The notes under the pieces are model-generated. The model worked only from the letters and a program-made list of their open reading frames with translations, had not been told where the DNA came from and did not search any database. Shown piece after piece: positions 1 to 41,759 of a stretch of DNA of 41,759 nt. This DNA is from a virus. A program made the translations under genes and the position numbers. The stretch lies in the IMG/VR virus record IMGVR_UViG_3300042878_001971, positions 1-41,759 of that record; one strand, given 5' to 3'. Every line of letters starts with the position of its first letter. The first letter of the stretch is position 1.

Positions 1-195
1 CTCTGCGGACGCGAGTCTCCAGCCGGCGATCCGGCAGATCCTTCGCAACCGGGCACGCTACGAACTCAGGAATAACTCCTACGCCGCGGGCATCGCGAGC
101 ACCTGGAGCAACGACCTGGTCGGCACCGGCCCCCGGCTACAGCTCGACCTCGGCCCCGACGTGTCGCCCGAAGCGGTCCGTTCGGTCGAGAATGC
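1..195. repeat. Terminal overlap, left copy
   Basis: Bases 1-195 match 41565-41759 except at two adjacent positions (C67/A68 here, G41631/C41632 there). Both changes are silent in the portal frame (Leu-Arg in each copy). The repeat begins and ends inside the portal gene, which fits a circular or circularly permuted assembly better than functional terminal repeats. Confidence 0.95.
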
Positions 196-1627
196 CGTGT
201 CCGATTGGGCCGACACGATCGACCTCGCGAAGAAGTTGCGGATCTCAAAGACTGCCAAAATCTCCGACGGCGAGGTTTTCGGCTTGAAGACCTCCAACCG
301 CCGGCTCCGCGGCGTGCAGCTCGACCTCAAGCTGGTCGAGGCCGACCAGGTCATGTCGCCGGCCGGGTTTTACAGCACCGAGCACGACGTTGACGGCGTG
401 CGGTTCGACGCCGATGGCAACGTCACAGACTACTGGATCTCAAAGAGGCACCCGGGATCGCTCTCGCAAGCGTTCCTCCTTGATGGCGACTGGATCGACG
501 CGAACTATGTCTGCCACTGGTATCACGCGACTCGCCCGGGCCAGCATCGCGGCGTGCCGGAGATCGCTCCGGCCCTGGAGCTGTTCGCGTTGCTTCGCCG
601 GTACACGCTCGCCGTGGTGACCGCAGCCGAGACGGCTGCCTCGTTCGCCGCGATCCTCAAGACGACCATGCCGGCCGACGGGTCCGGGGCCGCCAGCCTC
701 GAGACGCTGGAAACGATGCCCATCGTCCGCGGTATGGCGATCGCCGCCCCCGACGGCTGGGAGCCGGTCCAGATGCGGGCCGAGCATCCGACCTCGAGTC
801 ACGACGCATTTGTGCGTCGGCTCATCAACGAGATCGCGGCCGCGTTGGGTATGCCCTATATCGTGGCCTCCCTCGATTCCAGCTCCGCGAACTACTCGTC
901 GATGCGCGGCGATTACCTCGTGTATCGCAAGAGAATCGCGGTCGAGCGGTCCGACATGGAACGCACGTTCCTCGACCCGCTCCTCTACTCGTGGCTCGAC
1001 GAAGCCGTCGCCGTCCCCGGGCTCATCCCCCGCGGTCTCCCGCCCTTCGCGGCATGGAACTGGACGTGGGTGTGGGACGGATTTGAGCACGTCGACCCAC
1101 TCAAGGAAGCCGACGCCGACGCCGCAATGGTGGGCGGCAACATGGCGAGCCTCGCCGAAGTCTGTGCCAAGCGTGGCCGCGATTGGCGGGTCGTGCTCCG
1201 GCAGCGGTCGATCGAGCGACAGATGGAGCGAGACCTGGGTGTTTCCTCCCAGCCGGAGGCAATGGCCGCCGATGATGACGTGGACGGCATCGAGGCCGAC
1301 GACGGCTACCGGCCCCCGCAAGCTGCTCGCGACGCGGCCCGCCGCGGTCTGGAGTGGCGACGCGAGTACGGGCGTGGCGGCACGGCGATCGGCGTGGCTC
1401 GTGCCCGTGACATTGCCAATGGCCGATCTCTCTCGCTCGACACGATCGGGCGGATGGTGAGTTACTTCGCACGCCACGAGGTTGACAAGCAAGGTCAAGG
1501 ATGGTCGGAGGGCCAGGAGGGCTATCCGTCTGCCGGCCGGATCGCATGGCTTTTGTGGGGTGGTGACGCCGGCCGCTCGTGGGCCCAGGGTGTCTACAAG
1601 CGAGAGAACGAGGACGCCAACGCATGA
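2..1627 (+). CDS. Portal protein, lambda-type (3' part; gene wraps from 41404)
   Basis: The portal forms the dodecameric ring at the capsid vertex through which DNA is packaged and to which the connector binds. This is the 3' part of a 595-codon gene starting with GTG at 41404; the reading frame is open from base 2. The N-terminal region resembles the lambda gpB/HK97-like portal clan, with a patch rich in Arg and Asn (RNRARYELRNNSYAAGI) and a following GTGPRLQL. The last ~110 residues (roughly 490-595) form a separate module with the pattern GYPSAGRIAWLLWGGDAGRS, which I have seen in other phage head proteins but not as a usual portal tail. The stop overlaps the next start as ATGA. The portal assignment is sound; the role of the C-terminal module is unknown. 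Confidence 0.9.
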   Translation, partial: SADASLQPAIRQILRNRARYELRNNSYAAGIASTWSNDLVGTGPRLQLDLGPDVSPEAVRSVENAVSDWADTIDLAKKLRISKTAKISDGEVFGLKTSNRRLRGVQLDLKLVEADQVMSPAGFYSTEHDVDGVRFDADGNVTDYWISKRHPGSLSQAFLLDGDWIDANYVCHWYHATRPGQHRGVPEIAPALELFALLRRYTLAVVTAAETAASFAAILKTTMPADGSGAASLETLETMPIVRGMAIAAPDGWEPVQMRAEHPTSSHDAFVRRLINEIAAALGMPYIVASLDSSSANYSSMRGDYLVYRKRIAVERSDMERTFLDPLLYSWLDEAVAVPGLIPRGLPPFAAWNWTWVWDGFEHVDPLKEADADAAMVGGNMASLAEVCAKRGRDWRVVLRQRSIERQMERDLGVSSQPEAMAADDDVDGIEADDGYRPPQAARDAARRGLEWRREYGRGGTAIGVARARDIANGRSLSLDTIGRMVSYFARHEVDKQGQGWSEGQEGYPSAGRIAWLLWGGDAGRSWAQGVYKRENEDANA

Positions 1628-3489
1628 ACAACCGCATCGAACTATCCGCAACCCTCAACGTCCAAGCGGCCGACGAGGCCGCGACGCCGACGTTTGAACT
1701 GTTGGCCTACACCGGGGCGTCGATCCGCCAGGGGTGGTCGAGGAATCCGCTGGTGGTCGATCTCGCGCAGATCGACGCCTCGCGGCCGATCCCGATTCTC
1801 TACGCCCACGGCAAAGAGATGTCGATGCTCGACAGCGTGATCGGACGAAGTCTTGAAGCCACGAACGATGGCAGCCAGCTCGTGCTCCGCGGCGAACTGA
1901 TTCGCGGGACTCCGGCCGGCGACAAGCTGATCGCCCTCGCGAAGGCCGGTGTGCCGCTGCAAGCGAGCATCGGGGCCGACGTGGGCTCAATCGAAAACAT
2001 CGCCGCGGGAGCCAGCGTGACAGTCAACGGTCGCGAGTTCTCCGGCCCAATCAGTGTTGCTCGTGGGGCGGTTCTCCGCGAAACGAGCGTGGTCTTGTTC
2101 GGTGCGGACGGTGCAACGTCCGCGGCTATCGCCGCCGAGGCGAGTGAGGTATTCCCTATGAGCGATCAGCTCAACGAGAAGCCCGTCGAGGCCGCCGTGC
2201 CGAAGACGGAAGCCCCGGCGATCGTCGTCGCGGACCCGAAGCCCATCGTCGCCACCGCTGGCGGTGACAGTGCCAGCCTCATCGCCGGCGAGGTCGCCGA
2301 GATCGTGATGCAGCGGATGCGAGAGGAGCGGATCGCGGAGGTCCGGGCTTCTCGCCCGTCGGCTCCCGCGATCCACGTTGTCGATGCCGCCGCGGCCAAC
2401 GCGCCGAAGGTGGTGGAGGCGGCGTTGTGTCTCGCTGGCGGCCTCGCCAACGTCGAGAAGGTCTTCGACGAGAAGACCCTCGAGGCGGCTGACCGGCGGC
2501 GAAACCACACGTCGCTTCAGGAGGTGCTGATTGAGGCTGCCCGTCGGAACGGCTACACCGGTCCGGCCCGCATCCACGATGGCAACATCCGCGAGGTGCT
2601 CGCCGGTGCGTTCCCCCAGGTGCAAGCCGCTGGGTTCGCCACGCACAGCATCAGCAATGTGCTCGCGGCGACCTACGGCAAGTTCCTTCTCCAGGGCTAC
2701 AACGCCGTCGAGTCGACGTGGGACATGATCGCGTCGATCCGAAGCGTCAGTGACTACAAGACGGTCACGGGCGTGCGGCTCAACGGCGGCTTCGAGTTCG
2801 AGGATCTCGGTCCCAGCGGCGAACTGAAGTCGGCCGACGCCTCCGACGAGACGCGGACGATCAAGGCCAAGCTGACAGGCCGCATGTCCAGCATCACGAT
2901 GGTCGACATCGTGAACGACGACCTGGGTGCTCTGACTCAGGTGCCATCCAGGCTGGGCCGCGGTGCCGCGGTCAAGCTGAACAAGGATTTCTGGACCGAG
3001 TTTCAGTTGAACAACTCGACGTTCTTTCAGAAAGAGACGGCCGCGGCAGGCAACGCCTTGGCGATCTCGTCGTTGAAGACGGCGGTGACTTCCTACAAGA
3101 AGCTCACCGATCCCGACGGTAACCCGTTGGGCATCTCGCCGTCGATGATCCTCGTCCCACCGGACCTGGAGATCACCGCCGACGAGATGATGGGATCGAC
3201 GGTGCTCATCACGGGCGAGAGCGTGACCCGCGGAAACGTGAACGTGTTCGCTGGTCGGTTCCAGGTTGTGCCCTCGTCCTACCTGACGAGTTCATCGACC
3301 TGGTGGCTGGTCGCCAACCCGGCCGAGCTGCCCTGCATGGAGGTCGCTTTCTTGAACGGCCAGCGGCTCCCCACGGTGCAGCAGGCGGACGCCGACTTCA
3401 ACCAGCTCGGCATCCAGGTCCGCGGGCACTTCAGCTATGGCGTCGCCAAGGCTGAGAGCCGCGGATGCTACCGGATGGCGACCGCTTGA
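1624..3489 (+). CDS. Prohead protease-major capsid protein fusion
   Basis: A 621-residue polyprotein. The N-terminal ~170 residues look like an S78/HK97-type prohead protease, with likely catalytic His62 (YAHGKE) and Ser115 (ASIGADVG). A Pro/Ala/Glu-rich charged linker follows (~175-290), then a major capsid domain of HK97 fold resembling the Mu gpT-like group (~290-621). The protease would cut the scaffold-like linker during maturation. The ATG at 1624 overlaps the portal stop (ATGA). An in-frame Met179 at 2158, just after the protease domain, is preceded by a GTGAGG-like sequence and could give a separate linker-capsid product. Protease-capsid fusions of this kind are known in phages and prophages of planctomycetes and proteobacteria. 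Confidence 0.88.
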   Translation: MNNRIELSATLNVQAADEAATPTFELLAYTGASIRQGWSRNPLVVDLAQIDASRPIPILYAHGKEMSMLDSVIGRSLEATNDGSQLVLRGELIRGTPAGDKLIALAKAGVPLQASIGADVGSIENIAAGASVTVNGREFSGPISVARGAVLRETSVVLFGADGATSAAIAAEASEVFPMSDQLNEKPVEAAVPKTEAPAIVVADPKPIVATAGGDSASLIAGEVAEIVMQRMREERIAEVRASRPSAPAIHVVDAAAANAPKVVEAALCLAGGLANVEKVFDEKTLEAADRRRNHTSLQEVLIEAARRNGYTGPARIHDGNIREVLAGAFPQVQAAGFATHSISNVLAATYGKFLLQGYNAVESTWDMIASIRSVSDYKTVTGVRLNGGFEFEDLGPSGELKSADASDETRTIKAKLTGRMSSITMVDIVNDDLGALTQVPSRLGRGAAVKLNKDFWTEFQLNNSTFFQKETAAAGNALAISSLKTAVTSYKKLTDPDGNPLGISPSMILVPPDLEITADEMMGSTVLITGESVTRGNVNVFAGRFQVVPSSYLTSSSTWWLVANPAELPCMEVAFLNGQRLPTVQQADADFNQLGIQVRGHFSYGVAKAESRGCYRMATA

Positions 3490-3510
3490 TCGTAATGTGA
3501 TTCGTGCCCG

Positions 3511-3535
3511 GCCGGCGGGGGTCCAACCCGCCGGC
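3511..3535 (+). terminator. Hairpin after capsid gene
   Basis: A perfect 9-bp GC stem (GCCGGCGGG with CCCGCCGGC) and a 7-base loop lies between the capsid and decoration genes. There is no T-run after it, so it is more likely an attenuator or an mRNA-stabilising or processing hairpin than a full terminator. Confidence 0.45.
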
Positions 3536-3578
3536 TGGGGCTCTCAACCTCCATACTCCCGATACGAAAGGTTCTCAG

Positions 3579-3902
3579 ATGCCCAGTTATTACGCAGACG
3601 GAAACAAGCTCGACTACACCCCGACGACGGGCGTGGCAGCGGGCGAAATCGTCGTCCTCGGCGGCCTTGTGACGGTCGCCGATCGTCCGATCGTCGCCAA
3701 CGAGCTCGGTGCCGTTCACACCAACTGTGTCGTGACCGGCTCGGTGGCCGCAACCGGTATCACCGGTGCCCAAGGCTCGGCCATTCGGTGGTACGCCGCG
3801 TCGGGCGTGTTCGACGCCACGACCGGTGTCACCGCGGGCTACCTGGCCCGTCCCCGACTGGTGGCCGATCGCCAGGTGGCGGTGCTCCTCTGGCCCTCGT
3901 GA
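3579..3902 (+). CDS. DUF2190-like capsid decoration (cement) protein
   Basis: 107 residues. The pattern of a short polar N-terminus (MPSYYADGNKLDYTP), a 'GVAAGEIVVLGG' turn and an all-beta remainder matches DUF2190 proteins, which coat the outside of HK97-type capsids and stabilise them, like lambda gpD. The ATG at 3579 is chosen because of the GAAAGG SD just upstream; in-frame codons before it lie in the hairpin region and are unlikely to be translated. Its position directly after the capsid gene is typical. The gene is flanked by strong hairpins on both sides (3511-3535, 3917-3956), which may isolate or stabilise a highly expressed transcript. It contains TGITG-type strings that recur in other virion proteins here. 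Confidence 0.78.
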   Translation: MPSYYADGNKLDYTPTTGVAAGEIVVLGGLVTVADRPIVANELGAVHTNCVVTGSVAATGITGAQGSAIRWYAASGVFDATTGVTAGYLARPRLVADRQVAVLLWPS

Positions 3903-3916
3903 CCGACCCCACGCAA

Positions 3917-3956
3917 GGGGGCGGGTGCGGCCACGCTATCGGCCGCGCCCGCCCCT
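3917..3956 (+). terminator. Strong hairpin after decoration gene
   Basis: About 15 bp of stem with one internal T-G wobble (left arm 3917-3932, right arm 3941-3956) and an 8-base loop. The tail is CTCTCG, so it lacks a proper U-tract. It could be a partial terminator lowering expression of the genes downstream of the abundant capsid proteins. Confidence 0.6.
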
Positions 3957-3973
3957 CTCGCACCTGGTGACCC

Positions 3974-4864
3974 ATGCAGGACATGATCGCCCTCGGCGAG
4001 ACGTGGTTTCGATCGCAGCGGCGTGAGCACCTCGCGACGGAGGTGTCGTACCAACCGGCCATCGGCACCACGCGGACAGTGCGGGCGACCGTCGTGGTCG
4101 GCCGGTGGGAGTCGATAGATTCCGCCGGCCAGATGCTGCGGACGGAGACGCAAGATTTTTTCGTTGACACGACGGACCTTGCCCAAGATCCGAAGAAGGG
4201 CGACAGGATCGTAGCCGGCGGCTTTACCTACGAGGTGATGATCCCGCCGGGGGCCGAGCATCACTGGCGGTGGTCGGATCGGAATAAGACTCTACGGCGG
4301 ATTCACACGATGGTGACCGAGGGACCATCTACCCGCACTCCGGCCGTTCCCGGGCCGCCCACCGCTCTCGTAGTCGTCAGTGGCCCTCGCGTGACGTGGA
4401 CGGCCCCCGTGGTGACCGACGAGTACGTCGTGACCTCCTACAGGGTCTACGCCGGCGACGTGCTTCAGGAGACCGTGACGGCCCCCTCAAGGACGAGCGT
4501 CGGGACGTTTTCGGGTGGCACGGTGGTCCGCGTCTCGGCGGTGAACGCGATCGGTGAGGGGGCAAAGAGTTCGCCGGTGACGATCACGGCGGTGCCAGGT
4601 GCCCCGACAATCGCTGGGGCATATTTCGATCCGAGTGAAGGCGGCACGAATGTCTCGTGGCAAGCGCCGACGAGCAATGGCGGGACTGCTATCACTGGAT
4701 ACCGCGTGTATTTCGACGGCGAGTACGTCACGCCAGACACTATCGTCGGCAGCGAATACTACCGGTTCGAAGGCAACTTCTCCGGCTACAACGCCGAAGT
4801 TTCGGCCGTCAACGCCGTAGGCGAGGGGCCCACGTCTGCACCCGTGACGGTGGTTGTGGCGTAG
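3974..4864 (+). CDS. Head-tail adaptor with two C-terminal FN3 domains
   Basis: 296 residues. Residues 1-115 look like a head-closure or head-tail joining protein (short beta-rich domain with QDFFVDTTDL and FTYEVMIPPG), expected at this position. They are followed by two fibronectin type III-like repeats (~125-208 and ~210-296), each with the pattern PGPPTAL/PGAPTI, a W-x-A-P strand, a Y-R-V-Y strand and a terminal VSAVNA(I/V)GEG turn. FN3 or Ig-like domains on virion proteins usually decorate the surface and bind carbohydrates. One copy of the dispersed GTATTTCGA motif falls at 4708. The FN3 assignment is firm from the repeated pattern; the adaptor assignment rests on position and length. 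Confidence 0.72.
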   Translation: MQDMIALGETWFRSQRREHLATEVSYQPAIGTTRTVRATVVVGRWESIDSAGQMLRTETQDFFVDTTDLAQDPKKGDRIVAGGFTYEVMIPPGAEHHWRWSDRNKTLRRIHTMVTEGPSTRTPAVPGPPTALVVVSGPRVTWTAPVVTDEYVVTSYRVYAGDVLQETVTAPSRTSVGTFSGGTVVRVSAVNAIGEGAKSSPVTITAVPGAPTIAGAYFDPSEGGTNVSWQAPTSNGGTAITGYRVYFDGEYVTPDTIVGSEYYRFEGNFSGYNAEVSAVNAVGEGPTSAPVTVVVA

Positions 4865-4880
4865 CCGAGGAAAAATCAGC

Positions 4881-5639
4881 ATGGCAAAAAATATGACTCG
4901 ACGTGCATTTCCTCGAGGCGGCGTCCGCACCCGTCTGCCCCTGACGATCTATCGCCGGTCGACAGGGTTTGACCCGAAGAGCATTGCCGGGCTTTTTGTG
5001 TGGTATGACGCAACGGCCGCGTCAACCCTGACGATGTCAGGCAGTAGCGTCACGGCTATCGCAGACCGTAGTGGAAACGGCCGCAATGCCGTGCAAGCCG
5101 TCGGGGCGCATCAACCGGTCATGTCCACCATTGGATCCAAGGCAGCCATTGCGTTTGCCCCGCAGAATCTTTTGGCAGTCGTCACGTCGTACACCATCAC
5201 GGCACAGAGCGTGTTTGCTGTGGTGGCTATCGACGGCCTAATTGCGTTTGACCGGATTGTGGCCCAAGAGTCGGAAACCGAAAACGCTGTATATATCCCT
5301 TTACTTATTCCCAACCCAGCGACCTACACCCTCGGCTCCTATAACGGCGGAGCGTTTCGTTCTGGGGTTTCGGTAACGCAATCTGCAGGCACAATCGCAG
5401 AGTCGCACCATGACGGCAGTGCGTTGACGTGCCGTGCAAATGGCGTCGTCGGCGCGTCATTTTCTTCAAGCCTGAACTTCTCTCCTACAAAACTACTGCT
5501 TGGCAACGGAGCTGGTTTAAGCAACGGACTCACAGGGCGGCTGGGCGAAGTGCTCGTCTGGAATCGGGCACTGACTGCTGCTGAGATCCTTACGATTCGC
5601 CGGTATCTTTCCGCAAAATGGAGCATCGCAGTCTCATGA
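4881..5639 (+). CDS. LamG/concanavalin A-like lectin-fold virion protein
   Basis: 252 residues. After a basic N-terminus there is a typical jelly-roll signature: 'IAGLFVWYDAT', then 'ADRSGNGRNAVQ' with 'QPV', and near the C-terminus 'GRLGEVLVWNRALTAAE', the pattern of Laminin-G_3/concanavalin A-like domains. Such proteins bind carbohydrates and are often appended to capsids or tail fibres. The ATG at 4881 has a GAGG SD; an earlier in-frame ATG at 4854 lies inside the preceding gene and lacks one. Base composition is visibly more AT-rich than neighbouring genes (for example around 5280-5310), suggesting recent acquisition. Confidence 0.7.
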   Translation: MAKNMTRRAFPRGGVRTRLPLTIYRRSTGFDPKSIAGLFVWYDATAASTLTMSGSSVTAIADRSGNGRNAVQAVGAHQPVMSTIGSKAAIAFAPQNLLAVVTSYTITAQSVFAVVAIDGLIAFDRIVAQESETENAVYIPLLIPNPATYTLGSYNGGAFRSGVSVTQSAGTIAESHHDGSALTCRANGVVGASFSSSLNFSPTKLLLGNGAGLSNGLTGRLGEVLVWNRALTAAEILTIRRYLSAKWSIAVS

Positions 5640-5917
5640 GGTACTTCATAGGGCAAGATGACATCGGGTACGAGACGATACGCACCACGCTGGATGCTGC
5701 ATGGAATTTGCCAAACAACCTCGGCACCGACACCTGCCTGCCGCCCGCCAACGTGGCACCACGCAACCAGTCTGGGCTCATCACCCTGGCCCTCAGAGAC
5801 GAGTTCTGCGAATGGCCGCCAGCGTCTGCAATGCTGCCAGAACTGCTAAGCGTTGGCGTGATTACAGAAATCAGTGCTGACGAATACCGGGCAAGTATCA
5901 GTAGGCCAGGGCCGTGA
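5636..5917 (+). CDS. Small protein of unknown function
   Basis: 93 residues, starting at an ATG that overlaps the lectin stop (ATGA at 5636-5639), so translation is probably coupled. The sequence is soluble and mixed (MRYFIGQDDIGYET at the start; EFCEWPPASAM in the middle) with no motif I recognise. Its AT-richer composition matches the lectin gene, so the two probably arrived together. It may be a partner or chaperone of the lectin. Confidence 0.6.
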   Translation: MRYFIGQDDIGYETIRTTLDAAWNLPNNLGTDTCLPPANVAPRNQSGLITLALRDEFCEWPPASAMLPELLSVGVITEISADEYRASISRPGP

Positions 5918-5929
5918 ACCACCAGAGTC

Positions 5930-5977
5930 CCCTAGCCCTGTGAGCTAGGGCACTGCCCCCGCGAAAATCCGGGGTTT
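5930..5977 (+). terminator. Tandem hairpins before glycan cassette
   Basis: Two stem-loops: CCCTAGC (5930-5936) with GCTAGGG (5944-5950), then CCCCG (5957-5961) with CGGGG (5970-5974) followed by TTT. They separate the lectin pair from the glycan cassette and may be a weak intrinsic terminator. Confidence 0.5.
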
Positions 5978-6026
5978 ACGCTCCCGCCCATTTGGGTAGG
6001 CTACCGGTGAACAGGTGAACACCGGC

Positions 6027-7085
6027 ATGATTGAACACCTCCATCGCGTCGCGGCCCACGCCTACCACTGCGGCGAGCACGAGGTCGGCCGCCGATGCTG
6101 CGAGCGGCTTCTGCGGCTGCCGCTCTCCGCGGAGAAGGAAGAGCGGGTGCGATCCAATCGCACCTGGTACACGCAGACGCTTTTTGAGCAGGGCGTCGCC
6201 GCGGAGTTCACGCAGATCGACGTGGCCCCGGCCCGTGTCGGCTGGTCGCTGTTCAACCCTTCGGTCGTGAGCCACGGCGACCGGTTACTCGTCAACGTGC
6301 GGTCGAGCAACTATTCGATCGCAGACGCGGGCAACTACGTCATCCCGCCGGAGGATCGCGAGACGATCCGGACTTACAACTGCCTCGTCGACAACGGGCA
6401 CGCTCGGGGCTATTGGGCTGCCGACTACGACGCCACCGGATTTCCGGTCGAGGGCCTTGAGGACGTGCGGCTCAACTCTGTTGAGGGTGAGCTGATCGCG
6501 TCGGCCACGATCCGCAACTGGGCGGGCCGCGACGGGACGTGCAGGATCGGCGTCGGCAAGCTGGAGACGTTTGACCGGATCCGCGACCTCCGCTGCCACG
6601 ACACCGTGAGCGGCCGGCACGAGAAAAACTGGATGCCGATTACCGGCCGTCGGGAGTGGCTCTACCACTGCAGCCACCAAGGCCGGACGTGCCTCGTCCG
6701 CGAGGACGGCGACGATTGGACGGTCACCGCCCACGCCGAGGCCCCGCCGGTGGCCCGCGGGTTCCGCGGCGGCTCGCAGCTCGTCGAGCACCCTTGGGCT
6801 CCGGGTCTATGGTGGGGAATAGTCCACGAGGTGGCTGTCTCCGGTGGTCGTCGAGCCTACGAACATCGGTTCGTCATGTTCGACGAGGGCCAGGACTGGC
6901 GGATCACCAGAGTCTCGCCGGCTTTCGCGTTCCGTGAAACGCGGAGTATCGAGTTCTGTGCCGGCCTCGCGGTCAGCGGTCAGAGCACGCTCGTCGCATC
7001 GTTCGGTGTGCGGGACGCCGAGGCGTGGCTGGCCCACCTACCGATCGGCGACGTTCTCAACATCATGGGTGACGCATGGGAGTGA
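6027..7085 (+). CDS. GH43/GH130-like beta-propeller glycosidase-family protein
   Basis: 352 residues from ATG 6027. An N-terminal helical segment (~1-60, TPR-like, Cys-rich around CCERLL) precedes a five-bladed beta-propeller-like region. Signature pieces are NPSVV with 'VNVRSSNY', 'GLEDVRLN' (the ED-x-R-L motif seen in GH130/GH43-like families), and 'EKNWMPI'. Such proteins act on or bind glycans and often sit beside glycosyltransferases. The SD AGGTG lies in the loop of a small hairpin (CCGGTG 6004-6009 with CACCGG 6020-6025); an alternative GTG start is at 6015. It heads a four-gene cassette with two methyltransferases and a glycosyltransferase. Enzyme activity is not certain. Confidence 0.65.
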   Translation: MIEHLHRVAAHAYHCGEHEVGRRCCERLLRLPLSAEKEERVRSNRTWYTQTLFEQGVAAEFTQIDVAPARVGWSLFNPSVVSHGDRLLVNVRSSNYSIADAGNYVIPPEDRETIRTYNCLVDNGHARGYWAADYDATGFPVEGLEDVRLNSVEGELIASATIRNWAGRDGTCRIGVGKLETFDRIRDLRCHDTVSGRHEKNWMPITGRREWLYHCSHQGRTCLVREDGDDWTVTAHAEAPPVARGFRGGSQLVEHPWAPGLWWGIVHEVAVSGGRRAYEHRFVMFDEGQDWRITRVSPAFAFRETRSIEFCAGLAVSGQSTLVASFGVRDAEAWLAHLPIGDVLNIMGDAWE

Positions 7086-7636
7086 CCGCATCGCTGCAAT
7101 GGACCGACGCCGTTCGCAAGTTGCTGGAGAGCAACTGGCGGGAGGATGATTGGTTCGGCTGCGACAGCCGGGTGATTTTCCATTACGCGATGAAGGGCGA
7201 GATTTTCCGCCGCCACAAGCCCGCCAGCGTGATCGAGATCGGCACCCGCTGCGGCTACTCGCTGCTGACGTTTGATGCTGCGGCCCCGGGTGCCCACTAC
7301 CTCTGCATCGACGGGGCGATGGATGCCGACTCCTACGACTGCCTCGCCCACTGGCGGCGGCTTGTTGAGCGGCACAGCATCGACGCCGACCTGGTCGTGG
7401 TCGACTCCCACGCGATCAAGAGTCTGCCGCCGGCAGACTTCGCCCATGTCGATGGCGACCACTCCTATGCCGGGGCCCTCGCCGACCTCCGGCTGGTGGC
7501 GGGCTGCCGGGTGATCCTCGCCGACGACTGCTGCAACCCGGAGGTGCGGGCCGCGGTGGAGACGTTCGCCAAGGAGCAAGCGAGGACGGTGGAGTATTTC
7601 GATGACGGTTTGAGGAAGGGGGCGGTGCTCACATGA
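7076..7636 (+). CDS. Class I SAM-dependent methyltransferase (Methyltransf_24-like)
   Basis: 186 residues. The glycine-rich SAM-binding loop is 'VIEIGTRCGYS' (residues ~52-62), followed by the acidic 'CIDGAMDAD' and 'FAHVDGDHSY', where the D-x-D-H pattern is typical of the Methyltransf_24 group that modifies sugars or small molecules. A 'RVILADDC' strand follows. Its start overlaps the stop of the propeller gene by 10 bases, so it is co-translated with the cassette. It could O- or N-methylate a glycan built by the neighbouring glycosyltransferase. One GTATTTCGA motif copy lies at 7594. Confidence 0.8.
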   Translation: MGVTASLQWTDAVRKLLESNWREDDWFGCDSRVIFHYAMKGEIFRRHKPASVIEIGTRCGYSLLTFDAAAPGAHYLCIDGAMDADSYDCLAHWRRLVERHSIDADLVVVDSHAIKSLPPADFAHVDGDHSYAGALADLRLVAGCRVILADDCCNPEVRAAVETFAKEQARTVEYFDDGLRKGAVLT

Positions 7637-8262
7637 GCCTCATGGATCAGCTCGAGAAGCGTGGCGACCTGTGGTGGCCGAAGGCCGACCACGGTTGCTG
7701 GGAGTGGATGCACGCCGACGACGGGCTTCCCGATAGGCTTGTGGCCCACTGCCGGAAGTTCCGCACGGCGATCGTGGCGGGTGCGAATGCGGGCTTCTAC
7801 ATCGCGGCCTATGCGGCACGGTTTGAGCGTGTGATCGCGGTCGAGCCGGAGCCGGTCAACTTCATGGCCCTCACGCTGAACTGCCCGCAACCAAACGTCA
7901 TCAAGGTGCAGGCGGCACTTGGGAACGTCCGCGGCGATGTCGGCGTGCGAACTGACCACGAGGGGAACTGCGGCGGTTTCTACGTCACCGATAGTGGCTT
8001 GATTCCGGTCTTGCGGATCGACGATTTTGCTGCCGAGGTCGATGCAATCCACCTGGATGTTGAAGGCTACGAGGCTGCGGTGCTCATTGGTGCCGACAAA
8101 ACGATCGCCGAAAACCACCCGACGGTCATGGTTGAGTCGATCGGAAACGGCAGCCGATTCGGATACTCCGACGAGCACGTTCCGCTGATGCTTCTGTCTG
8201 GCGGCTACACGGTTGCCGAGAAACTTGAGCACGACACGGTTTACAAGTGGGGGGGTGCATGA
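7633..8262 (+). CDS. FkbM-family methyltransferase
   Basis: 209 residues. The FkbM pattern is visible: 'TAIVAGANAGFYIAAYA' (SAM loop), 'ERVIAVEPEPVNF', then 'LRIDDF' and 'DAIHLDVEGYEAAVLIGA', which is the hallmark D-(V/I)-E-G-x-E motif. FkbM enzymes methylate sugars and polyketides, commonly in exopolysaccharide clusters. The ATG overlaps the previous stop as ATGA. A second methyltransferase of a different family in the same operon suggests two positions on one glycan are modified. Confidence 0.85.
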   Translation: MSLMDQLEKRGDLWWPKADHGCWEWMHADDGLPDRLVAHCRKFRTAIVAGANAGFYIAAYAARFERVIAVEPEPVNFMALTLNCPQPNVIKVQAALGNVRGDVGVRTDHEGNCGGFYVTDSGLIPVLRIDDFAAEVDAIHLDVEGYEAAVLIGADKTIAENHPTVMVESIGNGSRFGYSDEHVPLMLLSGGYTVAEKLEHDTVYKWGGA

Positions 8263-9311
8263 AGATCGCCATTTACGCCCTAGCCAGGAACGAGTCCGCC
8301 AACGTCGAGCGGTGGGAAGCATCCTGCCGCGATGCCGACGTGCGGGTGGTCACCGACACCGGCAGCACCGACAACACCGTGGAGCTGCTCGAGGCCGCCG
8401 GCGTGACGGTGGCTCGCGGGGCCCCGATCCCGTGGCGATGGGACGACGCACACAACCTCTCGCTCATGCACGTCCCTGCCGACGCGGACGTGGCGATCCG
8501 GCTGGATCTCGACGAGGCCCTCGACCCCTGTTGGCGGGAGGCCCTGGAGGCCGCGTGGACGCCAGAAACCACGAAACTCCGATACCCCTACTGGTGGTCG
8601 CGAGACTTCTGCTTCCGGTGCGACCGCATCCACTCGCGGCATGGCTACCGGTGGACCGGGGCCACGCACGAGGGGCTCGTGCGGTGGTCCGGCACCGACG
8701 TGCAGACCTTCGCCGACAACGTCGTGATCCGCCATCACCGCGAGCCGGGGAAGGTTCACAAAAGCGACCTAGAACTGCTGACGCGGGCCGTAGAGGAGAA
8801 TCCGACCGACGCCCGGATGCACTGGTACTACGCCAGGGAGCTGGACTACTCCGGGGACAAGCGGGCCGGGCCGGCGTTCGCGTCCTACCTCAAGATGCCG
8901 GGCGGTGCCCCCAACGAACGGGCCCACGCCCGCCGGTCGCTGGCGAGGCTCGATCAAGGCGGTGCCAATAGCCATATCCTCGCCGCCATGCTCGAGGCCC
9001 CGACGGAGCCGGAGGCCCACCTGTACGTCGCCCAGATGGGATGGCAGAAGCGTGACCCCGTGGCGACCCTCTACTGGGCTCGCCAGGCGTACCACTGCGA
9101 CCGGGAGAACATGAGTCACACAAGCGACCCGGCGGCCTACGGCGACCTGTCGGCCGACCTCGCCTACTCGGCGGCGTTTGAGCTGGGGCTTTACTCGGAG
9201 GCCCTGGAGTACGCCCGCGAGGCAGCCCGGCGGAACCCGGGCGAGCCGCGGCACGCGGAGAACGTGTCGGCGATTGAGAGAATGACAACAGAGGACGGCC
9301 CCAAACCGTAG
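8259..9311 (+). CDS. GT2-like glycosyltransferase with TPR-like tail
   Basis: 350 residues from ATG 8259 (ATGA overlap). The N-terminus MKIAIYALARNE, 'VVTDTGSTDNTVELL', 'DLDEALDP' (metal-binding D-x-D) and 'WTGATHEGLV' are the GT-A glycosyltransferase family 2 pattern of SunS/LpsB-like enzymes. The C-terminal half (~165-350) carries Ala/Tyr-rich helical repeats resembling TPRs (for example 'DARMHWYYARELDYSGD', 'AAFELGLYSEALEYAREA'), which usually bind the acceptor protein. This arrangement is common for enzymes that glycosylate a peptide or protein. The likely target is a virion protein made from the same transcript, although the host surface cannot be excluded. Confidence 0.82.
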   Translation: MKIAIYALARNESANVERWEASCRDADVRVVTDTGSTDNTVELLEAAGVTVARGAPIPWRWDDAHNLSLMHVPADADVAIRLDLDEALDPCWREALEAAWTPETTKLRYPYWWSRDFCFRCDRIHSRHGYRWTGATHEGLVRWSGTDVQTFADNVVIRHHREPGKVHKSDLELLTRAVEENPTDARMHWYYARELDYSGDKRAGPAFASYLKMPGGAPNERAHARRSLARLDQGGANSHILAAMLEAPTEPEAHLYVAQMGWQKRDPVATLYWARQAYHCDRENMSHTSDPAAYGDLSADLAYSAAFELGLYSEALEYAREAARRNPGEPRHAENVSAIERMTTEDGPKP

Positions 9312-9318
9312 GACGAAA

Positions 9319-9777
9319 ATGGAAGCCATCGAAATACTCATTGCCGATTCTCTCGCTGGCAGCCTTTCGCTGGCACGGTTCGACGGGGCGATCGCGTCAG
9401 TGAACGCCGTCCGGTCCTACGTCCCCGACTACACGGCCGAGGAGCTGGGCGACCTCAAGGTGTCGGTGGTGCCGGGGGAGACCCAAGTCACCCCGCACAC
9501 TCACGGGGCCGACCTGTTTGAGATCGACATTCATGTCGTGGTCGGGAAGCGGATGGCTTCCGACGCTGAGATCGACGACCTGGTCGAGCTGCGGACAAAC
9601 CTCGTGGACGCGATCCGCTCCAAGAAACTGCCGGCCGGCGAGACCACGATGCCACCAGGCGTCGCGTGGATGAACGTCACCAATCTGGTGACCTACGACC
9701 GCGACCAGGTGACGGGGGCCAGGGTCTTCCTGGCCGATATCTCCGTTACCTACCGATACGCCAACGCCAAGGTATAG
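9319..9777 (+). CDS. Tail terminator / tail completion protein
   Basis: 152 residues. It opens with an Ile/Leu-rich amphipathic helix, then an alternating alpha-beta arrangement with 'FEIDIHVVVGKRM' and a closing strand 'VFLADISVTYRYANAKV', like lambda gpU/Z-type tail terminators that cap the tail tube. Its position before the neck protein and the tail-tube genes supports this. The ATG at 9319 has AGGA upstream. One GTATTTCGA motif copy lies antisense within codons 3-7 (9327-9337), where the Ile codon ATA is unusual for this GC-rich genome. Confidence 0.55.
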   Translation: MEAIEILIADSLAGSLSLARFDGAIASVNAVRSYVPDYTAEELGDLKVSVVPGETQVTPHTHGADLFEIDIHVVVGKRMASDAEIDDLVELRTNLVDAIRSKKLPAGETTMPPGVAWMNVTNLVTYDRDQVTGARVFLADISVTYRYANAKV

Positions 9778-9779
9778 CC

Positions 9780-10568
9780 ATGATCCCTCGCGTGCCGGGC
9801 ATGATTCCGCACGTCCCCTCGATCGGGATGAAAGCCTCGATCGACTTGTTCTTTGACCGGCAAGCAATCCGCGATGCCATGTCGGGGATGGATCATCGGG
9901 CACTGTTCAAGTCTGGCGGTCTGATTCGTGACCGCGTCCGGCGGATTATCAAGAGACGTGGGATGGCGAGGATCCCGTCCAAGATCCGGAGAGACTTCCC
10001 CGGGGCCGGCATAAGCACGCTGATGCAGATGGGCGTGCTCGGGAAGAGTTGGGTGCAGAGCGGAAAGTTTGGGCGTCGAGTGATTCGCGAGGTGCAGAAT
10101 CCCAAGCCTTCACCGGCTGGATCTCCGCCGTTCACGCACACGCCGGAGTTTGGGCACCAGGCCAGTTACCTCGGCTTCCGCCGCAACCTCTGGTACTACT
10201 ACGACCAATCGACGCACTCCGTCGTTGTCGGCCCGTCGAAGAAGGGCCGCATGATCCCCTACCTCCACGAGTTCGGCGGCACGCTCAAGCTCAAGACGTG
10301 GGCTTTCATCCCGCAGATCAAGACGCTGAGGGGCGGCATGAGGAGCCCGATCATCATGAAGCTGCCGGCCGGGCAGTTGCCACGCGACCAATCGCGATGG
10401 CGGCCGATGCGGTCGTTCGAGCACAAGTCGACCACCTACCCGGCACGGCCGTTTATGAAACCGGCTATGGAGTTCTGTATTTCCAACGGATCGATCGCCA
10501 AGGCTTTCGCCGGCCAGTTCAAGAGTTCAGCCGGTTCCCGGTCCGGGTTCACCGTCAGCCGCGGATAG
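9780..10568 (+). CDS. Neck / tail-completion protein (HK97 gp10-like)
   Basis: 262 residues, very basic. After a Pro/Met-rich start there is 'ALFKSGGLIRDRVRRIIKRR' and late in the protein 'TTYPARPFMKPAMEF', the 'P-x-R-P-F-(M/I)-x-P' motif typical of HK97 gp10-like or phage virion-morphogenesis proteins that join the head and tail. The ATG at 9780 lies two bases after the previous stop. An overlapping longer reading frame exists upstream but would run through the preceding gene and has no SD. Confidence 0.65.
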   Translation: MIPRVPGMIPHVPSIGMKASIDLFFDRQAIRDAMSGMDHRALFKSGGLIRDRVRRIIKRRGMARIPSKIRRDFPGAGISTLMQMGVLGKSWVQSGKFGRRVIREVQNPKPSPAGSPPFTHTPEFGHQASYLGFRRNLWYYYDQSTHSVVVGPSKKGRMIPYLHEFGGTLKLKTWAFIPQIKTLRGGMRSPIIMKLPAGQLPRDQSRWRPMRSFEHKSTTYPARPFMKPAMEFCISNGSIAKAFAGQFKSSAGSRSGFTVSRG

Positions 10569-10573
10569 CAAAC

Positions 10574-10582
10574 TGGTATACT
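10574..10582 (+). promoter_or_regulatory. Extended -10 promoter candidate before tail-tube genes
   Basis: TGGTATACT fits an extended -10 element (TGnTATACT). The surrounding CAAACTGG-GGTATAC pattern recurs at 17821-17837. No good -35 is visible. It may boost transcription of the abundant tail-tube proteins. Confidence 0.35.
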
Positions 10583-10632
10583 GACGTTCAGGTGGCGGTC
10601 GCCGCCGAAACCGCACAGGAGAATGCCGCACC

Positions 10633-10998
10633 ATGCCAGTCGCACACTCGTACAAGCTCGGCAAAGACCAACTGTTTACGTTCGGGACGACGATCGCGAA
10701 CAAGGACGTGAAGGATGTCACTGTCACCCGCGAGACGGCAGCCGAGGCCGAGGTGACGACTAGGGGGAGCGATTACATCCAAGAGTTCGTGCCCGTTCGC
10801 TGGAACACCACTGTCGAGGTGGTCTGCTTCGATCACACGGCGGGCATTCACAGCACCGGCGTGGTGTCGATCGGCGTTACGGGCAGCCTCTCCACTGGCC
10901 TCTACTACGTGAACAATATTGGCGAGCCACAGGTCGTGGACGGTGCGATCGAATACAGCATCACGCTCAAGCGGCTGGCTGGGGCGCAGGTCGCCTAA
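10633..10998 (+). CDS. Tail-tube-like protein, paralogue A
   Basis: 121 residues, beta-rich and without Cys clusters. It aligns by eye with the next gene (11017): both begin Y-x-LG, continue with T-x-x-G-T-x-I, then V-x-DV-x-V-x-R/E, and a 'VE' strand followed by F-x-D. Tail tube subunits of the lambda gpV/HK97 gp6-type fold have this beta-barrel pattern and are placed just before the tail chaperones. The start ATG has GGAG 11 bases upstream. It could be the tube protein itself or a tube-initiator or decorating variant. Confidence 0.5.
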   Translation: MPVAHSYKLGKDQLFTFGTTIANKDVKDVTVTRETAAEAEVTTRGSDYIQEFVPVRWNTTVEVVCFDHTAGIHSTGVVSIGVTGSLSTGLYYVNNIGEPQVVDGAIEYSITLKRLAGAQVA

Positions 10999-11016
10999 TC
11001 CAGTTTGGAGTGACTG

Positions 11017-11439
11017 ATGCCGGCGGCCATTACCTACGTTCTCGGGACGAACTGCGTCCTCACGATCGAGGGCACCGAGATCAAGGGCGTGTCCGATGTC
11101 AGCGTTCGCGAGTCGGTGACCGAGGTCGACGCATCCGGGTTCAACGGGTACGGGTCGTCGACGGTGGTCGTCGGGCGAACCTACGAGATCATGTTTTCGT
11201 TTCCAGACATTGCCAAGGCGAGGCTTCTGTTTGCGAATCGATGGGAGAGGACTGAGGTCGGAAGTTCCGTTTTTTACCTTCCGCGAATCCTTGACGTTGA
11301 GCTGACGGGCGGGCTGTTTGACATCAGCCGGCCTTTCACGATCCACGGCATTGACGGAGACGAACCCCTGAACGACGCCGTGATCCCACGATTTGAACTC
11401 CGCGAGTGGAACTACCAGGCCCCGCCAATCCCTGCCTAA
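11017..11439 (+). CDS. Putative major tail tube protein, paralogue B
   Basis: 140 residues. It has the same order of strands as the preceding gene (Y-x-LG, T-x-EGTEI, DV-x-V-x-E, 'DASGFNGYG', 'YEIMFSFPD'), and it ends with 'FELREWNYQAPP'. It sits directly before the tail assembly chaperones, the usual place of the major tail tube. An SD (GGAG) lies 7 bases before the ATG. The function is inferred from position and fold pattern, not from a diagnostic motif. Confidence 0.52.
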   Translation: MPAAITYVLGTNCVLTIEGTEIKGVSDVSVRESVTEVDASGFNGYGSSTVVVGRTYEIMFSFPDIAKARLLFANRWERTEVGSSVFYLPRILDVELTGGLFDISRPFTIHGIDGDEPLNDAVIPRFELREWNYQAPPIPA

Positions 11440-11443
11440 CCTC

Positions 11444-12010
11444 ATGCACACCTTCCAAGACAACGCCGACCGCTCCTGGGATCTGGTGGCGACCTACGCT
11501 TCCTACGCCCGCGTGAAGGCACACACCGGCGTGTCGCTCTTCGACCTCGCCACCGAGGAGCGAAAGAGTCTGGAGCAACTGTCGGACCCGTTCGTGCTCG
11601 GCCAGGTGATTTGGTGCATGGTCGAGCCGCAGGCCGTGGCCCGCAACCTGACGCCGGAAGCGTTCTACGGTGCCTTCGACGGCAAGACGCTCGAGGCTTC
11701 CTACAACGCACTACTCGACGAGATGGTTTTTTTTTGCCCGACCCGCGTTCAGAAAATCCTGACAGTGGCGGTCAAGAAGGTGCGGGAGGTCGACGCGGCG
11801 GCGGAAAAGGCGGTGGAGGAGAGGATGCCGGAGATCGAGGCGGCGATCGACGAGGAGCTGGCCCGGTGGACATCTGGTGCCTCGGCTATGAACTCGCCGG
11901 CGTCGTCGGCGTCCACCCCGGCCCCTGGTCCCTCCGCGAGCTGCTCGCCGCAGTCAAAGGCCGGCAGCGAGAACTGTGGAACCACACCAGTAGCCTCCTC
12001 GCCCAACTAG
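11444..12010 (+). CDS. Tail assembly chaperone, first protein (gpG-like)
   Basis: 188 residues from ATG 11444. The convincing part is residues 1-142, helical and acidic-basic, containing 'DPFVLGQVIWCMVEPQ', 'LTPEAFYGAFDGKTLEASYNALLDEMV' and a coiled-coil-like 'VKKVREVDAAAEKAVEERMPEIEAAIDEELARW'. This is the pattern of planctomycete-phage tail chaperones. The last ~45 residues are Ser/Pro-rich filler read in the wrong frame over the next gene. The normal partner is the following gene in the -1 frame. No SD is obvious, so translation probably depends on coupling. Confidence 0.65.
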   Translation: MHTFQDNADRSWDLVATYASYARVKAHTGVSLFDLATEERKSLEQLSDPFVLGQVIWCMVEPQAVARNLTPEAFYGAFDGKTLEASYNALLDEMVFFCPTRVQKILTVAVKKVREVDAAAEKAVEERMPEIEAAIDEELARWTSGASAMNSPASSASTPAPGPSASCSPQSKAGSENCGTTPVASSPN

Positions 12011-12138
12011 CAGAGATCCACCGAGACCCCAAAAAGCGACCGCGACCGTATGACGCTGCCGAGATTCACCCCATGCGTGACCGCACGAAGCAGTTGGTGA
12101 AAACGATCAGCAGCGAGGAGCTGAAAGACATCATATGA
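11866..12138 (+). CDS. Tail assembly chaperone, second protein (gpT-like), overlapping
   Basis: 90 residues in the frame -1 relative to the first chaperone. It has 'PWSLRELLAAVKGRQRELWNHTSSLLA', 'HRDPKKRPRPYDAAEIHPM', the pattern of the second tail-chaperone protein (helical, then Asp-Pro-Lys-Lys and a His-Pro). In lambda the equivalent is made by a -1 frameshift. Here a GTG at 11866 has a good GAGGAG SD (11852-11857), so independent coupled initiation is the simpler reading. Its stop overlaps the tape-measure start (ATGA). Confidence 0.75.
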   Translation: MDIWCLGYELAGVVGVHPGPWSLRELLAAVKGRQRELWNHTSSLLAQLAEIHRDPKKRPRPYDAAEIHPMRDRTKQLVKTISSEELKDII

Positions 12139-14027
12139 GTGCTGGAGCAGTACGGGCCGGAAAGGCATTCATCGAGATTTCGGCGAACGACGACAAGTTC
12201 ACGCGAACGCTCAAGAAAACTCAGCACTCGATCGTCCGGCTGTCGAGCACGCTCAAGCGGGCCGGCACGGGCATGGCAATCGGCGGGGCCGCGATGGGTC
12301 TGCCGATGCTCCTGGCCGCACAGTCTGCCGCCACGTTCCAGGATTCGCTCCTAGAGCTGAAGGGGGCCACGGCCGACCTTTCCGACGAGGGGCTGGCCCG
12401 GGTGCGGGCCGAGGCCCTGCGGCTGTCCCGCACTATGGGTATTTCGGCGACCAAGATCGCTCAGTCATTCACGCTGCTCATCAAGGCCGGCATGACGGTT
12501 GAGGAGGCTCTGGGTGGTGCCGGGAAGTCGGCTGTTGAGTTCGCCCAGGTCAGCGGCGTCGAGGCCGCCCAGGCTGCCGAGTTCATGAAAGTCGCAATGA
12601 ACGTTTTCGGCTCGTCGGCCTCCGAGGCAGCCGACACGCTATCCGCGGCTGCCGACTCAAGCGAAACGTCGATCGCTTCAATGATTGAGAGTTTCGCCCT
12701 GGTGGCGAGCGTTGCGCGGGGCACGAACCAATCACTGTTCGGACTGTCGCAGGGGCTGGCGATTCTTGCCCGGTACGGCATCAAAGGTGAGGAGGCCGGG
12801 ACGGGAATCAAGACGTTGCTCGTGAAGCTGCTCGCTCCCACGAAGGATGCAAGGGAGGCGCTCGCCACACTAGGTATTTCGATGGAGTCTCTGGTGGATC
12901 AGCAGGGCAAGCTCCTTCCGATCGCCCAGATCGCAGAGATCTTTGCCAAGTCGATGAAGAACATGGACCGGTCCGCCCGCGACGCCATGCTTACAAACGA
13001 GGCGCTCGTCAACGTGTTCGACGTTCGCGGTATTCGCGTGATCCATGCGTTTGCGGAGCAGGGCGAGAAGGGCTTCGATCGCATTGCGGACGCGATGGAA
13101 ACGTCCCGCACCGTGGCCGACAAGTTTGACATCGCGATGTCGCAGCTCACCGGCGTCGGCAACTCACTGATGGCGGTGGTTGAGCGGCTGGCGATCGCCT
13201 TTGCCGATAGCGGATTCACGGGGGCGGTCCGGATGGCCGCGGACGCCGCAATCTTTATCATCGACACATACTCGAGGCTTATGTCCACCGTCCCGGGCCT
13301 GACCGTAGTTATGGCTGGGCTGGCCGGCGGAATGTTTGCTGTCGGTGTCGCCGCCCTCGGGCTTGGTGCGTTGCTCCAGGCAACCAACTTCGCCCTGGCT
13401 GGATACATTACGGCCGGGGTGACCGCAACGACGATGACGCGGGCATTTACGGTTGCGATCGGCGGGCTGTCTACCGCCCTCGCCGGTCTTCGCGTTGCCC
13501 TGTTCGCCATTCCAGGCGTCGGGTGGATTGCCGGTGCCCTTGCCGCCGTGGGAGGCTTGGCGTGGTGGGCGGCATCTTCATCGCAAGCCGCGGCCGAAGC
13601 CACCGAGATGGCGAATCGGTCCGGAATCACCAGGGACGTAAACCGAAGGCCGCTGGGCGGCGGCCCGATGATGGCCGCTAGGCCAACTCTCGGCACCGGC
13701 GAAACCCTTGGAACATTCTTCGGTGGCGTCGCCTCCCGGCTCGCCATCGGCCCGGCCCTTTCGGTGGCCGAAGAGACCGCGGCTAACACCGCCCGAACCG
13801 CCGACGGCGTCGCGGAGCTGGTGGCTTCAGGACGGGTCGTCCCCAACGCCGCGGGCCTGCGGGCTGGGATCGCCTCGGGCGGCCCGGTGGCTGCCGCTGG
13901 TGTCGCGGCCACCAGTGACCGAGATCTGATCTCCGCTGCCGAGCGAACGGCTATGGCTACAGAGGAGTCAAACAGCCTGCTCCGCAAGATGGCCGAGGGC
14001 TATGGGGCCGGCGTCGCATTCATCTGA
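12135..14027 (+). CDS. Tape measure protein
   Basis: 630 residues, short for a tape measure, predicting a short tail. It has an N-terminal 'AFIEISANDDKFTRTLKKTQ' and 'TFQDSLLELKGATADLSDEGL', which is the TP901-type core, with 'MTVEEALGGAGKSAVEFAQVSG' and 'FALVASVARGTNQSL'. Hydrophobic stretches follow in the second half (around 380-480), as needed for insertion into the host membrane. The C-terminus is Ala/Gly-rich. One GTATTTCGA motif copy is at 12874, in a different reading frame from most coding copies. It determines tail length and helps DNA pass through the envelope. Confidence 0.88.
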   Translation: MSAGAVRAGKAFIEISANDDKFTRTLKKTQHSIVRLSSTLKRAGTGMAIGGAAMGLPMLLAAQSAATFQDSLLELKGATADLSDEGLARVRAEALRLSRTMGISATKIAQSFTLLIKAGMTVEEALGGAGKSAVEFAQVSGVEAAQAAEFMKVAMNVFGSSASEAADTLSAAADSSETSIASMIESFALVASVARGTNQSLFGLSQGLAILARYGIKGEEAGTGIKTLLVKLLAPTKDAREALATLGISMESLVDQQGKLLPIAQIAEIFAKSMKNMDRSARDAMLTNEALVNVFDVRGIRVIHAFAEQGEKGFDRIADAMETSRTVADKFDIAMSQLTGVGNSLMAVVERLAIAFADSGFTGAVRMAADAAIFIIDTYSRLMSTVPGLTVVMAGLAGGMFAVGVAALGLGALLQATNFALAGYITAGVTATTMTRAFTVAIGGLSTALAGLRVALFAIPGVGWIAGALAAVGGLAWWAASSSQAAAEATEMANRSGITRDVNRRPLGGGPMMAARPTLGTGETLGTFFGGVASRLAIGPALSVAEETAANTARTADGVAELVASGRVVPNAAGLRAGIASGGPVAAAGVAATSDRDLISAAERTAMATEESNSLLRKMAEGYGAGVAFI

Positions 14028-14037
14028 AAGTATTTTG

Positions 14038-15054
14038 ATGCCCACACTGCCCCCAGAAGTAATCGAACGGATCGACTCCGGGTCCGGCCAGGTCTCCACC
14101 AGCACCGATGGGCTGATGTCCCGCGATGTCTCGATGCGGTGGCTCGTCCACTCAATCGAGAATTACGCGGCTGCCGAGACGAAGGCGGCGGAACTCGCCC
14201 CCCTCTACTACGACGGCCACGTCCGCACCAGCCTGGTGCCGCGGCCGGTCGGCAACGGGTGGTATGAGATCGAGGCCACCTACGGCAATGCCGGCATCCA
14301 GGCTTACCCGGACGAGTTCGGGATTGAAGGCCCGGGCGGCGTAAAGATGATCCCGGCCGGGCTGTCCGTAGACACGTCCACGAAGACCGAGCACATCACG
14401 ACGGCGTGGGTAGACGACGACGGGGAAGAGCCAATCTGCACGGGCTATGCGGCCGAGGGCGAGACCGCCCCGGACTCCGAGGGTGCCATCAACGTGTCCG
14501 GCGGCAGGGTCGGCGGCATCGACGTGGCGGTCCCGTCGTTTTCGTGGACCGAGACGTGGCTTGTGCCAGCGTGGTATCTCGTCAACGGCAGCGAGCCCGG
14601 TGCGACCAGCACGACGGCGGCAGGCGACCCCGGGTTGAGTACGCCATACGGCATCAAGCTGCACGACATGGGTGGGGCGGTGAACGATAAGCCCTTTCGT
14701 TCGTTCTTCGCCGGTGAGGTGCTGTTCCTCGGGGCGAAGTTCGACACCAACCGATCATCGACAATGGTTCCGGTTTCCTATTCGTTCACGGCGACTGCGA
14801 ACCGCAAAAACTTTAAGATCGGGAACGTGACCGTCGCCAAGAAGGACGGCCAAGATTTTATGTGGGTCCAGTACGGCGACGCCAGCACTGGTGGTTCTCC
14901 GGTCAAGCGTGCGAAGTACGTCTACGTCGACCAGGTTCACCGCCGGAAGGATTTCGACGACCTTGAGATCGGGACGTTCTGGCCGCGGTTCTACCTGGTC
15001 GGCGGGAATACGTTCACGCAGCCGATGAATGACGACGCAAAGGGGAAGGCATGA
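14038..15054 (+). CDS. Tail-tip / distal tail-associated protein
   Basis: 338 residues. It opens with 'PTLPPEVIERIDSG' and 'RDVSMRWLVHSIENY', then has a beta-rich body with many W and Y residues (for example 'TWLVPAWYLVNGSE', 'SYSFTATANRKNFKIG'). I do not recognise a named family; position after the tape measure suggests a tail-tip or baseplate protein. The ATG at 14038 follows GAAAG and is preceded by a near-copy of the dispersed motif (GTATTTTGAT at 14031). Confidence 0.5.
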   Translation: MPTLPPEVIERIDSGSGQVSTSTDGLMSRDVSMRWLVHSIENYAAAETKAAELAPLYYDGHVRTSLVPRPVGNGWYEIEATYGNAGIQAYPDEFGIEGPGGVKMIPAGLSVDTSTKTEHITTAWVDDDGEEPICTGYAAEGETAPDSEGAINVSGGRVGGIDVAVPSFSWTETWLVPAWYLVNGSEPGATSTTAAGDPGLSTPYGIKLHDMGGAVNDKPFRSFFAGEVLFLGAKFDTNRSSTMVPVSYSFTATANRKNFKIGNVTVAKKDGQDFMWVQYGDASTGGSPVKRAKYVYVDQVHRRKDFDDLEIGTFWPRFYLVGGNTFTQPMNDDAKGKA

Positions 15055-15773
15055 ACCCCCTCCGGCACGTCCGGCCCGGCCAGCCCGTGAAGATTGCCGC
15101 GTCGACGTGGAACAAGCTCGTCGAGGAGGTGAAGTTTCACCCGCGGGCGGTCGGCGAGACTGCCGATTTCCCCCGCACCAACTTCACTGTGCGGATGAAA
15201 AACTTTACCACCGGCACTCTGGAGCGGTGGGGCGTGCTGCAAATCGACTCGCTGCTCGAGATGCCGACCGGAGTCACTGGCCCCGACGTGGACTCGTTTC
15301 AGTCGTGGCCCGGCGTGGTGGGCGTGGTGCCGGGCCTCGGGTCCGCAAGCACCAAGTCGTATGCCGTTGCCGTCGAGCCGATCCCGTCCGGAGAGATCGG
15401 CCAGGGAGCGATCAACGGAGTTGTGCAGGCGAGGGTGCAGATGCGATGCACCGGTCACCAATACGCCAAGCCAAAGACAAACGAGATCGGCTACATGGAG
15501 TCGGCCGACTCCGGCCCGTTCCGGATTATGTGGGTCGGTGCCACCGGGCCGATTCCCACCGGCACCACCGGGCCTGGAACTCCATGGGCGCTACTGCTGT
15601 TCGGCACCGAGCGCACGTCGGAATCCATCACCAGCCACACCACCGGGGCGGTCCAGCTCCTCGGCCACGGCAAGGCCGCCACGGGGTCCAGCGGGTGCGA
15701 CACTGGACTCCAGTGGTACACGGTCACCGAGTGCTCCGGCAACCCGTCCTACGCCTCCAGCTACTTCCTCTGA
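15051..15773 (+). CDS. Tail-associated protein with TG-rich strings
   Basis: 240 residues starting with an ATGA overlap and a GGGGAAGG SD. The N-terminus 'HVRPGQPVKIAASTWNKLVE' is typical of virion proteins found in this position in planctomycete phages, but no function is known to me. It contains repeated T-G-x-T-G and G-P-x-x-T-G strings ('MPTGVTGPDV', 'GATGPIPTGTTGPGTP'). Beta-rich with few charged residues; probably part of the tail tip or a fibre. Confidence 0.5.
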   Translation: MNPLRHVRPGQPVKIAASTWNKLVEEVKFHPRAVGETADFPRTNFTVRMKNFTTGTLERWGVLQIDSLLEMPTGVTGPDVDSFQSWPGVVGVVPGLGSASTKSYAVAVEPIPSGEIGQGAINGVVQARVQMRCTGHQYAKPKTNEIGYMESADSGPFRIMWVGATGPIPTGTTGPGTPWALLLFGTERTSESITSHTTGAVQLLGHGKAATGSSGCDTGLQWYTVTECSGNPSYASSYFL

Positions 15774-15786
15774 GGTTCTCGTTCTC

Positions 15787-16125
15787 ATGCCAGAAGCATT
15801 CGCCAGCCGGGGCTACCGGCTTTCCACCACCGGCACCACCTACGTCGCCACGGGCGTGACCGGAACCACCGGCGTGACCGGGGTGACGCTGATCCGGTCG
15901 ATCTCGGTCGCCAATGTGGATCTCACCAACGCCGCAGCGGTAACGGTGCGGTTGCACCAAGGGGCCACAGGCTACGCCCTCGCGGCCAACGTCAACGTGG
16001 CGACCGGCACGCGGCTTGAGGTGCTGACGGCCCCGCTGGCGGTGCGGCAAGGGGATTCTGTGTCCGCTCTTGCGTCGGCGGCCGACCGGCTTGAGGTGGT
16101 GGTGTCGTCGTTGGAGATCACCTGA
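15787..16125 (+). CDS. Small beta-rich virion protein
   Basis: 112 residues from ATG 15787 with TGAGGT upstream. It starts MPEAFASRGYRL, has 'ATGVTGTTGVTGVT', then an alternating hydrophobic/polar beta pattern rich in Val, Thr and Ala ('VRLHQGATGYALAANVNVATG'). This looks like a small jelly-roll or Ig-like subunit. Its stop is two bases before the next start. The role is unknown; a fibre or tail-tip component is likely. Confidence 0.5.
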   Translation: MPEAFASRGYRLSTTGTTYVATGVTGTTGVTGVTLIRSISVANVDLTNAAAVTVRLHQGATGYALAANVNVATGTRLEVLTAPLAVRQGDSVSALASAADRLEVVVSSLEIT

Positions 16126-16127
16126 GC

Positions 16128-17510
16128 GTGGAGATCCGACTCAAGGACGGGAAGCCGTTGCTGGTTGGTGGTCAGACGATCGCTGGCAGCCAAACGTGCT
16201 GCTGCGAGAATCCGCGGCCGCCAGTGTGCCACTGCCCAGACTTCTGTTCCTACTTCATTGAGGTGGTGTCGCCTTCAGACCTTGCCGTAAAAAGCCCTCC
16301 TACCTCGTGTGACAATAGCGGTGATCCGATAAGTCGAGCGCTTGTTGAAGGGTGGAGATTTTCTGACGAACTCGGAGAAGGCTACGAGCTTTACGAGGAT
16401 TCGTTTGTAGACAATCTTTCGAGCAGCGACGCACGCAACATTTTCAACGCTGGGCTCGGGGCATCAGTTCGGCACTCTGGAAACTGGAGAAGAGAGTTTT
16501 TCAACCCAGGCCAAGAGTATCAATACGCCGCATTTCGTGTTGAAGCTAACGCAACGGTTCTTTGCAACTTTTACCAGGGGGCAGGAGAGGCATACACTCC
16601 GACAATAGAAGTTCTATTTGTTTCCATTTTCACTGAAAGAGGATTTAGTGATGAAAAGAGCGGGGCGGATGCTGCGATATTTACAAGATACTACTCAAGC
16701 TACCGCGCATATTTCACGCTCCCTGTTGATTGCATTTACAACAGGTCGAGGCTGTGTGTTCTGCCTGCCTATTCGCTCCCGGGAGATAGGTTTAACTACA
16801 TCAGAACACCTTTGGATATAGTCGTTCAAAAAGACAAAGCGACTATCGCCGGAGTTGAATACCCTCTTACCGTGGTTCCAGTTGAGTTCTCGCAGCCAGG
16901 ACTAAGTAGAGCGCCACTCGTGGACGAGGTTGTTGATGCCTTCTCCGCCACCTTCCGCATCACCTCCCGCCCAACGTGTCGCACCGTCCCGGCTGATTGC
17001 GACGTTCCGATCGGCGAGGGCAACACCAGGGTGTTCTGGGGAGGCGAAACTCCAGAGTTTGTTTTAGGCACGCCCGAGTTGATGTCGGTCACCGACCCGG
17101 TAACCAACGATCTGCTGTACTACGAGCATCAGGGCGGGAGCGGGACGATCGTCTACCCGTACAAGTTTTTTTTCTACCGCACCGACAACCCCAATACGCA
17201 AACGCTGGAGCAGCAGTATTTGGACCTGTACTGCGAATCGGACAACAACGTCAGCCCGCCGGTGACCGCGTGGTACGTCGTGCATCAGACGTTTAAATAC
17301 TGCGGCGGATTTACTTGGGACCAATGGGCCGGCACGATTGACACGTATGCAGCCCCGGAGGACTGCGGGAATATCTTGGCAGGCGACCCCGTCCCGATTG
17401 GCGAACCAACCATGGAGCGATCAAGTGGCTACCCAACATACTCGGCTGGCGGCTGCGGCGATCCAGCGCCCCGAATCCGATTTGAACTCCAGGCTCCTTG
17501 CAGCGGCTGA
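16128..17510 (+). CDS. Cys-rich N-terminus large tail protein, receptor-binding candidate
   Basis: 460 residues, GTG start. The N-terminus has a dense Cys cluster (CCC, then CHC and C within residues 24-41, consistent with metal binding or disulphides), followed by a long beta-rich body. Between about 16270 and 16900 the base composition is clearly more AT-rich than flanking genes, and codon use changes accordingly, which suggests a module exchanged between phages. The last tail gene, Cys-rich anchor and variable body fit a receptor-binding protein. No family recognised. Confidence 0.5.
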   Translation: MEIRLKDGKPLLVGGQTIAGSQTCCCENPRPPVCHCPDFCSYFIEVVSPSDLAVKSPPTSCDNSGDPISRALVEGWRFSDELGEGYELYEDSFVDNLSSSDARNIFNAGLGASVRHSGNWRREFFNPGQEYQYAAFRVEANATVLCNFYQGAGEAYTPTIEVLFVSIFTERGFSDEKSGADAAIFTRYYSSYRAYFTLPVDCIYNRSRLCVLPAYSLPGDRFNYIRTPLDIVVQKDKATIAGVEYPLTVVPVEFSQPGLSRAPLVDEVVDAFSATFRITSRPTCRTVPADCDVPIGEGNTRVFWGGETPEFVLGTPELMSVTDPVTNDLLYYEHQGGSGTIVYPYKFFFYRTDNPNTQTLEQQYLDLYCESDNNVSPPVTAWYVVHQTFKYCGGFTWDQWAGTIDTYAAPEDCGNILAGDPVPIGEPTMERSSGYPTYSAGGCGDPAPRIRFELQAPCSG

Positions 17511-17802
17511 GGTCAATGCCCGCCGGGCCGCGCGTGCTGGCAGCAAGCCCCCACCGCTGCTGGAGCGGATGGGCAACTTCGCCACCTCCGCGGCTCGGCA
17601 CGTCGCCGCCGGTGCCCCCCGCTGCACCGATGAGCAAGTGGCCGCCCGCCACGCGATCTGTTCGGGGTGCGAGTATTTCGATGGCAAGGCCTGCACCAAG
17701 TGCGGCTGCCCCGTGAGTCGGGAGAGAACCTATATCTCCAAGCTCTCCTGGGCTGGCGAATCCTGTCCGGTCGGCAAGTGGGGGCCAGAAAACAGCGGTT
17801 GA
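17425..17802 (+). CDS. Zinc-ribbon protein of the C-x2-C/C-x2-C-x-C type
   Basis: 125 residues from GTG 17425, chosen because of a GGAG SD 8 bases upstream. It overlaps the preceding gene's 3' end by 86 bases. A basic Ala/Arg-rich N-terminus leads to a C-terminal zinc-binding module: Cys79, Cys82, Cys90, Cys93 and Cys95 in 'ICSGCEYFDGKACTKCGC', then 'SWAGESCPVGKW' with a further Cys. This module is common in small proteins of planctomycete phages, and its function is unknown. One GTATTTCGA motif copy lies at 17673, within codons for Glu-Tyr-Phe-Asp-Gly. Confidence 0.72.
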   Translation: MATQHTRLAAAAIQRPESDLNSRLLAAAEVNARRAARAGSKPPPLLERMGNFATSAARHVAAGAPRCTDEQVAARHAICSGCEYFDGKACTKCGCPVSRERTYISKLSWAGESCPVGKWGPENSG

Positions 17803-17826
17803 CACCCGTACACCTATCCGCAAACT
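17799..17826 (+). promoter_or_regulatory. Sigma70-like promoter candidate P17.8
   Basis: TTGACA (17799-17804), 16-bp spacer, CAAACT (17821-17826). The spacer begins CCCGTACACC, the same ten bases as in the candidate promoter at 39258, so the two may be co-regulated. It reads into the small DNA-binding gene at 17847. Confidence 0.4.
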
Positions 17827-17846
17827 GGCTGGTATACGGAGGCCGC

Positions 17847-18089
17847 ATGGCGAAGCCGGTATTGCTCGATGAAGTGCTGGCGAATCTTCCGCGGCGGACG
17901 CGGCAGAGTTTTGCCGACGTGCTGCCGCCGGAGATCCTCGCCGAGGTCGAGGAGATCCGGTCCGAGTTTCGCGCTGGCCGGATCAACTGCAGTAAGACCG
18001 GGTTGGGTAAGGCGATCGCCAAGAGTCTTGCCGCCCGCGGCATCAACGCACACCAAGGAACGGTGACACGATGGCTCGACGCCCGCTGA
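17847..18089 (+). CDS. Small HTH-like protein paired with the phosphoesterase
   Basis: 80 residues with a good GGAGG SD. It starts MAKPVLLDEVL, and the C-terminal half 'KTGLGKAIAKSLAARGINAHQGTVTRWL' has the shape of a helix-turn-helix (Ala in the first helix, turn, then T-V-x-x-W-L recognition helix). It is preceded by the promoter candidate at 17799 and overlaps the metallophosphoesterase start. It is likely a DNA-binding regulator or a specificity partner of that enzyme. Confidence 0.55.
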   Translation: MAKPVLLDEVLANLPRRTRQSFADVLPPEILAEVEEIRSEFRAGRINCSKTGLGKAIAKSLAARGINAHQGTVTRWLDAR

Positions 18090-19237
18090 TCGCCGACGTG
18101 GTCGACAATCTGCCCCAGACGTCCCCGGCGGCCGAGGCCGAGCATGTGACCAAGCGCACCGAGGGCGACAACGTCGAGGCCCGGAGCGTCTCGCGGACGA
18201 TCCGCACGGTCGAGGATTTGCTGCGCCATATCGAGGCTGACCTCGAGCTATACCAGGTGGCACAGAGTGAAGCGACCAAATGGGAGGGAATGTCGGTCAA
18301 TCGCGAGACCGGTCGGCCGGAGGTCACCGAGCTGTTCCGGGTGTTCGTGCGGTTGAAGCCGCGAGGCGGGCCGACAACCAAGGAGGTTGTCGATGCGATG
18401 ATCGCCGCAGCATCCGCCGCGATCCGCCAGCCGAAGATGCCGGGCCACGGCCGAAAGCAGTCCGGGTTGTGGAGCGTGCTGGTGATGAGCGATCTCCACT
18501 TTGGGGGACGATCGTGGAGGCACACCACCGGCAGCGACTATGACCTTTCGATCGCTGCGGAGCTGGTGGGCAAGACGGCGAGCCGGCTGATCGGCAGGAG
18601 CGGCGACGCCTGCCGGCGGACGATCGTGCTGGCCGGCGACACCCTGCACTTTGACACGGTCTTCGGCACCACCACCGGCGGCACCTACATCGACCGGGAC
18701 TCCCGCCTTCAGAAGACGATCGAGCTGGCCGTGGCGTCGATCGCCGGGGTGGTTGAGTTGTCGGCCGAGTCGATCCCCACCGATGTCGTGTTCGTCCCCG
18801 GCAACCACGACACCGCGATGGCGTGGGCACTCCAGAAGATATTCGTCGAGAGATACCGGGACGACAAGCGTGTCACGGTCAACACAGAGTTCACCACCCG
18901 GAAGTATCTGACGGACGGGGGCGGGAACCTGATCGGCGTCACCCACGGCGACAAGGCGAGAAAGAAGCTGGCGGGGCTCATGGCGATTGAGGCCGCTGCC
19001 CTGTGGTCGAAGTGCCGGCATCGGGAGTGGCACGTCGGCCACCTGCACAACCAATCGGCCGAGGTGGGGACGATCGACGGCGTGATCGTGCGGACGGCCC
19101 CCACGATCGTTCCGCCAGATTCGTGGCACGTCGACATGGGGTTTGTCGGTGCCGAGCGGGCTATGCAGGAGTGGGTCTATTCGCAGCGTGGCGGGCTGCA
19201 CGAGATGCACATGGAATATGTCGGGAGTGCGAAGTGA
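18071..19237 (+). CDS. Calcineurin-like metallophosphoesterase
   Basis: 388 residues. All metal-binding motifs of the family are present: 'VMSDLHFG' (D-x-H), 'VLAGDTLHFD' (GD), 'FVPGNHD' (GNHD), 'GVTHGD' and 'HVGHLHN' (GH-x-H). The first ~130 residues are a helical, charged extension with no named domain. The family includes phosphodiesterases, nucleases of the Mre11/SbcD type and phosphatases; the GNHD and H-G-D spacing does not settle which. Its start overlaps the HTH-like gene by 19 bases and its stop overlaps the next start as GTGA. A nuclease or phosphodiesterase acting on host or phage nucleic acid is plausible. Confidence 0.85.
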   Translation: MARRPLIADVVDNLPQTSPAAEAEHVTKRTEGDNVEARSVSRTIRTVEDLLRHIEADLELYQVAQSEATKWEGMSVNRETGRPEVTELFRVFVRLKPRGGPTTKEVVDAMIAAASAAIRQPKMPGHGRKQSGLWSVLVMSDLHFGGRSWRHTTGSDYDLSIAAELVGKTASRLIGRSGDACRRTIVLAGDTLHFDTVFGTTTGGTYIDRDSRLQKTIELAVASIAGVVELSAESIPTDVVFVPGNHDTAMAWALQKIFVERYRDDKRVTVNTEFTTRKYLTDGGGNLIGVTHGDKARKKLAGLMAIEAAALWSKCRHREWHVGHLHNQSAEVGTIDGVIVRTAPTIVPPDSWHVDMGFVGAERAMQEWVYSQRGGLHEMHMEYVGSAK

Positions 19238-19836
19238 CGAAACCTATGCCCGAAGAAACTGCGGCAGAGGTTTCGTATCGCGAACCGCTCTCCGAAGAAT
19301 ACATCGCAACCGCCCTCCGCGATGCACGTCGATTCATGGGGCAATGGTGTGGAACATCGGGAAATCTCGCGGCACACATCGTGAGAATCCTAAAAGAAAG
19401 GGAACGGATGCTGGAAGCAACACGGTCGAGTGGCGTGGCGGATGCGGCGGGTACGGCGGCGGAAGTCTCCGCAGCGTGGGCGAAGTACAAGCAGGACGGA
19501 CCGGTCGAGCGGGCGGTCTACGGTGCCGACTGCGATCCGCCGGCGACCGCCGAGGCCACCCCGGCCGAGCAGCTCTGCGAGAAAACGGCCGAGGTGATCC
19601 GCGATCGCCGGCCGAAGTACGGCGGACCCAAGCATCACTTCGCCAGGACGATCGGCATGGTCAATGCCGCGTTCGCCGACGTGCTGAAGCGACCGCTCAC
19701 CGAGGCCGATTGGGCCACCATCATGATCCTCGACAAGATCGCCCGATTCCGGGGGCCGGGGGCAACGATCGACGGCCCCGTGGACATCGCCGGTTATGCC
19801 GCGTGTCTGTACGAAGTCATGGACCGGACCGACTAG
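19234..19836 (+). CDS. DUF6378-like phage protein
   Basis: 200 residues, GTG start overlapping the previous stop. The C-terminal half has 'RPKYGGPKHHFARTIGMVNAAF', 'LTEADWATIMILDKIARFRG' and 'DGPVDIAGYAACLYEV', the recognised DUF6378 signature of a helical phage protein that resembles all-alpha NTP pyrophosphatases (MazG-like). The N-terminal ~85 residues are unrelated and Ala/Glu-rich. If the MazG-like relation holds, it may hydrolyse nucleotides; its catalytic residues cannot be confirmed from reading alone. Confidence 0.7.
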   Translation: MTKPMPEETAAEVSYREPLSEEYIATALRDARRFMGQWCGTSGNLAAHIVRILKERERMLEATRSSGVADAAGTAAEVSAAWAKYKQDGPVERAVYGADCDPPATAEATPAEQLCEKTAEVIRDRRPKYGGPKHHFARTIGMVNAAFADVLKRPLTEADWATIMILDKIARFRGPGATIDGPVDIAGYAACLYEVMDRTD

Positions 19837-19869
19837 TGAACAAGCGTACAATGGCAGTAGAGGACCGAC

Positions 19870-20109
19870 GTGGCACAGACGCATGAATGGCTGTTTCGCA
19901 CCACCGGCCGAGGGCGTGAACCGCTCTCGGCACCGGAGGAGGGCGGCAGCCATGTTCACTATCAACCGACTCGCCGGGCCGGCATTGGCTCGATCACAAG
20001 TACGCCCCCGGGCCGACGACCGCTGACATTCCTTGAGTACCTCGCGATCCGCTCCGGCATGACGCTTGCCGAAGCCACCAAGCTCCACGAAGAAGGGAAA
20101 ATCCACTGA
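19870..20109 (+). CDS. Small hypothetical protein
   Basis: 79 residues from GTG 19870 with a GAGG SD. The N-terminus is basic and Pro/Gly-rich, while the C-terminus 'LTFLEYLAIRSGMTLAEATKLH' forms a helical region. A GAACAAGCGTACAAT sequence at 19838-19852 resembles the possible -10 boxes at 30270 and 41136. No family recognised. Its stop overlaps the next gene's ATG. Confidence 0.5.
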   Translation: MAQTHEWLFRTTGRGREPLSAPEEGGSHVHYQPTRRAGIGSITSTPPGRRPLTFLEYLAIRSGMTLAEATKLHEEGKIH

Positions 20110-20579
20110 TGTCCACCTCGCTGACAGTCGCCGGCACGACGCGCCTCGCCTGGTCCCTCTCCGATTCGCAGTCGGTCGCCGACTACTCTGCCTCGGGTGA
20201 GGATCGCACCTCGCGTGCGATCTCCAACGGCACGGGCGTGGGGCAAGCCAACGTCGCCGCGTCGAAGTCGCTCACCGGCACACAAGCCGGCTTCTCAATG
20301 TCGACCACCGGCATCACCGGATCGGTCCTCGGGACGCTCCAGACCGCCAACGTCGCCACCGTCCGCGAGCTGCTTGTCCAGGTTCCGACCGGCCCGACCG
20401 GAGGGTTCCTTACTGTGACGCACCCCGGGATCTCGGGCGTGCGGGTTGGCGTCGGCGGGCAACTGCACGTCGCGGACTACGGCAGCGGCATCACCGGCGG
20501 CACGCTGGCGTTCGCCACGTCTGTGACCGGCACCTACGGCGTCGACGTGACGGCGGTTGGCGTGGGGACATACTCGTGA
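20109..20579 (+). CDS. Minor beta-rich virion-like protein
   Basis: 156 residues, almost entirely Ser/Thr/Gly/Val with very few Lys or Cys, and repeated T-G-I-T-G / T-G-P-T-G strings ('STTGITGSVLG', 'VPTGPTGGFLTV', 'GSGITGGTLAF', 'VTGTYGVDV'). This composition, and the strings shared with other virion proteins here, suggest a surface or fibre subunit. It precedes the lysis module. No named family. Confidence 0.5.
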   Translation: MSTSLTVAGTTRLAWSLSDSQSVADYSASGEDRTSRAISNGTGVGQANVAASKSLTGTQAGFSMSTTGITGSVLGTLQTANVATVRELLVQVPTGPTGGFLTVTHPGISGVRVGVGGQLHVADYGSGITGGTLAFATSVTGTYGVDVTAVGVGTYS

Positions 20580-20950
20580 TCTCGGACGCACCGATCGCTG
20601 TCGCCGAGGCCGCCCCGGGGGGCGTGCTCACGAAGGTCGACGCCTTCATCAGCGCCGCACGATCGGCGGCTGGCGATGGTCTCACTTGGGCCGAGTTCGG
20701 TGAGCTGCTGGTCGCTCTCCTTCACCTGGCGGTCGCAGCCCTAGACGCTGTCACCAGCATGACGGGTGACCAGAAGAAGGCCGCGGTGCTCGACGGAGCT
20801 GGCCGGCTGTTCGACGCCGTCGCCGACCGCTGCGTGCCGCTGGTTCTCTGGCCGATCTGGGGCCTCGCCCGCGGCCCGGTCCGGCTCCTCGTGCTTGCCC
20901 TCGCGTCCGGGGCGGTCGAACAAATCCTGCCACTCGTGAGGCTCGCATGA
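20576..20950 (+). CDS. Holin-like small membrane-associated protein
   Basis: 124 residues, GTG start overlapping the previous stop. It has a long hydrophobic C-terminal part ('CVPLVLWPIWGLARGPVRLLVLALASGAV') and amphipathic helices before it ('LTWAEFGELLVALLHLAVAALDAV'). Position before a membrane protein and the papain-like protease suggests a holin or an accessory lysis protein. A phage holin family cannot be assigned by motif. Confidence 0.45.
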   Translation: MISDAPIAVAEAAPGGVLTKVDAFISAARSAAGDGLTWAEFGELLVALLHLAVAALDAVTSMTGDQKKAAVLDGAGRLFDAVADRCVPLVLWPIWGLARGPVRLLVLALASGAVEQILPLVRLA

Positions 20951-21501
20951 TTCCTACTCTCTTGATCCTCGCAGCGGTGGCAGCCTGGGGCTGGCCGCAC
21001 CTTCAGCCATTCGCCGCGAAGGCGAAGGCCGCCGCCGCCAAACTCACGCCCCGCCACTACGCCGGCATCGCACTGGTCGCCGCGGCTGTCGCATACGCGA
21101 TCATGCCGCCGGCGTCCCCCGGCCCCGGGCCGACGCCGGTTCCAGACGCCGGTCCGCTGTCGCTGGCGGGGTTGTTTTCGGGGGAGACAGCCAGTGAGGA
21201 CGCATCGCTCATAGGTGCCCTCTGTTCGGAGCTGGCCGACGAGATCGAGTTTTCGTCTGGCAAGCCGGACGGCTACCTCTCCACCGGCGTCGCGGTCGAC
21301 GAGCTGCGGAAGCGGACCCGGATCCTTCGCTGCCGTGGTATTTCGATCGGTGACCGGCAGCCGTCCGCACGCGATGCGATAGCCAAATACCTCGACGAGG
21401 CCGTGGGCACCGACGGCGGGCCGCTGACCGCCGAGCAGCGCACGGCTTGGGTCGTCGCATATCGCGATCTAGGGAGGGCTGCCACCGATGCGGCGAAGTA
21501 G
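20947..21501 (+). CDS. Membrane-anchored protein of the lysis module
   Basis: 184 residues. Two hydrophobic segments (residues ~3-20 and ~40-57) are separated by Lys/Ala-rich sequence ('AKAKAAAAKLTPRHYAG'), then a Pro-rich linker ('PPASPGPGPTPVPDAGP') and a charged helical domain. This could be a two-TM holin or a membrane-linker-domain spanin-like protein. It overlaps its neighbours by 4 and 14 bases. One GTATTTCGA copy lies at 21338. Confidence 0.5.
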   Translation: MIPTLLILAAVAAWGWPHLQPFAAKAKAAAAKLTPRHYAGIALVAAAVAYAIMPPASPGPGPTPVPDAGPLSLAGLFSGETASEDASLIGALCSELADEIEFSSGKPDGYLSTGVAVDELRKRTRILRCRGISIGDRQPSARDAIAKYLDEAVGTDGGPLTAEQRTAWVVAYRDLGRAATDAAK

Positions 21502-22648
21502 CGAGTGGACCTGGTCGGCGATCGCGTTCGTGATCTTCGCTGCGGTACTCGGGACCGTCGTCTCGCGGTACGTCTCCAAGCTGGCCGACCGAGTCGAAAC
21601 CAACTTCGGATATGTCCCCGACGCCGAGGGCACGCGGGAGTTTCTCCGCGAACTAGACCAGCCGCTATTCCGCCAGGCGGGGGCCGAGGTCATCGCCGGC
21701 GCGAAGGGGCACGATGCCTACCTCTATCGGTTCGCCGACCGCTGCCACCGGCAGCGGTACGGCAAGCCGTTCGGGCCGCTTAATCAGGGCAGTGCTGGAA
21801 CGTGTGTCGGCCATGGTTGGTCGATGGGAAGTTATGTAACGCAAGCCGTGGATCACGTTACCGGCGGGCTGGCTGAATGCCCGTTGCTCGTCGACGTGTC
21901 AGGAATTTACGGCGGCTCAAGGACTTCCGGCCGGATGCCGCCGATCGTGGCCCCGTCGACGGCTGGGTGGAGCGACGGCAGCTACGGCGGTGCGGCGGCA
22001 AGGTGGGTATCCGGCAGATGCAAGCAACCGGGGATTGGCGGGATTCTCTACCGGCAGAAGTACGGCGACATCGACCTCACCGACTATTCGATTGACCGCT
22101 GCCGTAACTACGGAAACTACGGCGTGCCACCGTCGCTGGCGAAGGAAGCCAACAAGCACACCGCGAGGGCCGTGGCCCTCTGCGAGGATTGGGCGTCACT
22201 TACGGCGGCCCTCGAGTCGGGCATGTGCGTGCCCGTGTGTTCCAACATTGGATTCGCCAGCGGGGATCGTGATGCAGATGGGTTCTGCAAAAGGGCTTCA
22301 ACCTGGAACCACTGCTTAGTCGCGATTTCTGTGAAGTACGCGGCGAACAACGGCCCGGGGTCTGCCACCCCGATGAAAAATCCACGCGACGGGATCCTTC
22401 TTCTAAATAGCTGGGGCTCGTATGTGGGGGGGCAAAAGCACCCAGCCGACCAGCCCGACGGGAGCTTCTGGATTTCTCGCCAGGACGCGGAAGCGATCCT
22501 CGCCCAGGGCGATTCGTTCGTAATCGGTTCGGTCGACGGCTTCCGGTATCGCGACCTCGATCACGCCGGCTGGTTGCAGCCGGCCCCGGCCCCGGCCCCG
22601 ACCGACGCGGCGAAGATGCCGGCAGTCAATCACCACCTCGCCCTCTGA
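21488..22648 (+). CDS. Membrane-anchored papain-like (C1A) cysteine protease
   Basis: 386 residues. An N-terminal membrane anchor (~9-25) leads to a papain-fold domain. Gln100 and Cys106 in 'NQGSAGTCVGHGWS' are the oxyanion Gln and nucleophile, His275 is in 'WNHCLVAI', and Asn307 is in 'LLNSWGS' (the N-S-W-G motif). All catalytic residues are present, so it should be active. C1A proteases are rare in phages. With holin-like and small membrane neighbours and no peptidoglycan hydrolase recognised anywhere in the genome, it may act in lysis or degrade a protein envelope layer. Alternatives are a virion-associated entry protease or a host-surface modifier. The ATG at 21488 has a GGGAGGG SD. Confidence 0.88.
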   Translation: MRRSSEWTWSAIAFVIFAAVLGTVVSRYVSKLADRVETNFGYVPDAEGTREFLRELDQPLFRQAGAEVIAGAKGHDAYLYRFADRCHRQRYGKPFGPLNQGSAGTCVGHGWSMGSYVTQAVDHVTGGLAECPLLVDVSGIYGGSRTSGRMPPIVAPSTAGWSDGSYGGAAARWVSGRCKQPGIGGILYRQKYGDIDLTDYSIDRCRNYGNYGVPPSLAKEANKHTARAVALCEDWASLTAALESGMCVPVCSNIGFASGDRDADGFCKRASTWNHCLVAISVKYAANNGPGSATPMKNPRDGILLLNSWGSYVGGQKHPADQPDGSFWISRQDAEAILAQGDSFVIGSVDGFRYRDLDHAGWLQPAPAPAPTDAAKMPAVNHHLAL

Positions 22649-22656
22649 GTGTTGTC

Positions 22657-22917
22657 ATGACAAAACGCAACGTCGTTCTCTCTTGTCTCGGCTGTTTGGT
22701 GGCCGGCTATCTGGCCGCATCGGTTCCGGGGTTCAACCCGGTGAATCCGTTTAACCCCCGGCCGCAGCGGCCGTTTCTCAAGTTTGTTTCGCGGCTGGCG
22801 AAGCTGGGGTTGTGGATGACTGTTTTCGCCGAGCCGGCACCTCGACCTGTTGAGGAGCAATATGCGGCCGCCCACTGTGGGGACCGATCACTCGTGTGTC
22901 ATGCGGAGGGCTGGTGA
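22657..22917 (+). CDS. Small secreted or membrane protein, Pro-rich
   Basis: 86 residues with a hydrophobic N-terminus ('VVLSCLGCLVAGYLAASVPGF') that could be a signal peptide or anchor; the Cys spacing is not a clean lipobox. A Pro/Asn/Arg-rich middle follows ('NPVNPFNPRPQRP') and the end has two Cys. It might be a spanin-like component in the lysis module. No clear SD. No family recognised. Confidence 0.45.
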   Translation: MTKRNVVLSCLGCLVAGYLAASVPGFNPVNPFNPRPQRPFLKFVSRLAKLGLWMTVFAEPAPRPVEEQYAAAHCGDRSLVCHAEGW

Positions 22918-23168
22918 TGTTCTCAATCATTCTGTGGATCGTGTTTGGATGGATCGCTGGTTCGGTGGCCGAGTGGTTGGGGCCGCCGGTCAAGCCGACC
23001 AGCCGCTGGCAGACGATCGCCGTCGGCGTCGTCGGTTCGGTGGCCGGAGGTTTGGCCGGTTCGCTGGTGTCCGGTGACCACTACCGGCCGGCGGGGATCG
23101 TGCTGTCGGTTGTCGGTGCGGTCGCGTGCATGGCGATCTGGCGGAAGCTCGAGGAGGTGAAACCGTGA
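22917..23168 (+). CDS. GlsB/YeaQ/YmgE-like three-TM membrane protein
   Basis: 83 residues from ATG 22917, whose first A overlaps the previous stop. Pattern: 'ILWIVFGWIAGSVAEWL', 'IAVGVVGSVAGGLAGSLV', 'AGIVLSVVGAVACMAIWRKL'. This is the layout of the transglycosylase-associated (GlsB/YeaQ) family of tiny three-helix membrane proteins, and in phages such proteins have holin-like sizes and topologies. Here it is a good holin candidate next to the cysteine protease. Confidence 0.65.
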   Translation: MFSIILWIVFGWIAGSVAEWLGPPVKPTSRWQTIAVGVVGSVAGGLAGSLVSGDHYRPAGIVLSVVGAVACMAIWRKLEEVKP

Positions 23169-23374
23169 ACATGATCTGGCGGTGGGTTATTTCGCTGCTG
23201 GTCTGGTTGTCGGCTGACCACGACCGGATCGCGACCGAGCCGGCACGGGCTGCGGCTGCGGTGTCGGCCGCCAGGGCGTCGATCCTCGAGGAGATGGCGG
23301 CGAAGCCGCCGGCCCCGGTGCCGGTGAAGTCGGGCACGACCTGCGTCTCCGGATCCTGCCCACCCCGGCGGTGA
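23165..23374 (+). CDS. Small single-TM protein
   Basis: 69 residues, GTG 23165 with a strong GAGGAGG SD, overlapping the previous stop (GTGA). One N-terminal hydrophobic helix ('MIWRWVISLLVWL') precedes an Ala/Glu-rich helix, a Pro-rich stretch and a C-terminal Cys pair (CVSGSC). This single-TM, linker, Cys-end layout could be an inner-membrane spanin. No family recognised. Confidence 0.5.
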   Translation: MNMIWRWVISLLVWLSADHDRIATEPARAAAAVSAARASILEEMAAKPPAPVPVKSGTTCVSGSCPPRR

Positions 23375-23377
23375 CGA

Positions 23378-23803
23378 GTGAAAGAAGCGATCACCCAACT
23401 GCAGGCGCATGTCCGCTACCGGTTGGGGGCTCGGGTCACCTATGCGAAGGCATGGCGGGCGGACGGTCTCACGCGGCTGGTTGTCCGCCACTGGCCGCAT
23501 TCCCACCTTGAGGACGCCGCGGCCCACGGCGGGCGGAATCACGCCTCGGTCCGGCTGGCGATGTTGCTGATGACGGCCCAGGTCCGCGAGCAGTGGGAGG
23601 CGCGGTACGGGTCGGGGCCGCTATGGGATGCCATCCTCTGCGGCACTACGTCGGCGATCGGGGTGGTGCTCCTCGATCTCTGGTGGCCGTCGCCGGAGTG
23701 GCGGACGACGCTGCGGGCGATGGCTAGATCATTGGCCGAGGATCGCGAGCACGGCGTCGATCGCGTCGTGGACGGCCCGGGCGAGCCGGGAGTCGGTCCC
23801 TAG
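23378..23803 (+). CDS. Last gene of the rightward late operon, unknown
   Basis: 141 residues, GTG start. Mainly helical, Arg- and Trp-rich, with a hydrophobic stretch ('AILCGTTSAIGVVLLDLWW') that may be one TM segment. Its 3' end overlaps the convergent minus-strand gene (23729-23866) by 75 bases, so there is no terminator between the two operons. No family recognised. Confidence 0.5.
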   Translation: MKEAITQLQAHVRYRLGARVTYAKAWRADGLTRLVVRHWPHSHLEDAAAHGGRNHASVRLAMLLMTAQVREQWEARYGSGPLWDAILCGTTSAIGVVLLDLWWPSPEWRTTLRAMARSLAEDREHGVDRVVDGPGEPGVGP

Positions 23804-23866
23804 CTCCTGCCCGATGCGAACCAAGAGTAGGCTGCGGATGGCGTCGTTCCAGGTGGGGCGGGTCAT
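23729..23866 (-). CDS. Tiny protein coupled to the primase-polymerase
   Basis: 45 residues, starting with an ATGA overlap with the primase-polymerase stop and an AGGAG SD. It is helical and contains 'RPTWNDAIRSLLLVRIGQELG' and 'ARAVHDAIDAVLAILG'. Translational coupling to the upstream gene suggests a partner of the primase-polymerase. It would be missed by size filters. Confidence 0.6.
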   Translation of the reverse strand: MTRPTWNDAIRSLLLVRIGQELGTDSRLARAVHDAIDAVLAILGQ

Positions 23867-24357
23867 TGGAACAACTCCTGCGCCATGAGCTGGGCCGGGA
23901 AGCCGGCGATCGGCACGTCGGCCGGGCTGGTTGTCCATTCGTATGCCATGCCCGTGGGGTGGATCGAGGGCGGCAGGACCGACTGGGCGGCACGGCCGCC
24001 AATCCGGATCTCCAGGTCGTCGGCTTTGATGACGGCGGTCTCCGGCATCCACGGTTCCCAGTGGTAGAGCCGGTGCTCTCCTCGGGCCGACCGCCAGGTC
24101 GGCGTGGGGATATCGAGCAAGCCGAAGGCGGCGAGCTGGTCGCGGCCCTCGGGCGTGTCGTATTCCACGTCGACGACGCCCGACATGGGGCCGAGCAGGA
24201 TGCCGATGTTCGAGCCGGACGCGAGCCAGCGGGCCACCTCGTCGGGGTTGTTGGTGGCTTTGGTTTGCCACGCTGCCCCTAGCGGGCGTTTCTCCCTGCG
24301 GGCAACGCGGATGATGAGGCAGCCGGAGTCGAGGAGGGCGAGGGTGTCGGGGGTCAT
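23863..24357 (-). CDS. Bifunctional primase-polymerase N-terminal (AEP) domain protein
   Basis: 164 residues from ATG 24357 with GGAGG SD. It matches the Prim-Pol domain: a nucleotide-binding start ('SGCLIIRVARREKRPLGAAW'), 'NIGILLGPMSGVVDVEYD' with acidic residues in the position of the catalytic D-x-D/E, 'RSARGEHRLYHW' and 'LEIRIGGRAAQSVLPPS' followed by H-P-x-G. Most relatives are fused to a helicase or primase C-terminal domain, and this one stands alone. It could prime or fill DNA, or the domain may have been repurposed. The operon around it holds accessory proteins rather than the replication core. Confidence 0.75.
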   Translation of the reverse strand: MTPDTLALLDSGCLIIRVARREKRPLGAAWQTKATNNPDEVARWLASGSNIGILLGPMSGVVDVEYDTPEGRDQLAAFGLLDIPTPTWRSARGEHRLYHWEPWMPETAVIKADDLEIRIGGRAAQSVLPPSIHPTGMAYEWTTSPADVPIAGFPAQLMAQELFQ

Positions 24358-24512
24358 GCGGCACCTCCGTCGGCGGGCTCGCCGCAGCAGGCACACTTGC
24401 CGGTGGTGCATGGGCCGCGGGTGGCCTCCTCGGCCACGATCGCGGGGCCGCCGCACTCAACACACTCGGCACAGTAGGGTGTGCCATCGAGCCAGTACCA
24501 TTCAGCGTTCAT
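24354..24512 (-). CDS. Small zinc-ribbon protein
   Basis: 52 residues, with an SD (AGGAG) 6 bases before the ATG and an ACAACC-type leader. It contains 'YCAECVECGG' and 'CTTGKCACCGEPA', eight Cys in zinc-knuckle spacing. The stop overlaps the primase-polymerase start. It may be a metal-binding partner of that enzyme. Confidence 0.6.
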   Translation of the reverse strand: MNAEWYWLDGTPYCAECVECGGPAIVAEEATRGPCTTGKCACCGEPADGGAA

Positions 24513-24651
24513 GGGGTTCTCCTTGGTTGTGCGGCCGGGGCCGCGGGTTGTCCCCGCCGGCGAAGTGCCGGGGCGGGTTGTCTGGTTGTCTATTTGTATC
24601 CAATCGGCAACAACTAGACAAGGGGTGAGGAAAAGTTTTTTCTGGCGAGGG

Positions 24652-24879
24652 CTAGTGGGCGTGGCTTCCGCCGCGTGGTCGGCCACGGCCGGATGCTGTA
24701 TCGGCGAACGACTCGACCGCCGACCGTAGGGCAAACCATTGGTTGTCGATCTGGATTCCGGAGACGTGCCCATTCTGGACTAGCTTCCTCATCCATAGCC
24801 GCGACACGTTCGCCAGCTTGGCGGCGGTGCCGATGGTGACGTATTTGTCCGGGTCGATCTTGGGTGCCATGGTGGACAT
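24652..24879 (-). CDS. HTH_17 / excisionase-like DNA-binding protein
   Basis: 75 residues. 'YVTIGTAAKLANVSRLWMRKLVQNGHVSGIQIDNQWFALRSAVESF' is the MerR/HTH_17 pattern, with a helix-turn-helix, a wing and a C-terminal helix. Proteins of this type act as excisionases or small regulators. Its start (24879) has no strong SD. Upstream, the leader differs from those with ACAACC repeats. Confidence 0.7.
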   Translation of the reverse strand: MSTMAPKIDPDKYVTIGTAAKLANVSRLWMRKLVQNGHVSGIQIDNQWFALRSAVESFADTASGRGRPRGGSHAH

Positions 24880-24968
24880 TGTTGCCGGTCGGCTCCAACT
24901 GTCAAGCGATTGCGGCATGGGTTGTCCGTGGTCAGTCTGAGAACACGGGAACGAATCGAGCGGCCCGG

Positions 24969-25253
24969 TCAGTCGTCGAGCCCTTCGCATAGGCTCCAGG
25001 CTGCCGCGGCGGCGGCGGCCGCTATCTCATTGGTTGTGGGGAGGCGGCGCTTTCCGCCCCGGGCCCGGCGGGCCAGTTCGTCGGCCGCGTAGCAAATCTC
25101 GTCGGCATAGAAACCGGCTTTCTGGCTGTCCGGCATCGCGTTGAGGGCCGACCGACAATCGGCGATCGTGAAATGCAATTCGGCATCGCTCATGCGGCGG
25201 CACCGTGCGGGGTAGGTGGCGTGGTCGATCTGCGGGGCGTGGTAGGCGGGCAT
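24969..25253 (-). CDS. Small helical accessory protein
   Basis: 94 residues, with AGGAG SD and an ACAACC leader. A Tyr/His-containing N-terminus ('MPAYHAPQIDHATYPARC') is followed by 'MSDAELHFTIADCRSALNAM', then an Arg-rich stretch and an 8-Ala run. The 'M-S/T-D-A-E-L-x-F-T-I-x-D' piece is typical of small ORFs in planctomycete phages and plasmids. Function unknown. Confidence 0.5.
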   Translation of the reverse strand: MPAYHAPQIDHATYPARCRRMSDAELHFTIADCRSALNAMPDSQKAGFYADEICYAADELARRARGGKRRLPTTNEIAAAAAAAAWSLCEGLDD

Positions 25254-25312
25254 GGGTTTTGCTCCTGGTTGTGGTGGGTTGTGGTCGGGCGTTGTGCCCG
25301 GCCGCCCGGTTT

Positions 25313-25335
25313 CCGGCCGCCAGGTTGGCGGCCGG
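25313..25335 (-). terminator. Intergenic hairpin
   Basis: A perfect 9-bp stem (CCGGCCGCC with GGCGGCCGG) and a 5-base loop lies between two minus-strand genes. No T-run follows on either strand, so an attenuator or mRNA-processing site is more likely than a terminator. Confidence 0.4.
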
Positions 25336-25355
25336 TGGCCGGGGGGCCGCGGCGG

Positions 25356-25616
25356 TCAGTAGGGGAAGCCCTCACGCCAGTAGCAGGGAGCCGGCCGTTC
25401 GTCGTCGGCCTGGTCGTCGTCGCCGGCGACTACCTCGCCGATAAACTCCTCGTCGCCGCGGCCGCCGTCGTCGGTGCGATAGACGCTGACGGCGTCGCCA
25501 TCGTCGGCCCCTTCGTCGGCGAGTAGTTCGCGGGCGTAGTCGATGGCCGCTGAGTCGGTGACGGCGTCAAATCTCGTCGACGGGCCGCGGTCAAATCGTG
25601 CAAGGTAGTCGGGCAT
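25356..25616 (-). CDS. Acidic small protein
   Basis: 86 residues starting at 25616 after a leader with several ACAACC repeats and an AGGAG SD. Very acidic, with many Asp residues ('DEGADDGDAVSVYRTDDG', 'VAGDDDQADDE'), and no family motif visible. Acidic small proteins in phage accessory operons often mimic DNA or bind basic partners, and ArdA is encoded in the same operon; this is only a suggestion. Confidence 0.5.
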   Translation of the reverse strand: MPDYLARFDRGPSTRFDAVTDSAAIDYARELLADEGADDGDAVSVYRTDDGGRGDEEFIGEVVAGDDDQADDERPAPCYWREGFPY

Positions 25617-25725
25617 GGTTGTGGCTCCTGGTTGTGGTTGTGGTTGTGGGTTGTGGTCGTCAACGTGGCGGCCATCCCCGGTGCCGGCGTCCGTGGGCGA
25701 CGCCGGGGGCGGGGGCGGCCGCGAG

Positions 25726-26052
25726 TCATGCAGTCGCCTTGGCTCGGCATCGCTCGCGCCAGACTTCCGAATAGCCCCGACCAAGCGGACTAAGGGAGTC
25801 GAGAAAGTCGGCCGGGGCGTCGTGGTAAAACGGGCCTTCGGTTTCGTGAATCCATTTCATCCCCACCTGACCGCCGCGGCGGTTCACTAGGACAACAACG
25901 GCCGTGGTTGGTCCGTTGTTGGGTTGCTGGAATGCAACGTATGAGGCCCCGCCGGCCCGGTGATACTTCACGACCGTATAACCGCCTTCGGCCATGCTCT
26001 TTCGGACCAGCGATTCGGTATCGAGCCCGGTCGTCTGATAATCCCATCCCAT
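25726..26052 (-). CDS. DUF6927-like protein
   Basis: 108 residues. It opens MGWDYQT and has 'VKYHRAGGASYVAFQQPNN', a 'GMKWIHETEGPFYHDAPADFLDSLSPLG' segment and a final 'SEVWRERC' (W-R-x-x-C). These match the DUF6927 family pattern seen in proteobacterial and phage accessory proteins. AGGAG SD. The biological role is unknown. Confidence 0.6.
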   Translation of the reverse strand: MGWDYQTTGLDTESLVRKSMAEGGYTVVKYHRAGGASYVAFQQPNNGPTTAVVVLVNRRGGQVGMKWIHETEGPFYHDAPADFLDSLSPLGRGYSEVWRERCRAKATA

Positions 26053-26105
26053 GATCGTCTCTCCTGGTTGTGGTTGTGGTCGGTCGGAAGTCGGCCGGCC
26101 CGTCT

Positions 26106-26130
26106 CCCCTGCCCCGCGGGCGGGCAGGGG
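26106..26130 (-). terminator. Intergenic hairpin between DUF6927-like gene and ArdA
   Basis: A 9-bp stem (CCCCTGCCC with GGGCAGGGG) and a 7-base GC-rich loop. There is no U-tract. It lies between the ArdA stop (26146) and the next start (26052). Confidence 0.4.
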
Positions 26131-26145
26131 GTGCGGGCGGGTCGG

Positions 26146-26700
26146 CTACTGGTTGGCAAAGACGTAGACGCCGGACGGGCCTCGGATCGCTTCAACGTCG
26201 CCGGACAGTTCCAGGTCGCGGGCCATCCGATCCCAGTCGACGTAGTGGGCTGGGTGCCACCATTGACCGGACGCGGCCTTGTCGGCGTCTTGGTTGTGGC
26301 CCAACTCGTCCCATAGGTTTTCGACGTAGTCGGCGAGCGTGTACCATTCGCCGCGGAACACGTCCGCGAAGTCGTCGGGGTCGCGGCCTGGTTCGTTGCC
26401 AAGCCAAGCCAAGAGCGCCGCCGCATCGCCACCGGCCGCCGCTACGGCTTGGCCGATCGCCGCGACGCGGTCGAACGATTCCGACTCTCCGATTGCCCCT
26501 AGTCCCTCATGGTCATGGATCGCCCACTCGTCGGATCCGTCGTAGTCGGGCGATGCCGCGAGCATTTCCGCGACCTGGTCGCGGATCGTGTCGGCGTCCT
26601 GGTTGGCGTCGATCCAGCGGCCGTGGAGGCGGCCGGAGTTGTAAGCCGAAAGGCACGCGACATAGACGCGGGGGGTCGGGTTGTTGGTTGTGGCATTCAT
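26146..26700 (-). CDS. ardA: ArdA antirestriction protein
   Basis: 184 residues. ArdA is a DNA mimic that inhibits type I restriction enzymes. The family pattern is clear: 'PRVYVACLSAYNSGRLHGRWID', 'DEWAIHDHEG', 'LLAWLGNEPGRDPDDFADVFRGEWYTLADYVENLWDEL', and the strongly acidic charge expected for DNA mimicry. The ATG at 26700 has GGAGA upstream. It would act early, on incoming phage DNA, consistent with an operon driven by the strong promoter at 27402-27430. Confidence 0.9.
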   Translation of the reverse strand: MNATTNNPTPRVYVACLSAYNSGRLHGRWIDANQDADTIRDQVAEMLAASPDYDGSDEWAIHDHEGLGAIGESESFDRVAAIGQAVAAAGGDAAALLAWLGNEPGRDPDDFADVFRGEWYTLADYVENLWDELGHNQDADKAASGQWWHPAHYVDWDRMARDLELSGDVEAIRGPSGVYVFANQ

Positions 26701-26791
26701 CGTCGTCTCTCCGTTTAAGTGTTCCGGCCGATTGAATCCCGCGGCCGGTTCGGGGTTGTGCTGTTGGTTGTGTCCGATGGGAGACAATAGG

Positions 26792-27376
26792 TTAGAAAGG
26801 AGCGGCGACCAGGTGGGCACGAACACGGGGCCGGCCGGCGGTTGGGTGTCGCTGGAAGAAAGCCACGTCTGCCGCGGCCACCAGCCAGTTGCGGCCGACC
26901 TTGCGGCCGCGGACCCTGCCGGACCGGACGAGTTGTCGAAGCCATTGCTCGGTTATGTCGGCGGCGGCAGCGGCAGCAACCAGGCCGGTCCAGGTGGTTT
27001 CAACGTCGTCGGCGGCGGCCGCCTGGTCGACAACGCGGGCGATCGCCTCACGCATCACGTCGTCGGCATCGCGGAGTGTCGGGGCGTCGCCGGCCAGGTC
27101 GGAGTAAAGGTCGGCCGTCGCCATGCCGCGGAATGCGGCCACAGTGTCGAGCGACAAGTTGGCAGCATCGCCGGTCGTGAAAGCATGGCGGTTGGCAAAC
27201 TTGGCCCGGCCGCCGTGTTGGTCGCCGGACAACTCCTGGAAAGCCTCGCGGCGGAATGCGGTCTGGCTTGAAACCAGGTCGGATTCCATCGCCCGCATTT
27301 CGCGATAGACCGCCATCACGTCGGCCCACTCGATCCCAGCGGCGGCGGCGGCGGCTTTATGTTCGGTCGTGTTCAT
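26792..27376 (-). CDS. HTH_17-domain protein heading the minus operon
   Basis: 194 residues from 27376. The C-terminal ~60 residues have 'AAAADITEQWLRQLVRSGRVRGRKVGRNWLVAAADVAFFQR', the HTH_17 winged-helix type. The N-terminal ~130 residues are helical, with Met- and Ala-rich motifs. It is the first gene after the promoter. Two in-frame ATGs upstream, one of them (27403) inside the -10 box, are excluded because the transcript would start after them. A regulator of its own operon is plausible; no lambda-like repressor is recognisable elsewhere. Confidence 0.6.
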   Translation of the reverse strand: MNTTEHKAAAAAAGIEWADVMAVYREMRAMESDLVSSQTAFRREAFQELSGDQHGGRAKFANRHAFTTGDAANLSLDTVAAFRGMATADLYSDLAGDAPTLRDADDVMREAIARVVDQAAAADDVETTWTGLVAAAAAADITEQWLRQLVRSGRVRGRKVGRNWLVAAADVAFFQRHPTAGRPRVRAHLVAAPF

Positions 27377-27401
27377 CGTCTTTCGCTCCCGTGTTGTGGT
27401 C

Positions 27402-27430
27402 ATAGTATCCCATCGGATAGTACGCGTCAA
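27402..27430 (-). promoter_or_regulatory. Strong sigma70-like promoter for the minus operon
   Basis: On the minus strand: TTGACG (27430-27425), 17-bp spacer, TACTAT (27407-27402). The predicted start gives a ~20-base leader before the ATG at 27376. It is among the best promoters in the window by consensus match. A 22-bp palindrome (27437-27458) lies immediately upstream of the -35. Confidence 0.75.
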
Positions 27431-27436
27431 GTGCTC

Positions 27437-27458
27437 CACACAAAAATATTTTTGTGTG
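27437..27458. promoter_or_regulatory. AT-rich 22-bp perfect palindrome, operator candidate
   Basis: A perfect inverted repeat with half-site CACACAAAAAT and no spacer. It sits next to the -35 box of the minus-operon promoter, the placement of a repressor or activator operator. Since the centre is A/T only, a curved or weak-melting element is also possible. Confidence 0.65.
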
Positions 27459-27549
27459 CTGGAATACGGGCGTTGCTGCGAAGTTGTTTCCGACCGGACA
27501 CTTGGTAAGTGAGAATCCGACCATCGACCAGCGACTAGCGGCGAGCGAC

Positions 27550-27617
<68 letters not shown>

Positions 27618-27620
<3 letters not shown>

Positions 27621-27642
27621 ACCAGGTCGCCGACCTGGTCGC
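27618..27642. repeat. Near-perfect inverted repeat beside heptamer array
   Basis: 12-bp arms GCGACCAGGTCG and CGACCTGGTCGC separated by one base. Each arm is itself partly palindromic (GACCAGGTC), a cruciform-prone arrangement. Confidence 0.75.
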
Positions 27643-27663
27643 GGTCGGCCGGTCGTGAACATG

Positions 27664-27722
27664 GTCGGCTATCGAAATACCCCGCGGCCGACGGCCGTCG
27701 GCTATCGAAATACTCGCGGCCG
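27664..27722. repeat. 17-bp direct repeat pair around a 16-bp palindrome, with two copies of the dispersed motif
   Basis: GTCGGCTATCGAAATAC occurs at 27664 and 27697 (33 bp apart), each followed by a short spacer and GCGGCCG. Between them, 27687-27702 is a perfect palindrome (GCCGACGG with CCGTCGGC). Each repeat includes the reverse complement of GTATTTCGATA, the dispersed motif. A weaker third relative (TGCGAAATACC) is at 27749. Confidence 0.85.
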
Positions 27723-27999
27723 GTTGGCTGGCCTGGTTGGGCGGGCTTGCGAAATACCACTTGTGGGGGGACCACCCCCCTTACCCCCACGCCGGGGGGC
27801 GGGTCCTTCCGCCCCGCGGCACGCGGGGTGCCCCGGCTACGAACGCCATAGATTTATTGACTCCGCGCCAAAACGCCCCCAAGAGCCCCAGAACCGCCGA
27901 CACCTGCTGGCCGCGATCCTCGCAAGGCGTAAGCAGAAGTCGGTCGTCGCGCACGCAAGATTTCGGGGTTTACGGAAACGTGGACATGAGTACACCACA
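27723..27999. other. Noncoding GC-rich spacer
   Basis: No convincing gene: open frames here are Arg/Pro-rich and lack SDs. It contains a GC hairpin (CCCCGCG 27812-27818 with CGCGGGG 27822-27828) and a C/G-run-rich segment around 27766-27800. No promoter of good quality was found. Confidence 0.6.
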
Positions 28000-28020
28000 G
28001 GGAAACCTTGGAGGTTTCCC
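28000..28020 (+). promoter_or_regulatory. Hairpin covering the SD of the HNH gene
   Basis: GGGAAACC (28000-28007), loop TTGGA, GGTTTCCC (28013-28020). The SD GGAGG (28010-28014) spans the loop and the right arm, so folding would partly occlude it, which could limit nuclease translation. Confidence 0.55.
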
Positions 28021-28022
28021 GC

Positions 28023-28718
28023 ATGGTCGTGCGTCACCCGGAACTCGTGGAAAAGGCCCGAAAGAAGGCCGAATACAAGAAACGATTCAAACAGCGACTA
28101 ACTCACGACCCAGAAGCCCAAAAGACACATCAGGGCAGACTTGACAGGTTTCGTGCCAGAATAGCGGCGGACCCGGCGTTTAGGGAACGACGGCGACTGT
28201 CGGCGGCCGCAGCAACGGCAAAGCGCGACCCGGATCAACTCCTTATTGAGGCCCGCGAGCGGATGAGTCGTCTTCGGAGTGATCCAAGCAAGCGAACAGA
28301 GCAGGCAGAATTACTTCGGAGACGCAGAAAGAAACCAAAGTACAGGGCGATCGCATCGCTCCGGAAGGCCGTCCACCGTGTCACGAAAGGAGGCCAAAAA
28401 CGATTTCGCTCAAGCAAGTATCTCGGCATCGACCTCCACGATGCCAAGCAATACATTGAGTCTATGCTGAGTCCGGACTGGACGTGGGACAACCACGGCA
28501 AGGCGTGGCAAATCGACCACATCTTCCCGGTCGCAAAGGCCAACCTGTCCGATCCTATTGAGCGCATCGCCGTGTCCAACTACCGCAACCTCCGTCCTCT
28601 TTCTGTAGCCGAAAACAGGGCCAAAAGTGACAAGGTCACGGCGGAGGCCCTGCTGCTTTTTGAGGAGTTAAAGCGGGAGGCGGCTGCAACGCTTGCCGCA
28701 GCCCAGATTCGGGCGTGA
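28023..28718 (+). CDS. HNH homing-type endonuclease
   Basis: 231 residues. A long, highly basic, helical N-terminus (~1-120; Lys/Arg-rich) precedes an HNH nuclease domain: 'YLGIDLHDAKQYIESMLSPD' and 'WTWDNHGKAWQIDHIFPVAKANL', then 'NYRNLRPLSVAENRAKSDK'. These are the H-N-N/H pattern with the D-H-I-x-P core of phage HNH enzymes. The ATG at 28023 follows GGAGG; a TTG start at 28008 would put five extra residues through the hairpin and is less likely. The 3' end overlaps the integrase gene on the other strand by 83 bases. Confidence 0.82.
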   Translation: MVVRHPELVEKARKKAEYKKRFKQRLTHDPEAQKTHQGRLDRFRARIAADPAFRERRRLSAAAATAKRDPDQLLIEARERMSRLRSDPSKRTEQAELLRRRRKKPKYRAIASLRKAVHRVTKGGQKRFRSSKYLGIDLHDAKQYIESMLSPDWTWDNHGKAWQIDHIFPVAKANLSDPIERIAVSNYRNLRPLSVAENRAKSDKVTAEALLLFEELKREAAATLAAAQIRA

Positions 28719-29628
28719 CTGGATCGTCAATGTCCAGCTCCGGCAGCCCCGCCAGCGAGTTGAACGTCGACGGGCAGATCAGCGGGTCGACATAAACACG
28801 CTGCAGCCGAGGGTCGTAGTGATCGAGCAGCTCGGTCGCCGCCCCCCTGCCAAACTTGGCCGCCAGATAACTCGCCGCCATCCGGCGAAAGCCGTGAAAG
28901 CCTCGCCCTCGATACTCCACGCCCGCGGTGCGGCATAGCACCTGGAGCGAGGCCCACTGACTGCGGCCCTTCCTATCCCAAGGCCAGACGAGATCGTCGT
29001 CTCCGCGGCGGTGCTCGGCAAGCATCGTCGCCAGCCGCGGCGTGATCGACCGGACGATGTCTCTCGTGCTCCCCTTCCGCGTGTCGGCCAAGAACAACAT
29101 CGTGTGCCGATCAAGGTCGACCTGAGCCCACTTGATGCTGGTCAACGCTTCAAAGCGTTCACCAGTGCATACCGCAGCGTAGAGCAGTGTCGGCCACCAC
29201 CACTTCGCCGGCAGACCGCCAACCTTGCCGATGCGGTGCCTCGCCTGGCGGATCAACGCCGACGCCTCGTCGGCGGTGTAGGCACGACCGGTCGGGATCG
29301 ACTCCGGCACCCGCACGCGAGGCACCTCGGGGAACTCGTCGGCAAACTTTCGCCGAGCGGCGTACTCCCAGGTCGCCCGGATCATGTTGCGATCCCGCCG
29401 CACCGTGGCCGGCTTCGGCAATCGGCCCCGCCACCCCGGCGTGGCCTTTCGCCACTCGATGTACCCGGCGACCGTGTCGACGTTCAGATCACCGACCGTC
29501 GCTGGCCGCTCGAGGAAACGCTCGAACCTGGCCCACATCATCTCGTAGAGAGCCAAAGTCTTCGGCTTCAGCTCCCGCACCCTCGCGTATCTCGTCGTTA
29601 ACTCCCTGACTGGCATCCCTCGCGTCAT
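28636..29628 (-). CDS. Tyrosine integrase
   Basis: 330 residues from ATG 29628 with GGGAG SD. The catalytic set is visible: Arg158 in 'CTGERFEALT', Lys in 'ADTRKGS', His245 and Arg248 in 'FHGFRRM', His270 and the nucleophile Tyr279 in 'VYVDP'. The N-terminal ~100 residues are an SAM-like core-binding domain ('KTLALYEMMWARFERFL'). The reading frame is open well upstream of this start (to 29979) but the extra stretch crosses the att-like site and is not likely coding. It lies next to a tmRNA-like 3' end and an excisionase-like gene, so this phage is temperate. Confidence 0.92.
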   Translation of the reverse strand: MTRGMPVRELTTRYARVRELKPKTLALYEMMWARFERFLERPATVGDLNVDTVAGYIEWRKATPGWRGRLPKPATVRRDRNMIRATWEYAARRKFADEFPEVPRVRVPESIPTGRAYTADEASALIRQARHRIGKVGGLPAKWWWPTLLYAAVCTGERFEALTSIKWAQVDLDRHTMLFLADTRKGSTRDIVRSITPRLATMLAEHRRGDDDLVWPWDRKGRSQWASLQVLCRTAGVEYRGRGFHGFRRMAASYLAAKFGRGAATELLDHYDPRLQRVYVDPLICPSTFNSLAGLPELDIDDPVTPESGLRQALQPPPALTPQKAAGPPP

Positions 29629-29692
29629 GGCATCTCCCTGTTGTGATGCCGGGCAGTCTGACTGATTACTGGACGCTAGTACATCACCCTTC

Positions 29693-29724
29693 CGAGGGGT
29701 TCGACTCCCCTCGCCTCCACTGCA
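29693..29724 (+). other. Putative attP: 3' end of a tmRNA/tRNA-like gene
   Basis: The sequence has a T-arm (AGGGG, GTTCGACT loop region, CCCCT) with a 7-bp acceptor strand CGCCTCC, discriminator A (29719) and then C, after which it diverges from CCA. A GTTCGA loop is diagnostic. U70 and A73 fit alanyl-type identity and favour tmRNA over tRNA-Ser. There is no complete tRNA. It is 65 bases upstream of the integrase start, the usual place of attP. Confidence 0.75.
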
Positions 29725-29755
29725 AATCTTGCCCGGCCACTTCAACTCTCGCAGA

Positions 29756-29786
29756 CCGGCCCAGCCGAAGCAAGCGGCTGGGCCGG
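29756..29786. repeat. Perfect 12-bp stem hairpin, possible host terminator
   Basis: CCGGCCCAGCCG (29756-29767), 7-base loop, CGGCTGGGCCGG (29775-29786), followed by ATTTG. In hosts, a terminator often follows tmRNA, and phages carry part of it in attP. It may also terminate transcription into the integrase. Confidence 0.6.
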
Positions 29787-29822
29787 ATTTGCGGGTCTGG
29801 GGGGTCGGGCGGATTGGACAGT

Positions 29823-29850
29823 TTGACTCTTCATACGCTTGCGATACTAT
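29823..29850 (+). promoter_or_regulatory. Promoter for the excisionase-like gene
   Basis: TTGACT (29823-29828), 16-bp spacer, TACTAT (29845-29850). The predicted start is at or near the ATG at 29857, so the transcript may be leaderless. The element TACGCTTG inside the spacer recurs at 30122-30129. Confidence 0.65.
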
Positions 29851-29856
29851 CAGGGC

Positions 29857-30081
29857 ATGGTGATGGCAATCCAAACCAACCGCAAACTCATCAGCACCCG
29901 CGAGGCCGCGAAGATTCTCGGCATCAGCATGGGGCGACTTCGCCGCATGGCGCTGGATGGGATGCTTTGGAGTGAGCACATAGCCGCCAACGCTCGAGTC
30001 TTTGACGAGGCCGAGATCAAGACGCTGGCGAAGGTGCCGAGAGTGACGGGCCGCAAGCGAGGCGGATTCCGCCCCGGCTGA
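29857..30081 (+). CDS. Excisionase-like HTH_17 protein
   Basis: 74 residues from ATG 29857 (another ATG at 29863). 'ISTREAAKILGISMGRLRRMALDGMLW' is a typical HTH_17 winged-helix motif, with an Arg/Lys-rich tail ('GRKRGGFRPG'). Its place between attP and the early promoter fits an excisionase or a lysis-lysogeny switch regulator. There is no SD, consistent with a leaderless transcript. Confidence 0.7.
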   Translation: MVMAIQTNRKLISTREAAKILGISMGRLRRMALDGMLWSEHIAANARVFDEAEIKTLAKVPRVTGRKRGGFRPG

Positions 30082-30126
30082 TTTACGCGGATTCTCAAGC
30101 GATTTCTCTCTTTCAAGAAAATACGC

Positions 30127-30154
30127 TTGACACGTTTACACGATTGCGTATCTT
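30127..30154 (+). promoter_or_regulatory. Early promoter P30.1 with operator-like inverted repeats
   Basis: TTGACA (30127-30132), 16-bp spacer, TATCTT (30149-30154). An inverted repeat ATACGC (30121-30126) and GCGTAT (30146-30151) overlaps both boxes, and TCAAGCG/CGCTTGA (30094-30100 and 30124-30130) is another. This 30082-30403 region holds no gene; it appears to be the early control region. Confidence 0.65.
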
Positions 30155-30256
30155 TCCTCACATCGTTGATACGCACTCGTACCAACGACCGAGTGGCTTC
30201 AGATTTCCACTCCCCCACTTCAAAGAATCGACGAGCTACACGACGCAGAAAATCGT

Positions 30257-30284
30257 TTGACGGGTATCTGAACATCGGTACAGT
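30257..30284 (+). promoter_or_regulatory. Early promoter P30.26
   Basis: TTGACG (30257-30262), 16-bp spacer, TACAGT (30279-30284). The surrounding GAACATCGGTACAGT is similar to GAACATTGGTACACT at 41136 and GAACAAGCGTACAAT at 19838, hinting at a shared motif. Confidence 0.55.
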
Positions 30285-30403
30285 ACCCCCACACAAGAGA
30301 ACCAGCGGCCGATCACGGTGATCGGCAGGAACGACAGGCGAGGGACGCGCCATGACACGCAAAACCGCAGCATCGGCGTCCCTCAGAACGAGAGGACGCC
30401 AAG

Positions 30404-30610
30404 ATGGACAACCAGCAGCGATACCAGGACCGAGAAAGAGACCAAGCCGACCCGACCGAGCCGACCATCCAGTTGCTCACGACTGCGATTCAGATGAGCT
30501 GGTCGGCGGACGAGGAGTACCGGCGTCGGGTTCAACGGTGCGACTACCTCCCGCCGGATGCAGCTCCGGTGAACGTGCGGAATCTCTACGGAGTGCCGCG
30601 GGGGAGGTAG
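30404..30610 (+). CDS. First small protein of the early operon
   Basis: 68 residues with a GAGGA SD. Acidic-basic mixed, Gln/Asp-rich at the start ('MDNQQRYQDRERDQADP'), then 'IQLLTTAIQMSWSADEEYRRR'. No family recognised. It lies just downstream of P30.26, so it may be an early regulator or host-takeover protein. Confidence 0.55.
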   Translation: MDNQQRYQDRERDQADPTEPTIQLLTTAIQMSWSADEEYRRRVQRCDYLPPDAAPVNVRNLYGVPRGR

Positions 30611-30639
30611 GTGAGGTCGTCCGCACCCTACGGGTTCGG

Positions 30640-31038
30640 ATGGCGACCGCCGCAATCGTCTGCACGCGGCGACTGCCGCTGAACGAGACGATCGACATGG
30701 ACATCGAGCAGCGGCTGATCGCCGGTGATCTTGAGGTCATCTACGACTCGACACGCGAAGCGATCGCCGACCTGGAGACGATCGCCGACCGTATGGCCGA
30801 CCTTCTCTGCGGCGAGCCGGAGGCTCTGCGGCGGCTCTCCGAGGTGCGACTGCGGCAGAACCGCACGGGAAAACCGTGGCACGGCGGTGCAATCACCGCG
30901 GCCACCAGCAACCAGGATGCCGGCGTGACGGATCACGCCGGAACGGAGCCGCGGGGACCGCGGCGTGAACAGGAACCACCCCGCCGAGCCAAGGCTGGCA
31001 AAGCGGCAACGAAACGGAGCCGTCGTGCTGAATCTTAA
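30640..31038 (+). CDS. Small early protein with helical middle and basic tail
   Basis: 132 residues from ATG 30640 (no strong SD; an internal ATG at 30697 is an alternative). Residues ~18-75 are helical ('DIEQRLIAGDLEVIYDSTREAIADLETIADRMADLL'), and the C-terminus is rich in Arg/Lys/Pro ('RREQEPPRRAKAGKAATKRS'). It overlaps the CsrA start by 14 bases. Function unknown. Confidence 0.45.
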   Translation: MATAAIVCTRRLPLNETIDMDIEQRLIAGDLEVIYDSTREAIADLETIADRMADLLCGEPEALRRLSEVRLRQNRTGKPWHGGAITAATSNQDAGVTDHAGTEPRGPRREQEPPRRAKAGKAATKRSRRAES

Positions 31039-31330
31039 TCGCTACCTCGGAGACCGAATCCAGATCGGTCCGGACGTAGTCGTGGTGGTGCGGGAGATCC
31101 GCGGAGCGGGCGGCGGTCGGCCAATGGTCAAGCTGGGCATCGAAGCACCAGCCCACATCTCAATCAGACGAAGCGAACTGGAGGTCATCAATGACAAGTG
31201 GAATCGATCCGAAGAGAGCCAGCGTGAAAGCGGCGGACGGCCGCCACTCGCTGGGCATTTGCCGGGCGTTGAAGTTGCTCCGGGCCGCACGATTGATGCT
31301 CACGAGCGTCAGTGCGGTCGAGGGCTATAG
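31025..31330 (+). CDS. csrA: CsrA homologue with C-terminal extension
   Basis: 101 residues from GTG 31025 with GGAG upstream. The CsrA/RsmA signature is clear: 'LNLNRYLGDRIQIG' (start), 'VVVVREIRG', 'KLGIEAPAHISIRRSEL' (the conserved R-x-E-(L/I) near the RNA-binding region). CsrA is an RNA-binding dimer that controls translation at GGA-containing hairpins. About 40 extra residues follow the normal end and overlap the next gene. A phage-encoded CsrA could reprogram host mRNAs or regulate phage translation. The extension may be an artefact of overlapping coding or a real extra tail. Confidence 0.85.
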   Translation: MLNLNRYLGDRIQIGPDVVVVVREIRGAGGGRPMVKLGIEAPAHISIRRSELEVINDKWNRSEESQRESGGRPPLAGHLPGVEVAPGRTIDAHERQCGRGL

Positions 31331-31418
31331 CAGGAGTTTCGACGGTGACGTGCGGATGGTCCGCACGGCCGTGAGGCAGTTGGAAGAGTGGGCGCACAAA
31401 GAGGGAGTCAAGACATGA
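31191..31418 (+). CDS. Small helical early protein
   Basis: 75 residues with a clear GGAGG SD. It has 'GRHSLGICRALKLLRAARLML' and 'RTAVRQLEEWAHKEG', both amphipathic helices. It overlaps the CsrA extension at the 5' end and its stop overlaps the next ATG (ATGA). No family recognised. Confidence 0.55.
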   Translation: MTSGIDPKRASVKAADGRHSLGICRALKLLRAARLMLTSVSAVEGYSRSFDGDVRMVRTAVRQLEEWAHKEGVKT

Positions 31419-32314
31419 AGATCACGAAGGGAAAGCGGCAGACTGCAAAGCGGGTGGTGCTGCACGGTGTTGAGGGAATCGGCAAAAGCACACTTGCCAG
31501 CCAGTTCCCGAAACCCCTGGTGCTCGACACCGAGGACGGCACAAACCACCTCGACGTGGATCGGGTGACGATCACGAACTACCTCGAGGCCGAGGGAACC
31601 CTGCACGAGTTGGCTCGCGACTCGCAGGGATACCAGACGGTCGTGATCGACTCCGGCGATTGGCTGGAGCGGCTTCTCATCGAGAACCTTCTTTCCAAGG
31701 CCCAGAAGCGGAGCATCGAGGACTTCGGATTCGGCAAGGGCTACACGATGGTCGCCGAGGCGATCGGTCGCTTCCTCACGGTCTGCGACTCGCTGGTCGA
31801 GCGTGGCATCAACGTGGTGATCGTGTGCCACACGACCGTGAAGCGGTGCAGCCCTCCGGACATGGACGAGGGCTACGACCGGTTTGAACTGAAGCTGACC
31901 AAACAGAGCGGGCCGCTCGTCAAGGAGTGGGCCGATTGCATCCTCTTCGCGAACTACAAGACCAGACTTGTCGCTGGCGAGGATGGCCGCACCCGTGCGA
32001 AGGGTGGCAAAGAGCGGGTGCTGCACACCGAGCGGACGGCCGCTTGGGACGCGAAAAACCGCTACGGGCTCGCCCCGGAACTGCCCATGACCATCGAGGC
32101 GTTGGCCCCGCTGTTCGCGAGCGTTCCGGCGTCCAAGCCCGGCTGGGGCGACCGCGTCAAGGCCGCGGCGTCGGTTGAGGAACTGGACGTGATCGAGGGC
32201 GACGCCGACGACGCCGTGACGGCCGGCGACCTGACCGAAAGCCAGCGGAACACGCTGGGCAACGCGATCTCAAAGCGTCGTGGAGTTCTTTCACCCGAGG
32301 AGGTTCCAGCATGA
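31415..32314 (+). CDS. Sak4-like RecA-fold ATPase
   Basis: 299 residues. Walker A 'GVEGIGKST' (residues ~18-26), Walker B-like 'TVVIDSGDW', and 'VVIVCHTTVK' form the ATPase core of the Sak4/AAA_24 phage recombinases. These are single-strand annealing ATPases paired with an SSB. Here the SSB-like gene is two genes downstream, supporting this call. The C-terminal region has 'LTESQRNTLGNAISKRRG', a helical tail. It overlaps the previous stop as ATGA. Confidence 0.82.
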   Translation: MKITKGKRQTAKRVVLHGVEGIGKSTLASQFPKPLVLDTEDGTNHLDVDRVTITNYLEAEGTLHELARDSQGYQTVVIDSGDWLERLLIENLLSKAQKRSIEDFGFGKGYTMVAEAIGRFLTVCDSLVERGINVVIVCHTTVKRCSPPDMDEGYDRFELKLTKQSGPLVKEWADCILFANYKTRLVAGEDGRTRAKGGKERVLHTERTAAWDAKNRYGLAPELPMTIEALAPLFASVPASKPGWGDRVKAAASVEELDVIEGDADDAVTAGDLTESQRNTLGNAISKRRGVLSPEEVPA

Positions 32315-32508
32315 CCGCGGTCGAACGTGACGAGGAGGCCCGCCATGCGGCGGCCATGCAGATCGTCGAGGACACCGCCACCGCGTTCAAGCGTGGTGCG
32401 GTGAGCTTCAACCGAGCCAAGAGCATCATCGACGACGCCCTGGTGGGCGACGCCGATCGAATCGTGAAGATCCAGTCCAAGCCCTACAAGCCAGAGGTGA
32501 CAACGTGA
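32311..32508 (+). CDS. Small protein between Sak4 and SSB
   Basis: 65 residues, overlapping both neighbours by 4 bases (ATGA and GTGA). Helical, with 'ARHAAAMQIVEDTATAFKRGAVSFNRAKSIIDDAL'. No motif recognised. Probably a small accessory protein of the recombination pair. Confidence 0.55.
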   Translation: MTAVERDEEARHAAAMQIVEDTATAFKRGAVSFNRAKSIIDDALVGDADRIVKIQSKPYKPEVTT

Positions 32509-32990
32509 AGTTCGACAAGTTCACAGACCAGGATTTTGCAGCCAGCACTTTGCCGGACGGCGATCACGACATGGAGATCGTCAAGGTCAAGAGCGTCACG
32601 ACCAAGAAGGGCCAGGAGTTTGCCGTCCTCGTGCTCCGAGACGTGGCCGACTCTTACGACCAGGTGGAGAAGTGGCTTTCTCCGGACAGCAAGCGAGACC
32701 AGAGGACAGCGATGGATCTTAACGCTGCTCTCGGCCGGCAATGGGACGCGGAGATCGACGACTCGATCGCCGGCCAGGTCGTGGCGATCGCCTCCAAGCG
32801 TGCCGTGAAGGACGGCGAACCGGTGCTCGACCAGGACGGTAACCAGCGGGTGTACATCAACGGCTTCATGCCTGCGACCGGCACGGGGGCCGCTGACCCG
32901 AAGCCAGCCGCGGCTCCTCGAGCGAATCGGACCGCCACACAAAAGGCGGACGCGGCGACAGGCGCGAGCGGCGACGACATCCCGTTTTAG
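32505..32990 (+). CDS. SSB-like single-stranded DNA-binding protein
   Basis: 161 residues, GTG start. An OB-fold-like core with 'DMEIVKVKSVTTKKGQEFAVLVLRD' and 'QRVYINGFMP', followed by a disordered Ala/Pro-rich linker and a C-terminal acidic tip DDIPF, the hallmark that binds partners in SSB proteins. This is the DUF669/SSB-like type in phages. It is paired with the Sak4-like ATPase. Confidence 0.78.
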   Translation: MKFDKFTDQDFAASTLPDGDHDMEIVKVKSVTTKKGQEFAVLVLRDVADSYDQVEKWLSPDSKRDQRTAMDLNAALGRQWDAEIDDSIAGQVVAIASKRAVKDGEPVLDQDGNQRVYINGFMPATGTGAADPKPAAAPRANRTATQKADAATGASGDDIPF

Positions 32991-33016
32991 TCCATTCCAG
33001 AAAAAGGAAAACCATC

Positions 33017-33310
33017 ATGGCAACCCTGTACCAAACCCACGTCTTCCCGAACGGCGAAATCTACCGATTCAGCGGCGAGACGGTGGTCGTCGGCAACTTG
33101 ACCTATGTCAAAAGAACACACCTCACCGACCTCGAGTTGGCGGATCGCTTCTGCCCGACCGCGGAGGCCGCTGACCAGGCAGCGGCGATCAAGATTCAGA
33201 AGCAGATAGCCAACCTCCAGGACGTTCTCGCGAAACTCCGGCCGCTCCCGGCCGCAGCGGCTGCCTCTTCATCGGCCGCAGGGAGAGCGCAAGCGGTGGT
33301 CGCGACATAA
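33017..33310 (+). CDS. Small early protein with Ala/Ser-rich tail
   Basis: 97 residues with a GAAAAGGAAAA upstream. The start 'ATLYQTHVFPNGEIYRFSG' looks like a beta-hairpin domain and the later part is helical ('IKIQKQIANLQDVLAKLR') with an Ala/Ser-rich tail. No family recognised. Confidence 0.5.
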   Translation: MATLYQTHVFPNGEIYRFSGETVVVGNLTYVKRTHLTDLELADRFCPTAEAADQAAAIKIQKQIANLQDVLAKLRPLPAAAAASSSAAGRAQAVVAT

Positions 33311-33445
33311 CTCCGCAGCCGGAGGCTGGGTGGCGAATCTTCCCGCCAGTTGACCAGTGACTCCGACCGGTCGCGGCACGTCACGCCGCAAACTCAAGGA
33401 TGGGTGCGTACACGAGTGATTGTTTTGAGGCATGGAGGTCTGCAA

Positions 33446-33580
33446 ATGGCGAATGACGTTGTGTTGATCGCGGTGGTGAAGCAGATCATCGCGTCATGGG
33501 AGGCCGGCGACGCGTCGGCCGACGTGACCGTCGACCTCATCGCGGATGCGGTCGAGGGCCGCGGCGGGGTGGTGGCATGA
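33446..33580 (+). CDS. Very small early protein
   Basis: 44 residues with GGAGG 8 bases upstream of ATG 33446. 'VVLIAVVKQIIASWEAGDA' is an amphipathic or partly hydrophobic helix. The end is acidic ('DLIADAVEGRGGVVA'), and the stop overlaps the next ATG (ATGA). No family recognised. Confidence 0.5.
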   Translation: MANDVVLIAVVKQIIASWEAGDASADVTVDLIADAVEGRGGVVA

Positions 33581-33915
33581 CTGCGTCATGGTCTACCGAC
33601 GACGCGATCTCGGCACTCCCGCTGTTCGCGAAGCCCGCAGCGGCTTGCACGGCGAAGGCCGAGCGGGTGGCCGGCTTCGACACCGGCGCGGCCCGTGCGG
33701 CAATCCTCGAGGCCCTCACGAAGTCTGGCCGTGCCATGACCGGCGAGGAGTTGGTGGATCACTGCCAGCGGCTGGGCCTGGTGCCGCACGACGCCAGAGC
33801 GTTCGGCAGCGTGTTCTCAGGGCTGGCAAAGCAAAACCAGATCGTTTCGGTCGGATTCGCGGCCCGGCGTAAGGGTCACGGGACGGCAGGGGCGAGGTTG
33901 TGGAGGGTGAAGTGA
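33577..33915 (+). CDS. Winged-helix-like protein
   Basis: 112 residues, ATGA overlap with the previous gene. Residues ~45-110 ('AAILEALTKSGRAMTGEELVDHCQRLG', 'ARAFGSVFSGLAKQNQIVSVGFAARR') look like a winged helix, with a helix, turn and helix followed by a wing. It may bind DNA or be a regulator within the early operon. No specific family. Confidence 0.5.
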   Translation: MTASWSTDDAISALPLFAKPAAACTAKAERVAGFDTGAARAAILEALTKSGRAMTGEELVDHCQRLGLVPHDARAFGSVFSGLAKQNQIVSVGFAARRKGHGTAGARLWRVK

Positions 33916-35159
33916 GCGAACAAGCGGAGCAAGCCGCCGTGCAGCAGGAAGAAGAAGTTCTTTTCGCACCCGAGGAGAAGTTTGCGAACCCACGCGATCA
34001 CCTTGGCAGGACTGCGGCTGAGTTTGCGGTCGGGTGCAAGAAGGGCGACGAATGTATGTGCCCAGAATGCAAGCACCCTCTTTTGGTGAGGTCTGGTGAA
34101 AGGATTTCTTGTCACTTCGCGCACGCCAAGGGTAGAGCAAACACTGGGTGCAAGGGTGCGTTTGAGACTCCGTGGCACTTTGCCGCAAAGGTTGCTGCAA
34201 GCAATCGCGAGGGATGGCAGAGAGAGTGGAACGACGGAGAATGGAGATACGACGCGTATAACACGAAGACTGGAGAGGTGTTTGAGGCCGTTCACTCACT
34301 CAGTAAGACGTACATCACAAAGCAGCGATACATCGCATCCACAGGCCGTAAGTCTGTGTGGCTATTTGACTCCGCAGCGGAGTTCTGCCAGCAAAGCCGC
34401 GGGCTGCGTCTTGATATAAAAAAGGCGTTCGTTGGCATCCTGTTTTGCTCTGACATCTTGAAACCGAAGACGTGCGACCTCATTGACGAGCTTGGTCCGG
34501 AACGATGTTACCTGCACTACCTTGGGCTCGCATGGAAGTGCGTTGGGCGAGGCGAATGGAGGGCGTGCCTTAGTAACGAAGAGATTTCGAGAGTTATCTA
34601 CGGCCACAGCGGCCTAAACAGCATGCTCATAGACATGCGTGCGAGCGGCGATTATCCAGAGACAAAGGTGTGGTTTCGTGACGGCGCGGACCTCGTAAGC
34701 ACTTCGTGGAGCGAGATAACGGCGGATAACCTCGTCGCGTCTGTTCGCAATCGGTACGACACCATGTACCAAGAGTGGCTGTCAGATAACGTCAAGAGGT
34801 CGCAGGACCGTCGCCGCAGGAACAGGCGGCAGAGGCGGCCTGCAACGGCCGTGGATGTGGCGACAAGGCCGACGCCTGTTTGCGGCATGCCAGCCAAGGG
34901 GTTGACTGACGCTCAATTGGCGACGGCAGAGCAAATAGCAGTTGCAATCGCTCTATCGCACAGACAAGAAGCCTGCACTGTTTCTAATCAGCCGCCCAAT
35001 CAACAGAAGTGCTTCCCGCATTCTCCCGCGATCTCGGGATTAGACCACCGAGGGTGGTGCGAGTATTACTGCGAGAACTGCGGCAAGTGGCTTGGGTACG
35101 CACCAGGCACGGGAGGTACTTTTTTCCGCCAACTGTGTGACGCAAGGGGCGGGCAATGA
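33912..35159 (+). CDS. CoiA-like competence-family nuclease
   Basis: 415 residues from GTG 33912 (GTGA overlap with the previous stop). The pattern is 'CMCPECKHPLLVRSGERISCHFAHAKG' (zinc finger followed by H-F-x-H) and 'ETPWHFAAKV' (E-x-x-W-H-x-x-x-K), as in CoiA-like proteins; the nuclease core motif R-x-A/x-D is not clear. A second Cys cluster lies near the end ('WCEYYCENCGKWLGYAPG'). The gene is clearly more AT-rich than flanking genes, so it is probably an acquired accessory gene (moron). Its role in a phage is unknown; DNA uptake-related or defensive nuclease roles are possible. Confidence 0.65.
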   Translation: MSEQAEQAAVQQEEEVLFAPEEKFANPRDHLGRTAAEFAVGCKKGDECMCPECKHPLLVRSGERISCHFAHAKGRANTGCKGAFETPWHFAAKVAASNREGWQREWNDGEWRYDAYNTKTGEVFEAVHSLSKTYITKQRYIASTGRKSVWLFDSAAEFCQQSRGLRLDIKKAFVGILFCSDILKPKTCDLIDELGPERCYLHYLGLAWKCVGRGEWRACLSNEEISRVIYGHSGLNSMLIDMRASGDYPETKVWFRDGADLVSTSWSEITADNLVASVRNRYDTMYQEWLSDNVKRSQDRRRRNRRQRRPATAVDVATRPTPVCGMPAKGLTDAQLATAEQIAVAIALSHRQEACTVSNQPPNQQKCFPHSPAISGLDHRGWCEYYCENCGKWLGYAPGTGGTFFRQLCDARGGQ

Positions 35160-35482
35160 CAGGCACCCCCGACCACTTTGACGACCTGCGCATGATGATC
35201 GAAATCGCCGACCTCTTGGACCTTGAGCTGCGGCCACCGGCCGGAAGCAACAAGTGGTCAGCAGACCTCATGTCAAAGTCGGCCAGCCGGCCAGCAGTAG
35301 GCGTCCAGGGCCGGATCCTCGACGCGATGGACGACAAAAAAATAAACCCGATGCAGGCTCAGGCGCTGCTCTTCCTGGTCCGCCGCCGTCTTGACGGCCG
35401 CGGGCCGGGTATTTCGATAGTGGACGATAACGGCAACTTGCGGCCGATCAACATGGAGGTGGTGAATGGCACGAGCCCGTAG
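35156..35482 (+). CDS. Small acidic early protein
   Basis: 108 residues. It overlaps the CoiA-like stop (ATGA at 35156-35159). 'DHFDDLRMMIEIADLLDLEL' and 'AQALLFLVRRRLDGRGPG' are helical. It overlaps the O-like gene by 17 bases. One GTATTTCGA motif copy (35409) sits in this gene in the 'GGT ATT TCG ATA' frame. No family recognised. Confidence 0.5.
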   Translation: MTGTPDHFDDLRMMIEIADLLDLELRPPAGSNKWSADLMSKSASRPAVGVQGRILDAMDDKKINPMQAQALLFLVRRRLDGRGPGISIVDDNGNLRPINMEVVNGTSP

Positions 35483-36446
35483 TATCAAGCCGTCGTTCTA
35501 CAAGAACGAGCACCTGGCCGAGTGCGAGCCGATGGCTCGTCTCCTGTTCATCGGCCTCTGGACACTGGCCGACCGCGACGGCCGCCTTGAGAACCGCCCA
35601 ATGCGGATCAAGGCCGAGCTGTTCCCTTACGAAAACTGCGACATGGTGAGCCTGCTCAAGCAGCTCGCCGACAAGGGCTTCGTCCGCGCCTACGAAGCGG
35701 GCGACAAACGGGTGCTCGAAATACCCAAGTTCCGGGAGCACCAAAGGTGTCACCCGGAGGAGCGTTCGGAGGGGTTCCTGCCACCCCCAAACGGAGGAAA
35801 ACCGGGAAGTCCGGCGCTGGAGCCGGGAAATCCAACAACAGAGCCGGGAAACTTCCCGGCTTTTCCCGGCAATGTAGCTGCTCCAGACAAAAGTGCGGTT
35901 TTTCCCGAGGAAAACGCAAAACCGGGAAGTCCAACGATGGAGCCGGGAAGTCCAACGACGGAGCCGGGAAGTTTCCCGGCGATTTGCGCCTCTTTCCCTC
36001 TTCCTCTTTCCTCTTTCCCTCTTCCCTTTTCCTCTTGTGCTCCGAGCAGTCCCGCTCCGCGGGCCGGCTCCGAGCCGACCGACTCCATCCGGTGGTCTGC
36101 TAGCGCAGGGTGGGAGGGCATCAGCGATCCCGACCTCGCCGAATGGGCCGCGGCCTACCCGGCTGCGGACATCCCGGTCGAGCTGGCCCGGGCCACTCAG
36201 TGGCTCAAGGCGAATCCCAAGAAGGCGAAGAAGTCGAACTGGCGGAAGTGGCTGACGACGAGTTGGCTGAACAACTGCCAGGACCGCGGCGGCACTCACC
36301 GCGAGGCCGCGAAGCGGCCGGACGATCGCCGCTCTGCGGCTGACGCTGCAGCCGAATGGAAGCGTTCCGTCGAGGATCCGGAGGTCGCCAGGCGACGCGC
36401 CGAGTTCCTCGCCATCAAGTCACAGAAAGCCGGAGGCCCCGCATGA
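35466..36446 (+). CDS. Lambda-O-like replication initiator with internal iterons
   Basis: 326 residues. The N-terminal ~100 residues match the phage replisome-organiser winged helix: 'MARARSIKPSFYKNEHLAE', 'RLLFIGLWTLADRDGRLENRP', 'LLKQLADKGFVRAYE'. The middle (~105-215) is a Pro/Gly/Ser-rich repeat region ('KPGSPALEPGNPTTEPGN', 'KPGSPTMEPGSPTTEPGS'). The C-terminal ~90 residues have 'WEGISDPDLAEWAAAYPAADIPVELARATQWLKANPKKAK', typical of helicase-loading C-terminal domains. In lambda, the origin lies inside the O gene; here the DNA encoding the repeat region contains 21-bp-spaced iterons. The gene is therefore likely both initiator and origin. Two copies of the dispersed motif are nearby (35409, 35716). 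Confidence 0.78.
   Translation: MARARSIKPSFYKNEHLAECEPMARLLFIGLWTLADRDGRLENRPMRIKAELFPYENCDMVSLLKQLADKGFVRAYEAGDKRVLEIPKFREHQRCHPEERSEGFLPPPNGGKPGSPALEPGNPTTEPGNFPAFPGNVAAPDKSAVFPEENAKPGSPTMEPGSPTTEPGSFPAICASFPLPLSSFPLPFSSCAPSSPAPRAGSEPTDSIRWSASAGWEGISDPDLAEWAAAYPAADIPVELARATQWLKANPKKAKKSNWRKWLTTSWLNNCQDRGGTHREAAKRPDDRRSAADAAAEWKRSVEDPEVARRRAEFLAIKSQKAGGPA
35802..36039. other. Candidate replication origin inside the O-like gene
   Basis: Six copies of CCGGGAA-(A/G)-(T/C) start at 35802, 35823, 35844, 35922, 35943 and 35964. Both sets of three are exactly 21 bp apart. The third of each set is a palindrome (CCGGGAA-2-TTCCCGG; 35844-35859 and 35964-35979). A ~50-base almost pure pyrimidine tract (35989-36039) follows, which is like the asymmetric unwinding region next to the lambda iterons. 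The two triplet sets are 78 bp apart. Confidence 0.72.
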
Positions 36447-36670
36447 CAACTGCCACCACCACCACCCCGAAGCAACTCGCTGTCATCGACGCGATCGTCG
36501 ACCTGACCGCGGAGCGCGGCTATCCGCCGACCATGCGGGAGATCGCTGCGGTGATCGGGTCGATCCACTCGGACGTTCAGCAAAAGCTATGGCGGCTGCG
36601 GCGCGACGGGAGGGTGACGTGGGACGAGGGGCGGGCAAGGACGGTGCGGGTGGTGGAGGTGACGCAATGA
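36443..36670 (+). CDS. LexA-type winged-helix DNA-binding protein
   Basis: 75 residues. 'PKQLAVIDAIVDLTAERGYPPTMREIAAVIG' with later 'LWRLRRDGRVTWDEGRARTVRV' matches the LexA N-terminal DNA-binding domain, but there is no C-terminal self-cleavage domain. It overlaps the O-like stop (ATGA). Such truncated LexA-like proteins in phages are regulators; it could be the lysogeny switch, though it lacks a dimerisation domain. Confidence 0.75.
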   Translation: MTTATTTTPKQLAVIDAIVDLTAERGYPPTMREIAAVIGSIHSDVQQKLWRLRRDGRVTWDEGRARTVRVVEVTQ

Positions 36671-37134
36671 CCATCCTCGGCATCGATCCCGGCCTCTCCG
36701 GCGCTCTCGCCCTCGTCTCTGACGAGGGCCTCCACGTCCTCGATATGCCGGTCGCCGAGGTCCGCGGCAAGCGTGTGATCGACGCGGCCCGGCTTGCCCA
36801 CCTCGTGCAGCGAGGCTTTCCCTTCCAGCCCAACCACGTCGTCCTCGAGCACGTCCAGGGCGTGCAAGGTTCGGGGGCGACCTCGGCATTCAACTTCGGC
36901 CGCGGCTTCGGACTGGTCGAGGGCGTGATCTCTGCCCTCGGCTATCCGCTGACCCTCGTCCGCCCGCAGTCGTGGACGAAAGCCGTTGGCGTCAGCCGGG
37001 ACAAGGGCGAGCACCGGCTGGTGGCGAGCCGGCTCTGGCCGCGGCACGCGGAGCTGTTCGCTAGGGTCAAAGACGACGGCCGGGCCGACGCGGCACTCCT
37101 CGCACACTGGTACGCGAGGCACGGCAATGGGTAG
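36667..37134 (+). CDS. RuvC-like Holliday-junction resolvase
   Basis: 155 residues. It opens 'ILGIDPGLSGALALV' (first catalytic Asp7), has 'VVLEHVQ' (Glu) and a C-terminal 'DDGRADAALLAHWYA' (Asp pair), the RuvC/RNase H-fold nuclease triad. In phages, such enzymes resolve branched replicative or packaging intermediates before packaging. It overlaps the LexA-like stop (ATGA) and its end overlaps the terminase start. Confidence 0.82.
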   Translation: MTILGIDPGLSGALALVSDEGLHVLDMPVAEVRGKRVIDAARLAHLVQRGFPFQPNHVVLEHVQGVQGSGATSAFNFGRGFGLVEGVISALGYPLTLVRPQSWTKAVGVSRDKGEHRLVASRLWPRHAELFARVKDDGRADAALLAHWYARHGNG

Positions 37135-39250
37135 ACCCAAATCCGCACCGGCGGTCCAAGTCGCTGCAGCCGAGCGTGCGCGTGAGCAGACAATCGAGCG
37201 CGGCCGCGAGCGGACCCGCCGCGGTGCCGACATCGGCGAGATCCCGCCGGTCGTGAACGTGGCCCGGCGCGAGTCTTGCCGGCTCGACCTTGAACTGTTC
37301 CTCACCACCTACTTCCCATACTCGACCGGTCTCTCGCCATTCTCGCCCGACCACAAGAGGGTGATCGCCCGCATACAGGACTGCATCATCGGCGGCGGCC
37401 GATTCATCAACGCGGTGTACCGCGGCTTCGCCAAATCGACGGTGAGTGAGAACGCGCTCTTGTGGGCGATCCTCTACGGCCACCGAAAGTTCGGCGGCAT
37501 CTTCGCCGCCGAATCGGACCTCGCGGACAAGGCGATCAACTCCGTCCGCACCGAGCTATCCGACAACGACCTCCTCTTCGAGGACTTTCCCGAAGTCTGC
37601 CACCCGGTCCGGTGCTTAGAAGGCAAGGCCCAACGCTGCAACTCGCAGACGTACAACGGCGAGCGGACTCATATCGGGTGGCGGAAGGACACGCTGGTCA
37701 TGCCGGCGATCAAGGGCTCGCCTTCGTCCGGCTCGATCATCATGTCGCGCGGCCTCACCGGCTCGATCTTGGGTCTGCGGTGGAAGACTCCGGACGGCCG
37801 GCAGCTCCGGCCGGACTTCACGATCGTTGACGACCCGCAGACTCGAGAGTCTGCCCGGTCGCCGGTGCAGTGCTCCTACCGGCTGGAGATCCTGACCAAG
37901 TCGGTGATGAAACTCGCCGGCCACACTCGCAGCATGGCGTGCGTGGTCAACGCTACAGTGATCTCGACCGGCGACATGGTCGACCAGCTCCTCGACTCCA
38001 GCCGGTTCCCGGCCTGGCAGGGCGAGCGGATCCCGATGGTTCGCAAGTTCTCCGACGGTCACGACGACCTATGGATGAGCCACTATCGCGATTTGCGATG
38101 CACCTTCGCGAAGGACATTCCCGGCGACCAAGCCCGTGCCCACAAGGCTGCAAACGAGTTCTACCTGGCGAACCGCACCGCGATGGACGCCGGCTGCGAA
38201 GTATCGTGGGCGTCGTGCTTCGACCCCGACGCTGAACACTCCGCGATTCAACACTCATACAACGCGCTGATCGACGACGGTGCGGACGTGTTCGCTTCAG
38301 AGTTTCAGCAGAGCCCGATCAAGGACGAGGCGGCCAGCCTCGGCGTCACCGCAGAGGATCTCCGCGGTCGCGTTCTCGAAATACCCAGGTGGGTATGCCC
38401 ACGCGGGTGCGACACGCTGACAGCATTCGTGGACGTGCAGGAAAAGCTCCTCTACTGGGCGGTCGTGGCGTGGGGCAGCCAACTCCGCGGGCACCTCGTG
38501 GCCTACGGGGCGTACCCGGAGCAGGGCCGGGCGTACTACACGCTACGCGACGCCAAGAAGACTCTTGTGTCAGCGGCCGGCGGCGTGGCCCTCGAGGCCG
38601 CGATCCACGCGGGGCTGGAGTCGGTGGCGTCGATGATCCTCGGCCGGGAGATCAATCGAGAGAACGACGACGCGGTTCTCCGGGTCGGCCAGTTGTTCGT
38701 GGACGCGAACTGGGCACAGACGCACGGGGTGGTAAGGGACTTCGCACGTCGATCGTCGTGGGGGCCGCGAGTGCTGCCGACCCACGGGCGATTTGTTGGT
38801 GCGTCGGGCCAGAGTATCAGCGACAAGGCTGTGGATCGGGGCGAGAGGATCGGTGCCAACTGGCGGACCTCGACGATTCAGAAACAGCGCCACGTTCTCT
38901 ACGACACAAATGCGTGGAAGACTTTCGTGGCGACGCGATGCAAGCTGCCGGTCGGCGATCCGCTGGCGTTCACCATCCATGCCGGCCAGCACGAGATGCT
39001 TGCCGAGCAGATGAGTGCCGAGACGCCGGTCAGGGTGGAGTCGAAGATGCGGATCGTCGACGAGTGGCGGCAGATACCAGGTCGCGACAACCACTGGTGG
39101 GACTGTTGCGTCGGTGCGGCGGTCGCGGCGTCGTTCTCCGGCCTGTCTGCGGTCGGTGCCGAAGCTCCGCGTGCCGCTCCTCGGAAAACAATCACCCGCG
39201 AGGAGATGGCGGCCCGACGTGCCGCGCTGATTGACAAGATGGGTAGGTAG
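37127..39250 (+). CDS. Terminase large subunit
   Basis: 707 residues. The ATPase region has Walker A-like 'AVYRGFAKST', and Walker B 'DFTIVDDPQT'. The nuclease region includes 'TAFVDVQEKLLYWAVVAW' (first Asp), 'LFVDANWAQ', and near the end 'NHWWDCCVGAAVAA' (W-D, third acidic). This resembles the lambda gpA/GpA-like terminase group. It cuts and packages DNA into proheads. A small terminase is not recognisable nearby; the small helix-turn-helix proteins are candidates. The dispersed motif occurs at 38386 within 'LEIPR'. Confidence 0.9.
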   Translation: MGRPKSAPAVQVAAAERAREQTIERGRERTRRGADIGEIPPVVNVARRESCRLDLELFLTTYFPYSTGLSPFSPDHKRVIARIQDCIIGGGRFINAVYRGFAKSTVSENALLWAILYGHRKFGGIFAAESDLADKAINSVRTELSDNDLLFEDFPEVCHPVRCLEGKAQRCNSQTYNGERTHIGWRKDTLVMPAIKGSPSSGSIIMSRGLTGSILGLRWKTPDGRQLRPDFTIVDDPQTRESARSPVQCSYRLEILTKSVMKLAGHTRSMACVVNATVISTGDMVDQLLDSSRFPAWQGERIPMVRKFSDGHDDLWMSHYRDLRCTFAKDIPGDQARAHKAANEFYLANRTAMDAGCEVSWASCFDPDAEHSAIQHSYNALIDDGADVFASEFQQSPIKDEAASLGVTAEDLRGRVLEIPRWVCPRGCDTLTAFVDVQEKLLYWAVVAWGSQLRGHLVAYGAYPEQGRAYYTLRDAKKTLVSAAGGVALEAAIHAGLESVASMILGREINRENDDAVLRVGQLFVDANWAQTHGVVRDFARRSSWGPRVLPTHGRFVGASGQSISDKAVDRGERIGANWRTSTIQKQRHVLYDTNAWKTFVATRCKLPVGDPLAFTIHAGQHEMLAEQMSAETPVRVESKMRIVDEWRQIPGRDNHWWDCCVGAAVAASFSGLSAVGAEAPRAAPRKTITREEMAARRAALIDKMGR

Positions 39251-39257
39251 GCTGAGG

Positions 39258-39285
39258 TTGACGCCCGTACACCAGTGGGCAGAAT
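39258..39285 (+). promoter_or_regulatory. Promoter candidate P39.26
   Basis: TTGACG (39258-39263), 16-bp spacer starting CCCGTACACC, CAGAAT (39280-39285). The ten-base spacer start is shared with the candidate promoter at 17799. It reads into the secreted proteins and head genes. Confidence 0.45.
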
Positions 39286-39327
39286 GCGGACGGTTCGATT
39301 GCACCTCGATTCCGAAAGGAAAACACC

Positions 39328-39642
39328 ATGCGATTTCTTACGCTTCTCGCGGTTCTCGTCTGCAGCGCCGCCGTCGGCCAGGACGTGCGGACGTGTGCGA
39401 ACGGTCAGTGCCGGATGGTCAGCACCACCTCGACGGCACAGGGCGTCGCGGAGATCCAAGCCCGGCAAGGCCGTGTCGGCCACCACGGCGGCAACCGAGG
39501 GTTTGAGGGGTGCGGCTCCGGCCCAACCCCGGCCGCAGCTCTCAGAAACTGCTGTTACTCGAAAAACGGGTGGCCCGTCATCGACCAGGGCGTGGCGTTC
39601 GGCCACGGCCGCTGGTGGGCGTGCCGCCGGTATGGTCGGTGA
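39328..39642 (+). CDS. Secreted Cys-rich small protein
   Basis: 104 residues with GAAAGGAAAA upstream. A signal peptide (MRFLTLLAVLVCSAAVGQ) is followed by a Cys-containing region and a C-terminal 'FEGCGSGPTPAAALRNCCY', 'QGVAFGHGRWWACRRY' pattern. Planctomycetes encode many secreted proteins of this design, which supports the host guess. It may be a periplasmic or envelope factor, perhaps for superinfection exclusion. Confidence 0.6.
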   Translation: MRFLTLLAVLVCSAAVGQDVRTCANGQCRMVSTTSTAQGVAEIQARQGRVGHHGGNRGFEGCGSGPTPAAALRNCCYSKNGWPVIDQGVAFGHGRWWACRRYGR

Positions 39643-39671
39643 TTTCTCTCTCCCCAGAAAGGACGGTGATC

Positions 39672-39908
39672 GTGTTTCGTCTGATCCTGAGTATTTCGAT
39701 GGCGGCGTTTCTTGGTCTGGTGGGCGTGGCCCTCGCTGGTGCATCGCCAGAGGCCGCTCCGGCGGTTTCCGGATGCCACGGCCAAGCGGCTGCGTGCCAC
39801 GGCCGGCTGACGGTCGCCCAGCGTGTCGCGGCCCGGCAGACCGCCCGGCAGGATGCTCGAGCGGCCAAGCGTGCCGCCAAGGCTTCCTGCCACGGCGAGC
39901 CGCAGTAA
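39672..39908 (+). CDS. Second secreted small protein
   Basis: 78 residues from GTG 39672; AAAGGA is 9 bases upstream (another GTG at 39666 lies only 3 bases from it). A signal-like start 'FRLILSISMAAFLGLVGVALAGAS' is followed by 'CHGQAAACHG' and an Ala/Arg-rich helix ending CHGEPQ. Three CHG motifs could bind metal. The motif GTATTTCGA is at 39691. Confidence 0.5.
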   Translation: MFRLILSISMAAFLGLVGVALAGASPEAAPAVSGCHGQAAACHGRLTVAQRVAARQTARQDARAAKRAAKASCHGEPQ

Positions 39909-40162
39909 TGTCCTCCGACTTCTCGCCGGTCACTGCCGTGCTGGTGTTCGCGACATACGTCGTCATCGACGTGCTGTACGCGGCCTACATCATCGCGGTC
40001 GGTGACCGGCGGGCGGTTCGGGCCGCTGCCCTCTCGTCGGTGATCTATTCGCTCCTGGCGTTCGGCGTCGTGACCTACGCGGCGAACCCGGCGTATGTCG
40101 TGCCGCTGGCGGCAGGGGCTTTTCTGGGGACGTACCTGACCGTCCGGTGGCAACAGGAGTGA
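39908..40162 (+). CDS. Three-TM small membrane protein
   Basis: 84 residues, with TAATG overlap of the previous stop. Three hydrophobic segments ('TAVLVFATYVVIDVLYAAYIIAVG', 'AALSSVIYSLLAFGVVTYA', 'YVVPLAAGAFLGTYLTV') with a short basic loop. A holin-like or immunity/exclusion membrane protein is possible; no family named. Confidence 0.55.
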   Translation: MSSDFSPVTAVLVFATYVVIDVLYAAYIIAVGDRRAVRAAALSSVIYSLLAFGVVTYAANPAYVVPLAAGAFLGTYLTVRWQQE

Positions 40163-40166
40163 CATC

Positions 40167-40385
40167 GTGGAAGCGATCGAACAGTACGCGAACACAAAGC
40201 CGATGCCGGCCTCGTCGCTGGAATGGTTGATGGGCCTCGTAGCGGAGAGGCGGCAGGCCGTCGACGAGATTCTTGGATACCAGATCGCCGAGACGCTGCT
40301 GCACACTCTCGGTCGAGTGCGGACAACGCCCGACGCGGAGATCGCGGACGAGGGCGTGATGCACCAGCGGTGGACGGGGGATTGA
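40167..40385 (+). CDS. Small helical protein
   Basis: 72 residues, GTG start. 'SSLEWLMGLVAERRQAVDEILGYQIAETLLHTL' is strongly helical. Its stop overlaps the next ATG (TGATG). No family recognised; it lies between the membrane protein and the gene before the connector. Confidence 0.5.
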   Translation: MEAIEQYANTKPMPASSLEWLMGLVAERRQAVDEILGYQIAETLLHTLGRVRTTPDAEIADEGVMHQRWTGD

Positions 40386-40804
40386 TGACGCTACCCGAGC
40401 AATCCGACCGAGCGGTGCAACAGACGCGGGAGTTCCTCGTGAGGCTCACGTCGCCGTACGTCGAGGGCGGCATCAAAGGGATTCGCCGCGAGATCCGGGC
40501 CGAGGCATCGCGGTTGCTGCGGCACTACCCGTTATCGGGTAACGACGATTGTCCTGACCCGGACAATGCGGCGAACGCGGACACAGTCGGCCGCACACTG
40601 GCACGCAGGATCACGGGGCTACAGCCGATGCTTGAGCATCGGGAAGAGGTGCGGCGATTACGGGGCGCAATCGCCGCACGCGAGCCGACGCTCACTGACG
40701 ATGAGCGGAAGGCTATTGCGTGGTGTGTGGAGATGGCCTTGAACTCGGCCACCGATTGCGTGGACGAGATCCGCACGCTGCGGGGTCTGCTGGATCGACT
40801 TTAA
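40385..40804 (+). CDS. Small helical protein near head genes
   Basis: 139 residues. 'QQTREFLVRLTSPYVEGGIKGIRREIRAEASRLLRHYP' is a pattern I know from other planctomycete-phage genes near terminase, and 'EVRRLRGAIAAREPTLTDDERKAIAWCVEMALN' follows. It includes the palindrome CGTTA-TCGGG-TAACG at 40530. The function is unknown; a small terminase-like or connector-like role has not been shown. Confidence 0.55.
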   Translation: MTLPEQSDRAVQQTREFLVRLTSPYVEGGIKGIRREIRAEASRLLRHYPLSGNDDCPDPDNAANADTVGRTLARRITGLQPMLEHREEVRRLRGAIAAREPTLTDDERKAIAWCVEMALNSATDCVDEIRTLRGLLDRL

Positions 40805-40817
40805 AATGGTTGCGCCC

Positions 40818-40836
40818 GATATACGCGAGGTATATC
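40818..40836. promoter_or_regulatory. Inverted repeat in the intergenic region
   Basis: GATATAC-5-GTATATC, perfect 7-bp arms, an operator candidate. The 40805-41039 region (235 bp) has no convincing gene. It also has TTACTG (40990-40995) and TAAAAT (41015-41020) 19 bp apart, a weak promoter candidate. Confidence 0.5.
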
Positions 40837-41039
40837 CTGGGAGCGCCTTTCAAAGCGGATGCAATAATCATCGACGATGATGCGTTTCGCAAACGGCCCG
40901 CGAGGTCGCGCGTCTACGTCAAGTTTTGGTGCAAGAAAACAACCGCACAGAAACAGTCGAAAAGTGACAGTTGGCGTGCAGTCTCGTCGTTACTGAACGC
41001 ATGTACCGGTAGGGTAAAATGGCGGCAAGGAGACCCGCC

Positions 41040-41123
41040 ATGCCAGCCTACCTAGACGATGAGTTTTGGGATGAGGTGGACGCGGAGTCGGACATCGATC
41101 ACCCGTTCATCGAGTTCCTGTGA
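41040..41123 (+). CDS. 27-residue acidic microprotein
   Basis: ATG 41040 with a clean AAGGAG SD 8 bases upstream and a stop at 41121-41123. The protein is strongly acidic ('DDEFWDEVDAESDIDHPF'). The SD, the acidic composition and the position before the connector suggest a real gene; a frame this short can also occur by chance. Confidence 0.4.
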   Translation: MPAYLDDEFWDEVDAESDIDHPFIEFL

Positions 41124-41135
41124 CGCTAGTTGCGT

Positions 41136-41150
41136 GAACATTGGTACACT
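41136..41150 (+). promoter_or_regulatory. -10-like motif before the connector gene
   Basis: GAACATTGGTACACT, with TGGTACACT fitting an extended -10. Similar sequence occurs at 30270 and 19838. No good -35. Confidence 0.35.
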
Positions 41151-41191
41151 GTTGGTAGGGACGCGAAGCGTCCCACCACCGGGAGTTCACC

Positions 41192-41401
41192 ATGTCCGAC
41201 AACTCCGACGTGATCGACGCGATCGCAGCAAATCTCGCCCAGCCGAGACGTGCCCGCACCGACGCGGGCGAGGTGGAGCAGCACGAGCTTGACCGCCAGG
41301 TGGCGGCCGCAGAGTTCGTGTTGAAGGCCCGGACGCAGTCGTCCGGCAGCCCGTTCGGCTCCCTGCGTCTGGCGCAGTGCGTGTACCCGGGGGCACACTG
41401 A
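41192..41401 (+). CDS. gpW-like head-tail connector
   Basis: 69 residues, between the terminase block and the portal. Helical start 'SDNSDVIDAIAANLAQPRRARTDAGEVEQHELDRQVAAAEFVLKAR' and a short C-terminus. Size, position and the helix-linker-helix pattern resemble lambda gpW, which closes the portal after packaging. SD: GGGAG 7 bases upstream. Confidence 0.55.
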   Translation: MSDNSDVIDAIAANLAQPRRARTDAGEVEQHELDRQVAAAEFVLKARTQSSGSPFGSLRLAQCVYPGAH

Positions 41402-41403
41402 GC

Positions 41404-41759
41404 GTGGGCATTCTCGGTAGCATTTTCGGCGGCTCTAGGCGATCGTCGCTCCAAGCGACGGTCGACGCCCAGAAGGCCGCGCTCGCGACGATGGTCCGGG
41501 CAAAGTACGACGCCGCCCAAACGAGCGACCTCAACCGCAATCACTGGGCCAGCTCCGACCACCTCTCTGCGGACGCGAGTCTCCAGCCGGCGATCCGGCA
41601 GATCCTTCGCAACCGGGCACGCTACGAACTGCGGAATAACTCCTACGCCGCGGGCATCGCGAGCACCTGGAGCAACGACCTGGTCGGCACCGGCCCCCGG
41701 CTACAGCTCGACCTCGGCCCCGACGTGTCGCCCGAAGCGGTCCGTTCGGTCGAGAATGC
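41404..41759 (+). CDS. Portal protein, 5' part (continues at base 2)
   Basis: GTG 41404 starts the portal gene two bases after the connector stop. The sequence begins MGILGSIFGGSRR, and the frame is the same as the 2-1627 segment after allowing for the 195-bp overlap (window base 1 corresponds to 41565). Together the two parts encode 595 residues. The window ends within codon 119. Confidence 0.88.
   Translation, partial: MGILGSIFGGSRRSSLQATVDAQKAALATMVRAKYDAAQTSDLNRNHWASSDHLSADASLQPAIRQILRNRARYELRNNSYAAGIASTWSNDLVGTGPRLQLDLGPDVSPEAVRSVEN
41565..41759. repeat. Terminal overlap, right copy
   Basis: Second copy of bases 1-195. The pair GC at 41631-41632 replaces CA at 67-68; both read Leu-Arg. 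It implies that the molecule is circular or circularly permuted with at least two sequence variants present. Confidence 0.95.

What the first reader, a model, noticed from the sequence alone, without database searches (positions are those of the whole stretch)
6027..9311. Four-gene glycan cassette inserted between head and tail genes
A GH43/GH130-like propeller, two methyltransferases of different families and a GT2-like enzyme with a TPR-like tail are transcribed with the virion genes and mostly overlap by stop-start codons. The TPR-like tail suggests protein acceptors. This could produce methylated glycans on capsid or tail proteins (many of which here are Thr/Ser-Gly-rich), altering recognition or evading host defence.
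Basis: partly seen in the sequence, partly recalled or inferred. Interest (0 to 1): 0.72.

Follow-up and report, generated by a model that had tools for sequence, protein, structure and literature searches.

The report
Phage sugar-adding cassette for virion proteins
This uncultured phage and many of its relatives carry, between their head and tail genes, a compact set of enzymes that looks built to attach sugars to the virus's own outer proteins and cap them with methyl groups, with swappable parts; this extends a phenomenon so far shown only in phages of mycobacteria.

Summary
Window 6027-9311 encodes four overlapping genes between head and tail genes of a complete phage genome: a five-bladed GH130/GT108-like propeller (PROP), a Methyltransf_24, an FkbM methyltransferase and a GT2 with a TPR tail. 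The core is PROP+GT2. Among 29 distinct loci ascertained only through the capsid gene, 19 have both, 10 neither and none just one. PROP, GT2 and MT24 co-evolve more tightly with each other than with head or tail genes. FkbM is an optional plug-in, absent from 94-96% identical relatives; other relatives carry different enzymes there. The GT2 model matches the peptide glycosyltransferases SunS/ThuS over its full length. In bacteria, PROP homologues are fused in one chain to GT2-TPR, and 27 of 46 such loci hold a collagen-like (GATGST...) gene. In phages, 16 of 40 cassette-bearing loci have collagen-like stretches, more Ser/Thr-rich than in cassette-free relatives (n=5). Unrelated phages carry a PROP or GT2 relative beside collagen-like virion genes. 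Best reading: O-glycosylation of Ser/Thr in virion adhesins, then methyl capping. The window itself has no collagen repeat, overall Ser/Thr content does not track the cassette, and neither function nor acceptor is proven.

The parts
6027..7085 (+). PROP: N-terminal three-helix TPR-like hairpin (residues 1-48) + five-bladed beta-propeller of GH130/GT108 type; invariant FNPS, E145-D146-V-R148, E199-K-N-W-M-P, H267-E, D330
   Evidence: AF2 pLDDT 94; Foldseek/VIA top hits are GH130 mannoside phosphorylases and GT108 MPT; hhalign to GH130 Prob 96.6, E 6e-10; 38-sequence alignment
7076..7636 (+). MT24: class I SAM methyltransferase (Methyltransf_24), in nearly all cassette-bearing relatives
   Evidence: Pfam PF13578 E 1.6e-8; 76 of 83 loci; co-evolution with PROP rho 0.95
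7633..8262 (+). FkbM-family methyltransferase, optional plug-in gene
   Evidence: PF05050 E 1.4e-13, TIGR01444 E 5.4e-16; absent in 94-96% identical relatives, where MT24 directly abuts GT2
8259..9311 (+). GT2-TPR: GT-A glycosyltransferase with conserved D83-L-D85-E motif and C-terminal TPR superhelix
   Evidence: PHROG 13126 E 2.3e-62; AF2 pLDDT 92.6; full-length match to ThuS/SunS (Foldseek E 2.6e-16, VIA Z 20-21.5); TPR matches collagen prolyl-4-hydroxylase peptide-binding domain Z 14.5
3974..4864 (+). Head-tail joining protein with two C-terminal fn3 domains: left flank and possible acceptor
   Evidence: PF25138 E 1.4e-22, fn3 E 4e-9; S+T 0.20
4854..5639 (+). LamG/concanavalin-type virion protein in the hypervariable head-tail interval: candidate acceptor
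   Evidence: PF13385 E 2e-6, phrog_10356 virion structural protein E 8e-20; in relatives this interval holds different adhesins, often collagen-like
9319..9777 (+). First conserved gene after the cassette; starts the tail-side block (right flank)
   Evidence: Conserved immediately 3' of GT2 in the relatives

Best explanation
The cassette is a cytoplasmic protein-glycosylation module expressed with the virion genes. The GT2-TPR enzyme binds a Ser/Thr-rich stretch of a phage surface protein through its TPR groove and transfers a first sugar from a host nucleotide-sugar to Ser/Thr. In many relatives the likely acceptor is a collagen-like Gly-X-Thr/Ser adhesin encoded just upstream. PROP, a GH130/GT108-type propeller, then adds a further sugar (a beta-mannoside is the family's chemistry). 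MT24 and, in this genome, FkbM cap the glycan by O-methylation; these capping enzymes are swapped between phages while PROP+GT2 stays. Shown by computation: gene content, fold assignments, obligate PROP/GT2 pairing, co-evolution, and linkage to collagen-like genes. Inferred: acceptor, donor, reaction order, methylation target, and benefit to the phage (a hydrated, stiff or antigenically variable fibre coat).
For: GT2 model matches SunS/ThuS over full length; DxD motif invariant. Its TPR resembles the collagen prolyl-4-hydroxylase peptide-binding domain (VIA Z 14.5; Pfam TPR_P4H in 8 of 34 members, best 9.5e-6). The Clostridioides difficile enzyme SgtA has the same architecture (GT-A + C-terminal TPR, 358 aa), lies directly upstream of bclA3 and adds O-GlcNAc to Thr of its collagen repeats in vitro (PMC7157674). 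PROP+GT2 in capsid-ascertained loci: 19 both, 10 neither, 0 single; PROP-GT2 rho 0.92 and PROP-MT24 0.95 versus 0.47-0.76 for PROP or GT2 with head or tail genes. Bacterial PROP homologues are fused to GT2-TPR in one polypeptide, and 27 of 46 such loci hold a collagen-like gene. In the phages, 16 of 40 cassette+ loci have collagen-like runs with S+T 0.82 per triplet versus 0.32 in 5 cassette-free relatives, p 2e-4 uncorrected for relatedness. Independent phages: DSL-LC01 GT2 beside two collagen genes; DSL-LC02 PROP beside a collagen-like gene, tail fibres and two FkbM MTs; 42 of 46 LC01-type and 35 of 52 LC02-type loci of at least 12 kb contain collagen-like runs. No membrane segment.
Against: The window has no Gly-X-Y run of 5 or more, so its own acceptor is unidentified. 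Total Ser/Thr/Gly of the neighbouring variable genes does not differ between cassette+ and cassette- phages, and L278 and L140 keep the cassette with almost nothing between the head gene and PROP. Thr is the commonest Y residue in bacterial collagens generally (PMC8968730), so Thr-richness is weakly specific. Only 5 cassette-free collagen-bearing relatives were available; one (L280) has T 0.50 per triplet, and L343/L345/L350 are called cassette-free on circular-contig reasoning. LC01-type loci have GT2 without PROP, and only 4 of 80 LC02-type loci have GT2 with PROP. TPR folds are generic.
Confidence: 0.6

Rival explanations
1. PROP is a hydrolase or phosphorylase rather than a transferase: it trims the glycan or cleaves a beta-mannoside to supply sugar-1-phosphate, and only GT2 builds the glycan.
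For: The closest folds are mannoside phosphorylases, and the 'ED' motif resembles GH130_NC hydrolases, where Glu replaces Tyr beside the catalytic Asp (PMC4599007).
Against: Obligate pairing and one-chain fusion with a glycosyltransferase fit synthesis better; GT108 has the same fold and transfers from GDP-Man or Man-1-P. The nearest relative annotated in a phage is called beta-mannosyltransferase (annotation only).
Confidence: 0.18
2. The cassette modifies host surface glycans or host proteins (serotype conversion, superinfection exclusion, flagellin-like targets) rather than the virion.
For: Rhamnosyl O-methyltransferases and FkbM enzymes commonly act on surface polysaccharides (established knowledge). 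GT2-TPR resembles GmaR, which I know as a host flagellin-modifying enzyme.
Against: No membrane-anchored transferase or flippase in the cassette; fixed position between head and tail genes; unrelated phages keep the parts beside fibre genes.
Confidence: 0.12
3. The enzymes hypermodify phage DNA bases.
For: Phage glycosyltransferases of GT2-like folds can modify DNA bases (cited in PMC12619734).
Against: No base-hydroxylating or thymidylate-type enzyme among the window proteins scanned (not every ORF was scanned); the TPR tail and SunS-like fold point to peptide; the cassette sits in the virion operon.
Confidence: 0.04
4. The cassette is an auxiliary moron with no virion target, for example making a secreted small glycoside or modified peptide (glycocin-like).
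For: GT2 resembles the glycocin enzymes SunS/ThuS; SunS is prophage-associated (established knowledge).
Against: The SunS equivalog score is 12.7 against a cut-off of 350; the cassette is conserved across a broad set of phages at one structural locus, which is not moron-like. A precursor peptide was not searched for.
Confidence: 0.06

Closest known systems
Clostridioides difficile SgtA / BclA3 (collagen-repeat O-GlcNAc transferase; PMC7157674)
   Same: About 350-aa soluble GT-A with C-terminal TPR repeats; gene beside a collagen-like surface protein; Thr (and Ser) of Gly-X-Y repeats as acceptor
   Different: SgtA sequence was not compared directly; here the GT2 is paired with a propeller and methyltransferases, is phage-borne, and the window lacks a collagen gene
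SunS / ThuS glycocin peptide glycosyltransferases (PDB 7msn, 7msk)
   Same: Whole-length fold: GT-A + TPR (Z 20-21.5)
   Different: Only 13-16% identity; far below the SunS family cut-off; no glycocin context examined
GH130 mannoside phosphorylases/hydrolases and GT108 beta-1,2-mannosyltransferases
   Same: Five-bladed propeller with the catalytic Asp of an E-D-x-R motif
   Different: 12-16% identity, no Pfam match; fused or operonic with a protein-type GT2-TPR; activity unknown
Mycobacteriophage virion glycosylation (Freeman et al. 2023, cited in PMC12619734 and PMC13313380; paper itself not held)
   Same: Phage-encoded glycosyltransferases that O-glycosylate virion proteins
   Different: Known glycans sit on capsid and tail-tube C-termini; no evidence here that the enzymes are related, and these phages are not known to infect mycobacteria

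Membership tests
GH130 / GT108 propeller enzymes | Five-bladed beta-propeller fold | tested here: met
   VIA Z 20-22.8 to GH130, 17-18 to GT108 over about 265 residues
GH130 / GT108 propeller enzymes | Conserved catalytic Asp in E/Y-D-P-R motif | tested here: met
   E145-D146-V-R148 invariant in 38 sequences and aligned to GH130 EDPR
GH130 / GT108 propeller enzymes | Match to family profile PF04041 | tested here: not met
   No Pfam hit for the phage protein; Bradyrhizobium homologue E 2.8e-4, below cut-off
GH130 / GT108 propeller enzymes | Three basic phosphate-binding residues (phosphorylases) | tested here: inconclusive
   Lys200 and His267 fall at aligned positions, the third is unclear
GH130 / GT108 propeller enzymes | Mannoside phosphorolysis, hydrolysis or transfer | not testable with these tools
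   Needs enzyme assay
SunS/ThuS peptide glycosyltransferases | GT-A domain plus C-terminal TPR in one soluble chain | tested here: met
SunS/ThuS peptide glycosyltransferases | TIGR04195 equivalog cut-off | tested here: not met
   12.7 bits against 350
SunS/ThuS peptide glycosyltransferases | Adjacent glycocin precursor and exporter | not tested
   Not searched specifically
SgtA-type collagen O-glycosyltransferase | GT-A + TPR, about 358 aa | tested here: met
   350 aa, same domain order
SgtA-type collagen O-glycosyltransferase | Gene next to a collagen-like Gly-X-Thr protein | tested here: inconclusive
   Met in 16 of 40 relatives, in LC01/LC02-type phages and bacterial homologues; not in the window
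SgtA-type collagen O-glycosyltransferase | GlcNAc transfer to Thr | not testable with these tools
   Needs enzyme assay
Phage virion glycosylation | Phage-encoded glycosyltransferase in the structural region | tested here: met
Phage virion glycosylation | Glycan present on virion proteins | not testable with these tools
   Uncultured phage; needs mass spectrometry

The most novel reading that the evidence does not exclude
A two-enzyme protein O-glycosylation core new to phages, in which a SgtA/SunS-like GT2-TPR primes Ser/Thr on collagen-like or adhesin virion proteins and a GH130/GT108-fold propeller extends the glycan, with interchangeable methyltransferases and extra transferases forming a variable cap. 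The same machine exists in bacteria as one fused polypeptide serving giant Gly-X-Thr collagen-like surface proteins.
Probability: 0.4. Interest if true: 0.78.

Novelty: new variant of a known kind. Interest (0 to 1): 0.62.

Why it matters
Virion glycosylation by phage enzymes has been shown in mycobacteriophages. If this reading is right, it is also common in an unrelated, widespread set of uncultured phages, uses a different enzyme pair, and targets Ser/Thr-rich fibre or collagen-like proteins. The propeller would be a GH130-fold enzyme doing protein glycosylation, and the swappable methyltransferases would make the glycan cap a variable trait that can be read from sequence. The GT2-TPR rule (look beside Gly-X-Thr collagens) also offers a testable guide for annotating many bacterial and phage 'beta-1,4-glycosyltransferases'.

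Tried and rejected
(1) Ser/Thr/Gly richness of all neighbouring virion genes against cassette presence: no difference (S+T 0.20 vs 0.22, p 0.07; [ST]G dipeptides p 0.63). (2) C-terminal Ser/Thr tails on capsid and tail proteins, as in mycobacteriophages: capsid C-termini are nearly identical in cassette+ and cassette- phages, so no such signal. (3) Sequence search of PROP and its profile against the PDB gave only chance-type hits to designed repeat propellers; the fold comparison was needed. (4) Promoter scan of 3400-9900 found nothing, uninformative for an unknown host. (5) MT24 fused in the rhizobial protein: only a sub-threshold hit (E 0.0045) and no hit with the phage MT24 profile, so not claimed. 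(6) DNA modification: no supporting gene among the window proteins scanned. (7) The mycobacteriophage glycosylation paper is not held; cited through others. (8) No bacterial or phage record identified the host.
Full report
WHAT IS THERE. The window is an IMG/VR virus record and a complete genome: its first 195 bases recur at its end with 2 mismatches, and the portal gene is split across the ends. Four + strand genes lie at 6027-9311 with overlaps of 10, 4 and 4 nt. Left of them are portal, a protease-capsid fusion, head-tail joining protein with fn3 domains and a LamG protein; right of them are tail genes and the tape measure.

THE PROTEINS. MT24 and FkbM are clear SAM methyltransferases. PROP had no family match. 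From 38 relatives AlphaFold2 gave pLDDT 94, and the best solved folds are GH130 mannoside phosphorylases (Z up to 22.8) and the GT108 mannosyltransferases (Z about 18). A profile comparison with GH130 proteins fetched here gave Prob 96.6, E 6e-10, placing the invariant E145-D146-V-R148 on the GH130 E-D-P-R motif, whose Asp is essential in BT3780 (PMC4599007). GT2 (pLDDT 92.6) matches the glycocin glycosyltransferases ThuS and SunS along its whole length; its DxD motif is invariant. Its C-terminal TPR block also resembles the peptide-binding domain of collagen prolyl 4-hydroxylase; the corresponding Pfam model matches 8 of 34 members. None of the four has a membrane-like segment.

THE CORE AND THE PLUG-INS. 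In 93 loci holding both flanks, 83 have PROP and GT2, 10 have neither and none has only one; MT24 is in 76. Many of these loci were fetched through PROP or GT2, so I repeated the count on distinct loci fetched only through the capsid protein: 19 both, 10 neither, 0 single. Pairwise distances of PROP correlate with GT2 (0.92) and MT24 (0.95) more than with tail genes (0.67-0.75), the head-tail joining gene (0.70) or capsid (0.49). FkbM is missing from relatives with 94-96% identical PROP, with the gap shortened by one gene. Other relatives carry other inserts: a second FkbM-like gene, extra GT2 genes, other methyltransferases, or nothing (PROP 12 bp from GT2).

WHAT IT ACTS ON. Three independent settings point to Gly-X-Thr collagen-like proteins. 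First, bacterial PROP homologues are part of GT2-TPR-PROP fusion proteins (about 690 aa in Acidimicrobiia, about 1250 aa in rhizobia, often with a second GT2 homologue of about 35% identity next door), and 27 of 46 such loci hold a collagen-like gene of GATGSTGAT type; two checked carry DUF4347 + collagen domains. Second, in this phage group 16 of 40 cassette-bearing loci have collagen-like runs between the head-tail joining gene and PROP; their Ser+Thr content is 0.82 per triplet against 0.32 in five cassette-free relatives, whose repeats are instead K/D/E/Q-rich. Third, unrelated phages: DSL-LC01 has a GT2 relative beside two collagen genes, DSL-LC02 has a PROP relative beside a collagen-like gene, tail fibres and two FkbM methyltransferases; of their relatives with at least 12 kb of sequence, 42 of 46 and 35 of 52 contain collagen-like runs, and in 13 whole records the nearest collagen match lies a median of 7 kb away in genomes of median 107 kb. 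A biochemical precedent exists: C. difficile SgtA, with the same GT-A + TPR layout, lies upstream of bclA3 and O-GlcNAcylates Thr in its collagen repeats (PMC7157674).

LIMITS. The window has no Gly-X-Y run of five or more, so its acceptor is unknown; the LamG and fn3 proteins are candidates only. Overall Ser/Thr/Gly content of the variable genes does not track the cassette. Thr is frequent in bacterial collagens anyway (PMC8968730). The composition test rests on five cassette-free loci, is not corrected for relatedness, and one of the five (L280) is Thr-rich. Being beside fibre genes could reflect only the fibre module's location. Donor, order of action and methyl target are inference.

JUDGEMENT. 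As phage virion glycosylation it is a new variant of a known kind (mycobacteriophages; cited in PMC12619734); the enzyme pair and the collagen link appear to be new, as far as the held literature shows.

Noticed in passing
window 1-195 and 41565-41759: Terminal repeat of 195 bp with 2 mismatches and a portal gene split over the ends: the record looks like a complete, circularly assembled genome.
   Followed up: yes
window 3974-5917 and the same interval in relatives: Hypervariable interval between the head-tail joining gene and the cassette (about 0.1 to 8.4 kb) holding fn3, LamG or collagen-like adhesins, several with a conserved 'PRGGVRTRLP' N-terminus: a likely site of adhesin swapping.
   Followed up: partly
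window 33900-35159: CoiA N-terminal-like protein (PF25164 E 6e-6, just under cut-off) in a phage genome.
   Followed up: no
window 20109-20579: Small protein with 28% Ser+Thr and 17% Gly, no Pfam match; another conceivable acceptor outside the cassette.
   Followed up: no
L364 (Synechococcus phage DSL-LC02) 3258-9702: PROP relative, FkbM genes (one with a TPR-like N-terminal part and a radical-SAM-like C-terminal part, judged by eye) and collagen-like/tail-fibre genes with GTQGTTG repeats at over one Thr per triplet.
   Followed up: partly
L362 (Actinomycetia phage DSL-LC01) 535-13035: Collagen genes, tryptophan halogenase, GT2-TPR relative, methyltransferases and UDP-galactopyranose mutase clustered.
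   Followed up: no
BFVD search, (no window coordinates beyond 6027-7085): Uncharacterised proteins of pithovirus-like records share the PROP fold over nearly its full length (TM up to 0.85).
   Followed up: no
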